In this document: piece after piece, positions 1 to 64,000 of the stretch
How positions within the stretch are numbered: the stretch's first letter is position 1
Layout: each line of letters opens with the position of its first letter
Assembly (NCBI GenBank): GCA_037042915.1
Contig: CM073200.1
Span: 3,406,832-3,470,831, forward strand
Length of the DNA stretch: 64,000 nucleotides
Direction of reading: 5' to 3'
From: Auricularia sp. M13
Taxonomy: Eukaryota; Basidiomycota; Agaricomycetes; Auriculariales; Auriculariaceae
Position numbers and translations under genes: made by a program
The notes under the pieces: generated by a model
Databases searched by the model: none
The model's input: the letters and a program-made list of their open reading frames with translations, nothing else
Told to the model about the DNA's origin: nothing

Positions 1-1019
1 GAGGTAGACGGTGACCGTGACGTCGAGGAGGTCGGAGAAGATGCCGTTCATGAAGCGCTGGAAAGCGGCTGGAGCGTTCGTGAGACCGAAAGGCATGACG
101 AGATACTCGTAGGTGCCGTAGCGCGTTCGAAAGGCAGTCTTCCACCCGTCGCCGGCCGCGATGCGAACGTTGCTGTATCCGACACGAAGATCGAGCTTGG
201 TGAACTTCTTGGCGGTGCGAAGGCGGTCGAGCGTAGACGAGATGAGCGGGAGCGGGTACTTGTCCTTCCGAGTGATCTTGTTGAGCCCACGATAATCGAC
301 GCATAGGCGAAGAGAACCGTCGGCCTTCTTGACGAAGAGAACCGGGGCGCCACCCGGGGACGACGAAGAGCGAATGTGTCCTTTGCTGAGGTTATCCTGA
401 ATGTACTCCCGAAGCGCGAGTTGCTCGGGCTCGGAGAGCGAGTAGATCGGACCGGATGGGAGAGGCTTGCCTTCTTCCATGTCGATCTTGAGATCGTACG
501 GCCGATGTTCAGGGAGTCGATTCGAGGCCTCCTTTGAGAAGGCGTCGAGGAACTCGTGATAACACTCGGGGATGCCTTCGCCGGTTTCCGAGGCCGGGTT
601 GGCAGACGCAGAGCGAGCGGGCACCGATGGATCTCGAATGTAGATGGCCGAGACCATCGAGCCGCGAAGTCGACGAGAGGTGTCGAAGGCTGCGGCGCCG
701 ATGATCTTGATGTCGACACGAGCAGCGGCCGCACGAAGGGCGGTTTCGTCCATCGGCGGTTTGGGAGGCAGAGTACGTGGCGCGGGAGGAGGTGACAACG
801 GAGTCGGAGGATCCGAGTCGAGCGAGAACCCAGGGACGAAACCCGAGGGATCCGAGGGCGAGACACGAGTGGGGAAAGAGATGCGGTGATGGAACCAGTC
901 AATCCTAGGATTGTAGCGGGCCAACCAGCGGTATCCCAACACTGCAGAGCAAGTCGGATCTAGAGTGGTGAGGAGGAAGTTGATGATCATCGAAGTTCCG
1001 CAAGGAAAGCGGACGGGAA
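1..1019 (-). pseudogene. Element B pol: protease C-terminus, linker and reverse transcriptase (partial)
   Basis: The minus-strand frame, open to the left edge, encodes the end of the gypsy aspartic-protease domain, including the typical segment RYNPRIDW near base 910. An acidic/proline linker follows, then the RT palm and fingers. RT landmarks are [28 protein letters not shown], a KLDLR motif holding the first catalytic Asp, and [11 protein letters not shown]. The window ends just before the expected YxDD box. No ATG is expected because this is the interior of a gag-pol product. The upstream part of the frame lies at 5226-5619 on the other side of element A, and removing A with one copy of GCGAC restores the frame exactly. 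It copies element RNA into DNA in the virus-like particle. It is classed as a pseudogene because gag and protease of this copy are damaged. Confidence 0.88.
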
Positions 1020-1024
1020 GCGAC

Positions 1025-1504
1025 TGTTGCGGTCTTCGTCGGGTCCCTCCTCCCCCGCTGTTTCATTTCGCCGTCCCGTGGCCCTCGCACCTCGTCCGGG
1101 CGCCCAAACTCCTTGCGCCCGGCCCTGCGGCCCTTTCGTCGGCGCGTCCAAGCGGTCTCTCCGCTCGGCGAGTACCTCGGTCTCTTCCCAGGAGAAGGGT
1201 AATATGACGGGATGTTTCTGGTTTGGTTGGGCTCTATTTATCCCGGGTTTCCTGTCTCGCCGACGACGCCCCGGCGGTCTCTTTCGGCCTGATCTGTGGC
1301 GCCCGCGTGACAACCGGTCGGTGGCGCAATTGGTCCGCGGGGTCCCTCGGCCTTGCTTCCGTAGTATATATATCTGGGCCGTCGCCCCTCTTGTACCTTA
1401 GGTTTGGTCTGGTCTATCATACCGCTTATCCGCGCCTCCCTCTCCCCACTCATCCCTTCCCCTCGGGCGTCGTCTCGGAGAGTGATATAGCAGTCACCGT
1501 GACA
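1025..1504 (+). repeat. 5' LTR of element A (480 bp)
   Basis: Begins TGTTGCGG, ends GTGACA. U3 carries TATATATAT at 1365-1373. The R region should begin near 1398-1399, judged from the TATA spacing and the PBS complementarity. Confidence 0.93.
1365..1373 (+). promoter_or_regulatory. TATA box of element A LTR
   Basis: TATATATAT, about 30 bases upstream of the inferred RNA start near 1398. The same sequence is present in the 3' LTR. Confidence 0.65.
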
Positions 1505-1506
1505 TA

Positions 1507-1518
1507 AGACCAAACCTA
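1507..1518 (+). other. Self-priming primer-binding site of element A
   Basis: AGACCAAACCTA lies two bases after the 5' LTR. Its exact reverse complement TAGGTTTGGTCT is at 1399-1410, the predicted first bases of the transcript. This implies priming by the folded-back RNA 5' end instead of a tRNA, as in Tf1. Confidence 0.75.
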
Positions 1519-2171
1519 CCCTCCCTCCCGACGCTCGAGATCCCCATACCCCTTACTCACCACCCTTCCAATCCGGGCGAACCGTTCGGTCGGCGTTGCT
1601 CGGTCCAGGAAGGAATCCGACCCCTCGGACCGGCTAGGAGACCCCTCGCGTCGACGAGGACCCGTCGCGACCGCCGCGCCCACTCATCGGCCCACCAGGA
1701 CCCTGCAGGACCCACCCTCCGGACGCCGAGCCTTGCCCACTGGCCTTCTGGTCAGGCACTCAGCCAACGAGGACCCCTCCAGACCCATACGGTCGTCAAA
1801 TCCGAAAGCTCATTCCATCACCGGCTCCTGATCTCTCCCCTTCATCAGAGCCCGGTCATCCGCGGCGAGACCACCCCCCACAAGCCCTACTCGCCGAACG
1901 CGCCCGCTGCGTCCCCACCCCTCGGTCAACCTCTAAACCTCCCACGGCCGACCCCTCTCTCCAGAACCTCACCCTCCGCGCATCCCGAGAGCAAGTTCCC
2001 CCGTGGGGCGCGCGGCGCATTCACATCATCTTCCTCGGATCGTGACCCCCATCATCCCCACGCATCAACGCTTACGACACATACACCATATAATCCGGAT
2101 CGGCCGCCAGACCGACGCCTTTTCCCCTTTTTCCCCGACACGCCCCTTTGTTCGGACCGAACGCTCACAAA
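1519..2171 (+). other. Leader of element A, no gene recognised
   Basis: C/T-rich leader between the PBS and the chromodomain ATG. I see no ORF with coding character in it. It may contain packaging signals. Confidence 0.4.
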
Positions 2172-2963
2172 ATGTCCCAGTACGACGAGACCATAGTTAA
2201 CCCTCAATACATACCGGCGGCAGTCCTGGATCACCGCGTACACCGAGGAGTTCCTCAGTATCTCGTCCAATGGATGGGCTTTCCCCCCGAGGACGCTAGC
2301 TGGCAACTGGCCGCCGACCTGGACGGAACCGGACTCGTGGAGGAGTACCACGCCGAACCACCGGAGCCAAATGAGGACCAAGGCGCCGCACAGGACCTGG
2401 ACCAGGATGCGGACATGGACCTCGGCGAGGACTTTGGCGACGGATCCCAAGAGCTGTTCGGCGAATCACCCATCAGCACCGGCGAGTCACCTCTCGCTGC
2501 CGACGAGTCGCCCGAGCTTGAGGACGCGCGCCCGGCCACACCTCCGCTGGAGCTCATCCCCCTTCGCGCTCGTATCCGGTCGCCGGACCCGGACGACACC
2601 CGGCTCGACATCTCCATGCTCGTGGCCCCTCCCCAACCGTTTTTCTGGATGCTAGACCGCTTCACTCACTACGGCCGCTTCGCTGCCCCGAGACATCTCC
2701 CGCTCGATATCTCGCGTTACTGGGTACTCCCGACCGTCGTGCGCAATGACCGAGGCCGACGGGCTCGCACCGAGCTAGTGGTCTTCTCGTTCCCACCTCG
2801 CCTCGGCCCTCATCTCCTCACGTCGCCTACGACGGAGCGAGCCCTCCAAGTTGTTCGGCTTACGGCGTGCCTTGTCTGGGACGTCCGCGAATATCGTTCC
2901 ACGTACGCCGACGACGCCCTGGTCCTGCGGATCGCGTCCCCCGGCCCGGCCCACCGTCTTTGA
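2172..2963 (+). CDS. Chromodomain protein encoded by element A
   Basis: A 263-residue ORF from the ATG at 2172. Residues about 15-60 form a chromodomain: a conserved-looking core YLVQWMGFPPEDASW with the aromatic residues Y, W and W of the methyl-lysine cage, followed by LVEEYH. This closely resembles the chromodomain at the C-terminus of chromovirus integrases. The next 90 residues are very acidic and rich in Ser/Pro (repeats of GESP/DESP). The C-terminal 110 residues include a PFFWMLDRF segment and a basic RGRRART stretch, with no family I recognise. No integrase catalytic DDE or zinc finger precedes the chromodomain, so it is a stand-alone chromodomain, perhaps captured from a chromoviral pol. 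A role in directing integration to marked chromatin is inference. The ORF lies 670 bases downstream of the LTR, with no clear upstream ORF. Confidence 0.75.
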   Translation: MSQYDETIVNPQYIPAAVLDHRVHRGVPQYLVQWMGFPPEDASWQLAADLDGTGLVEEYHAEPPEPNEDQGAAQDLDQDADMDLGEDFGDGSQELFGESPISTGESPLAADESPELEDARPATPPLELIPLRARIRSPDPDDTRLDISMLVAPPQPFFWMLDRFTHYGRFAAPRHLPLDISRYWVLPTVVRNDRGRRARTELVVFSFPPRLGPHLLTSPTTERALQVVRLTACLVWDVREYRSTYADDALVLRIASPGPAHRL

Positions 2964-3303
2964 ACGCTCCGGACGGTCGCCCCTGCCTTGTACAGCAGCA
3001 CGCTTTGCGAAGCTGAAACCGCCCTTCTTTGTCGATATCTATTGGCGTACAGGTGACGCCACCCGTCGTTCCTTCCCCCTCGGCGACCGTGCCCAAAATC
3101 GGACCCTACCTCGGTCGGACGCTGCTTCGGTCGGATGCTCTCCACAGTCACGGTCCCGGTCGTTTCTCATACCCCGTATTTATGCTCGTCTTTCCGCCTC
3201 TCTATTTACATATTTTACGAGCCTCCACACCACTACCCAAATCGTACCCGGACACGGTCTTACTCCTCCATGGGTTGGCCCGCATCGACCGACTTCTCCC
3301 CTA

Positions 3304-4522
3304 TCACGGACGCATCCCGACCCTCGGACCGTTGGACGCGTGGCAGGAATCCGGACCCGGACCCAGACGCCTCCATCGACGCAAAGCTGGGTGTCGGACG
3401 CACATCCCCGGCACTACCACGCCAAGAAGGGCCAGGTCGGCGCCGAAGTCAGCAAGCACGCCGACAGGACCAGCCGGCGCCTCCGCCTCCACGCCTGCTG
3501 CGCCAGGGGAAGTCGGCGCGTCGGTGGGCGACCTCCCCGCCTCGTCCTCCACCGCTCGGCCGTCATTGGAGTCGGTATCGCGCTCGCTCCCGCCCGGCGA
3601 CACGAGGCGCACCGTCTTATGGGCACGCCGGTCATCGACGAGCTCTTGCGTCCACTTGCGAAGGTCGCGCCTCAACGCCGAGACGGACAGCTGGAACCCC
3701 TGGACGATGCGGTCGCCCAGGACCTCGAGGTCGGCCATGGTGGCTGTCCCCGGCGACCGAAGCCTTCGGCGTGTGCGCGACCGCGCCACGGACGCGCCGA
3801 CGGTGTCCACCACGTCGTCCTGGTCCGGATCGTCCCCGTCGTCGCCGTCCACGTCAGCGTCTTGTCGCGCCCTCTTGCGCGATGTGCCCGACCGGCCGAC
3901 ACTGTGAGAACACCCCACGCGGGTCCGGTGGCAACGAGCACAGGCAGTCGCCGACCCGGACACTTGTCGAAAACACGGCTGGCCGGAGCGCTCGCACTGC
4001 TCACAAGGCTGGACCCGGACGAAGGATGTCAGCGCAGGATACACCCCGGAGCAAGAGGACCTTTGGCCAGGACGTACCGTGTTAAAAGGAGGCCCGACCG
4101 CGTCCTTCTCCTCGTCGCCGGTCCCTCGCGCGCCGACGTCCGAAGGCCGCTTCGACCCAGACGCGACCGCTCCCGATGGGCCCTTGCCCTTCGCGGTCGA
4201 GGAGGTCGTTCCCGTGCGGCGAACCCCTTCCACCTTCGGCACTACGGGGAGCGAGGCTGCTGTCATGCCGAGGAGAGACGCCGCCGTCTCCAGATTGCGG
4301 GTCGCGGCGTTGCGTCGGCGCACCTCGGCGTCAATGGCCTCCAACCGCTGGCCCGCAGACGCAAGCACCGTCCGCGCCTTCTCCTCCTCCCGCGTCCGCG
4401 GCGTAGTGCCCGAAGTTCAGTTGGCGCTGGATGGAGGCATGCAGCGTGAACACCCGCTCCCTGAGGTCCCGAAGTTCGCCGAGAGGCTTCGCAGTCAGTC
4501 CGTCGGCGGCGGTGGGCGTCAT
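3304..4522 (-). CDS. Zn-cluster-like cysteine protein, antisense ORF in element A
   Basis: The main minus-strand frame runs 4368-3304 without an ATG at its head. A different frame starts at an ATG at 4522 and joins it after a one-base shift near 4405, so either a frameshift or a small unrecognised intron is present. The joined region starts with a heptad-rich, Glu/Arg-rich likely coiled coil (LRERVFTLHASI, then QRLEAIDAEVRRR). It continues through a low-complexity linker to a double cysteine motif near residue 150: C-x2-C-x6-C, ten residues, C-x2-C-x6-C. This is the spacing of fungal Zn2Cys6 clusters. An acidic stretch and a second helical segment follow. Its role is unknown; DNA or RNA binding is possible. 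Opposite orientation to the LTR transcript is unusual for an element gene. Confidence 0.55.
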
Positions 4523-4734
4523 AGGATATCGGACGGTGACGGGAAGCGGGGAGACGAAGAGCGAGAAGTACCGTGGTTCGTGTACGGCGACGGCCGAGCC
4601 TTTCGCGGCATCTGACGCTTAGAGTTTGATCCCGCGGCGGATGGAGCTCGGCCCGGCCACGCTATGGTCCGTCTCCCCACGCCCGATCTAACCCGCACCT
4701 CCCTGGCTATTCCCACCTCGGCCACTGGACGGCT

Positions 4735-4743
4735 AGAAGGGGG
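4735..4743 (+). other. Polypurine tract of element A
   Basis: AGAAGGGGG ending three bases before the 3' LTR, the usual place for plus-strand priming. Confidence 0.7.
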
Positions 4744-4746
4744 TTA

Positions 4747-5225
4747 TGTTGCGGTCTTCGTCGGGTCCCTCCTCCCCCACTGTTTCATTTCGCCGTCCCG
4801 TGGCCCTCGCACCTCGTCCGGGCGCCCAAACTCCTTGCGCCCGGCCCTGCGGCCCTTTCGTCAGCGCGTCCAAGCGGTCTCTCCGCTCGGCGAGTACCTC
4901 GGTCTCTTCCCAGGAGAAGGGTAATATGACGGGATGTTTCTGGTTTGGTTGGGCTCTATTTATCCCGGGTTTCCTGTCTCGCCGACGACGCCCGGCGGTC
5001 TCTTTCGGCCTGATCTGTGGCGCCCGCGTGACAACCGGTCGGTGGCGCAATTGGTCCGCGGGGTCCCTCGGCCTTGCTTCCGTAGTATATATATCTGGGC
5101 CGTCGCCCCTCTTGTACCTTAGGTTTGGTCTGGTCTATCATACCGCTTATCCGCGCCTCCCTCTCCCCACTCATCCCTTCCCCTCGGGCGTCGTCTCGGA
5201 GAGTGATATAGCAGTCACCGTGACA
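4747..5225 (+). repeat. 3' LTR of element A (479 bp)
   Basis: Near-identical to 1025-1504, with one C missing in the run near 4990 and two substitutions. It is preceded by the polypurine tract at 4735-4743. Confidence 0.93.
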
Positions 5226-5619
5226 GCGACACGTATTTGGAGATAACACCGCGGTAGGAGCCGTAGAAGAGCCGAAGGCGGAGCGGTTGATCGAGAGACT
5301 TTTGAGGGAGTCGAAGACTCTCGGCGAACTGAGTATCGAGGAACTGATCTTCGGAGCCGGAGTTGACGAGTGTGCGAAAGGATGGGACAGCGTCGGAGGA
5401 GAGGACAACGATGAGAGCATCTTGATCGATGAGCGCGGTAGTGTTCAACCGAGTGTAAGGCATCTTGGGCTTGACGCAGTTGGCCCTAGATGCCCGTGGG
5501 GAACTGCCCGTTAGTTTTCGCTTCCGCCGGGGCAGAAGCGGCGGCGCCCGAGGGAGCGGGAGCCGGCGTCGAGGGAGTCGCGACCCTTCGACTCGCGATT
5601 GTGAGCGGCCTTGCGGCAC
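5226..5619 (-). pseudogene. Element B pol start: aspartic protease region
   Basis: This minus-strand frame overlaps the end of gag and lies in the -1 frame relative to it, as expected for a gag-pol frameshift. Past a basic stretch it reads into a retropepsin-like domain. The active-site segment reads LVNSGS where the family has D-S/T-G, so the catalytic Asp is Asn (codon near 5362, consistent with one G-to-A change). The frame ends artificially at 5225, where element A starts, and resumes at 1019. Retropepsins of this kind release gag and pol proteins. With the nucleophile-activating Asp missing, this copy should not self-process. The identification rests on position between the zinc knuckle and RT and on the motif, not on a database search. 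Confidence 0.75.
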
Positions 5620-5811
5620 TCGGACGCGGTGTGGCCGGCATGGCCACAGTAGAGGCAGAGGTTGTTATCGAGGCGACGGCGTCGTTCGGCGTCGTTGAGC
5701 TTGCCGTTCGAGTTGAGGTTCTTCGCGACCTCGTCCTTCGACTTGGTCGTGGTCTTCGAAGACGAGCGGGCTGAGGTCGAGGACTGACCCCTCGAGTTCG
5801 AGTGGTTGTTC

Positions 5812-5813
5812 GA

Positions 5814-5853
<40 letters not shown>
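5812..5853. repeat. 9-bp tandem repeat in element B gag
   Basis: About four units of TTGCCGTTG in tandem. On the minus strand they encode an Asn-Gly-Asn repeat just before the zinc knuckle. Confidence 0.8.
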
Positions 5854-6639
5854 GAGCGCGCGTTGGACTTGGTGTTCGATCGGGAGCCCGATTGAGGCGT
5901 CGCGGTCGAGGTGGTCTTCTGCGCTTTTCAGGGTTCGTTCGCGTGCTCGAGAGCTTGCTCGTCCTTATCGATCCAGTAGTTGGCGTCGATGCTAAGAGCG
6001 AGCGCAGCGAGTGGCGTCAGAGAAGCCGGGCGTTGAGCTACCTGAGCAGCAAAGACAGATTTGATGCGGCGAGGGAGTCCGCGATAGAACTGCGAGGCGA
6101 GTGCAGCGTCGTCCCAGCCGAGCAGTTTGGCGTATTCGTCGAACTGGAGCTTGTAGCGGGCGACCTTGCCGTTGTCGGCCATTTGCAGTCGTCGAATCTT
6201 GACTTCGGCGCGTTCGCGTTCGTTCGTGACGCTGAAGGTGATCGTGAGTTCGGTCTTGAATTCGTTCCAATCTTCGAGGAACTCGTAGCCGGGAGGCGGA
6301 TTCGGGACGAGAGGAACGTAGCCGCCCCACCATTCCTTCGCCCAACCCGAGAGATAGGTCGCGGTGAAGAGAATCTTCTCGCAGGACGTCTGGTACTTCC
6401 GAGGGTTGGCGAGGAAGTAGGTTTCGCAGTCGATGAGGAATCCGCGAAGTTTGTTGGCGTTTTCGCCGTCGAATTTGTCGGGTTTGGCAGCGTCGATGCG
6501 AGAGCCGCTGTTGCGGTCGATGAAGTAGACACAAGGGACGTTGTCGTGTTGATCGTGGAATTGTCGTTCGCGATCGACGTCCGAGTCGTAGCCGTCTGAC
6601 GGGGGGGTCAAAGGGAGGTCCCGGGGGACCAGGAGGACC

Positions 6640-6835
6640 GTTACCGCCACCACCGCCCCCACCGCCGCCACCTCCGGGAGGAGGGTTCGGAGGGTGCGAG
6701 CCGTGCGAGTGGTGCGAGTGGTGCGACGAGGGCGAGGGAGCACCTCGATGACCACCACCGCCACCGCCGCCTCCGCCGCCTCCGCCTCCACCGCCGCCAC
6801 CTCCTCCGCCTCCTCCGCCACCTCCGCCGCCACGC
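6640..6835. repeat. CCN/GGN trinucleotide tract encoding poly-Gly in gag
   Basis: Two runs of CCN triplets (about 6645-6680 and 6749-6834) encode glycine runs on the minus strand, separated by a His/Ser-rich spacer. Together with the nearby G7 run this is a likely slippage hotspot. Confidence 0.8.
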
Positions 6836-7339
6836 CGAGGCGTGTTAGGGGTGCCGGATGGGAAGAAGCCGCGGAACAACGAGGAGTGTTGCGAAAGACG
6901 AGGAGTCGAGCAAGAGCCGGTGTACGGGACGAGCGCGAGAGGGTGTCGAGAGCCGAGCGAGTGAGTCGAGGGATGCGAAGGCGATCGCGTCGTGTGACTT
7001 GAGGGAGGGTAGGAACCGCTCGGGTCCGCGCGTAGTGTGGACTGGGCCGGCGAGAAACGCGAGGTGTGAAGCGAGCCGGAGAGAGTATGTTGCGAGAGGA
7101 TTTCGTCATCATCGTTCGGCGGTTGCGAGTGCCGAGATGATCCGAAGCGGCTAGTGCCCGACATCGAGACTGATGGCGAAGGCGTAGCCAGCTGAGGAGG
7201 TTGTTGGTCGCGAAGACGAGCCTGACGACGAGCTTCGCGAAGGATAGCGTCGGGGGAGTCGAGTTGAGGATGAGGTTCTTCCTGGTTTCTTCTGAGATTC
7301 TGTCGAGTCCCAAAGGCCATACAACTCGAGCTCCGCTCG

Positions 7340-7350
7340 AGTTACGAAAT
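7340..7350 (-). other. Self-priming primer-binding site of element B
   Basis: On the minus strand ATTTCGTAACT lies two bases after the LTR end. Its exact reverse complement AGTTACGAAAT is at 7605-7595 in the LTR, at the predicted start of the RNA. No TGG tRNA-type PBS is present at the LTR edge. This is the arrangement known from Tf1 of fission yeast, where the RNA 5' end folds back to prime minus-strand DNA. Confidence 0.7.
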
Positions 7351-7352
7351 AC

Positions 7353-8075
7353 TGTTAAGCCTGCTGTGCCTTGGGGGTTTGGTTGCAAGGATAGTCGAAC
7401 GTCCGGGCGCAGAGAACACTCGAACGAACAACTAGAGCCTTCGGTGCGTTATTGAGCACACCGGCTACGTCGAGTAGCACGACCGAAGGGACCATGAGCA
7501 ACAGAGGACTCAGACAAGTAAGTCGGGCGAGGGAAGAACCCAGAGGCGAAGTCGAGAGAGAGAGATAGAGTGTGCGAGGGGCACAACTATGTCGATTTCG
7601 TAACTGGGGAGCTAGATACAAAGTCGAGGGTCTTTTATACCTGGGGAGGTGATCCGATGTAATCGGAGTGTATCCTAGAGACGAAGGAGAGGGGCCTCAG
7701 ATCAATAGAGATCTTCGTCATCGGCCGATAGGATGAGTAAGAGCGAGTGGGTAAGGTATCGGGGGATCGGACGAATGACGAGAGGCGAATGACTAAGACG
7801 AGTGGAGCGAACCAGATATGAACACTATCGATACAGTAGGGACAAGGCGAGTTAGGTGGATGTATGCGAGTAAGGAGAGAAGCTAGAGATGAGAGGGAGA
7901 GGTCTAGAGGTAGAGGACGATGAGGAGAACATATCCCGAGCATATGAACACGAGGGGAGATAAGCCGGGTATTCGGGAGCTTGACCGAGTTGACCGAGTT
8001 GGCCGAGTGACGTAGAATGACGCCGAGTGATGCCGAGAGCACGTGGGGTCCGCGGACCGGGGCACGGGCGTAACA
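7353..8075 (-). repeat. 5' LTR of element B (723 bp)
   Basis: The inner edge is fixed by the PBS two bases beyond it. The outer edge is placed where the sequence changes from LTR to the Tc1-type transposase frame, giving 5-base inverted ends TGTTA/TAACA. A TATAAAAG box on the minus strand (7639-7632) should drive transcription from about 7605. The partner LTR is left of the window, so the boundary cannot be checked by LTR comparison here. Confidence 0.7.
7632..7639 (-). promoter_or_regulatory. TATA box of element B LTR
   Basis: TATAAAAG on the minus strand, about 34 bases upstream of 7605. That is where the self-priming complementarity predicts the transcript 5' end. Confidence 0.65.
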
Positions 8076-8528
8076 CGACACAGACACACATGCCGGCATG
8101 AATCTGGTTTGCGACGACATCGGCAAAGTTGTAGCGTGCATCTTCATCGCGTTGGACAGCGTTGCGGCGAAGAATCTTGTAAGTAATGCCGAGGTCTTTG
8201 AGATTGTCTTGAATGGCAGACACAGAGATGCGAACTTCGCGGTGGATAGTGATCCATTCCCGAATCTCGTGCAAATAGAGCTCTGGCAGTTGTTCTAGGA
8301 GTAAAAGGACTTTGTGGAGGTCTTCGCTGGACAGCAGACGAGGGCGTCCGCGGTCAAAGCTCGGTGGTGCAAGGGCGTCGCCATAGTCCTCGGTGTTCTT
8401 CTTCCAGCGCTGGATGCTGCACACACTGACGCCATGATCATTGCAAGCTCTTCTGATGACCACCAGCCTGAGCGTAGCAAAGCAACAGCCCGACGGCGAA
8501 TGCCCATGTCGATATGGCGGCCGACCAT
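8076..8528 (-). pseudogene. Tc1/mariner-type transposase N-terminus, truncated by element B
   Basis: On the minus strand an N-terminal segment (from ATG 8528, MVGRHIDMGIRRRAVALLRSG) shifts frame near 8455 into a longer frame. That frame has a helix-turn-helix with VCSIQRWKKN, then RGRPRLLSSED, a second HTH (HEIREWITIHREVRISVSAI) and YKILRRNAVQRDEDAR. This is the paired-HTH layout and spacing of fungal Tc1/mariner transposases. The frame ends at MCVCV, exactly where the family has the first catalytic D-E, because element B is inserted there. The DDE catalytic domain would continue beyond element B outside the window. The frameshift and truncation make it inactive. The identification is from motif order, without a search. 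Confidence 0.75.
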
Positions 8529-9114
8529 CGTGGCAGCGGGAGGCGGACCTGCTTGCGACTTGGCTCGCCGTCGTACTCATAGCATATGACATCACCTTCC
8601 GGACCGATCGAAAAAAAAAACACGCTCCGGAAAAAAACTCGCTAACGACATCCTTTAGTGCAAACGCTGTAAAGATACATCACCAGCAAAGTACTGTAAG
8701 ACTTGCTGTATAATGCTTAGTCTGGGCGTTGTTGGCGGTGGACCGGGGATAAAGGTTAGTGAAACAGCTCTACGACGACAGAGCACGAGGAATGTCAAGA
8801 ACCATGTTCTACGCAATCGCAAAAAGGACCGCAGGCGGGCGACAGGAGCGACAATTCGCGCTCTACACTTGCCTGTGCATCAAGGACGCAAGACGGCGCT
8901 GCCATGTTTTTCACTCGCGGACGCGAGGAACGGCCGTGCCGTACTCAACATCAGGTCGGGCAGCGGAAAGTGGCGGGCGCGGCAAGGGCCTTCTAGCAGC
9001 ACTCGACTGGTGTGCGTCCATCGGGAACGAGAGGAAGCGCTGGACGAGCAACACGCGCGGAAAACTCCGGTCTACACGTCTCCTTTCCAGCCCTCTGCGA
9101 GGCAGACGACAAAG
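8529..9114. other. Tc1 5' flank and SEC26 upstream region
   Basis: The sequence CAGTACTTTGCTGGTG on the minus strand, next to a TA at 8697-8698, is a weak candidate for the terminal inverted repeat of the Tc1 copy. The partner end is outside the window. The remaining 400 bases up to the SEC26 ATG show no ORF with coding character and should hold the SEC26 promoter. Confidence 0.35.
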
Positions 9115-12100
9115 ATGGCCTCTGCAGACGCGAATGCTTTTACCGTCGTCTTTGACGATTCCGGCGAGATGCCCAGCACGCAGGAGCTGCGGCAGTCGCT
9201 GGAAAAGGGCTCGGACGACGTCAAAATCGACACCTTGCGACGCATCATCGTCGCGACGCTTAATGGCAACCCACAGGTGCGCCAATGCCTGATTTGCGGC
9301 CCTGGGATGTCACTGAGGAACACACGCAGCCGACTCTGTTGATGCCCATCATACAATACATTCTGCCGTCCAAGAACAAGGCTCTCAAGAAATTGCTTCA
9401 TTTCTACTGGGAGGTCTGCCCCAAATACGACGACAACGGCAAGCTCAAACAAGAGATGATCCTTGTCGTGTGCGTACAAGACTCTATTCCCCAGCTAACT
9501 GCTGACGGTCCACAGGAATGCCATCCGAAACGACCTTGTTCGTAATTTCGCTCGCGCAGTGAGCCGGACTGATATCTAGCTCGCAGCAACATCCCAACGA
9601 GTACATTCGCGGTGCAACTCTGCGCTTCCTACAAAAGATCCACGACCCCGAGCTGCTTGAACCGCTTGTCCCCACTTGCCGCGCCTGCCTGGAGCACCGG
9701 CACTCGTACGTCCGCAAGAACGCGGTCCTGGCCGTATACACCATCTACCTCTCGTTTGAACATCTCATTCCGGACGCCCCAGAGCTTGTCCATACCTTCC
9801 TGGCCGCCGAGTCCGACGCTACTTGCAAGCGCAACGCGTTTGTCTTCCTGTCTCAATGCGCTCCGCAGCGCGCGCAGGAGTGGCTCCTCTCTGTCTTCGA
9901 GCAGATCACGGGCTTTGACGAGCTGCTTCAGATGGCCATTATCGAGTTTATCCGGAAGGACTGCAAGAACGACACCCCGCATCGCCGCAAATACGTTCAG
10001 TGCATCTCGGAGCTCCTCTCTGCCAACTCGACGAGCGTCAAGTACGAAGCCGCCATGACCCTCACCGGCCTCACTCAGAACCCCGTCGCCGTCAAGGCGG
10101 CAGCCCAGGGCCTCGTCGAGATCATGCTGAAGGAGTCGGACAACAACGTCAAGCTCATCGTTTTGGACCGGCTGGATGCACTGCGTAGGAAGCACGAGCA
10201 TATTCTTGACCCGCTTGTGATGGATGTCCTGCGCGCACTATCCTCGCCCGACATTGAGGTTCGCCGACGCGCGGTGGCCATTGGTCTGTCCATGGTTTCG
10301 ACGCGGAACGCGGAGGAAGTAGTCGCATTCCTCAACAAGCAGCTCGTTCGGACGCTCGACCAAGATTACGAGAAGAACCTCGAATACCGCCAATTGCTCA
10401 TCCAGTCGATCCACGCGCTCGCTGTCCGATACTCCGACGTCGCGGGCAGCGTTGTCTCCGCGCTGATGGAGTTCCTCGCGGACGCCAATTCGCCAAGTGC
10501 GGCGGACGCGATTGCATTTGTGCGCGAAGTCGTCGAGAAATTCCCGCATATGCGTGCGCATGTGATCGAGCGCCTCCTCTCCGCGTTCCCAACAATCAAA
10601 TCGGGCAAGGTCTTCCGCGGCGCGCTCTGGATTGTGGGCGAGTACTGCGCGACCGTGACTGAAATCGACGAGGCGTTTGCAAAGATACGCAGCGTGGTTG
10701 GCGAGGTGCCCATCCTCGCCTCGGAGCAGCGTGCGCTTGAGGAATCCGGTGCGGGCGAGGAGACTGCAGCGGAGGGAAGCAGCAAGTCCAAGGGTGCGAC
10801 GCGTATCCTCGCGGATGGCACGTACGTGACGGAGACGGCGTATTCGGCTGCGCCAACTTCGGGCCTGGGCAAGGACACCAGCGGCAAGCCAGCCCTGCGC
10901 GCATTACTTCTCGGCGGCGACTTCTACACCGGCGCGGTGCTTGCCGCCACACTTAGCAAGCTCGTGCTGCGACACCGATCTCTGGGCGAGAGCGGGAAGG
11001 CGCACAACGCTCTGCGCGCAGAGGCGATGCTCATCATGACCAGCGTCATCCGGCTCGGCCAGAGCACGTTGGCCGCGCAGCCGATCGACGAGGATGCTAG
11101 TGAGCGCATCATCCAATGCATCCAGACGCTCGCGGTCAGCCCGGAAGCACCTCCGGCGAGCATCGACGAGATTTTCTTGAAAGATACGAAGGCCGCATAC
11201 GCCCGTATGGTGCGCGCCGAGGAGAAGAAGGCGCGGGAGAAGAGCGAGCAGGAAGCGCGCAAGACTCAAGTACAGGTGGACGACTTGTTGGCGTTCAGAC
11301 AATTTGCGAAGAAGGCTATCGGGGACTCGGTCGAAGACGTGAGTATTTATCTTTGCACTGCTGAGGCCACTAAAGTTTTCGTAGCTTGAGGCCGATCTTG
11401 GACGTGCGACTGGTGCTGGCGAGGTCAAGGAGGACTTGCTCTCCAACCTGAGTCGCGTAGTCCAATTGACAGGTACTAGGCATCGTTTATCTAGGAACTA
11501 ATCTGACCATTCCGCAGGGTTCTCGGATCCGGTATACGCTGAGGCCATCGTCAAAGTCCACGGGTTCGATATCTTGCTTGGTGGGTTCCTTTCTTCATCG
11601 CGACATTTACCTCGCTCATTCTTTTATCAGACGTGCTCATCGTGAACCAAACTGCACAGACGTTGCAGAATTTGTGCATAGAGTTCGCGACTCTTGGTGA
11701 TCTGAAGCTCGTCGAGCGCATGGGGACGCACACGCTCGCTCCACACGGCTTCCATTCTGTCAAAGCGACTGTCAAGGTCGCGTCGACCGAGACGGGTGTT
11801 ATCTTTGGCAACATCATCTGGGAGAATGGGCCAGGCACGCAAGAAACCTGCGTCATCCTGAACGACATCCACATCGACATTATGGATTACATCAAACCCG
11901 CGTCGTGCACCGAGAGCCAGTTCCGCAGTATGTGGACTGAGTTTGAGTGGGAGAATCGTGTCAATGTCGTGACGACCATCCCGTGAGTCTGACGTGGCAG
12001 TTGGTGACTTGTCTTGCTGACGATTTGCCCAGCGACCTTCGCGCGTATCTGGCGCACATCATGAAGTGCACCAACATGAACTGCCTGACGCCCGACGCCG

Positions 12101-12312
12101 CGCTAGAGGGCGATTGCGACTTCCTGAGCGCCAACCTGTACGCACGATCACTGTTCGCCGAGGATGCGCTCGCAAACTTGAGCATCGAGCGCGTGCCCGA
12201 GACTGGCGCCGTCACGGGCTATGTCCGTATACGGAGCAAGACGCAGGGAATTGCTCTGTCGCTTGGTGATAAGATTACGCTTGCGCAAAAAGAGGTACCC
12301 GCTGTGCCGTGA
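9115..12312 (+). CDS. SEC26: Coatomer subunit beta (beta-COP)
   Basis: Eight exons join cleanly: 9115-9276, 9330-9469, 9516-9537, 9587-11338, 11385-11472, 11518-11580, 11631-11982, 12033-12312. They give 952 residues, the normal length for beta-COP. The N-terminal two-thirds are HEAT-type adaptin repeats (landmarks [50 protein letters not shown]). A charged linker follows, then the coatomer appendage ([52 protein letters not shown]). It is part of the COPI coat that buds vesicles from the Golgi toward the ER and binds Arf1-GTP. Exon 3 is only 22 bases. It is upstream of and co-directional with the NFX1-type gene. An essential single-copy gene, so a good anchor for synteny. Confidence 0.97.
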
Positions 12313-12550
12313 CGGGTTGGTTGGGTTGTAGTTAGGCAGAATAGAGACTATATATTTTATTGCGTGGTATGCGCCTACAGTACAGCCAGGAAAGATCTAG
12401 AGTCACGGCAGGAGTCAAGTTGGAGTCAAGTACCGGAGCCTTGTTCCGTCCCGACGAGATCTGTTGGACCCATCCAAATCGTTTTATTCTCAAGTAATTG
12501 TCGCTCTGCACACTACACATTCGCACACACTCTCTACGATCTCGCGTGTC

Positions 12551-15500
12551 ATGCCTGAGGCTGCGACTGCGACCGCACCCGCGCCAGACGGCCAGGCCAA
12601 TCGTTCTGCGCAGCCCGGTCGACGTCACGGACGCGGAGGACGCGGACGCGCCGGACCCAGCGACGAGCTCAACCAGTTGCGCTCTCCCCAGCGCCAGGCG
12701 CCTGCGGATGGCAGCGCAGCAGGTGAGGGCCTCGGCAAACCCGCGTCCAAGCGTCGCCCGCGCAATAAGCAGAAGCGCGATGACGCGGGCTCTAGCCAGC
12801 AGCCATCCGTCGACGGCGGCAGCGGCAACGAGCACCACGCTGCTACTGGCGGCGCCAGGTCGCGCAAGACGTTCGGCGCGAAACTGACTGCCGCCGACGC
12901 TCAAACCAGCGCGTCTGCTCAGTCCCACGCGTCGCACAAACCGCAACCAGCCATCCACCCGCAGGCGACGGACCTCACGAACAGGCTTGCGCAGGGCCTG
13001 TCTGTGGCTCCATACACTGATTGTGCCATGTACGTGCTCGTCCTGGGACCACCTGCCCTTCGTTAACCCAACCTCGCTCGCAGCTGCTTTAACGCGATCC
13101 ATCCTGCCCAACCGACCTGGTCGTGTTCTCCGTCGGCAGAGGCCACCGCCTGCTGTTGGACGACGTTTCACCTCAAGTGCATCCGCGCATGGGCGCTCAA
13201 GAGCACGAAAGAAACGCGCGCGGCTTTCCAAGCCAGAAACGAAGACAACGAAGGTGAATGGCGTTGCCCTGGCTGCCAAACGAAGCGGCATATCGTCCCA
13301 CAATCGTATCTGTGCGTTGTTCCTGTCAGTCCCTGGGCGAAAGTAATCATTGACATCGCTGTGCAGTTGCTTCTGTGGTGCTGTCAATGATCCAAAGCCC
13401 GCCAGGCTTTCCACTCCTCACAGGCACGCATATTCCAACCTATCCAGGAATCTTGCTGAGTTTCTCCTTCTAGCTGCGGCAACGCGTGCACTCGCAAACG
13501 CTTAACGTGCGAGCATGCGTGCCCATTACCCTGTCATCCAGGTCCATGCCCACCGTGCATTACGACCGTTCAGAAACCATGGTAAAACTATCGCATCTGC
13601 TCCTAACCAATTATTGACCATGTTATCTTAGCTTTTGTGGTAAATCGACGCTGTCGTTTCGCTGCGCGCACTTCGCTACGGTCCCAGCGCCGTCCATGTC
13701 GTGCGGCGTGCCTTGCAACAAGATACTCTCCTGCGGAAAGCACCGCTGTCTTGATACGTGCCACGCTGGTGTTTGCGAGCCCTGCAGTGAAGTGGAATAC
13801 GTGCAATGCTATTGCGGCAAGGCGCGTAAGCAGATCGCGTGCGGTCAAGGTGAAGCGAAGGTTTGCATGGTTGGCGTGGGAACGGACGCTGTCGAGTGGG
13901 AAGGCCGATTTGACTGTGGGGACGTCTGCGGAAGGTGAGTGCGGTGCTCTCTGAGAGATAGTAGCTCGTGCTGACACGCATAGACCTTTCCTATGTGGAG
14001 TCCATTCATGTCACAAGACATGCCATCCACCGTCACCGGTCCCCATACCCTGCCCGATGGATCCCTCTGTTGTTAGGCACTGTCCATGCGGAAAAACTCG
14101 CCTTGCATCGATGCGCACCAAGTGTACCGACCCAATTCCAACATGCGAGTCCACCTGCGCTAAGCCACTCGCCTCTTGCAGTCATGCTTGTGCAGTGCCA
14201 TGTACGTTTCGTCGCGCATCTGCTCATGTTCCACTCAGCACGCTCACTACCCCTTCGTAGGTCATCTTGGGGAATGTCCGCCCTGTACCATTCCTATCGC
14301 CGTCCCATGCCGCTGTGGCGAAACAACGCGGTATACGCCGTGCTATCAGCGTCAGGAGGAGCTCCAGAAGGGCGTTGAAGTTGTTTGCGACAGAGCGTGC
14401 AAATCACTACGTCTATGCGGTCGACACGAGTGCAAACGTCTATGCTGTCCTGCCCACAACCTCCGTCCAAAAGGCGGCAAAGGAAAGAAGAAGGCACAGG
14501 CAAGCAACCAGCCGCTAGACGACCCGCTTGTGGATCTCGAGCGGGCGTGGCATACGTGTGAATTCTTGTGTGGAAAGCAGCTCAGTTGTGGACTGCACAC
14601 GTACGTTCTCCCGTAATTCTATATTTCGCCATGTGTTAACCTATCGCCAGGTGCGACGAGCCCGACCATCGCGGGCCCTGTCCTCCGTGCCTGCGGTCAT
14701 CCTTCGACGACCTTATGTGCAAGTGCGGTCGCACGGTCATTCAACCACCGATTCCATGCGGCACCAAGATTGTCTGTACTTATCCATGTGCCGAGCCTCC
14801 GCCCCCCTGCGGTCACCAGAAGACGCCCCACACCTGCCACGAAACGGGCCCATGCCCGCCCTGCCCGTTCCTCACCCCGAAACCATGCGCCTGTGGCAAG
14901 TCCGTCGTCCCAAACATCCGATGTTCGCAAGAACGTGTCTCTTGCGGCAAACCGTGCGGCAAGCCCATGAACTGTGGGTACCATCTCTGCCAGCGGATCT
15001 GCCACGGCGACGAGTGCGGCGATTGTCATGCGGTGTGCGGGAAGCCGCGCAAATATTGTCTGCCCGCCCGCCATCCATGCACGCGCGAATGCCATGCGCC
15101 CGCAGCGTGCGATGAGAGCGAGCCGTGCACCGAGCGCGTGTGGGCAACCTGCGAGTGCGGCCGCATCCAGCAACCCGCGCTATGCGGTCGCTCATCTGCT
15201 TCTGCCCGACGCGAAGTGGCCAAGCTCGACTGTTCGCAAGATTGCCAGATCGCGAAGCGCAACGCGCGTCTGGCTGAGGCACTGGGCATCTCTGCGTCGG
15301 GGACGACGGATAGGACGGTTGCGACATATTCGCCCGAACTGCTCTCGTTCGCCAGGAGCAGCGCAAATGCGCGGTTTGTCGCGCTCGTGGAGAAGACGTT
15401 CGCAGAATTTGTTGCGTCCGATAAAAGGTCCCAAGTGTTGCCTTCGATGCCAGAGGGGCGACGCACGTTCGTGAATTCCGTACGTCAACTTTTTGTGCTA

Positions 15501-15963
15501 GTGGTCCCTCCTGACGATTTTTTTGTATAGCTTGCCGCAGTATATCGGATGGACACGACTCTTGTGGATGCGGAGCCTCATCAAAGGTGCGTTTCAGTGC
15601 GGAAGCTAAGACACTGTCAATCCTGACTTCGTTTGTAGTGTACAACTTGTGAGGCGTATCGATACTCGTATCCCGCATCCACTGCTGTCCCAGGCTGCTG
15701 GCCCAGTTCTTGCATCATCTCCAAGTCTGGGTCGTCTCGTAGATATGCGAGCCGCTACCAAGCAACCCGCCGCACCCTCGCCACCCAAGCCGGCCACCCC
15801 GACGCGACCTGGCGGAGGATGGGCGTCCATCGTGGCCTCCGCCCCTACACCTTCTCCATCAGGGCAGTCTGCGCAGCCGGCCTCACGGTTGACTGCCCTT
15901 CCTCGCTCAAACTCATCGACATCGATCCCAAGGACAGCGCGTTCGCCCGCGCCACCTTCGTAA
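12551..15963 (+). CDS. NFX1-type zinc-finger protein (FAP1-like)
   Basis: From the ATG at 12551 a basic Ser/Ala-rich N-terminus of about 150 residues leads into a RING/PHD-like box. That box has a CAICF start, an HLKCIRAWA centre and a WRCPGC end. A long series of NFX1 repeats follows, with HxCxxxCHxGxCPPC character ([45 protein letters not shown]). The C-terminus has an R3H-like domain across the last introns (EGRRTFVNS ... SVQLVRRID) and a Pro/Ser-rich tail. About eight short introns are needed, including one inside the RING box after CCAT near 13030. The family includes human NFX1, fly shuttle craft and yeast Fap1, which combine DNA or RNA binding with RING activity. Fap1 interacts with FKBP12. 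The exact function here is inferred from architecture only. Confidence 0.92.
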
Positions 15964-16165
15964 CATGGAGGAGCCTGTGTGCAGTCCAGTAGAGTAGACT
16001 TAGTACAATAGATAAATATTGAAGCTTCATATTTGCCACGGCCATACGTTGGTCTGCACTGACAACATCCAGTAGCTGTGGTATCTATATTTCATCCCAT
16101 AACGCATTCAACTTTGGTCTGCGTACATCAGATTCATTCGCGCTTGCCTTCTTCCTACTCCAAAC
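15964..16165. other. Convergent 3' region of NFX1-type and MYND genes
   Basis: About 200 bases between two converging stops. AT-richer, with no further feature seen. Confidence 0.5.
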
Positions 16166-17917
16166 TCATGCTTCGGAGGTTTGTGCCATCTGTGGACCAT
16201 GAGTACACGCGGAAGGAAGATCACTGGACAGGTGACCTACAACATTCAGAGCTGTCTGAAGACGTCCATTCTTTACACCCTCGTAGAGTGCCCAAGCGAG
16301 GAGTGGCGATTTCTCCTCTTGCACAAGGCTGGCACGCCGAAACGCCTGGAGGAACTCGTCTTCTAACATATTCTTGTTGGCCCCAGCAGCGAACAGCTTG
16401 CACCAGATGGGGCACAGGATTTTGTGTCCGAGGGGTGGTTCCTGGCGCCAGTCGGCCTTCTGACACTCGCGTGAGCAATAGCGCGTGAGCTTGCAACCCG
16501 AGCACTGTTTGAACACGGTGTCCTCGAGCATCATGAACTTTTTGCAGCCTGGGCCTGCACAGCTGCGCGCCTCTGCTCGCCTGACGAAGGAACGGTGGAT
16601 AACGGCAGAGATATCATCGCCGTACTCAGTGCGTGGACGCTTAGCAGTCTTGAAATACTGCGTGACGCGCGGGTCGATAGCTACTGTACGCACACGCTCT
16701 ATTACCGGCTCCGCAGGCCTGTGACAGGGCGGAACTATTACCGCGGAGGCTTCGTGACCGTGACAAAACAGCTTTATTACCGCCGCCGCGGAGCGGCGGC
16801 GAAAAATTTGCTATATTTGAGCTCCCCGAGGGTGCAAAAAGCGTGACATCCCATTACCGGGACCCACCTGTGACGCGTGAAAAAACGACATTATTACCGG
16901 GCCGCGGCACCTCTGTGACGCGTGACGCGGTAATAGAGCGTGTGCGTACAGTACGTTGTCTGGGCCGAGTTGGACGTGCAGCCCCATGGCAAATATGCAT
17001 AGCAGATGCAGAGAGCCTTCCGACTCGTCTGAGTCGGTCACTCCATCGAGACCCGCTTGCACGGCTTGAAAGAGTGTGGGCTCGTATCCGTCGGTGAACT
17101 GCTCCGCATCCTGTCCGGTCGCATCAGGACCCTCGTGCAGAACCGCCAACAGTTTCGTAGCGCTGACGACGGTGTAGTCTACGCGCAGGGCCTGTGGAAG
17201 CGGTGATCCTGCAGGTTCGCCTGGCCAGTGTGCGACAGGTTTGCTGGATGAAGCATGTAGCATCTGGACCATTGACCAGACCACGCGGCGTTTGATGTCT
17301 GGAGACAGGAGGTGCGGCAAGACTAGGGGCCGAGCAATTGTGAGCAAGAAGGACAAGATGTAGAATGGCGTGGTAGCAAAGAGTTCCGAACACCATGTCG
17401 CATGTACATCGATACAGTGCCTGACACCCGAAGGGAATAACTGTTCGGGGGAGGACGGCCACCATCCACGGGCGTGATGGAAGAAGTCTCTTTTAGGCAT
17501 CACCTCTGCCAGCATGGGACGCGAGCCGCGGAACATGCAAGCGTGCATGCAAATGTATAACCCGTCCAAGAAAATGTACCAGGTGTCCCGAAGGTAGGTT
17601 CGAAACTCGGAGTGCCGCTGACGTTCAGGGCACGCAATCTCGAGAGCAGACAGATGGCGGATGAGTTGGTGGATTTCAGGGTCAGACCGGGACGCGGTGA
17701 TCATTTTGTTACAAGCATCCCAGAAGTCGGGGTGCCTTTTACGCAACTCGTCGACAACGTCGCCACATTCGTCCAAGTCGAGCGCAAAGCTGGCGAAGCA
17801 AATAGGACAATATGATGGCTTTTCTATATCCAGCAGAGCCTGTGGAGCGGCTTTTGCGAAATTCAGAAGATCCTTCGGTTTGTACGATACGACAGGCGAT
17901 GCAGGAGCGCCGGACAT
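16166..17917 (-). pseudogene. MYND-type zinc-finger protein gene interrupted by a MITE
   Basis: From the ATG at 17917 a single frame codes for an alpha-helical protein with a CPICF start near residue 37, then a helix-rich middle. It is interrupted at codon ~322 by a 268-bp TIR element (16684-16951) that introduces a stop at 16811-16813. After the insert the same frame resumes (AIDPRVTQYF) and contains a MYND finger: C-x4-C ... C-x2-C ... YCSRECQKADW ... H-x3-C. It ends at 16166. Removing the insert and one TA leaves a continuous 493-residue frame, so the gene was intact before insertion. As written, the product would be 368 residues and would lack MYND. MYND fingers mediate protein contacts, and in fungi many such proteins are of unknown role. 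It shares a 178-bp divergent promoter with RAD7. Confidence 0.85.
16684..16951. mobile_element. MITE with 23-bp terminal inverted repeats, TA target site
   Basis: The ends are perfect inverted repeats starting CTGTACGCACACGCTC and continuing to ATTACC, flanked by TA at 16682-16683 and 16952-16953. This fits a Tc1/mariner-type MITE. The interior has the heptamer ATTACCG in direct orientation at 16701, 16737, 16776, 16853 and 16893, with the inverted CGGTAAT at 16928. It also has repeated GTGACGCGTGA-like units and a GC palindrome at 16781-16801. There is no coding capacity. It sits in an exon of the MYND gene. The perfect TIRs and intact flanking frame suggest recent insertion. Confidence 0.9.
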
Positions 17918-18095
17918 GACTGCCTAGAGAAAGAATGCAGATATGAGGGCGGTAAACTCGACTTTACGAGCTGTTGGCGGTGGTAATAGGTGGCGAACAA
18001 GGAACGGAGGAAGCCGTTCGGCCCGTTCCCCTTGACAAGCGACGGAGTTACAAAGCGTGTCGTCACTTTTCCCACACAAATTTGGGCGAGCAGAT
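17918..18095. promoter_or_regulatory. Divergent promoter of MYND gene and RAD7
   Basis: 178 bases between opposed ATGs. It must hold both 5' UTRs and core promoters. No TATA box is obvious. Confidence 0.5.
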
Positions 18096-20262
18096 ATGTC
18101 TCGCAACAACATTCGTGGCCCTACCAGCGCGCTCACGGAGTTCCTGCGGGTATGTGACTGCCATATGTACTTTGTTCGGGATAATGCTCAACATTTTCGT
18201 TTTGTGGCGATCAGGAACAAGGAATCTCAGCTCGCACCATCCTCTCGAGGTCCCAGAGTCGCAGAGAGCAGGCTGCGCAGAATAACGAGGAGAATACTGC
18301 AGCAGGACTGTCTCAGGCTGAAGAATCTGCCCCTGCAGCCAATATCAACGGTGCCAATGAGGACGATATGGACGTTGATGAAGCGCCGACTCCACGACGC
18401 GCCTCTCGGGCTGCCAAGGGAAAGCGTGTGCGTGCTTTGTCGTTGACCCTCAGACGGTTGAATTCTCTACTCACACGTCTATAATACACAGAAAGCAAAG
18501 AAAAGCGGCAACGACTCAGACGACCTGGACGCCTCCGAAGAGGAAGCAACACCTGCTGCGAAGAAGAAGAAACTGAGCAAGGCGGCAGAGGCCAGGTTAA
18601 AGGCGAAATCAAAGGCGAACGCGCGCAAGAAAGGCGTCAAGGTTAGCGATAGTGAAGGGGACGATGACGACGAGTACACCGCACCGAGCAAGGGACCGGT
18701 TGTATCTGCGCCTCCACCAATCGGCAACTTCGAAAATTGCGCATCCTGTGAGAAGCAGTTCACAGTCGTATGTTGCAGGCCATACACTTCCAACAGCGGA
18801 CTCACGCACGCCGTAGACGCGGTATACGCTGGCGGCGAGACCAGGTCCCGGGTGGTTGTGCCATGAATGCGCCAAGGCTGCGGGATTAGACCCTTTCAAG
18901 AAACCCACAGCACCTAGAAAACGCAAAGCGCCCGAGGACAAGCGCAAGATCGTCAATTTCGAGGCGCGGGATGCCGTGCAAAGTCTCTCGAAGCTTTGCA
19001 TCCAGGTCATCTCGAAGCACATCGAAGACATTGAAGCCTTCGGCGACATTGGGCACATCAATTTGGATTCGATTGCCAAGGTTCTTGCTAAAAACCGCAG
19101 TTTGTGAGTGCTTAATACACCTGACGATTATCGCTCAGACCCGCGCAGAACAGCCCAGAATGCTCCTTTATTCTACGACGTCCAGAATAAAATGCTAACA
19201 TTTTACGACGCAACAAGTGTGTTTTCAATTCTCCGCAATACCGCGACTGACATAATGGCCCAAGAACTGGAGTCGCCAGCCCTCTGCGCATTAGCTTCCT
19301 TGAATCCGAACCTTCAGAACCTGCGGATAGATATGTGCGGGCGCATCGACGACAGCGCTCTGCAGCATTGGACCTCTCATCTGTGCAACCTGACGCGCTT
19401 GGAACTCCTCGGCCCGTTCCTCGTCAATCCCGAAGCATGGATTGACTTTTTCAAGACCAGAGGACCACAGCTACAGGGCTTTTTGATCACCCAATCACCA
19501 CGATTCGACTTGGCGTGCGTCGAGGCTCTTGCGACTCATTGCGCGGCCAGTTTAACAGAAATACGTCTCCAAGAAATTGGCAAGATGAGCGATGAGTTCC
19601 TACCGCATATCGCTAAGTGCGGTAACCTCACGTCTGTGGATTTGAGCTACCCGGACAAATCGCTCTCTGTTGACGGTGTCGTCGAGTTCCTCTCTATTGT
19701 TGGAGCTCGATTGACAGCCCTTTACCTGAGCGGGAATGAGGAACTCGATGACACGGTCTTGTCGCTCGGAATTCAGCCTCATGCCCGCCAACTGCGCTGT
19801 CTATCACTGGCAACACTCCCGCTGCTTACCGACAAAGGCGTCGCAGACTTTTTCAGGTCTTGGGGCTCGCATCCGCCTCTCGAGAAGCTCGACATATCGC
19901 GCTGTCATGCGCCCGCGTCTGCTGCGCTGGAGGCCGTGCTTAAGCATTCCGGGCCTGGATTGAAGGAACTCAACATCAATAGCTGGAAGGACACCGATAC
20001 GGACGTGTTGGGCACTATCGCGCAACATGCGCGCCAGCTGCAGAAGATCAACGTTGGCTGGTGCCGCGGCGTGGACGATTTCGTGGTGAAGAGCCTGTTG
20101 GAGAATTGCGAAGCGCTGCAAGAAATCAAGGTCTATGGCTGCAATCGATTAACGGAGAATTGTCCGAAAACGGTACGACCTGCCGAATATATTTGCGCTT
20201 GTACTGACTATCCGCAGCGCACTGTCAATATCTTCGGAGTTGAGGCGCATGTTGCGGGCTGA
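18096..20262 (+). CDS. RAD7: DNA repair protein Rad7/Rhp7
   Basis: Exon 1 starts MSRNNIRGPTSALTEFLR, the conserved Rad7 N-terminus. A Lys/Asp/Ser-rich nuclear linker follows, then a zinc-binding pair (CASC ... CHEC) across an intron, with TRYT between. The rest is a series of leucine-rich repeats of the Rad7 type (NLTRLELLGPFLV, NLTSVDLSYPD, LEKLDISRCH, LKELNINSWKD, LQEIKVYGCNRLTENCP). With Rad16, Rad7 recognises damage in silent DNA for global-genome nucleotide excision repair, and it also acts in a cullin ligase. Six introns are needed. One of 54 bases just after AGT near 19219 is a multiple of three and stop-free, so skipping or retaining it keeps the frame. The gene ends with an 18-codon exon after an intron at 20173. 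Confidence 0.93.
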
Positions 20263-20504
20263 CTGGTGACCACTGAGTGCTGAGCAGTCACGTCTAGATG
20301 ACCTGGTTTTGTTGATAATTCCTTCTCCGATGATATCTTGCGCCCTGTACCTGTCTCTGCGCGTAATACTACTGACGAGAGTCTTGAGGGAATTTTGGAC
20401 TGCCAAACAAAGGCGAGTGCATCCGCGACGCGGTCGCCGGATGTTTTTGTCCAATGCCGCGGCGCGCTATGTCTTACTCTTAGCCCCCAACCGCCACGCC
20501 GCCG

Positions 20505-21812
20505 ATGTCGCTGCCGTTCACTCTACCGGTGCTGAGTGTGGGAGAGTCTTTAGCGTATTCGCTGGTAATTGCGAGCTCCTATGTCGGCTCCCTTTATCTG
20601 TTCAAGAGCTCGCGTCTCGTTTTCGCGGTACCTACGAACCGAGACCCGGCGCGAGTGAAGGACGCGCACGAGCGACAGCGCGTGCCTGGAGAACGCTGGC
20701 GCAACGACCCGAGCGTAATACGGGCGCGACTGACGGCCGTCACGCTGAGTACCCTTGCCTGCTGCCTGCTCGTCTTCTGGCTCGTGTGGCGTTCTTGCGA
20801 TACCCGGGTTAGTTTGTCGCCTGTAGAGGCCTTATATCCATGCTGACTGACTTGTGTACGCGCAGCACCGCGACATGGCGCTTTGGACGACCATTGAACT
20901 GCTTGGATTCCCGCCTAAACGCGAAATTCTACGCGCCTACCTTGTTACGCCCCTATTATATGCCGGTCCCTTATATGTCTCGTACCTCGACCGCACGCTA
21001 CCACTCCAGGCCCGTTGGAGCTGGCGCTCCTCCGTGCACCCGATTTACGCTACGTGGGAGGGAGTTCGCAATTTGATCATGGTGCGTCCCGTCGCTCTAT
21101 TGCTGCAATGGCGCGCACCAACCTAGTTTGCGGTCTAGGGCCCCATTACCGAGGAAATAACTTTCCGCTCTTGCGTCGTCGCCGTGCTTCTGCTTGGAAA
21201 GTGGAAACCAGGTCGCATAATATTTGCAGCACCGTTGTCTTTTGGTGTCGGTGAGACGGCTTCTCGAAGTTGTGTTTTGCCGCTGACTCTCAACCACCAC
21301 TGTTCTCCCGAATAGCGCATGCGCATCACGCATGGGACTTGTACAACCGCTTTGGTCGCACTAGCGCAGCTCTCAAACGGGCCGTTCTCACTTGCGGTGA
21401 GCCGAGACCAAGCATGTTCCATCGGGTTGCTTAAGCGGTCGCCTTTCCAGTGATACAGCTCGCATACACGACAGTCTTTGGTGCATTTTGCACATTTCTC
21501 TTACTGAGAACAGGTAAGTAACTATCGTCGTGGTCAACCCGCATTCGAAATTCACTTTCGAAGGGTCCGTGCTGCCATCGATCGCATCGCATATGTTCTG
21601 CAACCTTTACGGTCTACCCGCGCCTTCCGCAGCAGCAGTAGAACACCCGCACCGCAGAATCCGTATGTCATATCCCACAGGGTTCCTTTTCTCCGCTCAC
21701 TTTCGTAGCTATCTGGTTTATGCACTTCTTCGGCATTGTAGCATTTTGCTATGCACTGTGGCCATGGACACAAAATTACCGCGGCGAGCGATACTACTGG
21801 ACGCTCCCATGA
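20505..21812 (+). CDS. RCE1: CAAX prenyl protease 2 (Rce1)
   Basis: Multi-exon, multi-pass membrane protein. N-terminal hydrophobic segments surround SVGESLAYSLVIASSYVGS. The catalytic signatures of the Rce1/CPBP family are all present: GPITEEITFRS (the paired Glu with Arg), AHAHHAWD (first His motif), and the PSIASHMFCN segment (second His and Asn). The last exon encodes another TM helix and ends YRGERYYWTLP followed by TGA at 21810. Rce1 cuts the last three residues from farnesylated or geranylgeranylated CAAX proteins such as Ras and Rho in the ER membrane. About six short introns are inferred. Length, roughly 290-300 residues, suits the family. Upstream is RAD7 in the same direction, 240 bases away. 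Confidence 0.92.
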
Positions 21813-23310
21813 TGTTGACATGATATCTGCGGGGAGAGTCGACTGCTTCCCGCGGGCATCGGAATGCTTTCGCGCTTAGATACTTACATCCTACCAATAC
21901 AAAATTGCGTATTTCCCTCAACATACTGCCGCGCACACCTTGTGCACGCTCCGCCAGCCACTCGCCAGCCTGTCGTGCATTGCGAGGAACGCTCCGATTT
22001 ATGAGCATCTTGGTGTCTATTTCTGGATATGCATAGTTGTCATGGCGGTGCAAAATTATGATCCACAGGCACCGCGGAAATCTGGAGGAATTGGAGCAAT
22101 CCAGGCACCGGATCACAGCTCGCCTAAGCTTCGCGGGCCGACCCGCCGCCGTCGGGCGGAGCCGTCGGTACCGAGGACCGCTGTGGTTCTGCTCGAAGTT
22201 GCGGCTTTGCCGATGAACTCGGCTCAGGCCTAGAAATTCTCTCAAGAATCCCTCCATACCCGCGTACGAGTAATCAGCGATCTGCACTTCCCGCCGATGT
22301 CTCACAGAAATCGCTCTCATCGCTGTCTGGCCCTGGCACGGAACGCGCGGTGCATTGACGCCGGCGCAGCGTGCTCGTGACTTCGTCAAGACACCGCCTC
22401 TCATATTGAATTTGTATTGAGATATGCCTTCCCTCATTTCCTTACGATATGAAACTGCATGAGTATGAATGCACCGCCCACGAGCAGCTATACGAATTCT
22501 CAGGTTTCAGATGCCAATCTTATGGCCCGCCCAGCGCCTCAGATTCGCAGTGAACACCTGATCAATAGTCAGCCTGACATATCTTCCGTTGCTTATAAAA
22601 TTTACTGGAGAGAGCAATCCGCAAGTCCGAGAGCGTAAACGTCGAGGCGATACTTAGTTATCGCGACGGCGACTCGAGAATCTTAGAGATCACTTTCTTA
22701 AACCGGCTCAAGGCTGACTACCTATGCAGATGTCCTCAGTCATACATAGTTACATAGACATGTCTCTTCATCATCAACTCGGTAAGCCCGAGTGTATGCA
22801 CGACGATCGCTATTCCCTCAACCATGATTGAACCCGCGGTGCGTGGGGGCTACGAACCTGCTCTGGGAAGGACTCGTCTATCCGGCCGCGATGCGTGCGC
22901 CCTCCATACCGGGTATTGTGGAAGAACCACGATGGCAGCGGCTGCTGAAGGGTCCTCCGAGTCGGCAAGGAGGTGTGAGGGTTCTACCGATGTTCTCTGG
23001 ACAGTGGCATAGCTGAGCCATGGAATTTTGAAATCTTACCTGACCAGCCGTATTCCATATGCTAATAACTGAATCGGACGCAAAGGCACCATTTTTTACA
23101 CTGATAGAAAAAAAACCTGAGTGGCGAAACGTCGCACCCGCAACTGAGACGAGTCGCCGAGGATTTCTTCGCACACTCAGAGACAAAGCCATGCACATGG
23201 GCCGGTTGGCAGCTCGCGGCCGGGACGTGAAGAGGCCGGGAGACGGGATGGAGGAGGATTTGAGTGAGAGCCGGAAGCAGAGTCGGGGATGATTGCATTG
23301 TAGGGACCCA
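21813..23310. other. Intergenic stretch of 1.5 kb, no gene recognised
   Basis: ORFs exist on both strands (a 239-codon minus frame over 21718-22437, a 196-codon minus frame over 22878-23468). They lack recognisable domains or splice logic, and each overlaps the coding strand of a neighbour. I see no tRNA, LTR or TIR here. The right end should hold the promoter of the F-box gene. Confidence 0.4.
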
Positions 23311-25525
23311 ATGGAACGGTACTGGGTCCCGATGCCTCTTGCCTCGTGCGGCGAGCTCGACGCCTGCGTGTTCAAGGCCATACAGGCGCTGCCAGGCCCG
23401 TCCAAGACCCATTTCCTGCTGAACAGCGCCCTCGCGCTCATCGAGGCCGGCAAGTGCGCAACGTCCACGTCGAGCTGCAGCGATGCATACAGCCTGCTGA
23501 CTGGCGCCTTGCAGGTACGGCGACGATGTCGAGAACTACTTTGACGTCCTGCTGCGCATGCCGGGCCTACCCCAGGACCAGCTTACACGCGCTCTGCTTG
23601 CCCGCGGCTCCGCACGCCGTGCGCAGGGCGAGCAACTCATCGCGCGCGCTGAAGACGGTATGTCACGTGCCTGTGCATATCTTGATTGCCTCTGGAATTC
23701 ACCATGGTGGCCACCCAGACTTTCGTACAGTGCTCCAGATGGACCCGCAGAACGCCGAGGCGAAATCCATGCTCAAACGAGACACCAAGGTGCGTCCCTT
23801 TGTAGGCAGGGGCTCGGGGTGCATATTGACCGTTCCCCATCCCTCGCAGGCTGAGACAAGGAACCAGCCATTATACCGTCGCTTACCTCTGGAGGTGTGG
23901 GAGAACATTGCGTCCTTCATCCCTCGATACCACCTGCGAGCCTGGTTATTCGTATCCGCATTCTTCCGCGACATTGCCCAGCGCACCATATTTCGAAAGG
24001 TCGACATCTACTTTAGCGAGGATACAGACATTATAGCACGGGTTATGGACATCTTTGAGAGAGTCAAATCCGACCCCGCCTTTGCTATTCGCATCAAAAC
24101 CCTCCGCCTTCATTGGGCGATGGAGGATGGCGACTTGCTAGACCTCCTCATTCGTACGTCACGCTCCATACCTTCACTCGCGGGCTATCGAGTTCATAAT
24201 GCCGTGCACTCAGGTATTTTCCGTACCACGCTCCCTGCTTTCAAGGGTCTCACCGAATTCGAATGGATCGGGTACCCTGAGCTAGGTCCCGATTGCGTGG
24301 AGGCCATGCAGGCTTCACATCCACGACTACAGCGACTAGGCATGGTGTGAGTGTCTGGCGGACGTGAAAGGCATGGAGTCTCATCCGTTTCCTTCGTAGT
24401 GGGTGGCACTTTGATGCCATCGGCGTGCACAACTTCCGCAACTTGCGCAAGTTTACTCTGCGGGCAGAGGACGACGACGGCAGTGCCGATATGGGCGAAG
24501 TGCGCCTAACGCTCGACAATAACGAGCAGACCCTGCGGCATTTGTCCCTCGGCGCGTCTTTGAACCGGCTCCACTCTTGGGACGAGGCATTCGAGTCCAA
24601 CGTTATCCGCAACCTCACCCAATTGGACCTAGTCGATACCCGCATTTCGCACGTCGTGCTCACCCGACTTATCCACGCGTCGCAGCTGCGCACCCTCACG
24701 CTGCACGGAACGTTCGAGAACCCGAGCGCCGCGGCGGTGATTCTGGGCAGCGACCACGTCGTGGACGGCCACCATACCCTCCTCCCTCTGCTGGAGGAAT
24801 TCCGGTTCGTTATGGTAGGGCACGATGACGATGTGCATTTGTTCCAAGCTGTGGCGCAATTTGTGAAGGCGAGGCGACGAATCAGGCGACTCGACCTGGG
24901 GAACTGTCCCTTCGACCTGCTGATGAGCGTTCTGCCGACTCTCACTGCCCTGCGAGTGCTGCGGTTGAGAACGGGGTTCCTTGGCGAACAGGCACTTTCT
25001 TCGCTCGTGAGGACGCTGCCGCGTGCAATGACCGGGATTCATGTGGCGGTGACTACGTCTGTGCGACCTTTGGTAAGTAACGCGCGTCTTTGTGGCCACA
25101 TTCAGGTTACTGCGGCTCGGCGCTGACAATCTTCTGTTTGACTATGATTCTTCCCTTAGCACGAGTTTGCGCACGAGTTTGCGCGATTCACGTCACTCTC
25201 GATCCTGCACCTGAATCGAATATCGCACCGACGGCCGCAGCCCAACTCGATGTCTGAGAAGATACTGCAGGCGCAGACGGACGCGTGGCTGGCGAACGCG
25301 CGGAGTCTGGCGCAGGCGGTGCGGTCGCTGGACTTTGTGGGGTGGCACCGCGAGCACTTTGTGGTTGTGCGCGGGAGGGGCGGGGATGTGGTGGACCTGA
25401 AGGAATTGCCGACTAGGAAGCGGCTGGACTGCGGGCGCGGGGTCGATCTGGGCGATGACGGAGCGTGGCTGGAGAGAAAGGACGTGCCAGTGGATTGGGA
25501 GACGCCCGGGCTGGATGTAAGCTGA
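23311..25525 (+). CDS. TPR-like/F-box/LRR protein
   Basis: The N-terminal ~120 residues, across two introns, look like a degenerate TPR module (HFLLNSALALIEAGKYGDD, RALLARGSARRAQG, DFRTVLQMDPQNAEAKSML). An F-box follows (RRLPLEVWENIASFIPRY, then LFVSAFFRDIAQ). The remaining ~470 residues are hydrophobic repeats of leucine-rich type (LRHLSLGASLN, LTQLDLVDTRI, LRTLTLHGTFE, IRRLDLGNCPFD). F-box proteins present substrates to SCF ubiquitin ligases. The first intron starts within a Lys codon (GGCAA|GTGCGC near 23452). The ATG at 23311 is used; a second at 23332 is possible. TPR plus F-box occurs in fungal proteins such as Pof3, but here the LRR part is not clearly Pof3-like. Substrate unknown. Large F-box families are common in agaricomycetes. 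Confidence 0.82.
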
Positions 25526-25769
25526 GCTATAGTAGTGAGGATTGAATGGATATGCATATGCGCAGCAAGGGAATTGCGGTCGGAGAAGGGGGGCGGTGTG
25601 TGAGCACCGGATTAGGCAACCGTGCCGGGCTCGCGCTCGATCAGGTTCCGCGACCCGGACGGTCCTCTGTGCGAAAATATGAAGTGCTTATCACGCCCGC
25701 CAGCCGGCCCTGCGACCCCCCGCCGTGCGACAATACCCCGAGCCCATACCCCCTGCACGCTCGACCCCA

Positions 25770-27787
25770 TGAACCCGTCCTTCTGGCCATCGCCCAGCAC
25801 GGTCACGACGACCTCCGCCAGTTCCGCGGCGGCCGCCCACGCGCCAGAGGACTGCTCAGCGTGCACCCACTGCCCCGTCGACGACTGGCTCATCCCCTGC
25901 TCGTCCCCGGACTGCACGCTGCCCCAGACGGCCGCCTGCACCGACCAGTGTCTCGTCGTTACCCACCACGTTCCCGAGAGCCACTGCCCGGCCGACTGCG
26001 ACGCTGCCGACGCGACCCCCTGCGACCTCGCCTGCGGCGGCTTCGACTCCAACTGGGTCTGCGACGGCGGCGCCAACTGCAGCTCGTTTGACAAATTCGT
26101 GCGTTGTCTCACCTCGAGCCACCGCTGCCACCGCTGCTGACTCCGTCCCGTCGCGCAGAACCCCGGTCACACGATGCCAAATCATTCCCCCAGCTGCAAC
26201 AGGGCTTCAGCCAACATAATTTTGACCCTATGCAGTCCCAGTTCTCCCCGTTTTTCTACCCCGGTGCCAATGCCGACTTTGCCCATTGTCTCGACATGAA
26301 CTGCACCGGCCACGGTCCCGCCCTTTTCTCTCAACAACAGGGGCAGCTGCACCAGCATCAGCAGCAGCAGCAGTATCTCCCCGTGACTGCGCCCATTCAG
26401 ATTCCCCAGCAATATACCCACCACCATCACTCGCCGTCGACATCGTCGTCGACGACGACGACGACCGTGCCTACACCCTCAACTTCAACTTCCTATCACG
26501 GCTCTCCGTACCATGGCTCCCCATCGCCCATGTTTATGAATCAGCAGCAGGTCGCCCAGTCGGACAAGCCGTGCTTGTGGTCAGATTGCCAGGCGGTCTT
26601 TCCCTCGACGGACGACCTCTTTGCGCACCTCAGCGCGACTCACATCCCGGTCGCTGAGCAGCCCACGCAGATGCCTTCTAGTTTCCCGACATCGTGCCTG
26701 TGGGACGATTGTCATTTATTTCCTAATCTTCCCAGCCCGCCGGCCGAAACTGGCCCGGACGCCATCGCCAACTTTCTTACGACGCACCTCCTGCAGGACC
26801 ACCTCGGGCTCTTGCGTCCGCCATTCCCGGAGACGACCGCACACGAACCATCCCCCGTACTCAGTAATACCACTAGCGCTTTTGATACCACCACCGACGA
26901 CGACTCTAATAATACCGCCGCCAAAACCACTTCCGCGTCCGCGCCGCAGGTCATCGCGCTCAGCCCATACAACGAGCCGCGCACCTTGGCCGTGTCCAAT
27001 TCGGAGGCGCACGCCTGCCTCTGGATTGGCTGCAACGATGTCTTCCCGACCTGCGACGCGCTCACGCAGCACATTGCCGCGGCACACGTCGGCTCCGGCA
27101 AGGCGCAGTACGAGTGCCAATGGCGCGGCTGCTCGCGCACGGGCGCGCAACCGTTCGCCTCCAAGCAGAAGATTCTTCGCCATATGCAGGTGCGTCGTCC
27201 ACGCATATTTGCATCCAATGATCGGCCCGCTGATACAAGTCCGAAATTGCATCGCGCCACAGAGTCACACGGGTGCGTTCCCGCCATTCAGTCGCCGTAG
27301 CGTTTATGCGTCGGTACTAACGTTTTATTTCCAACGAATTTGCAGGTCATCGCCCCTTCCAGTGCTCCGTGTGCAAGCAGAATTTCTCGGAGGCGGCAAC
27401 GTTGCAACAACATATGCGTCGCCATACGCACGAGAGTGCGTCCCAATTTCCTTTGTCTTACTCGTGAACGTTGTGCCGACGCATGCCTGGACTGCTCTAG
27501 AACCCTACGTGTGCGACTTTCCCGGGTGCGGCAAGGCGTTCGCCATCACGGGCGCGCTGACGATCCACAAGCGCATCCACAACGGCGAAAAGCCGTTCAA
27601 GTGCACGTACTGCGACCGCGCGTTCTCCGAGAGCTCGAACCTCTCCAAGCACCTGCGCACGCACACGGGCGCGCGGCCCTACGCGTGTCCGGAGCCGGGC
27701 TGTGACAAGCGGTTTGCGCGCCCGGACCAGGTCTCGCGCCATATGAACGTGCACCGCAAGGCCATCAAGCTCGAGGCGGCGACTTAG
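25770..27787 (+). CDS. C2H2 zinc-finger transcription factor, Zap1/ZafA-like
   Basis: From the ATG at 25770, a Cys/Asp-rich N-terminus (CSACTHC, CTDQC, CDLACGG) may form metal sites. It is followed by Gln-, His-, Ser- and Thr-rich tracts (26350-26480). Two isolated fingers (CLWSDC..., CLWIGC...HIAAAH) and CQWRGC...HMQ precede four tandem C2H2 fingers: FQCSVC...HMRRH, YVCDFPGC...HKRIH, FKCTYC...HLRTH, YACPEPGC...HMNVH. The order of one WxxC-type pair plus a run of fingers, including SESSNLSKH, matches the DNA-binding region of the zinc-responsive activators Zap1 (yeast) and ZafA (Aspergillus). Zap1 controls zinc uptake genes and senses zinc through its fingers. A 10-base micro-exon (27263-27272) restores the finger linker. 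Zap1 identity is by architecture, so it could be another C2H2 regulator. Confidence 0.8.
27263..27272 (+). other. 10-nt micro-exon in the Zap1-like gene
   Basis: AGTCACACGG, preceded by CCACAG and followed by GTGCGT. Between CAG at 27189 and GT at 27346 it gives the codons for S-H-T-G, completing the canonical H-T-G-x-R-P-F linker. Without it the frames of the two flanking exons do not join. Confidence 0.75.
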
Positions 27788-28222
27788 CGTTGGCGCATCA
27801 CATATACCGGACGAGAGGCGGCGGCATTCTTGATATACCACGGGGGAGACACCTTGTACGATCACGACGACTCACTAAGTCCTTACTCTCTTACGGTTTG
27901 TGTACGGACGCGGGCCGAACGATGCACGTTTCATGCTAGCTATAGTGCGCTCACTGTGTTTTACAACATATATTCTTCCTAAATGAGTACAAGTACTTGG
28001 CGATACCCAAGATCCACACTTTATGAAGTACAATTTAGATACAAGTACAACGAAATGAAGCAAATCGAAGGGCGAATACGAACGAGAAACAGCTTGGATA
28101 AGGCTGAGGGATGTGGAGAAGCGTGCGGGGAAGAGAGAGATCGAGAAACAAGCACGAGCTGATCAGTAATGCAGAAGCACGAAGTCACCGACACACAGCG
28201 GAGGAATGAGTCAAAGCAGGAA
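27788..28222. other. Convergent intergenic region, nothing recognised
   Basis: 435 bases between the stops of the Zap1-like and RBR genes. AT-richer, with no coding or repeat signal seen. Confidence 0.5.
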
Positions 28223-30920
28223 TCAGAGTAGAAGCAGGTCGTCGGGTAGCTCGCCGGGCATGAAGCCCTCGCCATGCACAGAGGCAATGTGCTCGTACAC
28301 GCCGCCGTCGGGGAACATCTGCAAACATATCCAGCACATATGGACCTTACAGATGGGGCACACAATGTGGTTGCATCCGTCCTGCTTCTGCAGCAGCGCG
28401 CCGCATCCCGACGGACAACGCTTGATCGCGTCCGGCCTGTGATTATGCGCGACGAGCGAAGTCCGATGGCGCGCGCATGTCAGGCCCGGGTGCGCGCTGT
28501 GGCACGCGGTGCACGTGCTCGCAAGACAACCAGGGCATGTGAACAGGCTGGGCGCGTTGGGCGACGAGACGTGGTAGACCTGGTCGCAGTCTGGCGTCGG
28601 ACAGAACTTGTACGTCCCCGGCTGCGAGTACACGTGCGCCGTGAATGACGCCTCGAGTAGCGCATGCTCCTCGTCGGGCAGCAACAGCTTGCGTATCACG
28701 GAGACGGGGATCGGCGCGTCGCACAGTGGAGGGCGTTTCAACGTCAGACCCGGCGGCGTTGGAAGAGACGACGGGCCGATGCAGCGCAGGGGGAAGGCAC
28801 GGGATTCCGGCGATGACGAAGAAACGAGGTAGAGCTGGAGGCACGGCGCGCAGTAATCGTGTCCGCACGACAGATGCACCAGCTCCGTCACCTCGCCGCG
28901 ACACACCGGACACACCGCGGCAGACGTCTTCCTCCCCCTGCGCGATCGTTTCTCGGCGAGCTTGCTCTGACCATGCGCAATGTGGTTCGCCATTCGGCGG
29001 ACGTTGCCTACTTCGTCGTCGCTACAACGGAAAACAAGGAGACGGTCAGTAAAATTCAAATGCACGTTGTCGGCCCCCAGCGCAGCCCGCAGCGCCAGCA
29101 GGCCACCTTTGGTAAAGTGACGCAGACTTCGTTCATGGATAGGAATTGTTCGCCGGTCGCCCTTGTAGACGGTAAATCGCCAGACAATCCGTTTACAAGC
29201 CTCGGCGACGTCGTCCTGAGGTCCACAGACGGTGACTCGACGCTCCTTTGGATCACAAGTCACAAACACCTTGCCCTCGTCGTTCAAGCCGTTCAGGAAC
29301 AAGCGCGCAGCGTCCGTGGCAAAGAAAGCAGAGTCCCAGAGTACGTGGCCCTCCGCGTCGCGGACTACTTGACCTTTGGTGATCTTTTCGATAGTCGCCT
29401 TGAGCTGCGAGAGGAACGCAGGGTCCTCGGCCTGCATTTGCAGGGTAACGTTTTGAGAGGACGACCCTGCGGGCTCGATGACGCGCAACGAGGTGAACGT
29501 TCTTTGGTCGACGCGCAGGTCGTTGATGCGCTGCTTGATGACAGCGAAGTGCGCGGCCGGGATGGAATATTTGATCGAGTACGCGCGATGGAACCAGACG
29601 CGCGAAGCAGCGACACACTGTTGACGCACGCCATGTAGCGCGCCCATGGCAGCCTCGAGGTGCTCTGGGCGCGTAAAGCACGCGATGGCGCGCACTTTGT
29701 TATCTCCGGGCTGATGGGGGAGGATATGAAATGACTCCAGAGGACCATACTTGGAAAGAAGAGTTTGCAGCCCCTGGCGGGCAGCGCTCAGACGATAGCT
29801 TGGCTCAGTGAACGAGATAGCGTCTGCCTTCCCGAACGCCTTGAGTCCTTCGGGGTCCGCAAAGAAGGGCAAGTCGGGGATGACGACGGAGGGTTTGTGC
29901 TCGTCCTGATAAAACGCGACGAGCCGGTGGCGATCGAATGAGCGGCCGTTAATCGCCAGCGCTCGACGATGCGCATATTCCGAGCTGCGATAAGCCAGGA
30001 TGGCGTTGTGCGTGGGCTGGTCCCACACAAGCTTTACGGCGGTTGTGCGTAACGACGAGGACCCAGCGGCGGTGCGCGGGGCCTCTGGGGGCGTCGCGCT
30101 CAAGATCGCCGTATCGATATAAAGCCCGTCGAGCTCCTTTGCGGCTTTGACGGCCTCGGAGAGCGTGGCGTATGCAGCGGTGGCGGTAAGCGGGCGCTTG
30201 GCGCGGCGATGCATCTCGAGCGAGACCGGGTCTCCGTGCTCGCGCAAGACTTTCAGCAGCTCTTTCTTGCGGATATTAGGTGGCAAATCCGACAGCTGGA
30301 CCGGCACATTGTCGCCCGGCAGCGAGAGCTTGACGACGTCGAGCCCCGGGCCATAGTGGACGGTGATGGAGTTGCGAATGGTGCGCTCGAGGATGTCGGA
30401 CGGCTTGTGCGCGCTCAGGGCGGCGTCAGAAGACTTCTGGCGCGCTTTCTTCGTTTCCGCGGGAAGCTATAGGCAGCATACTGTCAGCGAGACGCCGGGT
30501 GGCGGCGTGCAGCGTGCTGACCTCGGGGGCCGGCACTGGCAGCGCCGGGGGCGCGATGTCGAGACCGGGGATGTCGATCTCGGCCACGGCGGGCGCGTTG
30601 TGCTTGTAGGGGCAGCTGGGCCCGTTTGTGCAGCGGCCGCCGACGAAATAGCGGCAGGGCTGGTCGCGGCGGGTGTCGCGGGCGGGCAGGTGGATGGCGA
30701 ACGGCGAGTCGTGCCGGAATGTGCATTCGTTGGCGCGTCTGCAGTACCCGTTCAGCCAGAATACGCACGGCGGCGTGTTCGGGTCGCTGGTCGCCTCGCC
30801 GAGCGGCTTGGACGGCCGCGACGGCCGAGTCGACGCCCAGCCCGAGCCCGAGCGCGACGAGGAGGAGGTATCGGATCCCTTGCTGCGAACGCTGCGTTGG
30901 CTGCGTGCGCGGTAGGCCAT
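28223..30920 (-). CDS. CCCH/RRM-like/RBR E3 ubiquitin ligase
   Basis: Exon 1 (30920 to about 30523) starts MAYRARSQRSVRSKG and holds two CCCH fingers: C-x8-C-x5-C-x3-H types CVFWLNGYCRRANECTFRH and CRYFVGGRCTNGPSCPYKH. A 55-base intron (GTCAGC ... CTGAC ... ATAG) leads to the large second exon. That exon begins with an RRM-like fold (VQLSDLPPNIRKKEL ... ALDGLYIDTA type) and further alpha/beta repeats. It ends with RING1 (CPVCRGEVTE ... CGHDYCAPC), IBR (FCPTPDCD ... CPGC ... C-x2-C) and RING2 (RCPSGCGALLQKQDGCNHIVC). RBR ligases pass ubiquitin through a RING2 Cys, here the one in DGCNH. The mix implies an RNA-bound ubiquitin ligase. About 880 residues. Substrates unknown. Confidence 0.88.
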
Positions 30921-31104
30921 GGCTACGATGTGCTAGGGGGGAAAGCAGCTGGCCCTGTGCGCAGAAGCATGGATTGTATAAAATGCAGTCTGTGTCCGCC
31001 AACTCCGCCGCCAACTTCGTCCGGCTCAGGAACGATGCTTCTCTTCTATTGTCCCCCCAATTGAGTTATGTAAAACAGAAATAAAAGGCAGCACCCAGCA
31101 CGTG

Positions 31105-32978
31105 TTATTGCGTCCTGTCCTGCGTAGTAAGGTTCTTTACGATGCTCATCAGCAGTGCCATGTCCGCCGACTGCCTCTCCACGAGATTCTGCAGCCGCCG
31201 TACGTCCTTGGAAAGCGACGCGATCTGCTCGTCTTCCGGAGCATCCTGGGTCGACTGCCGTGGCGTCTCGGAGGATGAGCTTGCCCTTCTCAGCAGCTGC
31301 TGACGCCTTCGGTTCGCCTCGCTCCGCGGGTTCGCACTGAAGATGATTGGACTCAGCATCGGGTCCGTCGCCGGCTGGATCAGTTCAGTCAGCCAGCCAA
31401 GTCACCCCGGACGCCGAAATGAAAGGCCATGACGAACCACTTCGCCCTTGTGAGCAATCGCCTCCCATAGGGTCGCGAATTCACGACCTAGCACAAACGA
31501 AGGTAGTGCGATGAGGAGCAGGCCTAATTCATGTGAGTCTACTGCTTGCAATTCAGAGGAGTCAGAGTCGAGCAGACGGAAGTCTGTTGCGACAGGACGG
31601 TAGCGACTTGTCAATCATTTGACTTTCACTCATCTGCCTTTGACTCTGACTACCTCAATTGTGCAATTGAAACGTACCGGAGAGTAAAAGTGGCACAGTC
31701 ACGACACGTCCAAGGAAGGATCGAGGCGAAACATCGCCATATCTATTGACACATTGAGTGAACGTGTTGGGCGGCGAAATGCACAAGTTTACCCAACAGT
31801 AGTGATCGTGACCTTAGTGAGGCGAGGAAGGGTCTGAGCAAACATGCTACTGTCGCACGGTAAGCGCTCACCAGAACAAACCATGCAGCCGCGGGGATGC
31901 TCTGCAGGGTACATGAGCCCCATGCGCAACGCAAAGAAATGGCACGCACCTCGATCTGACTAGGCTCTCCGTCGGCGTCTACGAATGTCGAAAGCGCATC
32001 GTCCCACACGCCGCGCTCAGCAAAATATCTGCAGGGAGTGTCAGAAACAGCAACACAACGGGCTGGCGACAGACATAAGCGTGCTGAAGATGACAAGCGT
32101 CGTAACGAGGAAGAATGAGAGCGCGAGCATAATATCCTTGCTGCGTTTGAACGCAAGGAACATGACCTCGATCGTCCTGCCGTAGCGCGCCCATTAGCTG
32201 TGCGACCAACTCGACGGCCCCGAATAGCAGGCACTGACAGCAGCAAGGTACTGCTATACCGGAAGGGGCGGAAGACGCGGAGCAGGCGGAACGTTCGGAC
32301 TGGGCAGGTATGAGCACGAGGACGGGACTGCGCTGCCGCGGGACGCACGGATGGAGAATCTAAAGAAAGCACTCTGGTACACAGGTCAATGAGGAACGCA
32401 GCACTGAGAAGAGATGGAACGAACAGTATCTGCCTGTAAGGCAATTTCGATGTAATATGGTAGGATGGCCATCAGGTCGATGATTGCGAAGAACGCTGGG
32501 TCTCGTGAGCGTTACGACACGCTGCTTGGCGGCCGCAACGCACAGCTGAACCAGCCAAAGAACGTCGACCACGACGTCGACCAGGCCATCACGCGCGCAA
32601 TGTACTCTACGGTGAATCTGCCGCCGTCAGCGTCGACCCGCACCCGGGCAAGGAGCGGGCGCTGGCGCACATGGCTACGATGCTGGTCTCCATGCCGAAC
32701 CAGACGCGGTCGCCGCGGGTATGGAACATGGGCAGGGTCTCGAGGATGGTGACGAGCGCGGAGAAGACGATGAGCGCCGTGGTCGCAAAATGCACGACGA
32801 ACGCTGCCGGCGACGAGTTGGGCGACTCGAGCAGCCGGTACAGACTGCGTTTCCAGTGCGGCGCCTCGCGCGGCTCGTACAGCCCGGCCTCCTCGTCCTC
32901 GTCCTCCAGCGGAGACGGGTTCGACGACGGCTGCCGGCCGGACGGGACGTGTATTGGAGCGAGCGGGATGGAAGACAT
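31105..32978 (-). CDS. Voltage-gated potassium channel (Kv-like, 6TM)
   Basis: Start ATG at 32978 (MSSIPLAPIHVP). About ten exons give S1 (FATTALIVFSALVTILETLP), S2-S3 (FTVEYIARVMAW ... FFAIIDLMAILPYYIE), and S4. S4 has Arg at nearly every third residue (RTFRLLRVFRPFR). Then come S5 (MLALSFFLVTTLVIFSTL), a pore with the K+ selectivity filter TTVGYGD, and S6 (LLLIALPSFVLGREF). The filter Gly codon is split by an intron (31743). A 66-base intron with a CTGAC branch joins S6 to a last exon (31359 region to 31105). That exon encodes a basic linker and a C-terminal coiled coil (LSKDVRRLQNLVERQSADM), probably for tetramer assembly. S4 and filter are complete, so it should be a working channel. Kv channels of this kind are known in basidiomycetes but poorly studied. 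Confidence 0.9.
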
Positions 32979-33027
32979 GGCAAGCAACGCGGGTTCAACT
33001 CCGCTCACACAACTTGATCACTAACCA

Positions 33028-34273
33028 CTATCCTGCGTCCCTCCCCAACTGCTCCCAGTCTGCTATATCCTCCGTCGCTTCTGCCTCGCCATCTCCGTAC
33101 TCGCCAATGCGCGTCGCAGCCGCAGTGTGCAACGCGCGACTCGCAGACGCAACCGACAAGCTCAGCACCGTCAGGCTCGCCACAAATGACCCGAGCGAGC
33201 CTAGCACTAGTCCTCCTATGGTGCTGTACTCCGCAACGATTCCCTGTACGGCCGACAGTAATGCGCTGATGGCAACAAGGGTGCTCGACAGACGAGACAC
33301 GCTCTCGAGCACTGCTACCACCTTGTTGCCTGCGAGTCGCATGCCTGCAAAAACCCCTCGCTCCCTGCGAAGTATATTAGATGTCAAGTGTGATTTGGGC
33401 TACTTTGTTCAAGTACCTCGATGGGTCCAGTAGGAGTAATGCGCTGGTCCTCATATCCTGCGGTCGGACCAGGCTCTCGATGATCATCTTGCGCTGCGCA
33501 ATCAGCGGCGCCCCCTGCTGCACTTCGACCCAGTCCTCAAGACGTCCACGCGCTACAAAAGGATCTGTGTGCTCTATTCAGAGTCCATCTCAACCTTGCT
33601 GCTAAGACGTACTCTCGTGAAAGCTCTCTGGGGACGGCACCGCCCAGGCTGTCCACATCGTGACCAGCTGGAGCCCGTGTCCGGTATCCCCTTTGGCATT
33701 GCTGCTGGGCGTCTCTATCTGCCATTCCCAAGTAACGGAGGGGTATCTTTTGCGCAGGAAGACCGTGGCGGGTGTTCTGCCGTTCTCCTCGGCGAGGAGA
33801 TCTATCGCCGTACCGGTAATCCAAACAGCTACCTGGGATCAACAGGGGCTCGATACTGTTTGGTTCGTCGACTTGCCTTGCGATGTAAAAGCGCTGAGGA
33901 ACTCGAGTGCTTCTTGCTGCAGTCGAGCAGGATCGTCAATAGTTAGCGGTACTGCCGGTGGGGAATTTCATCAGTCCGGATTGAACATCTTGGACATTCC
34001 CCTGCGCACCGAGGCTATCATGGATCAAACTTTCCAGCGTGGCGACTGACGTGTCGCTTCCTCTCTTCATCGCGCGCTCCTTGAGCATAGCAGGGGATAT
34101 CTTGGTGCATCTGCCCCCGAAGCGCAGCAAAATATCGCTGTCTTGCACAGCGTAGACGGCCGGTCTCTCCGCCTGAGGATGCTTCTCGCCTTCAGTCCTA
34201 AATTCATGGTGACACTACTCACCGGGAGGGCGGACAGTGCTGCAGAGAGCAACGAGAGAAGCGGCGGGGTCAT
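33028..34273 (-). CDS. Uncharacterised protein with N-terminal signal-like segment
   Basis: Start ATG at 34273 gives MTPPLLSLLSAALSALPA, a probable signal peptide. Splicing with introns of about 50, 58, 48, 50 and 52 bases yields about 340 residues. Recognisable stretches are FGGRCTKISPAMLKERAMKR, ARLQQEALEFLSAF, WITGTAIDLLAEENG, VTWEWQIETPSS, WVEVQQGAPLIAQRKMI, and a C-terminal hydrophobic segment (TIGGLVLGSLGSFVASLTVL) that may be a membrane helix. I do not recognise the family. One intron uses a GC donor (AAG|GCAAGT near 33897) with a GTAG acceptor, inferred because only this keeps the frame. It ends 49 bases upstream of the K+ channel ATG, in the same direction. Confidence 0.7.
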
Positions 34274-34868
34274 GGCTCGTGGGCAACCTTGAAGAGCCTC
34301 CCGTTTCATCTATACAGGCGCCGTTCTTCTCGCACCTCTCGAGAAGGCTGGCGTTCGCCTCTGGACTCGGGTCGACGACGATTCTCGCGCAGTCGCAGGC
34401 GCTAAAGCCCCGAGTCGCAAGGGGGGATCTACGTTTGTGACGCTCGCAAGCGACAGGACCGTGACACTGCCTACGATTCTCGCTTTCCTGCCTGGATCGG
34501 CAACTCAGGGCGAAGATCTATGCTTTCAGCATTCAAGTTACAACTCTAGCACTAACTGCAAGGGGTAAAAGAACGCAGAAGAACTCAGCCTACTGTAAGT
34601 CCGAATTTCATACAACCGCAAAACCTGACATAATCCTGACAGATGCCAGCCTGCCATGGACACCTTCCTCCTGCGCTCCCGCGGATCGGCTCCAATCGGG
34701 GAGCTCGGTACCTGCACATTTTCCCTTATGCATGGCGACCGTAAACATGCACGTGGCAGGAGAAGGTGATCCTCCTGCAGCGGGCCCGCTTTTGGCCTGT
34801 CTGACCAAGTTTATTTATCCTTGATCACCCATACCGCTTCTATCCTTCTTGCCTCGACTCCCACCTTC
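34274..34868. other. Divergent upstream region, nothing recognised
   Basis: About 600 bases between two opposed start codons. No credible ORF or repeat is seen. Promoters of both neighbours are expected. Confidence 0.4.
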
Positions 34869-36237
34869 ATGTTCATGTTCTTGCCGTCGCTGCTGGGCGG
34901 TGCCGCGGCTTTCCTCTTCGTGTCTGGCGGTGTTCCCGTCGCCGCGCAGGACTCCGCCGACCAAGCGTCAGGCTACGAGATTGCGCCGTGCAACCGATCC
35001 CACAGGTGCGCACAGATGGTTGAATGGTATATCTTATGCTGAAGTGTTCATAATTGCAGTGAGGTGGCGTGGTCAGTTCACGCTCTCGAATATATCTCTC
35101 GTCCCTGACTCAACCCAGGACGTTTAACGACAAGGGCGAGTCGCCGTGTTTTCAATGGTGGAACTTGGGCATGTCTTGCTACGGTGGGCACCTCTCTCTC
35201 TGGCTATCTGCCCTAATGATCGTCGTATCAAGGATGGAGCTTGGGGCCGTTGACGAGTAACAAGTGAGTTATTTCCGGACAAGGTGCAGCGCATCAGCGC
35301 TCATGCTGATAACCACAGCACATTCTACCCTGTGCCCACCAAACAGGTCAGCTCTCTATAGAGTAACTCTACTGTGTCTGACGCCAATGACCAGGATAAC
35401 TGCGCGTGTGGTGCCCTTACGTATAATCTAATGGCGGCCTGCACTTGGTCCGCACTAGAAATATTCCTTGTTCCAACGTCCACCCATATTTACATGGCCC
35501 TTAGGTGCGAAGACGAGAACTTCAACTCGAACTGGGTCACCGAAAAGCAGTGGTCGACAAACTGCGAGCGGTTCAACACGGCGGGCACAGATGCCTTTAC
35601 CGGCACGCGCGTCTTTGCCAAGTGGGCGTTCGCACCAAACTTTGGAGCTAAATGGGACCCGAAGCGTTCTGAGCAGATCGCGCGTACTGGCAAGGTGCCC
35701 CAGCCGTCGCACAAGCTGAGCAAAGGCGCCATCGCAGGCGTGGTCATCTCTGTCCTTGTCATCTTGGCCTGTGCTGGCGGCATAGTTCTCTTCTTTCTCC
35801 GACGCCGGCGGGTGCGGCAGGAAAAAGAGCTCACTCCCGACCAGTATGAGGCCGTACTCTATAACCCGAACGGCGGCTCCCCGGGTCTGCACCGGACGAA
35901 CCCTAGCATTTCCAAGGGCATGATAGACACGTCAGCCGTCGCAGTCACACGGGCAACGAGCACCGCGGATGCTAACTCGCCTGTGACAACTCAAGCGCCG
36001 GCAGTGGTGGATGCAGATTCCATCGCGCTCGCCATCCTCCGGCGCGTGGGACACGAGCCACCTGGCTATACAGCCCCGGACGCGTCGACGAGTACCAGCT
36101 CAATTGATCCCTACCCCGCCTATCCTCCTCCCTCTGGAGGTGCTGCATCCATCCCTGGTCATTCGCAATCTCCAGTTTCCTCGCCGTCGCACCGCAAGCG
36201 TAACTCGCTCCCACCGCTCCCTATCTCAAAGGATTGA
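34869..36237 (+). CDS. Secretory type I membrane protein, Cys-rich ectodomain
   Basis: Start at 34869 (MFMFLPSLLGGAAAFLF) gives a signal peptide. A Cys-containing ectodomain follows, assembled from about seven small exons (CNRSHR, WTFNDKGESPC, STFYPVPTKQDNCACG, MAACTWCEDENF). Then FAKWAFAP, one TM helix (GAIAGVVISVLVILACAGGI), a basic stop-transfer RRRRVRQEK and a Ser/Pro-rich cytoplasmic tail of about 150 residues. This layout (signal, compact Cys-rich domain with CACG, single TM, variable tail) is frequent in mushroom genomes, usually as lineage-specific families without known function. The first exons are short, so some joins may be off by a codon. A cell-surface or wall-sensing role is only a guess. 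Confidence 0.78.
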
Positions 36238-36426
36238 GCTCAGTATACATTTTTACATTCCCGGATGGCCTATTGTATCATTCCCTCGCGACCAACCACC
36301 AGAATTCACTCTCAGAAACATTCTCGTTTGTAGAACTCCCTTGTTTTTGCTTGTTTGTTTGGTTATGTGCATCATCATAAACAAAGACTTTACTTACATG
36401 ACCCGATATTCAATTTGGAACGACGC

Positions 36427-38554
<2,128 letters not shown>

Positions 38555-38684
38555 GCGTAGCAATAGTCTGAAGAGAAATAGCCGTGAACCATCTATTGCG
38601 ACCGACGGTTCACGAGTTCACGGAAAATCGGAGCGCAAAGTCCGGGTGGCGATCTTCTCCTCGAACCAGTCGTTGACTCGAGCC

Positions 38685-39535
38685 ATGCCGCACAAACGAG
38701 CCAAACGCTCCAAGCGCGAGCAAGAGAGGAAAGACAGGTGCGTATTCTTGCCATTTTGTGCGCGTTCGGGCCACTCACAGCGCGTCCCAGAGCAACTGAC
38801 GAAGCCCCGAAAACGCTCAGCCTGGACGAGGAGGGCGTGCCCAAGACGATGGCACGCATACTCAACGCGGCCGTCGTCCAGCAGAAATACCGTGAAGACA
38901 AGAAGAAGAGAGCGCTCGAAGACGGCGGGTCTGAGCATCGCCCTGCAAAGCGTGTAAAGACTGAAGCCAAAGTTCAGCTGAAAATTCAGGTCCGCTCAAC
39001 TGCGATCGCAACACCCTCGCCCACTCACATCCTCGCAGCCCGGAGAAAGCATAGCGCATTTCAACAGGTGCCCATCGCTTGCCCGTTCGCTTGCTTCGCA
39101 CTCTCACAGCTGTTTAGACGCGTCGAGGACAACCTTCGCTCCGAAGTCCAAGCAGCTCGCACGACTGCCCGCAAGACCGCCGCGGAACCGAAGAAGAAAC
39201 CCGTCAAGAATGCGCCAGTTGCTGAGGCTGACAGTGACGACGGCGCGACGCGCTCCGTCGCTCACGCTAAACAAAAAGGACCCATTGAGCCTCCCAAAGA
39301 TTTCGCTCGAGCCGCCCCGACGCGCGTTCGCGACGTCGTTGAAGCACCGCCCAACCTAGCCAATGACAAGTTCACGAAGAAAGTGAAGGCTAAACTTGGA
39401 GACCAAGCAGCCTCGAAGACAACGGACGTTGTGTCCGCCGCACACCAGCGAATGATGGAGCTAGAGCGCGAGAAAGCGATCGCACGGTATCGCGCGTTGA
39501 AGGCAGCCAAAGCCTCTGCCAATGCATCCAGTTGA
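38685..39535 (+). CDS. Small Lys-rich nuclear protein, uncharacterised
   Basis: ATG at 38685 gives MPHKRAKRSKREQERKDR, a bipartite-type nuclear or nucleolar signal. Three introns are inferred; each uses a downstream AG (CCCAG before AGCAAC; CTCGCAG before CCCGGAG; TTTAG before ACGCG). After joining, the protein has TLSLDEEGVPKTMARILNA, the segment IQPGESIAHFNRRVEDNLR, a Lys/Ala-rich middle and a C-terminal helix (RMMELEREKAIARYRALKAAK). About 220 residues, highly charged. The PGES-x-FNRRVE segment looks like a conserved core of a nucleolar fungal family, perhaps CCDC137-like, but that link is weak. Ribosome biogenesis is a guess from composition only. Confidence 0.7.
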
Positions 39536-39698
39536 ACATCGACCACGAGGTGCTCGCGCGGCGTCTGCGTACGGTATTGGTTACAGAATGTGGATCCGGA
39601 ATCGATGTGCGTGCCGGCCCATTTACGTCCATGCCAGCAAACTTCCGCCACTGTGGCTCTTTCCGCATCTTACACCTGCTCTTCTCGCTTTGAGCTTT

Positions 39699-40922
39699 AT
39701 GGCGCCCAGAGTCTTCAATCCTATGGACCCCATGGGTCTCTATGAGCCTCCGCCCAGGTCACCGAAACCTCGAAAGGCCAAACCAGCCCCTCGCTACAAT
39801 GATTACTATTATGACGACACGCCTCTTTGGGGAATGCCAGACACCCGTCCTACAGCGACGCGAACATTTCGACCGATGACTCCAGCACCGAGCCCGTCGA
39901 TGGTTTCGCTCATGTATTCTTCATCTAATTTGTCCATCCCGTCTGCACCGTCTACACCCGCGGCCGCTTCCTCTGTTTTCTCCATGCCCGCTCTGGAACG
40001 CCAGCGTCCGCAATCTCTCAGGACTCTTTCTCCATCGATAGTTGCACCAGCCGCTCGTCAATCGCCGTCCATTGCTTCCCTTCCGTCGTCTCGCCCCTCT
40101 ATGCCTCAACTCCCTCGACAACGCAATATCGACCTCGCACCGTCTTCGTCCGGGCGAGAAGGCACAGACATAGACGCTCCATTGCCCAGTGAAACGCCGG
40201 AACAGACTCCGATATGGGATCCTGCCATGTTTCCAGACACGAGACGAAGAGAGCTCGGATCTCAAGGGCGTCCTTCGTCTGCCGTTCCTCCCCCGCAGCC
40301 TCCGCCAGTCGCATCCCCTGGTTTAGATGCACGGGTGAACCTGCCCGGACTTCCCCCAGCTGCGCCGCTCACAAGCGAACAGCGTATTCAAAATTGGCAG
40401 TCCCATCAACTCTCGGGCGTGGTATACGAGGCAAGGGGCTCTGTTTCCGATTATCCCATCCTGCGCCCTCGCGCACGGCGTTGGGACGAGATATCCGTCG
40501 CGTCCGTGGGCTCCAACTGGACTTCATATTCGTCCATGGAATTGCGACGCGAAATGGAGTTGCAGCGTCAAATGGAGCTACAACGCCAAATAGAGGCCTC
40601 TGAAGGGCTTGTCGACGAAGAACCGACCGTCGAGGATGTACTCGCTTACGCAGACGGGTTGGCAGGGCCGTCGAGTTCCGATTCTGACGGCGCAAGTACA
40701 ATTCCCAGTCTCTTGCGTACGCCGCCAAACGCTGTAGTCAACTCAGGGTCGGATCCTGTTTGGCTGGTACATAGTGCGCCTCAAAGACGCCAGGCCACGG
40801 TGTCGTTGCCAATCATTGAGGAAGATCCGTTGGGTGCTCCTTGCCAGCCGTGGTGGCAGACGGCCGGTCCTGGTCCCAGCGCGTCTAATGCATCCACGCC
40901 TCTTCTATTCCGCGGGATTTGA
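39699..40922 (+). CDS. Ser/Pro-rich protein of unknown function
   Basis: A single exon of 407 residues from ATG 39699. N-terminal RVFNPMDPMGLYEPPPRSPKP and a basic PKPRKAKP patch, then a long Ser/Pro/Ala low-complexity region. A more conserved-looking centre has RIQNWQSHQLSGVVYEARG and RRWDEISVASVGSNWTSY. A short heptamer-like repeat MELRREMELQRQMELQRQIE probably forms a helix, followed by an acidic tail. No known domain. Absence of introns in a locus where every neighbour has several is unusual. Converges with the Mug190-like gene 47 bases away. Confidence 0.7.
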   Translation: MAPRVFNPMDPMGLYEPPPRSPKPRKAKPAPRYNDYYYDDTPLWGMPDTRPTATRTFRPMTPAPSPSMVSLMYSSSNLSIPSAPSTPAAASSVFSMPALERQRPQSLRTLSPSIVAPAARQSPSIASLPSSRPSMPQLPRQRNIDLAPSSSGREGTDIDAPLPSETPEQTPIWDPAMFPDTRRRELGSQGRPSSAVPPPQPPPVASPGLDARVNLPGLPPAAPLTSEQRIQNWQSHQLSGVVYEARGSVSDYPILRPRARRWDEISVASVGSNWTSYSSMELRREMELQRQMELQRQIEASEGLVDEEPTVEDVLAYADGLAGPSSSDSDGASTIPSLLRTPPNAVVNSGSDPVWLVHSAPQRRQATVSLPIIEEDPLGAPCQPWWQTAGPGPSASNASTPLLFRGI

Positions 40923-40969
40923 GGCATGCGTCGCGGGTGTTGTCGACATATTGACTGTATGCAGTGGTT

Positions 40970-43900
40970 TCATTGCATGCATGCGAGGTATAGACAGCAA
41001 GATTGATAGTGTAGTGTACAATGAGTGTCCTGGGTGATAGTTCCTAGCAGCGTCATTGCAGTCCATGCACATCCCTCGCGGACCTCCTTCCGACCATATC
41101 CTTCCTCTGGCAAGATCAACTTAGGCATCCTCTTCGGTTCGGACGGCGGCTGCAGCAACAGTTAGGTCTCACAAACTCGCCCAAGTCACCGCAAAACGTA
41201 CGCTCGCGCTTGGCTTGCCGCTCAGGCTTCACGCGCAACTTCATGCCATGCGCCATCCACCGGACAGTGCGCACAGGCTTGTACCCGTTTGCGCCGCGCT
41301 GCCTATTTTGCAACTGTCTCTTGTCGGCCTTGTCGATGCTCTTCTGCTCGTCCTTGTCAACCACACCGTCGTCATTGGCGTGCGAGTTGATCTCCGCAAC
41401 CTCAGCCTGGCCCTGCGCATGGTCGCTGCAGGAAATCAGCTTTCAGACCCGCAACGAACTACCAATCACAACGCACTACGTCTCAAAGGCATGCTTGCGC
41501 GCCTGGGAATGCGCCGTTTTCTCGTGGTCCTGATTAAAAGCAAGGTATTTCAGGGACATTGAAGGGTGTCGAAGCTTGAGTGTTCAAGACGCACCATGTC
41601 CAAGCCGGGATCCAGCCTGATCTTAACCCTGAGCGTCCCAATCTGCTCGCATTCGTGCGTTTCGCGGTAAGCGTCCGTGATAACATTCTGCTTGAGGGCG
41701 TGGAGATTCTTGGCGGTCCACACGGGCAGATCCACCTCCGTCTCCGTATTGTCCTCGACATCTTTCAGCCACAGAAGCGCAACGGCATCCGGCCCATGGT
41801 CGAGCAGGTTGAACCCGTCATCGTGCAGCTCGACGAAGAACGCGCTGGCGTAGCGCGCATACACCGGCAACCGCACGAGCGAGTCGATGGTCCACGTATT
41901 CGGCGAGCTTAGTTTCGCGAGCTTCTCGGTCGAGTCAGTCGTGCTGAGCACCAGCTTCTTAAACTTCTTCTCCTGGGGCTTGCTCAAATTGAGCGTGATG
42001 GGCGACGGCAGGACCTCGACTGTCGCAGTATCCCAGCCGAGCATTGAACGAGGAAGCTTCAGATTGACGCTCTTGAAGAGCATCGAGATGTTTGCGCGTC
42101 TGTAAAGCAGTGGTCAACACAGCGGTAGCGATTGTACCAGTTGACGGTGACGTACCCAAACCCGACGCCTTCTTCCAGCGCATACAGACCGGAGGCCTCT
42201 GACGACGCAGACAGGACGTCCTTGACATTTAACGAAATGATCCCCAGGATTGGGTCGCGCTCTCGTAGGCTTTGGGCGATGCAATTTAGTCACGTCGATG
42301 CACCAACACCGGAAAAGGAATACGAGACTCACAGAGCATCCCGCACCACAATTCTGACCTGCGCGGTGGTCCAATCGCGCACAAACACTTCCGTACCGGC
42401 CTCAAAGAACGGCATGGAGGTATACTGCTTAACACGTCTGCACTCCATATCAGCACACCGCACCAAACCAGACATCCCAGCGCACGTACGTCTTGTACAC
42501 TAAGTCGTCGTTGACCACAAACTCGCAGTACGACGAAGGCAGACCATCACCCTCCTCCTCGGGCTCGTTCGTATCCTGGCCGGTGCGCCCTTCCCGATTG
42601 TCGCGCCCCATATTGCCGCGCAGCTGCTGGTGCTCGAGCCCAAAGATCTGGTGCACAGTGATGTGCAGCACGCCGCTGGGCCACTCCGGGTCCGGCGGAG
42701 TCCGGAGCACGTCCGCGGGCAGCTCGCTGGGCGACGGCGGCTTGCGCGCGGCCTGCTGGCACCCGTCTGCGTCCGGCGGCGGGGGGCGGGTCTGCTGCTG
42801 CTGTCGCTGCTCCTCCTCGGGCGGCGGGCGCTCCAGCGCCTTGTTCAAGGGCCGCTTCTCGAAGTAGCCGACGCTCCAGCCGAGCGTGCCCTTCTTCGAG
42901 TCCGCGTCTTCGAACCCCACGAGAGGGTCTTCGCGCCTGTGCATGACATTGGGCTCCTTGATGAGCTCCTTGACGGGGATCTTCACGCGACCGAGCAAAT
43001 CACTATAAATACGGATGTATGAGCATTTGACGAAGCTCAAGGGGGGTTTGCGCAAATTCACGTACTCCGCGGTGCGCTTGTCAGAATCCCAGAGCATAGC
43101 CGAAAGATCTTCTTCCGCGTCCAATTCATTGTGGGTAAGCATGAGGACGGTCGTCTCCTCGATGCTCGGGTTGAGCTCCTCTTCCATGATGCGCGTCGAG
43201 TATAACGGCTTTCCAAACTGCACGGGTACGCCCAACGTCAGCAGCTGTGCTCAGGACAGGCCAGGACGGAGACATACCTTAGCGTACGCAAGCACGATGT
43301 ATGGGTCGCTCTTGCCGTTGCCATCCCTGTCTTCCAGACCATGCGCCCAGTGGATAGTGATGACGAACACGCCGAGGGCATTGCAGTCTCCGATCTGCGT
43401 GGGTGCAAGGATAGACTAGAAGCGGCAATAAGATACTGCACATGAGTGTGGGGGTCAAAAGACTCACGGCGATGTTGATGACACCACTAGCTGGCGCGAC
43501 ATACGCAGACATGCCGGCAGCGATGCTCTGGCGCACGAAACCGTTGAGCATGGGGATGTCGAGCAGGTCGGGCATGCGTCTGCTGAGCGGGTAGATGGAC
43601 ACGTCCAGCTGGGGGATGCCGAGCAGTGTGTAGGTGACCTCCCCGACGTAAGGGAATTCGGGAATGAGCTGGAGCCGCACGCGTGCGGTGCCCGAGACGG
43701 ACTCGACTTGCGCCCAAATCTTCAAGGGAATGCGGATCCAGTCGAGCATACCCACAAAGAATTCGAGCATTAGACTTGTGAGCGGTGAGCATTGTATCAT
43801 CATCATGTTGTCAATCGCCTTACTGGATGTTGTGAGACTTGGTTTTCTGGCTACGCCCCTGTTCAGCGGAATATTGGAACTGAATTTCATAGTTCTAGAG

Positions 43901-44803
43901 GCGAAAGGCTCAGAAAACGGGTAATATGTAAGGAAAAGCAGACTTGCCACATATTCAGCCACTTGCTTGATGCGGGAATCGCCATCCTGCTTTGGGTCCA
44001 TGTTTTCGTTGGGAAGAGCACGCATGCTGAGGAGGCGCAGGGGATTTGTGCCGAGGCTGAAGTCGCTCACGCGAACGGCCTCAATGACTGATGGCAGGGA
44101 CTGCTGCATGACGTCCTCGACCATGTCGATAATGGACACAAAAAGAGCAGGGTCTATGAGCGGCCAGAAAGACGTGAGCAGGGCGTTGACCCATTCTACA
44201 CTCTCTGCCGGCGGCGGCTGGATGCTCGCCGAGCGGTCGTGGACCATGGCTGCGCGGACACGGTCTATTTCGCGTGGGATGCGGCGGCGCACTGCGCCCA
44301 AGGCCCAGGTTGCGCCAAGCGCGCAGGTGCCTATGAGGGCCGCATGGAGTACCGTCACGCCTGCCGACAGCAGCAACGCGAGCGAGACGACGGGGACGCC
44401 AATCTGCGCACGCGACCGTCAGCTCACGGCCAGCCGTCTGACGAGCACGCACTATGAGGCGGTTTATAATCCTGGTTATGGGCTTGAGCTCTGCGTCGAC
44501 GGGCGCGGGGAACGGCTTGTAGAGGATGTTCTCTGTGTGGTCGTCGCGGGGCGGCGTCGAGTCCTCGATCTCGACGCTAGCGCCGGTAATGGGGTCGCGC
44601 ACAGTCCGCAGTCCCTGCTCCTCCAGGGACTGTGCGGGCTTCTGCTTGGGGCCCTGCGCCCGCTCCATCATCTGCCGCCGCTCATCGGCGCCGCTGCTGC
44701 TCGGGGCGTCAACGGAGGCTCGAACGGCAGTCGCGCTCACTGACCTTGTCGGCGCCGTGGCCTTGGTTATCGTTGGCAAGTCGGAGGAGGACGGCTGTCG
44801 CAT
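40970..44803 (-). CDS. SMP/C2-domain lipid-transfer protein, Mug190-like
   Basis: ATG at 44803 (MRQPSSSDLPTITK). An N-terminal polar region ends in IVEIEDSTPPRD-like text and is followed by a TM hairpin (VVSLALLLSAGVTVLHAALIG). Then comes an SMP domain (ESVEWVNALLTSFWPLIDPALF ... FPYVGEVTYTLLGIPQLDV). A first C2 domain follows (GVFVITIHWAHGLEDRDGNGKSDPYIVLAYAK, with Asp residues for Ca2+), then a second (GVLHITVHQIFGLEHQQLRG). A further C2-like part is present (VARLPVYARYASAFFVELHDD type), and the tail has the family's YKPVRT motif. About ten introns. SMP-C2 proteins (tricalbins, extended synaptotagmins, S. pombe Mug190) move lipids at ER-plasma membrane contacts. The stop is at 40970 if the last 46-base intron is removed, or at 41116 if not. 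Confidence 0.88.
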
Positions 44804-45174
44804 TGGTGAGAGTGAGGAAGGTGAACAACACGACTCCACGCACGAGCCATAAATTAATACTATCCAGCCAGGCCATGACGCATTTGCTGTAACGAAGGGG
44901 ATCATGCCGAGCCAAACTTCAACATGAACAAAGCACCCCTTGCTCCTCCATGACGCCAGCCTCTCCACTGGCATTTTCAGATGACAACATGACGCTCGCT
45001 CTGAATCGCAAATCGAAAAGAAAACCGAAACCTCGAGGCATAACGCGCATATATATTGTAAAAACGTTCATCCACTGCCCACCTGGATGCGTCAGTAGGT
45101 AGATCGAGCTTTTGGCTATCCAGCAGAGTCCATCATAAAGCAAAAGCATAAGAACTGTCCGGCGGCTCCCTAGT

Positions 45175-48100
45175 TTACTTCTCGACCACCTCATCCTCCG
45201 CGTCGCTGGCCATCGTCCGCCGCGAGAACGCGCTCGCCTGTACGCGCCCGACCTTCTTGCCCTTGGGAGTGTATTCGCGCGGGTCGGCTGGCGAGTGCGG
45301 CCGTTCGCTCAGTGACGCGTTCGACCCCGAGCGCGAATGTCCGCTGGGGCGAGCAAGAGAGCCGGAGGACGGCAGTGCGCGCGGTCCTCGTGTGGTACGC
45401 GGCCCTCGTGGTCCGCCAACACCGCCGGAGCTCGTGCGTGACAATGCACTCGTGGGCGTGGTAGCCAACACCTGGTCTTCCTCCGCGCTAGGCGTCGTCG
45501 GTGCGGGCGAGGTAGGTCCGCTGCCGACAAGCGGGGGCGAAGTCGACTGGCGGGGCGTAGGCGGAGAAATCGTCAGTTCCTGCGCCGGTGCATCCTCATC
45601 GTCGTCCTTGGGTTCAGCAAACACCGGTCGCGGCGGCGGCGCGTCGGGGTCTTCATTAGCAGGGGTCGGCGGGGGAGGATGGATGATGGGCTCCGCCAGC
45701 ACGGACGCCGCAGTGGCAGGCAGTGGGGGAACCGGCGGCTGGGAGACGCTACCCGCGCGCGAACGCGACGCCGAACGCGAGTGCGAAATTTGCGCCTGAA
45801 TGAGCACGTTGGGGTCGAGGCCTTGTGCAGACAGCCGGCTGCGACTCATGCGCAAGTCAATGGGCGCTGTGCGTTTCTTGACTGGAATCGGTCGCTCTGA
45901 TTCGCGCTTCTTGCGTGTTATGGTCGGTGGGAGCGTGTCGTTGTAATATTTGAGAAGGTCCATGAAAAATACTGCAACACGGGCTAAGTTCAGAGGTTCC
46001 AGGGATCAATGAACCACTTACATGTTGGGTGACGGTCCTGAATGGACCTCTCGGTTTCAACCTTGGGACGCAAAATTGCTGCAGCAGAATGGTCAGTGTT
46101 GCGGCAAAATACAGAACAGTCACATACTCCGGCCAACAGAAAGAGCCAGTTTCGTGACATAGACATCCTTTTCTTCCTGAACATCCGGGGTACTCTCGAT
46201 GAGCCTGCAAAAAATCAACCGAGCAATTCATGACTGGCAGAGAAAAGCTCACGAGTTGAAGTGCTGGACGAGCGCGTCGAGGACATAAAGATGGACCTTC
46301 GGCAGGCGATACAGTACGTTCTTGAGGTCATCGACATGCGCAAGTGCGCCAACCTCTTCAGGCTTGGTGTCCGCACCGACTTGAACAGTGCGTCAGGATA
46401 CGACAAGCGGGCAGATAAATGACGATGCGTACCATTGGGGTAGATCTTGCGAACCTCCTCCCAGCCTTCCCAGGTGCCCAGAGGCGGCTCAAGCTCCAGC
46501 AACCATAGCTTCACCGTACTCGCGATGACGGGCGCATCGTACTTCTCGAGGAGCTCCGACGGAATGGGCGAGTTAGGCGGCAAGCTGTTGATGCTCTCGC
46601 GGAGATGGTGCGTCGATGGAAGCGGAACCTCGTATATCCACGCTTTGCGGCGTTCTGACATGTCGATAGGTGAGCATACGGTCAGCAGTCGAGGGTGCGC
46701 ATGACATACCGGCATCGTTCGGTAGCCTCTTGTATGCTTCCTCAAGGCCTGCGAGCAGGCCGCGCAGCACAGGCGGAATGGTATCCTTCGGCACATCGCC
46801 CGCCTGCGCGCGTACGGCGTTCCATCCACCCTCGCCCGCCCAGCTGCTAAGGTCGATGCCGAAGACGACATCAGCGACGGTATGCGCGGCGCTCTCGAAC
46901 TTTTGGGGGCACGGGCGGAACGGTCCAGTACGATACCGCTCGATGAGCGCAGTGAGGTCGTTCTCGGGCCTGAAAGACGCGACGAGCTCTGTGGAGCGGT
47001 CGACAGCTTCCTTGAGCTGCGGGTGCAGCGCGCTGAGCGCAGCCTGGTACTGTCCAAGAACAGTCTTCACGGCGCGCAGGCGGTCAAGCTCCCATTTCTG
47101 CAGCGCCTTGAGCGTCTCTTCAATGCGTTCCTCGAGTCCGAGGCGACGCCTGTCGAGCTGCCGGACAGCCGTACGATACGCCTGGCTCGCCTCCAGCGCC
47201 TCCGAGCGCGCCTTCACGTGCGGCGGCTCGCCCGACGTGTTGGATGCAATAACATTTGAGACAAAGTTGACGAGCGTGCCCGACCGCTTGACGAGGCGCG
47301 CTGTTAGCGGCATCGGAGTCGGGCTCGTTGGCTCGCCGACAATGTCGCCCTTGCGCGCCGCGTGTTCGCCCGCAAGGTCAAATGCCTGCAAAATACGTCA
47401 ACATTCCCGCCTTCTTGTTGATCATGCACTGCACACCTTGGGACGGAACTGATAAAACGCGTCGTCCGAGTTCTCAAATTTATTGCCAAACTCGCCAATC
47501 CGACGGAGCACATTATCGCGCTCAGTGAGCTCTCGGGCTGCCTCCTCAGCAAGGTCCAAGTTACCGCCGAACGCAGGGACGTTCTCGACGAGCCACGTCG
47601 CGAACTCCTCGCCAGTGAATAGGTCCTGATACTCTCCCAGAATGGGGAAGCGCACAGAGCGGAGGGGGAGGTGGGCCTGCGCCTGGAGGAGAATTTGAGA
47701 CACAGCGGCGGGCTGCATGGACACGCCGGCGAGTAGCATCGGAAGCGGCGGCGGCGGGATAACATTCGCCTGAGCAGGACTGGAGCTGATCTTCGCGGGC
47801 GGGAGCGGAGGGGACATGGGTGGCGGGGACATGGGCAGGGGTGACTGCGGCTGCTCGACGGCCTTGCCCTTGCCCTTGTCGAGCGACGGGCGAGGCACAT
47901 CCTCGTCATCCTCCTGCGCTTTGCCCTTCTCGCTCGTCGTCGGCGAGGCAGGGCCGGGCTTTTTACGCTGAAGTTCGGCGAGCCGCTGGCTAATGCGCTC
48001 CGACACAGACGGCGTGCGCTGTACAACACCATGCGACTGACTGATTTTGGGCGAGGCCGTGTATGGGTCGCTCGGCGCGCTGTAATTCGGCGCGAATTTC

Positions 48101-48918
48101 GCACTGCAAGGAAGCTGAGCACAGGAAGCGAGCAGTCCAGAAGGAGTAGAACGCACTCGTCCTCCGCTTCGTCTGCTTTGCGCGTCTTGTTCAGATACGT
48201 CTTCTTGAGCTTAGCGACCTGCGAGCCATGGGGTGATATGTGAATCCAAATATAGTCCTGGCTAGAATGCGCACCTCGGCGACGCCTTCCTCGTAGGCCT
48301 GCAGCCAGCCGTCCACGAGCACATTCCGGCTCTGATGCACGCGGCCCTGCGAGGAAGATTAATTCTGAGCCGCGGCCAGCGACCAGCAAGCGGACGCGCC
48401 TTGTGAGCGTGCGCCCATTCCTCAAAAGGGTCTGCGACAACAGTGTCGAGCTCCTTGGCGAGCGAAAGGTGGGCCTTGCCCTGGCTGACCGAGTCCGCCT
48501 GCAGGCAGCGGAACGTCACGAGCAGCGACGCTCCGTCGTCCGCTCCAAAGCCGCGGTCTGCACGACGGCCGTCAGACCAGCCGCCACGGTGAAGCACGAC
48601 GACATACCACGAGGCCCCGGGGCGGCGGGCATGGCGAGCGACTGGCCGAGGGCACGCTCTGCGGCTGCCCGCGCCTAGGGAGCCGTTAGCCGACTCTGGG
48701 CACCGGTAGCCGCGGTGCACGACGCACCCGTATGAAGCTGACTATCTCTGCGCTCTCATCGATGCCCTGCGCGGCCAGCAGTCAGCCTGGGCATCCGGGA
48801 GACCGCGAACAGCATGGCGCACCTGCTCAAGCTTGCCATAGAGGACTTGGAGGCCCTTGCGGTAGTCCTGCGACCAGAACGAATTGGCGAACGTCTGAGG
48901 CAGCGAGAGTACTGGCAT
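45175..48918 (-). CDS. FCH/F-BAR-DEP-RhoGAP protein, Rgd2/Rga8-like
   Basis: ATG at 48918 (MPVLSLPQTFANSFW). Exons encode an F-BAR/FCH domain (FANSFWSQDYRKGLQVLYGKLEQ, DPFEEWAHAHK, VLVDGWLQAYEEGVAEVAKLK). A Ser/Pro linker follows, then a DEP domain (GEYQDLFTGEEFATWLVENV ... GNKFENSDDAFYQF) and the second half of the F-BAR coiled coil. A RhoGAP domain comes next (FGIDLSSWAGEGG, PPVLRGLLAGLEEAY, PVIASTVKLWLLELEPPLG, VLDALVQHF), then a basic, Pro/Ser-rich tail. The order FCH-DEP-coil-RhoGAP is that of yeast Rgd2 and fission-yeast Rga8, GAPs for Cdc42/Rho5-type GTPases. At the place where RhoGAPs carry the catalytic Arg (I/L-Y-R-x-S-G), this protein reads WIYEVPL. About a dozen introns. Confidence 0.88.
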
Positions 48919-49372
48919 CCCGGCTGCTGCTGCGCGTCCTTGTCCGTGGTGGGGGGTTCAGGACAAAGTGTGTTCAGGGTTTGCGGCCTGTTCGAGTTCA
49001 AGTGGGCTGTGCACCCGAAACTTGCCCGAAACGTCACGTCGGAATGAACTGCTTTAGCCCGAGCCCGCAGCTCGCATTCGCCGACGTCCGAAATCACATT
49101 GTACCTTCAACCACAAGTCCAGTACATACAGATTTGTTTCGCAGCGAGTCTACTGCAGAGAATAAGCCTAAGATTCGTTGGGAGAAACCAACTTCGCAAG
49201 ACATCTCGACGCTTTCTTCAGCCTTGAGTACTTTGAGTCTCCGAGCGAACTCAGGCTCCCGCCATGCGTTGTTAGTCTACATTTATGGCTATATGTTCAG
49301 AACGAGTGTGGAACTGGATGTGTGCTCGAGTAAAATAAGGATTATGGCGTCGCTATCGAACCACCTGAGAAA
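48919..49372. other. Intergenic, nothing recognised
   Basis: About 450 bases between the RhoGAP start and the stop of the flavoprotein gene. No ORF of note; promoter of the RhoGAP gene expected. Confidence 0.4.
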
Positions 49373-51615
49373 TTAAAGCTTTGAGGTTAACGCTGACCAG
49401 ATAACGCGAGCAACGATGGAAGGAGCCAAGACGTCAATCGCTGGCACGAGGAACATCTGAATTTGCCACAACTTGTCCGCCAAGTCCGAGTCCTGCGAGG
49501 GAGAGCGCCGAGCGGGTTAGGGACCCACATACGGCTGAGAACGAAATGCATGACACGAACGTTATCGACCAGCTTAATGAGTTGGTCGTTGTACCAGCGC
49601 ATATAGCGGCCGGTCTCGCGCGTCTCGCCGGGGACGGGCGTCGTGGACGGCGCGGCGTAGTCTGCGAAGCGGGTGCCGTCCCTGAGTATGACGACGGTTT
49701 AGCCACAGCAGACATTGATCGAAGATGTACCGTATGAAGTCTCACCATATTTCCTGTGTGCGAACGTCCATCTTTTTGAAGAACGTCTTACCGAAGTTGC
49801 GGTCCGACGGAGACATCCGGCGCAGGATAGAGTCGAGCGATATCGCGCCCATTGCGCACTTTGACACACCCTGGCTGTGAATCGTCACGTAAGACGCGCT
49901 GAAATGATTTTCCCCGTACGAGACGGCGCACATACCCAAAGCGGGGGTTCACGCGCATGGACGAGTCTCCGAGTGCGACGAAGTTCCGCGGCAGGACGTT
50001 GGCAGCCCGGACATAGTCTACCTTGTAGCAGTTGGCTAACAACAGAGAAAGTCAGTCTCGCATGCCTCTTGTGGGGTGAGACAGTGCACAGACAGATACG
50101 GGACTCGTACACCGTCCCGAGATGCTTAACCGGCTCGAGCAGGTCGATGGTCTTGTAGAAGTACTCCGGGATGTGGTCCTGGTTCTTGACGGCCTTGGAA
50201 AACTCGCGAATTTCGTCCAGCGTCACGGGCATGTCGACTCCCCAGCCTCCCATGGTGAATACCACTGCAGTAATACAGTGAATTATCACTCATTGACCAG
50301 CCTGGGACAGCGATCCCATCGACAGTCACGTACCGCGGTTGGCGTCACAGCGGACAAGCGCCACATAATGGTTGTCGACGTTCGGGTTCGGGATGTACGC
50401 CAGGACGCCGGCCTTTACACCCTCCTTGTTGCCGGGGACGCCGACCGCGCGGAGGTCCTCGTCCAAGTTGGGCGGGACGGGGTATTCGAGGGTCGCATAC
50501 ACGATGTCGGCGTTGTACGTCTGGCGCAGGTCGGCCGGGAGCGCCGGGATAGCGCGCGAAAGGAGCTTCAGGCCGCTCTGGGAAGAGCCCGTGCAGTCTA
50601 CCCGATGTCAGCACCACACCAATTTCTCAGTGACATGCGTCTCACCGAGAGCCAAAGCGCAGTCCGTAAAGTCGCGCGTCTCACCGCTCGCGAGGCGGAC
50701 GTTCACCGTATCCACCGTCGCCCCGTCCGGCGCGAGCTGGAAGCCTGTGACGGTGCCGTGCACGAACTCGATCTCAGGCCTATCTTCGCGAACAAGTTTG
50801 CGGATGAGAGGCTCCATGTTGCGCCGCGGCGCGAGGATGGACTCCGGGGCGTTTTTGAGACGCAGCTGGTGGCCAGAGAGGCTGAAATTCACGTCCATAG
50901 GGCAAATTCTACATAGACAGAAGTCAATTAGTTTACTAAATAGGATAAGCAGTTTGGACGCGAGCTTACAGCATGGCCCATGACTTTGCGATATCGTCGA
51001 AGCCGGGGAAGATCTTGCGGGCGAAGCGGAGGAAGAGAGCCTGGTACACTGCGAGTGTGTGGCAACTTAGGTGTCCCGTCTCACTTGTGGCACTGAGAAA
51101 CGCACCATGGACAGCACTGTACTGGTAGACTCTGCTGCGGTTGTGGTTCCAGGTGTTGTAGACCGCCTTCGAGCTCTTGACCTCGCGCGTGTCGAAGTTC
51201 GCGGGCTGGCGCGCTTCGTCGGTGAAGGTCCACGCCTCGGGCTCGACCACGACGACCTTCTCGAAATGGTCGGAGCATATGCGCGCAGCGAACAGGCCGC
51301 CAACGCTGAGTGCGACGTCAAGGTAACCGTGTTAGCACTGAAAGCATACTCGAATCGAGCCTTGGAAAACAGAACGAACCTGCCTCCGCAAACGACCGCG
51401 GTCCCGCGAATCTTCGCTCCCTTACGCGGAGTGCTGACCTTCTCCAAGTCCGGGAGGCAGGTATAGTTCTTCAGCACATACGAGCGGAGCACGCGCTTGA
51501 AGATAGGGTATGCGACGAGAAGAACGGCTGGAACGACGGCGAGGGTCGCGTTCGCGGTCAGAGGGGCAGGAAGTGACATGGCGAAAACGCCTATCATTGC
51601 GAAGCATGCAGTCAT
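49373..51615 (-). CDS. FAD-dependent monooxygenase-like membrane protein
   Basis: ATG at 51615 starts a hydrophobic N-terminus (MTACFAMIGVFAMSLPAPL, then a TM helix ATLAVVPAVLLVAYPIF). A Rossmann FAD site follows, with RGTAVVCGGSVGGLFAARIC and the FAD ribose Glu in VVVVEPE. The middle has a DCTGSSQSG motif, and later the second FAD site reads VALGDSSMRVNPRFGQG. It ends in a membrane-prone helix (QMFLVPAIDVLAPSIVARVIWSAL), stop at 49373. About ten short introns. The motif set is that of class A flavin monooxygenases (PHBH fold, related to squalene epoxidase) but the substrate is unknown. N-terminal and C-terminal hydrophobic ends suggest ER anchorage. No P450, PKS or terpene gene is adjacent, so no biosynthetic cluster is implied. 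Confidence 0.8.
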
Positions 51616-51698
51616 CTTTATATGTCTGCGATGGGAAAATCCTCCATGTATTTGATCAGATGATGATGCAGATGATGAGTTCCATTTAAATCCGAACT

Positions 51699-53193
51699 CG
51701 CTTCTGTAAAAACGGATCTGCTCTGGAGCACGGTATCTGTGCTTTGGCATGCTTTGGCATACTTTGGTGCTTCGCCGCTCCGCAGCACTCTCAGAGCACT
51801 AAAGCCCGAAAGCCTTGGAGTTACTTCCGTGCTTTCATGCTTTCGTACTCTGCAGGTCTTTGGCACTCACACATGTACAATTCAGAGGATGAATGCAGGA
51901 GCAACTGCCGAAGATCCCGACAACTGATGCCCACTTACCTCGGGTCCAGGGATTGGCATGAGCGAGTTTCGAGTGTTCAAGCTACCGCCCTGCAAGTGAA
52001 ACCTTGTGAAAAATTTGTCTGCTGTTATTGCGTACAAGCAGCTGAACCACATTAATGAGCTGATTATTATGGAATACATGTGGGTTCTCAATTATTCATG
52101 GAAGCTCATTTTACAATCTCAAGTCATGAGCCCAGAACTGTTGAATGCTCATCTCAAGTGTGCCGGTGAGCAGTGAGCACCGCTGAGCGCTGGGATGATC
52201 ACACAATTGCGGAGTCCGGGCGCAATTTTGAAGTTCCGACCGAACCATTTTTGCTCCAAGTCCCGTTTGCCCTCCCCCGACTCGCACTGCATCGTTGCCA
52301 GCCTGGCCCTACCACTTACCTCTGTGCAAACTCCCCGGCCTGGAGTAAACCCAGCGTTAACGAAGGCAGCTGGGTGTCAAGGACCGCGGCTGGCCCCCGC
52401 GTGCTTGGACACCCAGCTGCCTCGTCTCTTCGTGGGCTCTCCATTATTCCCTTCTGCCCGGCGACCCGTCGGCCTAGCTCTTGCGTGTTATGTATGTGTA
52501 TTCTGTCCCTATCTGCGTACCAGAGCATGGTCGCTCACGTTTTTCTTTTTGCTATCGTGTACAGTCGGGACGCCCGCAAATTACATCGTTCGCCCTTCGT
52601 TCACTCCACGTGCAACCCACTGATATCATGTCACTTGTGCTGGTTTGATTCGTGTAACGCCGTGTAGCATAGGATACGGTACGCGGCGCGTCCACACTCT
52701 CGCCCGGCTCGTTTACCACCGTCATTTGCTCATTCGCGTTCCAGATGCCAATTCCCGGCATCGCGCGAAAGCAACCTTGCCTCTCACGGCACTCGGTTCG
52801 CATTGTCCACTCGAGTGCAGCAGTCCTGCCAGCAGTGGTGCGCGGTCTGGTTCGCCGGCGTAGTGGAGGGGCTCACGACCGGACGAGGTGCATCGGGAGA
52901 TACAGCGATAGCCTTTTGTACATTTATCCCTGTTCCTATGTATCTAACCGCAGGCAATATCACTTTTTTTTCTCCATCATTTTGTACCGGCAGACGGAAA
53001 TTCTATTTAATTTCAATAATAGTAAGCAAAGCAGGTGCTGCGTCGCTTTAGGGTTCTCCACAGCAGTCCCAGAGCACTCTGAGAGCAACGGGGTTGCTCT
53101 GGAGGTGCTCCAGAGCAGGGAACGTCGCTACGGCGCTTTCCGGCTCCAGAGCACGAGGAGCGCTCCAGAGCAAGGTCAATTTTTACAGAAGCG
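51699..53193. repeat. Candidate TIR-bounded non-autonomous element (1.5 kb)
   Basis: CGCTTCTGTAAAAA at 51699-51712 is exactly inverted at 53180-53193. Six or seven bases further in, TGCTCTGGAGC at 51719-51729 is inverted at 53162-53172. The two nested arms form an imperfect TIR of about 31 bases. No matching target duplication is visible. Two solo repeats in opposite orientation remain an alternative. Confidence 0.45.
52365..52421. repeat. Hairpin with 14-bp perfect arms
   Basis: GGCAGCTGGGTGTC at 52365-52378 and its exact reverse complement at 52408-52421, with a 29-base GC-rich loop. Confidence 0.7.
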
Positions 53194-53643
53194 CTGCAAA
53201 GCCACCAACAGTATTTGCACGGACTTCATTGACAATATTCTGGAGCTTTGGACGCGGACCCGCGCAGCGCGAGCTGTTCGAGCCAACCAACGGCTTCAAC
53301 AAGACTGTAGTGACTCAGTAATCTGGCCGCCGCCGGAGGACAGTATGTCACTTGGCTGTGGTCACCCCTGCAAAGTGCATAAGCTATGTATGCAATGCAA
53401 TCACTTCGGGGAGATAACTCGGTGTCAGAGCCCAGCGTTGCATCGTCCCGCAGCGGTAAACTTTCGAGAATGACAGCTCGCCCAGCGACTTGTACTTGGG
53501 CAGAAAACCGAGGGGATCGGAACCTGACAGATTGGTGAGCAGCTGACTGAGTATCGCCGACCGTGAAATGCTTGCGAGGATTTGAGCGCGCCGTCCACGC
53601 CCACATCCATGCGGGTGAACCATGACGACTTGGAGGATATATA

Positions 53644-54114
53644 TCAGGCCGTCCCGAGCTGCAGATTGTAATGACTGTGAGATGAATCGAACTTCAAGTT
53701 ACGATGCAAGCAAAGCAAGAACACGCGGTCGAGAGTGGCCAATGCTGCAGAGGATGCCTCGATGAAATGGCGGTTGTTGCAAGGACAGCTAGCGGGCGGG
53801 CCGGGGTCGACGGGCCATATGTATGCTGACGCCCGAGCGAGAAGCGCGAAGAATGATGTAGCAGTAGTGACGGATATCCGGCAGCCCAGCGACGTCGGCA
53901 ACAACAGCGTTAATGCGAGGAGAGCGAGGAGGAGGAACACTACGCCAGCTGGGGCGCATTCATGCCCGTACTCCTGAACAGTGCGTAGAACAACTGAAAT
54001 CGCATCCTCCAGGTCAGAATGAGCCGTCGAATAGGGTGTATGCTGGCGGTGTTGACGCTGTTGCCAAGAATGCCAGTACTGGTATTTTGGTTCAATGAGT
54101 GCAGTGTTGTACAT
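53644..54114 (-). CDS. Small membrane protein, uncharacterised
   Basis: A single frame of 156 residues from the ATG at 54114 (MYNTALIEPKYQYW). The N-terminus is His/Gln-rich (WQQRQHRQH). A helix near residue 70 is strongly hydrophobic (GVVFLLLALLALTLLLPT), with a second hydrophobic part at SFFALLARASAYIW. The last 50 residues are polar with C-P-C-N. No family recognised. Its position 60 bases downstream of COX23, and the absence of an intron, leave real doubt. It may also be a chance ORF in the repeat-rich region. Confidence 0.4.
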   Translation of the reverse strand: MYNTALIEPKYQYWHSWQQRQHRQHTPYSTAHSDLEDAISVVLRTVQEYGHECAPAGVVFLLLALLALTLLLPTSLGCRISVTTATSFFALLARASAYIWPVDPGPPASCPCNNRHFIEASSAALATLDRVFLLCLHRNLKFDSSHSHYNLQLGTA

Positions 54115-54172
54115 GGTCAAGAAAGTCAGGGAGCGCGCCGGTATTTTGAGTTCGAGTCCAGAAAGTAAGATG

Positions 54173-54544
54173 CTACGCGGGGACCTCTTCCTGTTGCTGT
54201 CGCGAGGGTTGCGGTTGTGGCGTGGGCGGACCCGCGAGCGGCTTGGTGCGATGACGATTGCGGCGCTGCTCGAGCCAAGTGCCCTTGCAGTCGCGGTACG
54301 CCTGAAAGAAGTCCAGACAGCGGTCGCGCTCGCCCGTGCGCAGCATACACTGCTCAGCAGCGCGCGCCGCGTTCTCGCACGGGTCGACGAACTTGGTCAC
54401 CACCATGCGGCCCTAGCGCCCGGTAAATCCAGAATTTCAGACTGGGAATGCAGGCGCGGGGCTCACGTCAAAGGCCTCCTGGTAGTTCTGCGGCTTGACG
54501 TTGTCCTGCGGGTGCGGCAGCGGCGAGCGGTCGTCTGAGCTCAT
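54173..54544 (-). CDS. COX23: Twin CX9C mitochondrial protein, Cox23-like
   Basis: Two exons (54544 to about 54467 and from about 54411 to 54173), joined at F-D|G. The protein of about 105 residues has VTKFVDPCENAARAAEQC and CLDFFQAYRDC. Each is Cys-x9-Cys, forming the two disulfide-bonded helices of the CHCH fold. The following WLEQRR matches the end of the Cox23 domain. Cox23 sits in the mitochondrial intermembrane space, is imported through Mia40, and helps cytochrome c oxidase assembly together with Cox17. The C-terminal Pro/Gln tail is variable. It lies head-to-head with CDK7, 65 bases between the ATGs. Confidence 0.88.
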
Positions 54545-54609
54545 GCTGTTCAGGGACTGAGATGCGGGCCGGGAAGCGCCGACCCTTTGCTTCACGCGTC
54601 CCGGTCGCG
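54545..54609. promoter_or_regulatory. Divergent promoter of COX23 and CDK7
   Basis: 65 bases between opposed start codons, too short for two separate core promoters. The two UTRs probably overlap or start within it. Confidence 0.5.
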
Positions 54610-56039
54610 ATGGTCAGCGCCAAAGAACGGTGGGCCAAGGAGGCCAAGCTCGGCGAGGGCACGTATGCCGTCGTGTACAAGGGTGCGTCTGCAGGCGCTA
54701 GCTGGACTAGACGCCAACGACGACGACGCAGGGCACGAAATCTCGAGCGGGCGCGAGGTGGCGATCAAGAAGGTCAAGGTCGGCCAGTTCAAAGACGGCC
54801 TCGACATGAGCGCCATCCGCGAAGTCAAGTACCTGCGCGAGCTGCGCCATCCGAATATAATCGAGGTGCGCGGCCAGCGTGGCTGCATGCATTTATTCAT
54901 CCAGGCTGTCGCAGCTGCTGGACGTCTATGCCACGAAACAGAACCTGAACCTCGTCCTCGAATACCTCCAGGGCGGCGACCTCGAGCTCATCATCAAGGA
55001 CCGCAACCTCGTCTTCCTGCCCGCAGATATCAAGAGCTGGATGGCCATGACATGCCGCGGCCTCGAGTTCTGCCACCGCAACTGGATCCTCCACCGCGTA
55101 TGTCGCCCGCGTTCAAGAAGCTCGTATTACGCGTTTCTCAGCTATTGCAGGACTTGAAACCCAACAATTTGCTCATCGCCGCCAACGGCGAGCTCAAGCT
55201 TGCCGATTTCGGTCTCGCGCGCGACTTTACGGACCCGAACACGACCATGACATGTCAGGTCATCACACGGTCCGTCTCCCCGTCGTCACAACCTCAGATG
55301 CAATGACCCTCTGACCTCGCCCGCAGATGGTACCGCCCGCCCGAGCTGCTCTTCGGCTGCAGGTACTACAGCACGGCGGTCGACATGTGGTCCGTGGGCT
55401 GCATCTTCGCCGAGCTCATGCTCCGCGTGCCCTACCTCGCGGGCGAAAGCGACGTCGACCAGGTCAAGACCATATTCCGCGCGCTGGGCACGCCGACCGA
55501 CGAAGACTGGCCCGTGAGTCCCACCGCAAATTTTCCAGGTGCACTCACTCACTCACAACCACGCTGCAGGGCCACAAGCTGCTCCCAGACTACATACCCG
55601 TCGGGCAGTTCCCCAAGCAACAGCTGCGCGACCTGTTCACGGCCGCGACGGCCGACGCGCTCAACCTCCTCGGCCGCTTCCTGCTGTACGACCCCAATAA
55701 GCGCATATCCGCCAGAGACGTGCGTCCCAAAAAACCATTTCTTCTCCCGTTTAGTATCTCTCCCACTCACCCTCCTAATAGGCGCTGAAACACCCCTATT
55801 TCTTCGCGCTCCCCAACCCCTCGCACCCGTCCAAGCTGCCCAAGATAACCAAGGCGCAGCCCGAGCGGCCGCACCCACTGCTCGACGGCAACGAGCTGGC
55901 GAAGAACCCCACCGCGACCGAGTCCAAAAAGCGCAAGCTGCGCGACCGCGACGACCCCGAGCCGCTCGAGCCGCCCGTGCCCGACAAGCGCGCCATCGCG
56001 CGCCGCTTGGACTTCCACGCCGTCTCCGTGTCGTCGTAG
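54610..56039 (+). CDS. KIN28: Cyclin-dependent kinase 7 (Kin28/CAK)
   Basis: ATG at 54610. Exons give the glycine loop [11 protein letters not shown], the Lys in [10 protein letters not shown], and the C-helix motif [30 protein letters not shown], the catalytic loop [10 protein letters not shown] split by an intron, DFGLARDF, and the T-loop with [18 protein letters not shown] follow. The PxAIRE-like [10 protein letters not shown] and NTTMT T-loop are Cdk7-type. Then come [17 protein letters not shown], the Kin28-like [13 protein letters not shown], and a C-terminal basic [10 protein letters not shown] region. Cdk7 in TFIIH phosphorylates RNA polymerase II CTD Ser5/7, and in some species it activates other CDKs. 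About 410 residues, seven short introns. Kin28 is the yeast name. Confidence 0.92.
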
Positions 56040-56429
56040 CACGAGTCACGACCGCAACTGCATTTCCGTTGTCATATGCTGTCCCATTTGCTGTTCCTAC
56101 CTACATGACGTGAGATCTCAAGCTGTATCATCACCATCGCTCGCTAGTGCTACTATACTGTTTGCTTTATAGATACACGGAACGCGCTCTCGCAGTGGGA
56201 CGTGGCCGGTATTAAACTGACTTGTCGGGCCGCAGGCTTCGCGGTGCTTCTTCTGGACTGTTTACGGAAGCCTGCAGCTGTGGGCACGAAGACAATCCGG
56301 GGTATTGACCAGCGTAAAGGTTCAAGCCATGGTCGAGGAACGGCACCTGTACGAACCGTGGGTCGTTCTCCGGAAGTCCGCGGAACAGGAGAACGGCGCG
56401 GCTCCTTCCGCGACTCTCCTCCGACCACG
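56040..56429. other. Intergenic, nothing recognised
   Basis: About 390 bases between CDK7 and the AAA-like gene. The frame leading to 56430 is open from 56202, so the protein could start earlier, but the upstream sequence lacks conserved character. Confidence 0.4.
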
Positions 56430-58118
56430 ATGTTAGATCCACTCATATGCGGCATCGTGGATCACCCCTACCCCAACCTTGTCAATGTCTTTTGCCTGTA
56501 TGCTGAGGACTACGCCTCTGGGCAGAAGCCGCCAACAATAGCCGACGTCCTTGCCTGCCTGAACGAGCATCACCAGCACTGCTTTTGTGGCAAGAAGCTC
56601 GCCAGCTTCGCGTGGCGTGCCAATCTTCCCATTGGCCAAGATGGGAATGCCGCGGTGGCCTGGTACAAACCGCAAGAGCATGATCATGAACTGCTCGCGT
56701 GCGATCGACGTCTCGACGAGCTGTTCGTCGAGCCCGAATTGGGTTGCCCAGAACACACAATTCACATCATGGCCACGACGGAGACTCCCATAGGTACGGT
56801 ACTTCGCATCTAGCTCATACCAGGATGTTGCTAAACGTCTTAGAAACTCGCCCTCCTGTCTTGGAACGTGGAATGGTACGCTTTCACGGTGACGTGTGCC
56901 GCGTAGTCGGTAGCCACAAGGTTTGTGCCCCTCCGCTGTCGCCGCCAAATCCAGCATTTAGACAAAATGCATACAGGTTCTTCTACCTGAGACAGGGAAT
57001 TTTGAGGACATCTACGCCACTCCTGGCTGCTTCTTCATCGACAGATCGGATTGGTTCGCAAATCGTTACGGTGGCGACAAACCATGCAAGATACCCATCA
57101 TTAGACGCGGGCCAGGGTTCGGCAAGACCACCTTTCTCTCGGTTGTTGCAGCGTACAAGGACATATTCTACGCTGAGGAGCCCTTTCCCACGCCCCGTTT
57201 GCGTCTAGCCTCGTCAGGCGCCTTCAACTTACCCACCCGGATGGCGATGCTCGTGCTTTTCCTCGACTTCCATCAAATACATCTCGACGAGAGTATGACC
57301 TATGCGGACATGTACACTGAGTGCAGACGGTTCATGTTGGCCGCAACCGCGGCGTTCTGTCGCAAGTACTCCGCCTTCTTTGATGGCCGAGATCCCATAC
57401 TCGACCTAGGAGATGAAGAGCACCCTTACGAGGCAGTCAGGGTGTGTCAATCACAGCTGCATATGACAAAGCTGATGAGTCGCCCTCTCAGAAGCTTACC
57501 GAAGCGTACGGATGCAAGCTCTTCCTCGCCATCGACAATTATACTTCCCCATTCCTCAACATCAGACCAGGCCTCCCGTTTCAGCGAATAGAGAAAGCGA
57601 TATACCGACACATTCTCTTGCTTATCATGGTCGACGTGGAGACTGGCTTCATACACCGCGGCTGCATCACGGGCCTTTCGTTGCCGGGTGCTCCAGACGA
57701 CTCACTCGACTGTGTACTCCCCTTCGCTGATTCTCCCGTCTTCGACCGTTTCACGGAGGACCTAACCGACCTGCCTGAGCACAACGGCGTCATTGGTATC
57801 ACAGGCGACGACGTCGTGGACCTTCTCCGTTCGTTTATGCACCTGCACATGCGTAACATGGACGAGACGCTGGTGGAACGCATTACCGCTCGCTGGCGGA
57901 AGGGATGCTCGTATGCTGCCCGCGGCGTGATCGCCGCCTTGAAGGACGTGCAGGTGGTTGGTGGAAAGCTCACGGCCTCCGATGCGCTGCTAGACTCTGC
58001 GGACAATTTCGACAAACAAAACGAAGCGCTCCATCTCCCCGTATCCGAGTCCACTGGCTTCAACTCGTTGAATTCCTCCAACGGTTCGAAGAACGTCTTG
58101 CGGACGCCTGCACAATGA
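56430..58118 (+). CDS. AAA-ATPase-like domain protein
   Basis: Start at 56430 (MLDPLICGIVDHPYPN). Four exons (introns near 56795, 56930 and 57445) join to about 500 residues. Landmarks are an N-terminal helical part (IADVLACLNEHHQHC), FIDRSDW, a P-loop RRGPGFGKTTFLSVVAAY (Walker A GxxxxGKT), and LVLFLDFHQI (possible Walker B). LFLAIDNYTSPFLNIR, and TGITGLSLPGAPDD followed by VIGITGDDVVDLLRSF, complete it. This arrangement resembles the AAA-ATPase-like family (Pfam PF09820) expanded in mushroom genomes, where a PD-(D/E)XK nuclease often follows. No nuclease motif is evident here. Role unknown; members are sometimes discussed as mobile or selfish genes, but that is inference. Confidence 0.75.
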
Positions 58119-58588
58119 TAAATCCTCATCATCGCATGTCTCCACGATGTCCTGTCATGTCCAGCGCGGCTGTCCCGTTTGCATTGTATTCCCTCCCTTG
58201 CCCGTGAATCCCAGAATCCGTATCTTCTATGTTACAGAACGTACGGGGGTAAAGGGGTTCGCCTCGTTGAACGAGCGTCGAAGGAGCCGAAACCTCCTCA
58301 GCGCCGATATTCGAGAGACGACTCGGAGCAGAAACCGCCAAGATTGACACCCAGAATGACTACTGCAAAAAAACCGGCGCACCGCACAAGAAACCTTGTT
58401 TTCGGAGACGGGAACTCGTAACTGCAATTTATTTTACATTGATGGGTCGGACGGGGGGGTCAAGATCAAATACTAAGCGAGAAGGGAGAGAGAAAAGAAG
58501 AGAAGAAAAATGAAAAGCCAGACAGACACATGCACCAATAATAGAATTCGCATTCACGTTTCAGTTCAGGATGCCGTATAAGTAGAGA
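58119..58588. other. Convergent intergenic region, nothing recognised
   Basis: About 470 bases between converging stops. A-rich and G-rich runs, no ORF of note. Confidence 0.4.
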
Positions 58589-61500
58589 TTACGGCTTGGG
58601 TGCATCGCACACGGTGCACTTGGCGGCAGAAGCGGCGTTGCTCAGCATGCACACGCCGCACTTCCACTCGCCCTCCTTTTTCGGCGCGGGCATCGCGAAG
58701 CCCGCCGCGGCCCAGTTGAACGCCGGCACCGGCGGCGGGGCGGCAGCGGCGGCGCCGGGCTTGGAGGCGTCGCAGTACGCGCACTTGGCCGTGGCGGCGG
58801 CGGTATTCTCCAGCGTGCACTCGCCGCACGTCCACACGCCTTCCGCCTTCGCGGGCGGCTTGAATCCCGCGGCGGACCAGTTGAAGCCCGCGGATGCGGA
58901 TGCGGAGGCCGGGGCCGCAGGCGGAGGCATCGAATTGGTGGACGACGACGCAGTGAACGTAAACTTAGGCAGGTCGGCCACGGGCGCGCTCAGCGCCCGC
59001 TGCTTCGCGGCGTCCAGCGGAGCAGCGGCGGCGAACGGATCTGCCGACGAGGAAGACGCCGACGACGAGGGGAATAAGAAAGTCGGCAGCTCGCTCTCCG
59101 GCAGCATCTTGGCTCTTTCCTTGGGCGACGCGGACGCACCCGCAGCCGTCTTGCTCGTCTCGGGCGGGCTGTCGGGCTGGAAGCTCTGCCGCAGCGGCGA
59201 CGGCTCCTTGGTCTTGTACGCGTCGCGCACCACACCCTGCACCGTCTTCGTCTTGAGTGTCGGCTTCTTGGGCGCAGGCGCAGGCGCCGGCTCATCGTCC
59301 AGGTCGATAACTTCGTCTACGACCATCGCGGACGAGGAGGAGGCCGACGGCGGCGACGGCTTCCGGCGCTTTGCCTTGGGCTCCTCGATAACTTCCTCCA
59401 CCTCATCATCGTCATCCACAACATACGTTGCGGCCGTCTTACGGGCATTCGAGGCGAGCGACTGGGACGGCGAAGGCGCGAAAGACGAGCGGATGAACGG
59501 CGCGCCTGAACCAGGGATGCGTGGCGGCGACGGAGACTTGGGCCGCGGAGCTTTCGGTGCTGGGGGCTCCGGGGCAGTCGCAGTCGACCGCTTGAGGTTC
59601 TTCGGCGCACTCATTTCGATGAGGTCGAGCGCGGACAGTTCCTTCTTCTCTGGTGGCGGAGGCGCCGGCGCCGGTTGTGATTCTGGGGCTTTGGCAGGAG
59701 ACGCAGGCTTAGAGGCGATATTGAGATTCAGGGTGAACGCAATGAGGAGAAAGACCACCGACCTTGCGCGCCGGCTGCTTGCGCACAGCTCTGAACGGAC
59801 TCCCAGTCTGGTAGGGGTTGGCAATTTCAGGCAATGGATCCTTCATGCGCCGTTAGTGTTCCGCAAGGTGGCCACCAAGACTGAGATGCGTACGTGTTTC
59901 TTGGGTGTGTTCTTCTCGATAATCTCCTGCATCACCTCGAACGAGCGGCTCACTCGCGACGGCGTCGCGGGTGAAGCCTGGGCAGACCCGTTGACTGTCT
60001 GCGGTGGCGAACTCGTGGGCGATTCAGGGCGCATACTCTGTCGGAGCGGCGAAGGCTTGGAGGGAATGCTCTTATTGACAGTGCCCACGCCGAACGTCGG
60101 GCGATTGGATAGCGACGAACCCGCGATGGGCGTCGACGGCGTGGACAGGAACCCATTCGATATAGGCTTCGTGTCGGTCTTCGTGCTTGACGTCGACGCT
60201 TCCGGCGGGGTGAAGCTGCTCATGAACGGGTTGCTGGCGATGCTGGCGGCGCTGGGCTTGGTGGACGAGCTCGGCGCGCTGGAGCTCGCGACGGGCTGCG
60301 AGGCTCCGTCATTCGTCTTGCGACGCTTGACGTCCGATTCGCTGGTTGCCAGGGGAGGCAACTGCTGCGTCGTCTCCTTCAAGCTCGCGCCGTACACCGT
60401 CGAACGATATCGCGTGGGCGTGAAGCTGGACGTCATGACGGACGCAGGAGACGCACGGACGACGGACGTCGACTTGGCCGGCGTGCGTGCCCGGCCGCTG
60501 CGCCCGGCGCCGCGGTACTGCAGCGGCGGGTTCGGATTTTTCACATCGCGCTTCATCACGGGGATCGAGCTGGGCGGAGCATCGGGCGGTGGGAACGCAG
60601 GTAGCGTGTAGGATGGCGTAATTTGAGAACCGCTGCCGCCGACAGAGCCGTCGGATTTGGAAGGGCGGATCGGTGTGGTCGGCGCGCTGAGCCCAAAAGA
60701 CATTGCGAAGCTTTTGCTAGGAGACGCGGCAAGCGGCCTGACGCCCTCTGAAATGTAAAAATGAGAATGGAGGCCAGTAATTTGCGGCTGAGCTTACCGT
60801 TGACGCTGTCTTGAATGAGTTTAACGATGCCAGCCGCTTCGATTTCCGTCAACGAAGCGCCGGCAGCTCGTTTTTCGTTGAGGAAAGAAGTGACCAAGTC
60901 GAGCTTCTCTGGTGAAACCTGCATGTGATCCAAAGCCTGCTCGACCTGCTGCTCGGGAGGTGGAGTGGGCTCGGGCGTCGGAGCGCTGTTGGGGAAAGGG
61001 ATGGGCGGGTTGAAGGGGGCCGCTGGGTCCAGATACACAGGTGCACGCGGCGGCGGCTTGGGGATGTATCTTCCTGTCCTTCTTGGGTCGTCTTTGGATA
61101 CTGGCTCGAAGGGTCGCGGCACGGCCGGGGCTGGCAGGGTGTTCTGCATCTGCGGGTAGTTTGAGCAACAGTGGCTGACGGGTTTTCGGTGGTAGAACGA
61201 CTGCGAACCTGCTGACCACGCAGCGACAAGGCCGTTGCGGGCGTGTGGGCGTTATTGGCTGCAAAATCGTTGGCCTGGGGCCGGTTCGCATCGGGCTCGG
61301 ACTCTGTGTCGTCTTCGTAGTCGTCGTCGACGAACATGGCGCGTGAGACTTCGGTCTCGGAGTCGCGGTCGTTCATTGTGGGCCGTGTCTCTGGCTCCTT
61401 CTTTCTGAACGGGGCCGTGAGGAAGGAGAAAATGTTGGACAGGCTGGACGAGGACGACTGCAAGGGCAATATGAGACTGGGTCCCAGCCGTGGTGGGACG

Positions 61501-61634
61501 GGCCGACGCACGATGCCCTGGCCGGCTGGCTCGCTCTTCTTGGGCTTCTGGCTGGGGCGGGCGTAGGGAGAGGCCACGGCCGAGCGCTGGGCGCGTCTGG
61601 CGGCGGCCTGGTCCTGCTTGCGGGCAGCGTTCAT
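58589..61634 (-). CDS. Nucleoporin-like protein with two RanBP2 zinc fingers
   Basis: ATG at 61634 (MNAARKQDQAAARRAQRS). The N-terminal half has short hydrophobic stretches (LSNIFSFLTAPFRKKEPE), an acidic box, a Pro-rich region and helical LDLVTSFLNEKRAAG. The middle is Ser/Thr/Pro-rich with repeated SPLRQS motifs. The C-terminus has two RanBP2-type zinc fingers, GVWTCGECTLEN ... CAYC and GEWKCGVCMLSN ... CTVC, each preceded by a F-N-W-x-A-A-G-F repeat. This resembles Nup1/Nup153-type nucleoporins of the nuclear basket, which bind importins and Ran. About 900 residues, seven introns. Ser/Pro bias makes exact edges of middle exons uncertain. Head-to-head with the complex I gene. Confidence 0.78.
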
Positions 61635-61706
61635 CGGGCAGTGGGTGGGAGGAAGAGCGCGGTGGGCGGAGCCAGAAATCGGCAAGACTCGACTTCATCG
61701 CTCGCA
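61635..61706. promoter_or_regulatory. Divergent promoter of nucleoporin and complex I genes
   Basis: 72 bases between opposed ATGs, with a CG-rich core. No TATA box seen. Confidence 0.5.
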
Positions 61707-62456
61707 ATGGCGCCGGGCACCCCTCCATACCCGCTCATCGACTCGGACCCGTTCGCAGGCCGCGTCGTCCGCTACTTCAGGCCGTCCGACTACGCCTACT
61801 GGGCGGGCTTCACCGCCGCCGTCCCCGCCGTCCTCAAGGGCCTCGGTGCGCGCCCAACACCACAGCCAGGAGGCCGTCCCAGCTCACAGCGCGCACAGAC
61901 CTCGCAGACCCGACGCGCAGCTCGAAGCTCGCACACCGGACGGCGTTCAGACTCGGCGGCGTCATCGGCTGCATGACCGGCTTCCTGTTTGCCTACCAGC
62001 GCTCGTCCTGTCGGTTACGCGCCATACGCAGAGCCAATCACACGCGCTGACCCCGCCCCTTGCTGCCGCACACACAGACCGTTTCTGGGGCTGGACTGAG
62101 AACCAGCGCGAGCAAGAGCGCGACCTGAAAGAACTCTCAGAACGCGCACGCAAAGGTCTCCCGCTTTACGGCGTCTCTGGAGAGAACACCTGGATCCAGA
62201 ACATCGCCTTCCGCAACTCGCAGTACTCTCAGCTGTTTTTCCGTCAGTCTATGTCTGAGCCTGTGCTTAAAGTTGCTAATTCTCGTGCCTGCAGACGTTG
62301 TACCATGGTATATCACGATTACAGGTTCAGCTACGCCTTGCTTACAGTACTCACGACAGGTTCAACCTGGCCCGCCATCCCCACCACGGCGTCGACACTG
62401 CAAAGTACTACGAGGCTGCGGGCGTCCCGGTCCCCTCTGCAGAACAGAAGCAGTAA
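61707..62456 (+). CDS. NADH-ubiquinone oxidoreductase 21 kDa subunit (NUXM-type)
   Basis: ATG at 61707. The first exon encodes PYPLIDSDPFAGRVVRYFRPSDYAYWAG, the conserved N-terminal domain of the fungal complex I 21 kDa subunit. A TM helix (FRLGGVIGCMTGFLFAYQRSS) is on exon 2. Exon 3 has RFWGWTENQREQERDLKEL and GVSGENTWIQNIAFRNSQYSQL, and the last exon RFNLARHPHHGVD and AKYYEAAGVP. About 180 residues, three introns. The subunit is an accessory protein of the membrane arm in mitochondrial complex I. Stop at 62454. Name as in Yarrowia NUXM; not a core catalytic subunit. Confidence 0.88.
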
Positions 62457-63584
62457 TTGTATCTACTTCGAAACCCAATCCAGGTGCCCGTCGTTCAACC
62501 GGTCTTCCCTGGCATACGGAGAATCACTCCCGCGAAATCGGCCGACGAAACATGCACATCTAGCTGCTTTCCACATAGCTCGCCAGGTGTACCGGCGCCG
62601 CGATGTCCGTGAAGATGCTCAGTGCCTACCAGCCTCGTCGCGTGTCTTTCTCCGTCTTTGTATGCTCAAATTGCCGCGGGATTGTGCAACGCCACACTGC
62701 TGTCCATCCGTGGCTAGGACAGCTGCAGCACATTTTAGAAGACCAATAACCAGGATATCGAGGCAGAGTCATTTACATGTTTCAAAAACGCGGGGCGCTG
62801 CTCTCAGAGTCGGGTCGATCTGTTTCTAGGGCACGAGGCCCGTTCTCTTGCCAGCACGACAGGTCCCTCGCGCTTCCGGTTATTACTAGGGCAGAATACA
62901 TGGATTCATATCATTGAATGCGGTGTGGCAAGGCGCCAATGCATGGACAACTTCTGCACGCTCTTGCGCCCCATCCCAATTTACGCGTCTGGAGGCTTCG
63001 GCGGCTTGCGCTTCATGATTTCTTGCTTGCACGCAGGGGGCCAGGGTCTCGTAATCTCGGGCAATTGGTCGACAAATGAACGCCGATTGCTAGAAATCCG
63101 TACCGGCGCACAGATGCTGTTGGGCCGGCATGGCTCATATTCTATTTGTAGCAGCTCACTCTGCTGTTCATCTCAGCCTTCGGTTGCTTGCGAGGAGAAA
63201 TAGGGTCCTAAAATCCCGGGCAATTCCTCGAAATTGAACGCCGGTTGCTTGAGTTTTGGGCTACACCGGCCTGACCGCATACTCTGTTGTACACCAACCC
63301 ACCTGGCCGCCGGAAATTGAGCTACAATCAAATTGCGCCAATGGCTTTTGCTTTGAGCCTGCCGCTCTCTCAGGGTCTGTCTATCGGCGAAGCAGCGCTA
63401 CTGTTGAGGAGCAATTGTGCAACCTATCCGGGGACATATGTGCTATGCTCTCGTATAACGTTCATTTGCGGTCTGCCGGGGATGCTAAACAACAAGTCTC
63501 TCCAGATATATAACCTGCCAACGATGATCTATGGAGGATAATATCCTATTCCAACACCCCTGCTCCTGCTCCTGCTAGACTCTC
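62457..63584. other. Intergenic 1.1 kb with short direct repeats
   Basis: No coding frame recognised. A unit of about 36 bases, CGGGCAATT...GAACGCC-G-TTGCT, occurs at 63056-63091 and again, about 75% identical, at 63215-63250. A partial third copy lies near 63300. Otherwise nothing seen. Confidence 0.45.
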
Positions 63585-64000
63585 ATGCACACGATCAAGA
63601 ACATTGCACTTCCTGACCTCAAGAGTCTTGACAAGAAAGACATCAAGACTGGTAAGCCTAGCCTGTCCATCACTCCTCAGTCAACTCATCTGACCATCCA
63701 CCGTTCAAGGCTTCGAGGCTATCAGCAAGTACATCAAGACTCTTCCCGATTACCCCGGAAGAGTGCCCATTGTGGTGGTGGGCGGAGCCTGCTCTGTCCT
63801 CGTGCTGCGCAACCGCAAAGCGACGAAGGACATCGATTATTTCGTGTTCAACCCAGACCACATGGGGCTCGTCGGCGATGCATCGAGGCTGGCGGACAAG
63901 GCGGAGACGAAGCGCTTCCCCAATGGGTGGATCAGCTCGGACGCCAACGCCGTCGCCCACTACCCCGGCAACGAGACCGCTTTCGCCGACTCGATCACCC
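63585..64000 (+). CDS. Nucleotidyltransferase-fold protein, 3' part outside window
   Basis: ATG at 63585 (MHTIKNIALPDL). One intron (63652-63709) joins ...IKTG to FEAISKYIKTLPDY. A segment VPIVVVGGACSVLVL is followed by RNRKATKDIDYFVF: a GG-x8-10-R-x-T-x-D-I-D layout as in the minimal nucleotidyltransferase fold (MNT/pol-beta-like), with D-x-D the metal-binding pair. Continues past base 64000, so the C-terminus and the third acidic residue are not visible. The likely function is not known; fungal relatives are mostly uncharacterised. Related bacterial folds include toxins and AbiEii-type antitoxin-toxin proteins, but nothing supports that role here. Confidence 0.68.
   Translation, partial: MHTIKNIALPDLKSLDKKDIKTGKPSLSITPQSTHLTIHRSRLRGYQQVHQDSSRLPRKSAHCGGGRSLLCPRAAQPQSDEGHRLFRVQPRPHGARRRCIEAGGQGGDEALPQWVDQLGRQRRRPLPRQRDRFRRLDH

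What the first reader, a model, noticed from the sequence alone, without database searches (positions are those of the whole stretch)
1025..5225. LTR retrotransposon with a stand-alone chromodomain ORF and an opposed Zn-cluster ORF, no gag-pol
The LTRs are near-identical, the target duplication GCGAC is intact, and the PBS and polypurine tract are present, so it moved recently. Yet it encodes no gag, RT or integrase core. Instead it carries a chromodomain like that of chromovirus integrases, plus an antisense ORF with a C6 cysteine pattern. A parasite element that keeps only a chromatin-targeting module, possibly to bias where borrowed integrase inserts, would be a new class of non-autonomous retroelement.
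Basis: partly seen in the sequence, partly recalled or inferred. Interest (0 to 1): 0.88.

Follow-up and report, generated by a model that had tools for sequence, protein, structure and literature searches.

The report
Retrotransposon carrying only two accessory genes
A (probably fungal) jumping gene that has lost all of its own copying machinery has nevertheless kept two genes under selection, a chromatin-reading protein and a DNA-binding-like protein on the opposite strand, which suggests that parasitic elements can live on borrowed enzymes while keeping their own tools for dealing with the host's chromatin.

Summary
Window 1025-5225 is an LTR retrotransposon (TSD GCGAC) without recognisable gag-pol. 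The genome holds 20 uninterrupted full-length copies, 4 interrupted by later insertions and 1 truncated. The PBS is a self-priming site: 12 nt pair perfectly with the presumed RNA 5' end, and the pairing co-varies across related families. ORF1 (263 aa) is a stand-alone chromodomain protein with an intact aromatic cage. ORF2 is an antisense frame, 420 aa where whole, with a six-cysteine cluster; it is frameshifted in this copy. Both evolved under purifying selection (dN/dS 0.17-0.24 and 0.16-0.40). [quoted passage not shown] Four sister families share LTR ends, PBS and PPT; 75 of 83 PBS sites have a PPT 2.2-4.0 kb downstream, and I found no gag-pol element with this signature. That the chromodomain steers a borrowed integrase is plausible but untested. 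Verdict: a new variant of non-autonomous LTR element; its single features have precedents, and ten literature searches showed none for the combination.

The parts
1020..1024 (.). target-site duplication GCGAC, left
1025..1504 (+). 5' LTR (480 bp), TGTTGCGG...CCGTGACA
1365..1373 (+). TATA-like box TATATATAT, starting 34 nt upstream of the self-priming sequence (same distance in family B; none found by the same pattern in C and E)
   Evidence: promoter function inferred
1399..1410 (+). TAGGTTTGGTCT, presumed RNA 5' end / self-primer, perfectly complementary to 1507-1518
1505..1518 (+). primer-binding site TAAGACCAAACCTA (self-priming type)
1519..2171 (+). leader, no known coding function; the stretch PBS to ORF1 is less diverged (35/664) than ORF1 (91/789) between this copy and L034
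   Evidence: packaging role inferred
2172..2963 (+). ORF1, 263-aa stand-alone chromodomain protein, dN/dS 0.17-0.24
2208..2351 (+). chromodomain (ORF1 residues 13-60), cage residues Y13, W34, F37
2622..2960 (+). ORF1 C-terminal region, no known domain, dN/dS 0.17-0.39
3260..4522 (-). ORF2 region; one 420-aa frame in copy L014, in this copy split by frameshifts into 4331-4522 and 3304-4368
3910..4005 (-). six-cysteine cluster of ORF2 (C-x2-C-x6-C-x10-C-x2-C-x6-C)
4735..4743 (+). polypurine tract AGAAGGGGG, followed by TTA and the 3' LTR
4747..5225 (+). 3' LTR (479 bp)
5226..5230 (.). target-site duplication GCGAC, right

Best explanation
SHOWN: this is one copy of a recently mobile LTR retrotransposon family without recognisable gag-pol ('family A') whose PBS is complementary to its own presumed RNA 5' end, and in which two protein genes have been kept under purifying selection: a sense chromodomain protein and an antisense C6-cluster protein. 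The antisense gene is homologous to one that a gag-pol-bearing Ty3/gypsy family of the same genome ('G') carries, antisense, between pol and 3' LTR. INFERRED: A descends from an element with such a layout by loss of gag to integrase core, and is copied and integrated in trans by Gag-Pol of another, unidentified element. INFERRED (most likely mechanism, about even odds against the alternatives): the two proteins act in the nucleus on the element's own chromatin. ORF1 reads methylated histone H3 (HP1-type cage) and tethers the borrowed integration complex or the element to silent chromatin; ORF2 binds DNA and regulates transcription of the element.
For: Copies: 20 uninterrupted full-length, 4 interrupted, 1 truncated; exact 5-bp TSD in 22 of 24 examined (17 of 19, 5 of 5); LTR pairs of 19 copies differ by 0-10 mismatches of about 480 bases. 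Self-priming: 12-bp complement in 20 of 21 copies (10 in the other), and co-varying R/PBS pairs in families A/B, C/E and F. Selection: ORF1 dN/dS 0.17-0.24 in 8 pairs, chromodomain 0.09-0.13; ORF2 0.16-0.40 in 9 pairs; shifted frames 0.79-2.93, mirror frames excepted; Fisher P 3e-15 and 2e-14. Cage residues kept in 25 of 25 rows with sequence; the six cysteines in 27 of 27 (one of them 26 of 26). L034 differs from the window copy at 59 of 480 5'-LTR bases but its own LTRs at 5 of 483, so most of the divergence arose before it inserted. ORF2 homologue in G: tblastn 4.6e-5 (L054) and 2.0e-4 (L053), both antisense to pol.
Against: No autonomous partner found. No expression, binding or insertion-bias data. 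Only 3 copies keep ORF2 whole; 12 of 25 copies have a frameshift or stop in ORF1. The sense strand over ORF2 is as open as the antisense in many copies, its mirror frame has dN/dS 0.30-0.41, and stop codons do not favour the antisense frame (0-3 per pair in both). ORF2 against family B is weak (E 0.003, 0.22). In the G copy read, Pfam scored no chromodomain. G's LTR ends (...TTAACA) differ from A's, so G is not the likely helper. ORF1's C-terminal part matches no Pfam family.
Confidence: 0.6

Rival explanations
1. ORF1 is an anti-silencing factor: an HP1-like decoy that competes for methylated H3K9 on the element's own chromatin so that its LTR stays transcribed; it has nothing to do with integration.
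For: ORF1 has an HP1-type cage but no integrase was found in the element; a second nuclear-regulator-like gene is kept beside it.
Against: No shadow domain or other HP1 partner domain was recognised; no chromatin or expression data.
Confidence: 0.3
2. Host genes captured by a non-autonomous element: ORF1 and ORF2 are transduced cellular genes that hitch-hike.
For: ORF1's chromodomain resembles HP1/CBX1.
Against: Neither ORF has a close relative in the genome outside retroelements, as far as a six-frame search without introns shows; ORF2's homologue lies in a retrotransposon; selection persists between subfamilies about 12% apart.
Confidence: 0.08
3. The ORFs are only decaying remnants of an autonomous chromovirus; the element needs neither.
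For: About half of the ORF1 copies and most ORF2 copies are broken; private mutations are spread over all three codon positions, and in ORF2 the shared ones are only mildly biased to position 3 (16 of 35).
Against: Between subfamilies, substitutions are strongly synonymous in exactly these frames, and L034's LTRs show that its lineage was recently active. Breakage is as expected after insertion.
Confidence: 0.06

Closest known systems
Tf1/sushi-type self-primed LTR retrotransposons (Levin 1995, seen only as a reference in PMC2864245; details recalled)
   Same: PBS complementary to the presumed RNA 5' end inside the LTR, about a TATA-to-start distance downstream of a TATA-like box in A and B
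   Different: Tf1/sushi elements encode gag-pol with integrase (recalled); this one encodes neither
Antisense additional ORFs between pol and 3' LTR (Grande, RIRE2, Retand, PvRetro13, Boty; PMC7264820 parts 1-2 of 3 read; PMC11963269 passages)
   Same: Antisense gene next to the 3' LTR, conserved across copies, suggested to be nuclear or DNA-binding
   Different: Those elements are described with gag-pol (some Retand clusters are non-autonomous); here the antisense gene sits beside a chromodomain gene in an element without gag-pol, and it bears a C6 cluster, not TRP28 or SMC
SM1-Galahad of Selaginella (PMC3350952, passages seen)
   Same: A group-I chromodomain in a separate small ORF
   Different: SM1-Galahad has gag-pol; its chromodomain ORF is 113 aa as printed
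TelKA2n of bdelloid rotifers (PMC5408684, passage seen)
   Different: The ORF is env-like; no chromodomain was found in those rotifer lineages
TRIM, LARD and TR-GAG derivatives (PMC5818461, passages seen)
   Same: Non-autonomous LTR elements thought to use the machinery of complete elements
   Different: TRIM/LARD lack coding regions and TR-GAG lacks pol; [quoted passage not shown]

Membership tests
Non-autonomous LTR retrotransposon | paired LTRs, 5-bp TSD, PBS, PPT | tested here: met
   exact TSD in 22 of 24 copies
Non-autonomous LTR retrotransposon | no gag-pol | tested here: met
Non-autonomous LTR retrotransposon | multiple dispersed recent copies | tested here: met
Non-autonomous LTR retrotransposon | mobilised in trans by a known autonomous partner | tested here: inconclusive
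   no gag-pol element with the LTR-end/PBS/PPT signature found; other partners not excluded
Tf1/sushi-type self-priming element | PBS complementary to the element's own RNA 5' end | tested here: met
   12-bp match, three co-varying variants; the RNA start itself is inferred from the TATA distance in A and B
Tf1/sushi-type self-priming element | RT/integrase phylogeny in that clade | not testable with these tools
   the element has no RT
Chromovirus | chromodomain at the C-terminus of a gag-pol integrase | tested here: not met
   the chromodomain is near the N-terminus of a separate 263-aa ORF
LARD / TRIM | non-coding interior | tested here: not met
   two ORFs under purifying selection
TR-GAG | keeps gag only | tested here: not met
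   no gag recognised
Antisense additional ORF (aORF-3R) elements | conserved antisense ORF adjoining the 3' LTR | tested here: met
   strand argued
Antisense additional ORF (aORF-3R) elements | antisense ORF follows pol | tested here: not met
   no pol here; met in the homologous G elements
Fungal Zn(2)-Cys(6) cluster protein (PF00172) | Pfam match above cut-off | tested here: not met
   ORF2 E 2.6, 8.7 bits against cut-off 21; family B antisense ORF 21.1 bits, just above
Group I chromodomain | three aromatic cage residues (Y24, W45, Y48 in HP1) | tested here: met
   Y13, W34, F37 at the same spacing, 25 of 25 rows with sequence; definition from PMC3350952 passages; F at the third place as in CBX1

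The most novel reading that the evidence does not exclude
A satellite retrotransposon lifestyle: a clan of at least five self-primed LTR families (75 short PBS-PPT pairs counted) lives in this genome without any gag-pol member that I could find, and family A supplies, with cis preference, its own chromatin reader and its own DNA-binding regulator, so that it controls where or whether it is expressed and inserted while borrowing every enzyme from an unrelated helper.
Probability: 0.25. Interest if true: 0.85.

Novelty: new variant of a known kind. Interest (0 to 1): 0.62.

Why it matters
Proteins of a non-autonomous element that act in trans should decay, because broken copies profit equally. 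Two genes with dN/dS of about 0.2 in an element without gag-pol therefore imply cis preference or a direct benefit to the encoding copy, and make it testable what a chromodomain and an antisense accessory protein do for a retrotransposon when no integrase is attached. That separates targeting from anti-silencing, which are confounded when the chromodomain is part of the integrase.

Tried and rejected
AlphaFold of ORF1 from a single sequence gave mean pLDDT 38.8; not used, no fold search made. Autonomous partner: searched by PBS, PPT-LTR junction, a PPT variant pattern that found nothing and an LTR-end/PBS variant pattern. One search gave 5 sites; four lie at 10.25-kb spacing and the first of these (L047) shows no LTR pair within the piece read; the fifth was not examined. 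Five pieces upstream of long chromodomain-bearing frames showed no convincing self-priming pair, but I cannot tell whether these pieces contain the LTRs. The element nested in another family-A copy (L030/L031) has LTR ends TGTAAGG...GTTACA and no self-priming match. G (L053) shares ORF2 but not LTR ends. Insertion bias: flanks of 200-1500 bp were compared only with the sequence in hand; 7 of 21 copies have other retroelement sequence in a flank; no baseline, so no claim. The sense mirror frame over ORF2 was considered as the coding frame: dN/dS 0.32, 0.30, 0.40, 0.41 against 0.22, 0.21, 0.28, 0.40 antisense in the same four pairs; more and less conservative changes than antisense in four of four pairs, and no homologue (one 15-residue match at E 0.90). 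Stop codons do not help: one search counts 2, 1, 3, 0 in the antisense frame and 2, 0, 1, 1 in the mirror frame. I prefer antisense mainly for the homology to G. tblastx between A and L053-L055 gave scattered short matches; not used.
Full report
WHAT IS THERE. Window 1025-5225 is a complete LTR retrotransposon: LTRs 1025-1504 and 4747-5225 differ by 2 mismatches and 1 gap, the 5-bp target duplication GCGAC is intact, the PBS lies at 1505-1518 and the PPT at 4735-4743. It is inserted in a copy, on the minus strand, of a gag-pol-bearing Ty3/gypsy family that I call G (six blocks of L053 match the window between 2 and 1024 and between 5225 and 8075 at 87-97% identity).

COPIES. The genome (G000, 52.1 Mb in 14 contigs; GC of the window 58.4%) is presumably a fungus; this rests on one weak hydrophobin match with a stop inside and on general character, and was not tested further. 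It gave 42 matches, with 38 of 170 candidates scored. By my count of that table, 20 are uninterrupted and full length, 4 are full length but interrupted by later insertions (C12:997126-1013038, C1:2153895-2158961, C2:1821489-1826430, C7:2288052-2294114), 1 is truncated in its 3' LTR, and the rest are fragments or LTR pieces. In the 19 two-LTR copies the LTR pairs differ by 0 to 10 mismatches and 0 to 4 gap columns of about 480 (mean 0.6% mismatches), and 17 of 19 have exact 5-bp duplications; 5 of 5 further copies do too. So the family has moved many times and recently. It is not a single chimeric event.

SELF-PRIMING. The 12 nt AGACCAAACCTA of the PBS are the exact complement of TAGGTTTGGTCT at 1399-1410, which begins 34 nt after the start of a TATA-like box; the longest match is 12 in 20 of 21 copies and 10 in L015. 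Of 2000 shuffles of the LTR that keep only base composition, 1 reached this length. The pairing co-varies: family B has AGACCAAACCT (11), families C and E AGATCCAACCTA, family F AGAACCAACCTA, each with its own matching R sequence. B has the TATA-like box at the same 34 nt; the pattern found none in C and E, and F's LTR was mostly outside the piece read. Folding pairs R with the PBS in all four sequences folded (A, B, E and F; z-scores -3.1, -3.4, -2.1, -2.9). This is what Tf1-type self-priming looks like (recalled; Levin 1995 was seen only in the reference list of PMC2864245). The RNA start itself is inferred.

A CLAN WITHOUT GAG-POL. PBS-like sites at 0, 1 and 2 mismatches number 25, 33 and 25 (one of the last is the A copy L015); PPT-LTR junctions were listed. 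Of these 83 PBS sites, 75 have a PPT junction on the same strand 2.2-4.0 kb downstream. Of the other eight, three have none within 16 kb and five have longer distances: three are A copies with nested insertions, one (C8:3397575) is a truncated A fragment, and one (C4:1490375) encloses another B element by its coordinates. I found no gag-pol element with this signature; the 3-mismatch class was listed only in part, so a more diverged partner may have been missed. tblastn of G's gag, RT and RH-integrase pieces found nothing in A, B or the pieces of C, E and F. Family B (L043) has LTRs of about 855 bp with 1 mismatch and 2 gap columns, TSD GCTTG, the same LTR ends, and an antisense C6-cluster ORF of 204 aa (PF00172 at 21.1 bits against a cut-off of 21). 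A genome search with it gave 65 rows, 54 of them at E 0.001 or better; 15 rows cover at least 199 of 204 residues without a stop, at 80-100% identity, while others are broken or carry stops. Families C (L045), E (L044) and F (L046) were read in one incomplete copy each; their ORFs were listed but not run against a domain library, so 'non-coding' is not shown for them.

ORF1. PF00385 chromodomain at residues 13-60 (E 1.4e-9); best PDB relative is HP1/CBX1 (E 8.3e-7). The cage residues correspond to Y13, W34 and F37 and are unchanged in 25 of 25 rows with sequence there, 5 rows being gaps. The linker is acidic; the C-terminal 113 residues match no Pfam family. ORF1 is whole in 13 of 25 copies counted (window plus 24); 3 more (L016, L025, L027) differ by a single 1-bp deletion within the last eight codons, and 9 are broken otherwise. 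Outside the family the best matches in the genome are chromodomains near integrase genes at E about 0.1; a pairwise tblastn against one of them (L055) gives 1e-5 with composition correction off. The origin of the domain is therefore open.

ORF2. In this copy the antisense frame is broken; in L014, L017 and L021 it is one frame of 420 aa. In L014 the order along the protein is a charged N-terminal part, the C6 cluster, a basic stretch (SRKRAR) and an acidic stretch (NLS-like by eye only). All six cysteines are kept in 27 of 27 rows with sequence, one of them in 26 of 26. The sense strand of the same region is also open over as many as 430 codons in several copies, and stop codons do not separate the two strands, so openness proves nothing. 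The antisense frame has the lower dN/dS in four of four pairs compared, the fewest amino-acid changes and the most conservative ones in four of four. It alone has a homologue: the G elements L053 and L054 carry, antisense to pol and beyond the integrase, CEACAKRGGQC...CTACHQTRGKC (in L053 one stop falls inside the cluster); tblastn 2.0e-4 and 4.6e-5, genome-wide E 0.0016 and 0.0028. The match to family B's ORF is confined to the cluster and weak (E 0.003, 0.22). The order C6 gene (-), 3' LTR is thus shared by A and G. That the sense gene before it is in both cases the end of an integrase with chromodomain is NOT shown: G's reading contains H2C2, rve and a Tf2-1-like SH3 domain, but Pfam scored no chromodomain in that copy.

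SELECTION. Nei-Gojobori counts were made on codons aligned to the window copy. ORF1: dN/dS 0.17-0.24 in 8 pairs, chromodomain 0.09-0.13, C-terminal domain 0.17-0.39. ORF2 (321 codons): 0.16-0.40 in 9 pairs, with 0-3 stop codons per pair. Control frames (2 pairs over ORF1, 4 over ORF2): 0.79-2.93, except the mirror frame on the other strand (0.19 and 0.27 over ORF1 with 9 and 7 stop codons; 0.30-0.41 over ORF2 with 2-3), which shares third positions. Fisher tests on sites: P 3e-15 (ORF1) and 2e-14 (ORF2), window against L034. L034 and the window copy differ at 59 of 480 5'-LTR bases, but L034's own LTRs differ at only 5 of 483, so most of the divergence was gathered before L034 inserted. Among the 23 young copies, private changes fall on codon positions 1/2/3 as 12/21/25 in ORF1 and 24/15/31 in ORF2; shared ones as 12/4/18 and 12/7/16 (no test made; the bias is clear for shared changes in ORF1 and mild in ORF2). 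I read this as decay after insertion on top of selection in the source lineage. Of the indels counted against the window copy in 20 copies, 18 of 19 in ORF1 and 76 of 76 in ORF2 break the frame; many of the ORF2 ones are the window copy's own frameshifts counted in each comparison, and assembly errors in homopolymers could add some.

HOW IT MOST LIKELY WORKS. Copying and integration must come from another element (inference from the absence of gag-pol in a mobile family). The helper is unknown; it must accept LTR ends TGTTGCGG/CCGTGACA. I commit to a nuclear role of both proteins: ORF1 as a reader of methylated H3 that tethers the borrowed complex or the element to silent chromatin, ORF2 as a DNA-binding regulator. 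Anti-silencing by ORF1 is nearly as likely, and the present data do not separate them. MAGGY's chromodomain is reported to bind H3K9me2/3 and to target integration (passages in PMC3350952).

WHAT IS KNOWN. Antisense extra ORFs near the 3' LTR (PMC7264820, parts 1-2 of 3 read; PMC11963269, passages), a separate chromodomain ORF in SM1-Galahad, which keeps gag-pol (PMC3350952, passages), and a non-autonomous family with an env-like ORF (PMC5408684, passage) are on record. Passages of PMC2864245, PMC5818461, PMC9674265 and PMC12477816 were also seen; the other papers listed were seen as search listings only. I saw no report of a gag-pol-less element with its own chromodomain gene in these; the library lacks most subscription journals, so this is weak evidence of absence.

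VERDICT.

Noticed in passing
window 2-1024 and 5225-8075 (-): The element sits inside a copy of a gag-pol-bearing Ty3/gypsy family (G, L053); a stretch matching G's 3' LTR region lies at 7344-8075. Another family-A copy (L025) is inserted just downstream of the pol frame of another G copy.
   Followed up: partly
L043:4664-8985 and the 1-mismatch sites: Family B, 33 PBS sites: shares LTR ends, PBS and PPT with family A and carries an antisense C6-cluster ORF; on C3:2503192-2513583 and C11:2670051-2676972 its PBS sites recur about every 3.46 kb, as in tandem LTR-interior arrays.
   Followed up: partly
L039 (G000:C3:3668418-3678417): An LTR of family A without its interior lies in four of seven units of a 1.18/1.38-kb tandem repeat, as if a solo LTR had been captured and amplified with it.
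   Followed up: no
L030/L031 (G000:C12:997126-1013038): A family-A copy interrupted by an 11.7-kb insertion whose ends are 322-bp repeats identical to each other, with a long chromodomain-bearing frame inside by coordinates.
   Followed up: partly
L032:1266-2124: Insertion of 859 bp made largely of two 376-bp inverted arms (fold-back type) near position 1060 of a family-A copy, close to where L030/L031 is interrupted (about 1050).
   Followed up: no
L033:2016-2745: 730-bp insertion with perfect 29-bp terminal inverted repeats, MITE-like.
   Followed up: no
L047 (G000:C7:3378700-3388690): A motif recurs four times at 10.25-kb spacing on C7; the contents of the unit were not identified.
   Followed up: no
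L044-L046: Families C, E and F show a second complementarity, GGGTACTCAG downstream of the PBS with CTGAGTACCC in R, as if the self-priming structure had a second helix.
   Followed up: no
window 1505-2171: The leader is less diverged between this copy and L034 than ORF1 or the 5' LTR (35/664 against 91/789 and 59/480), although it has no known coding function; perhaps a packaging signal.
   Followed up: no
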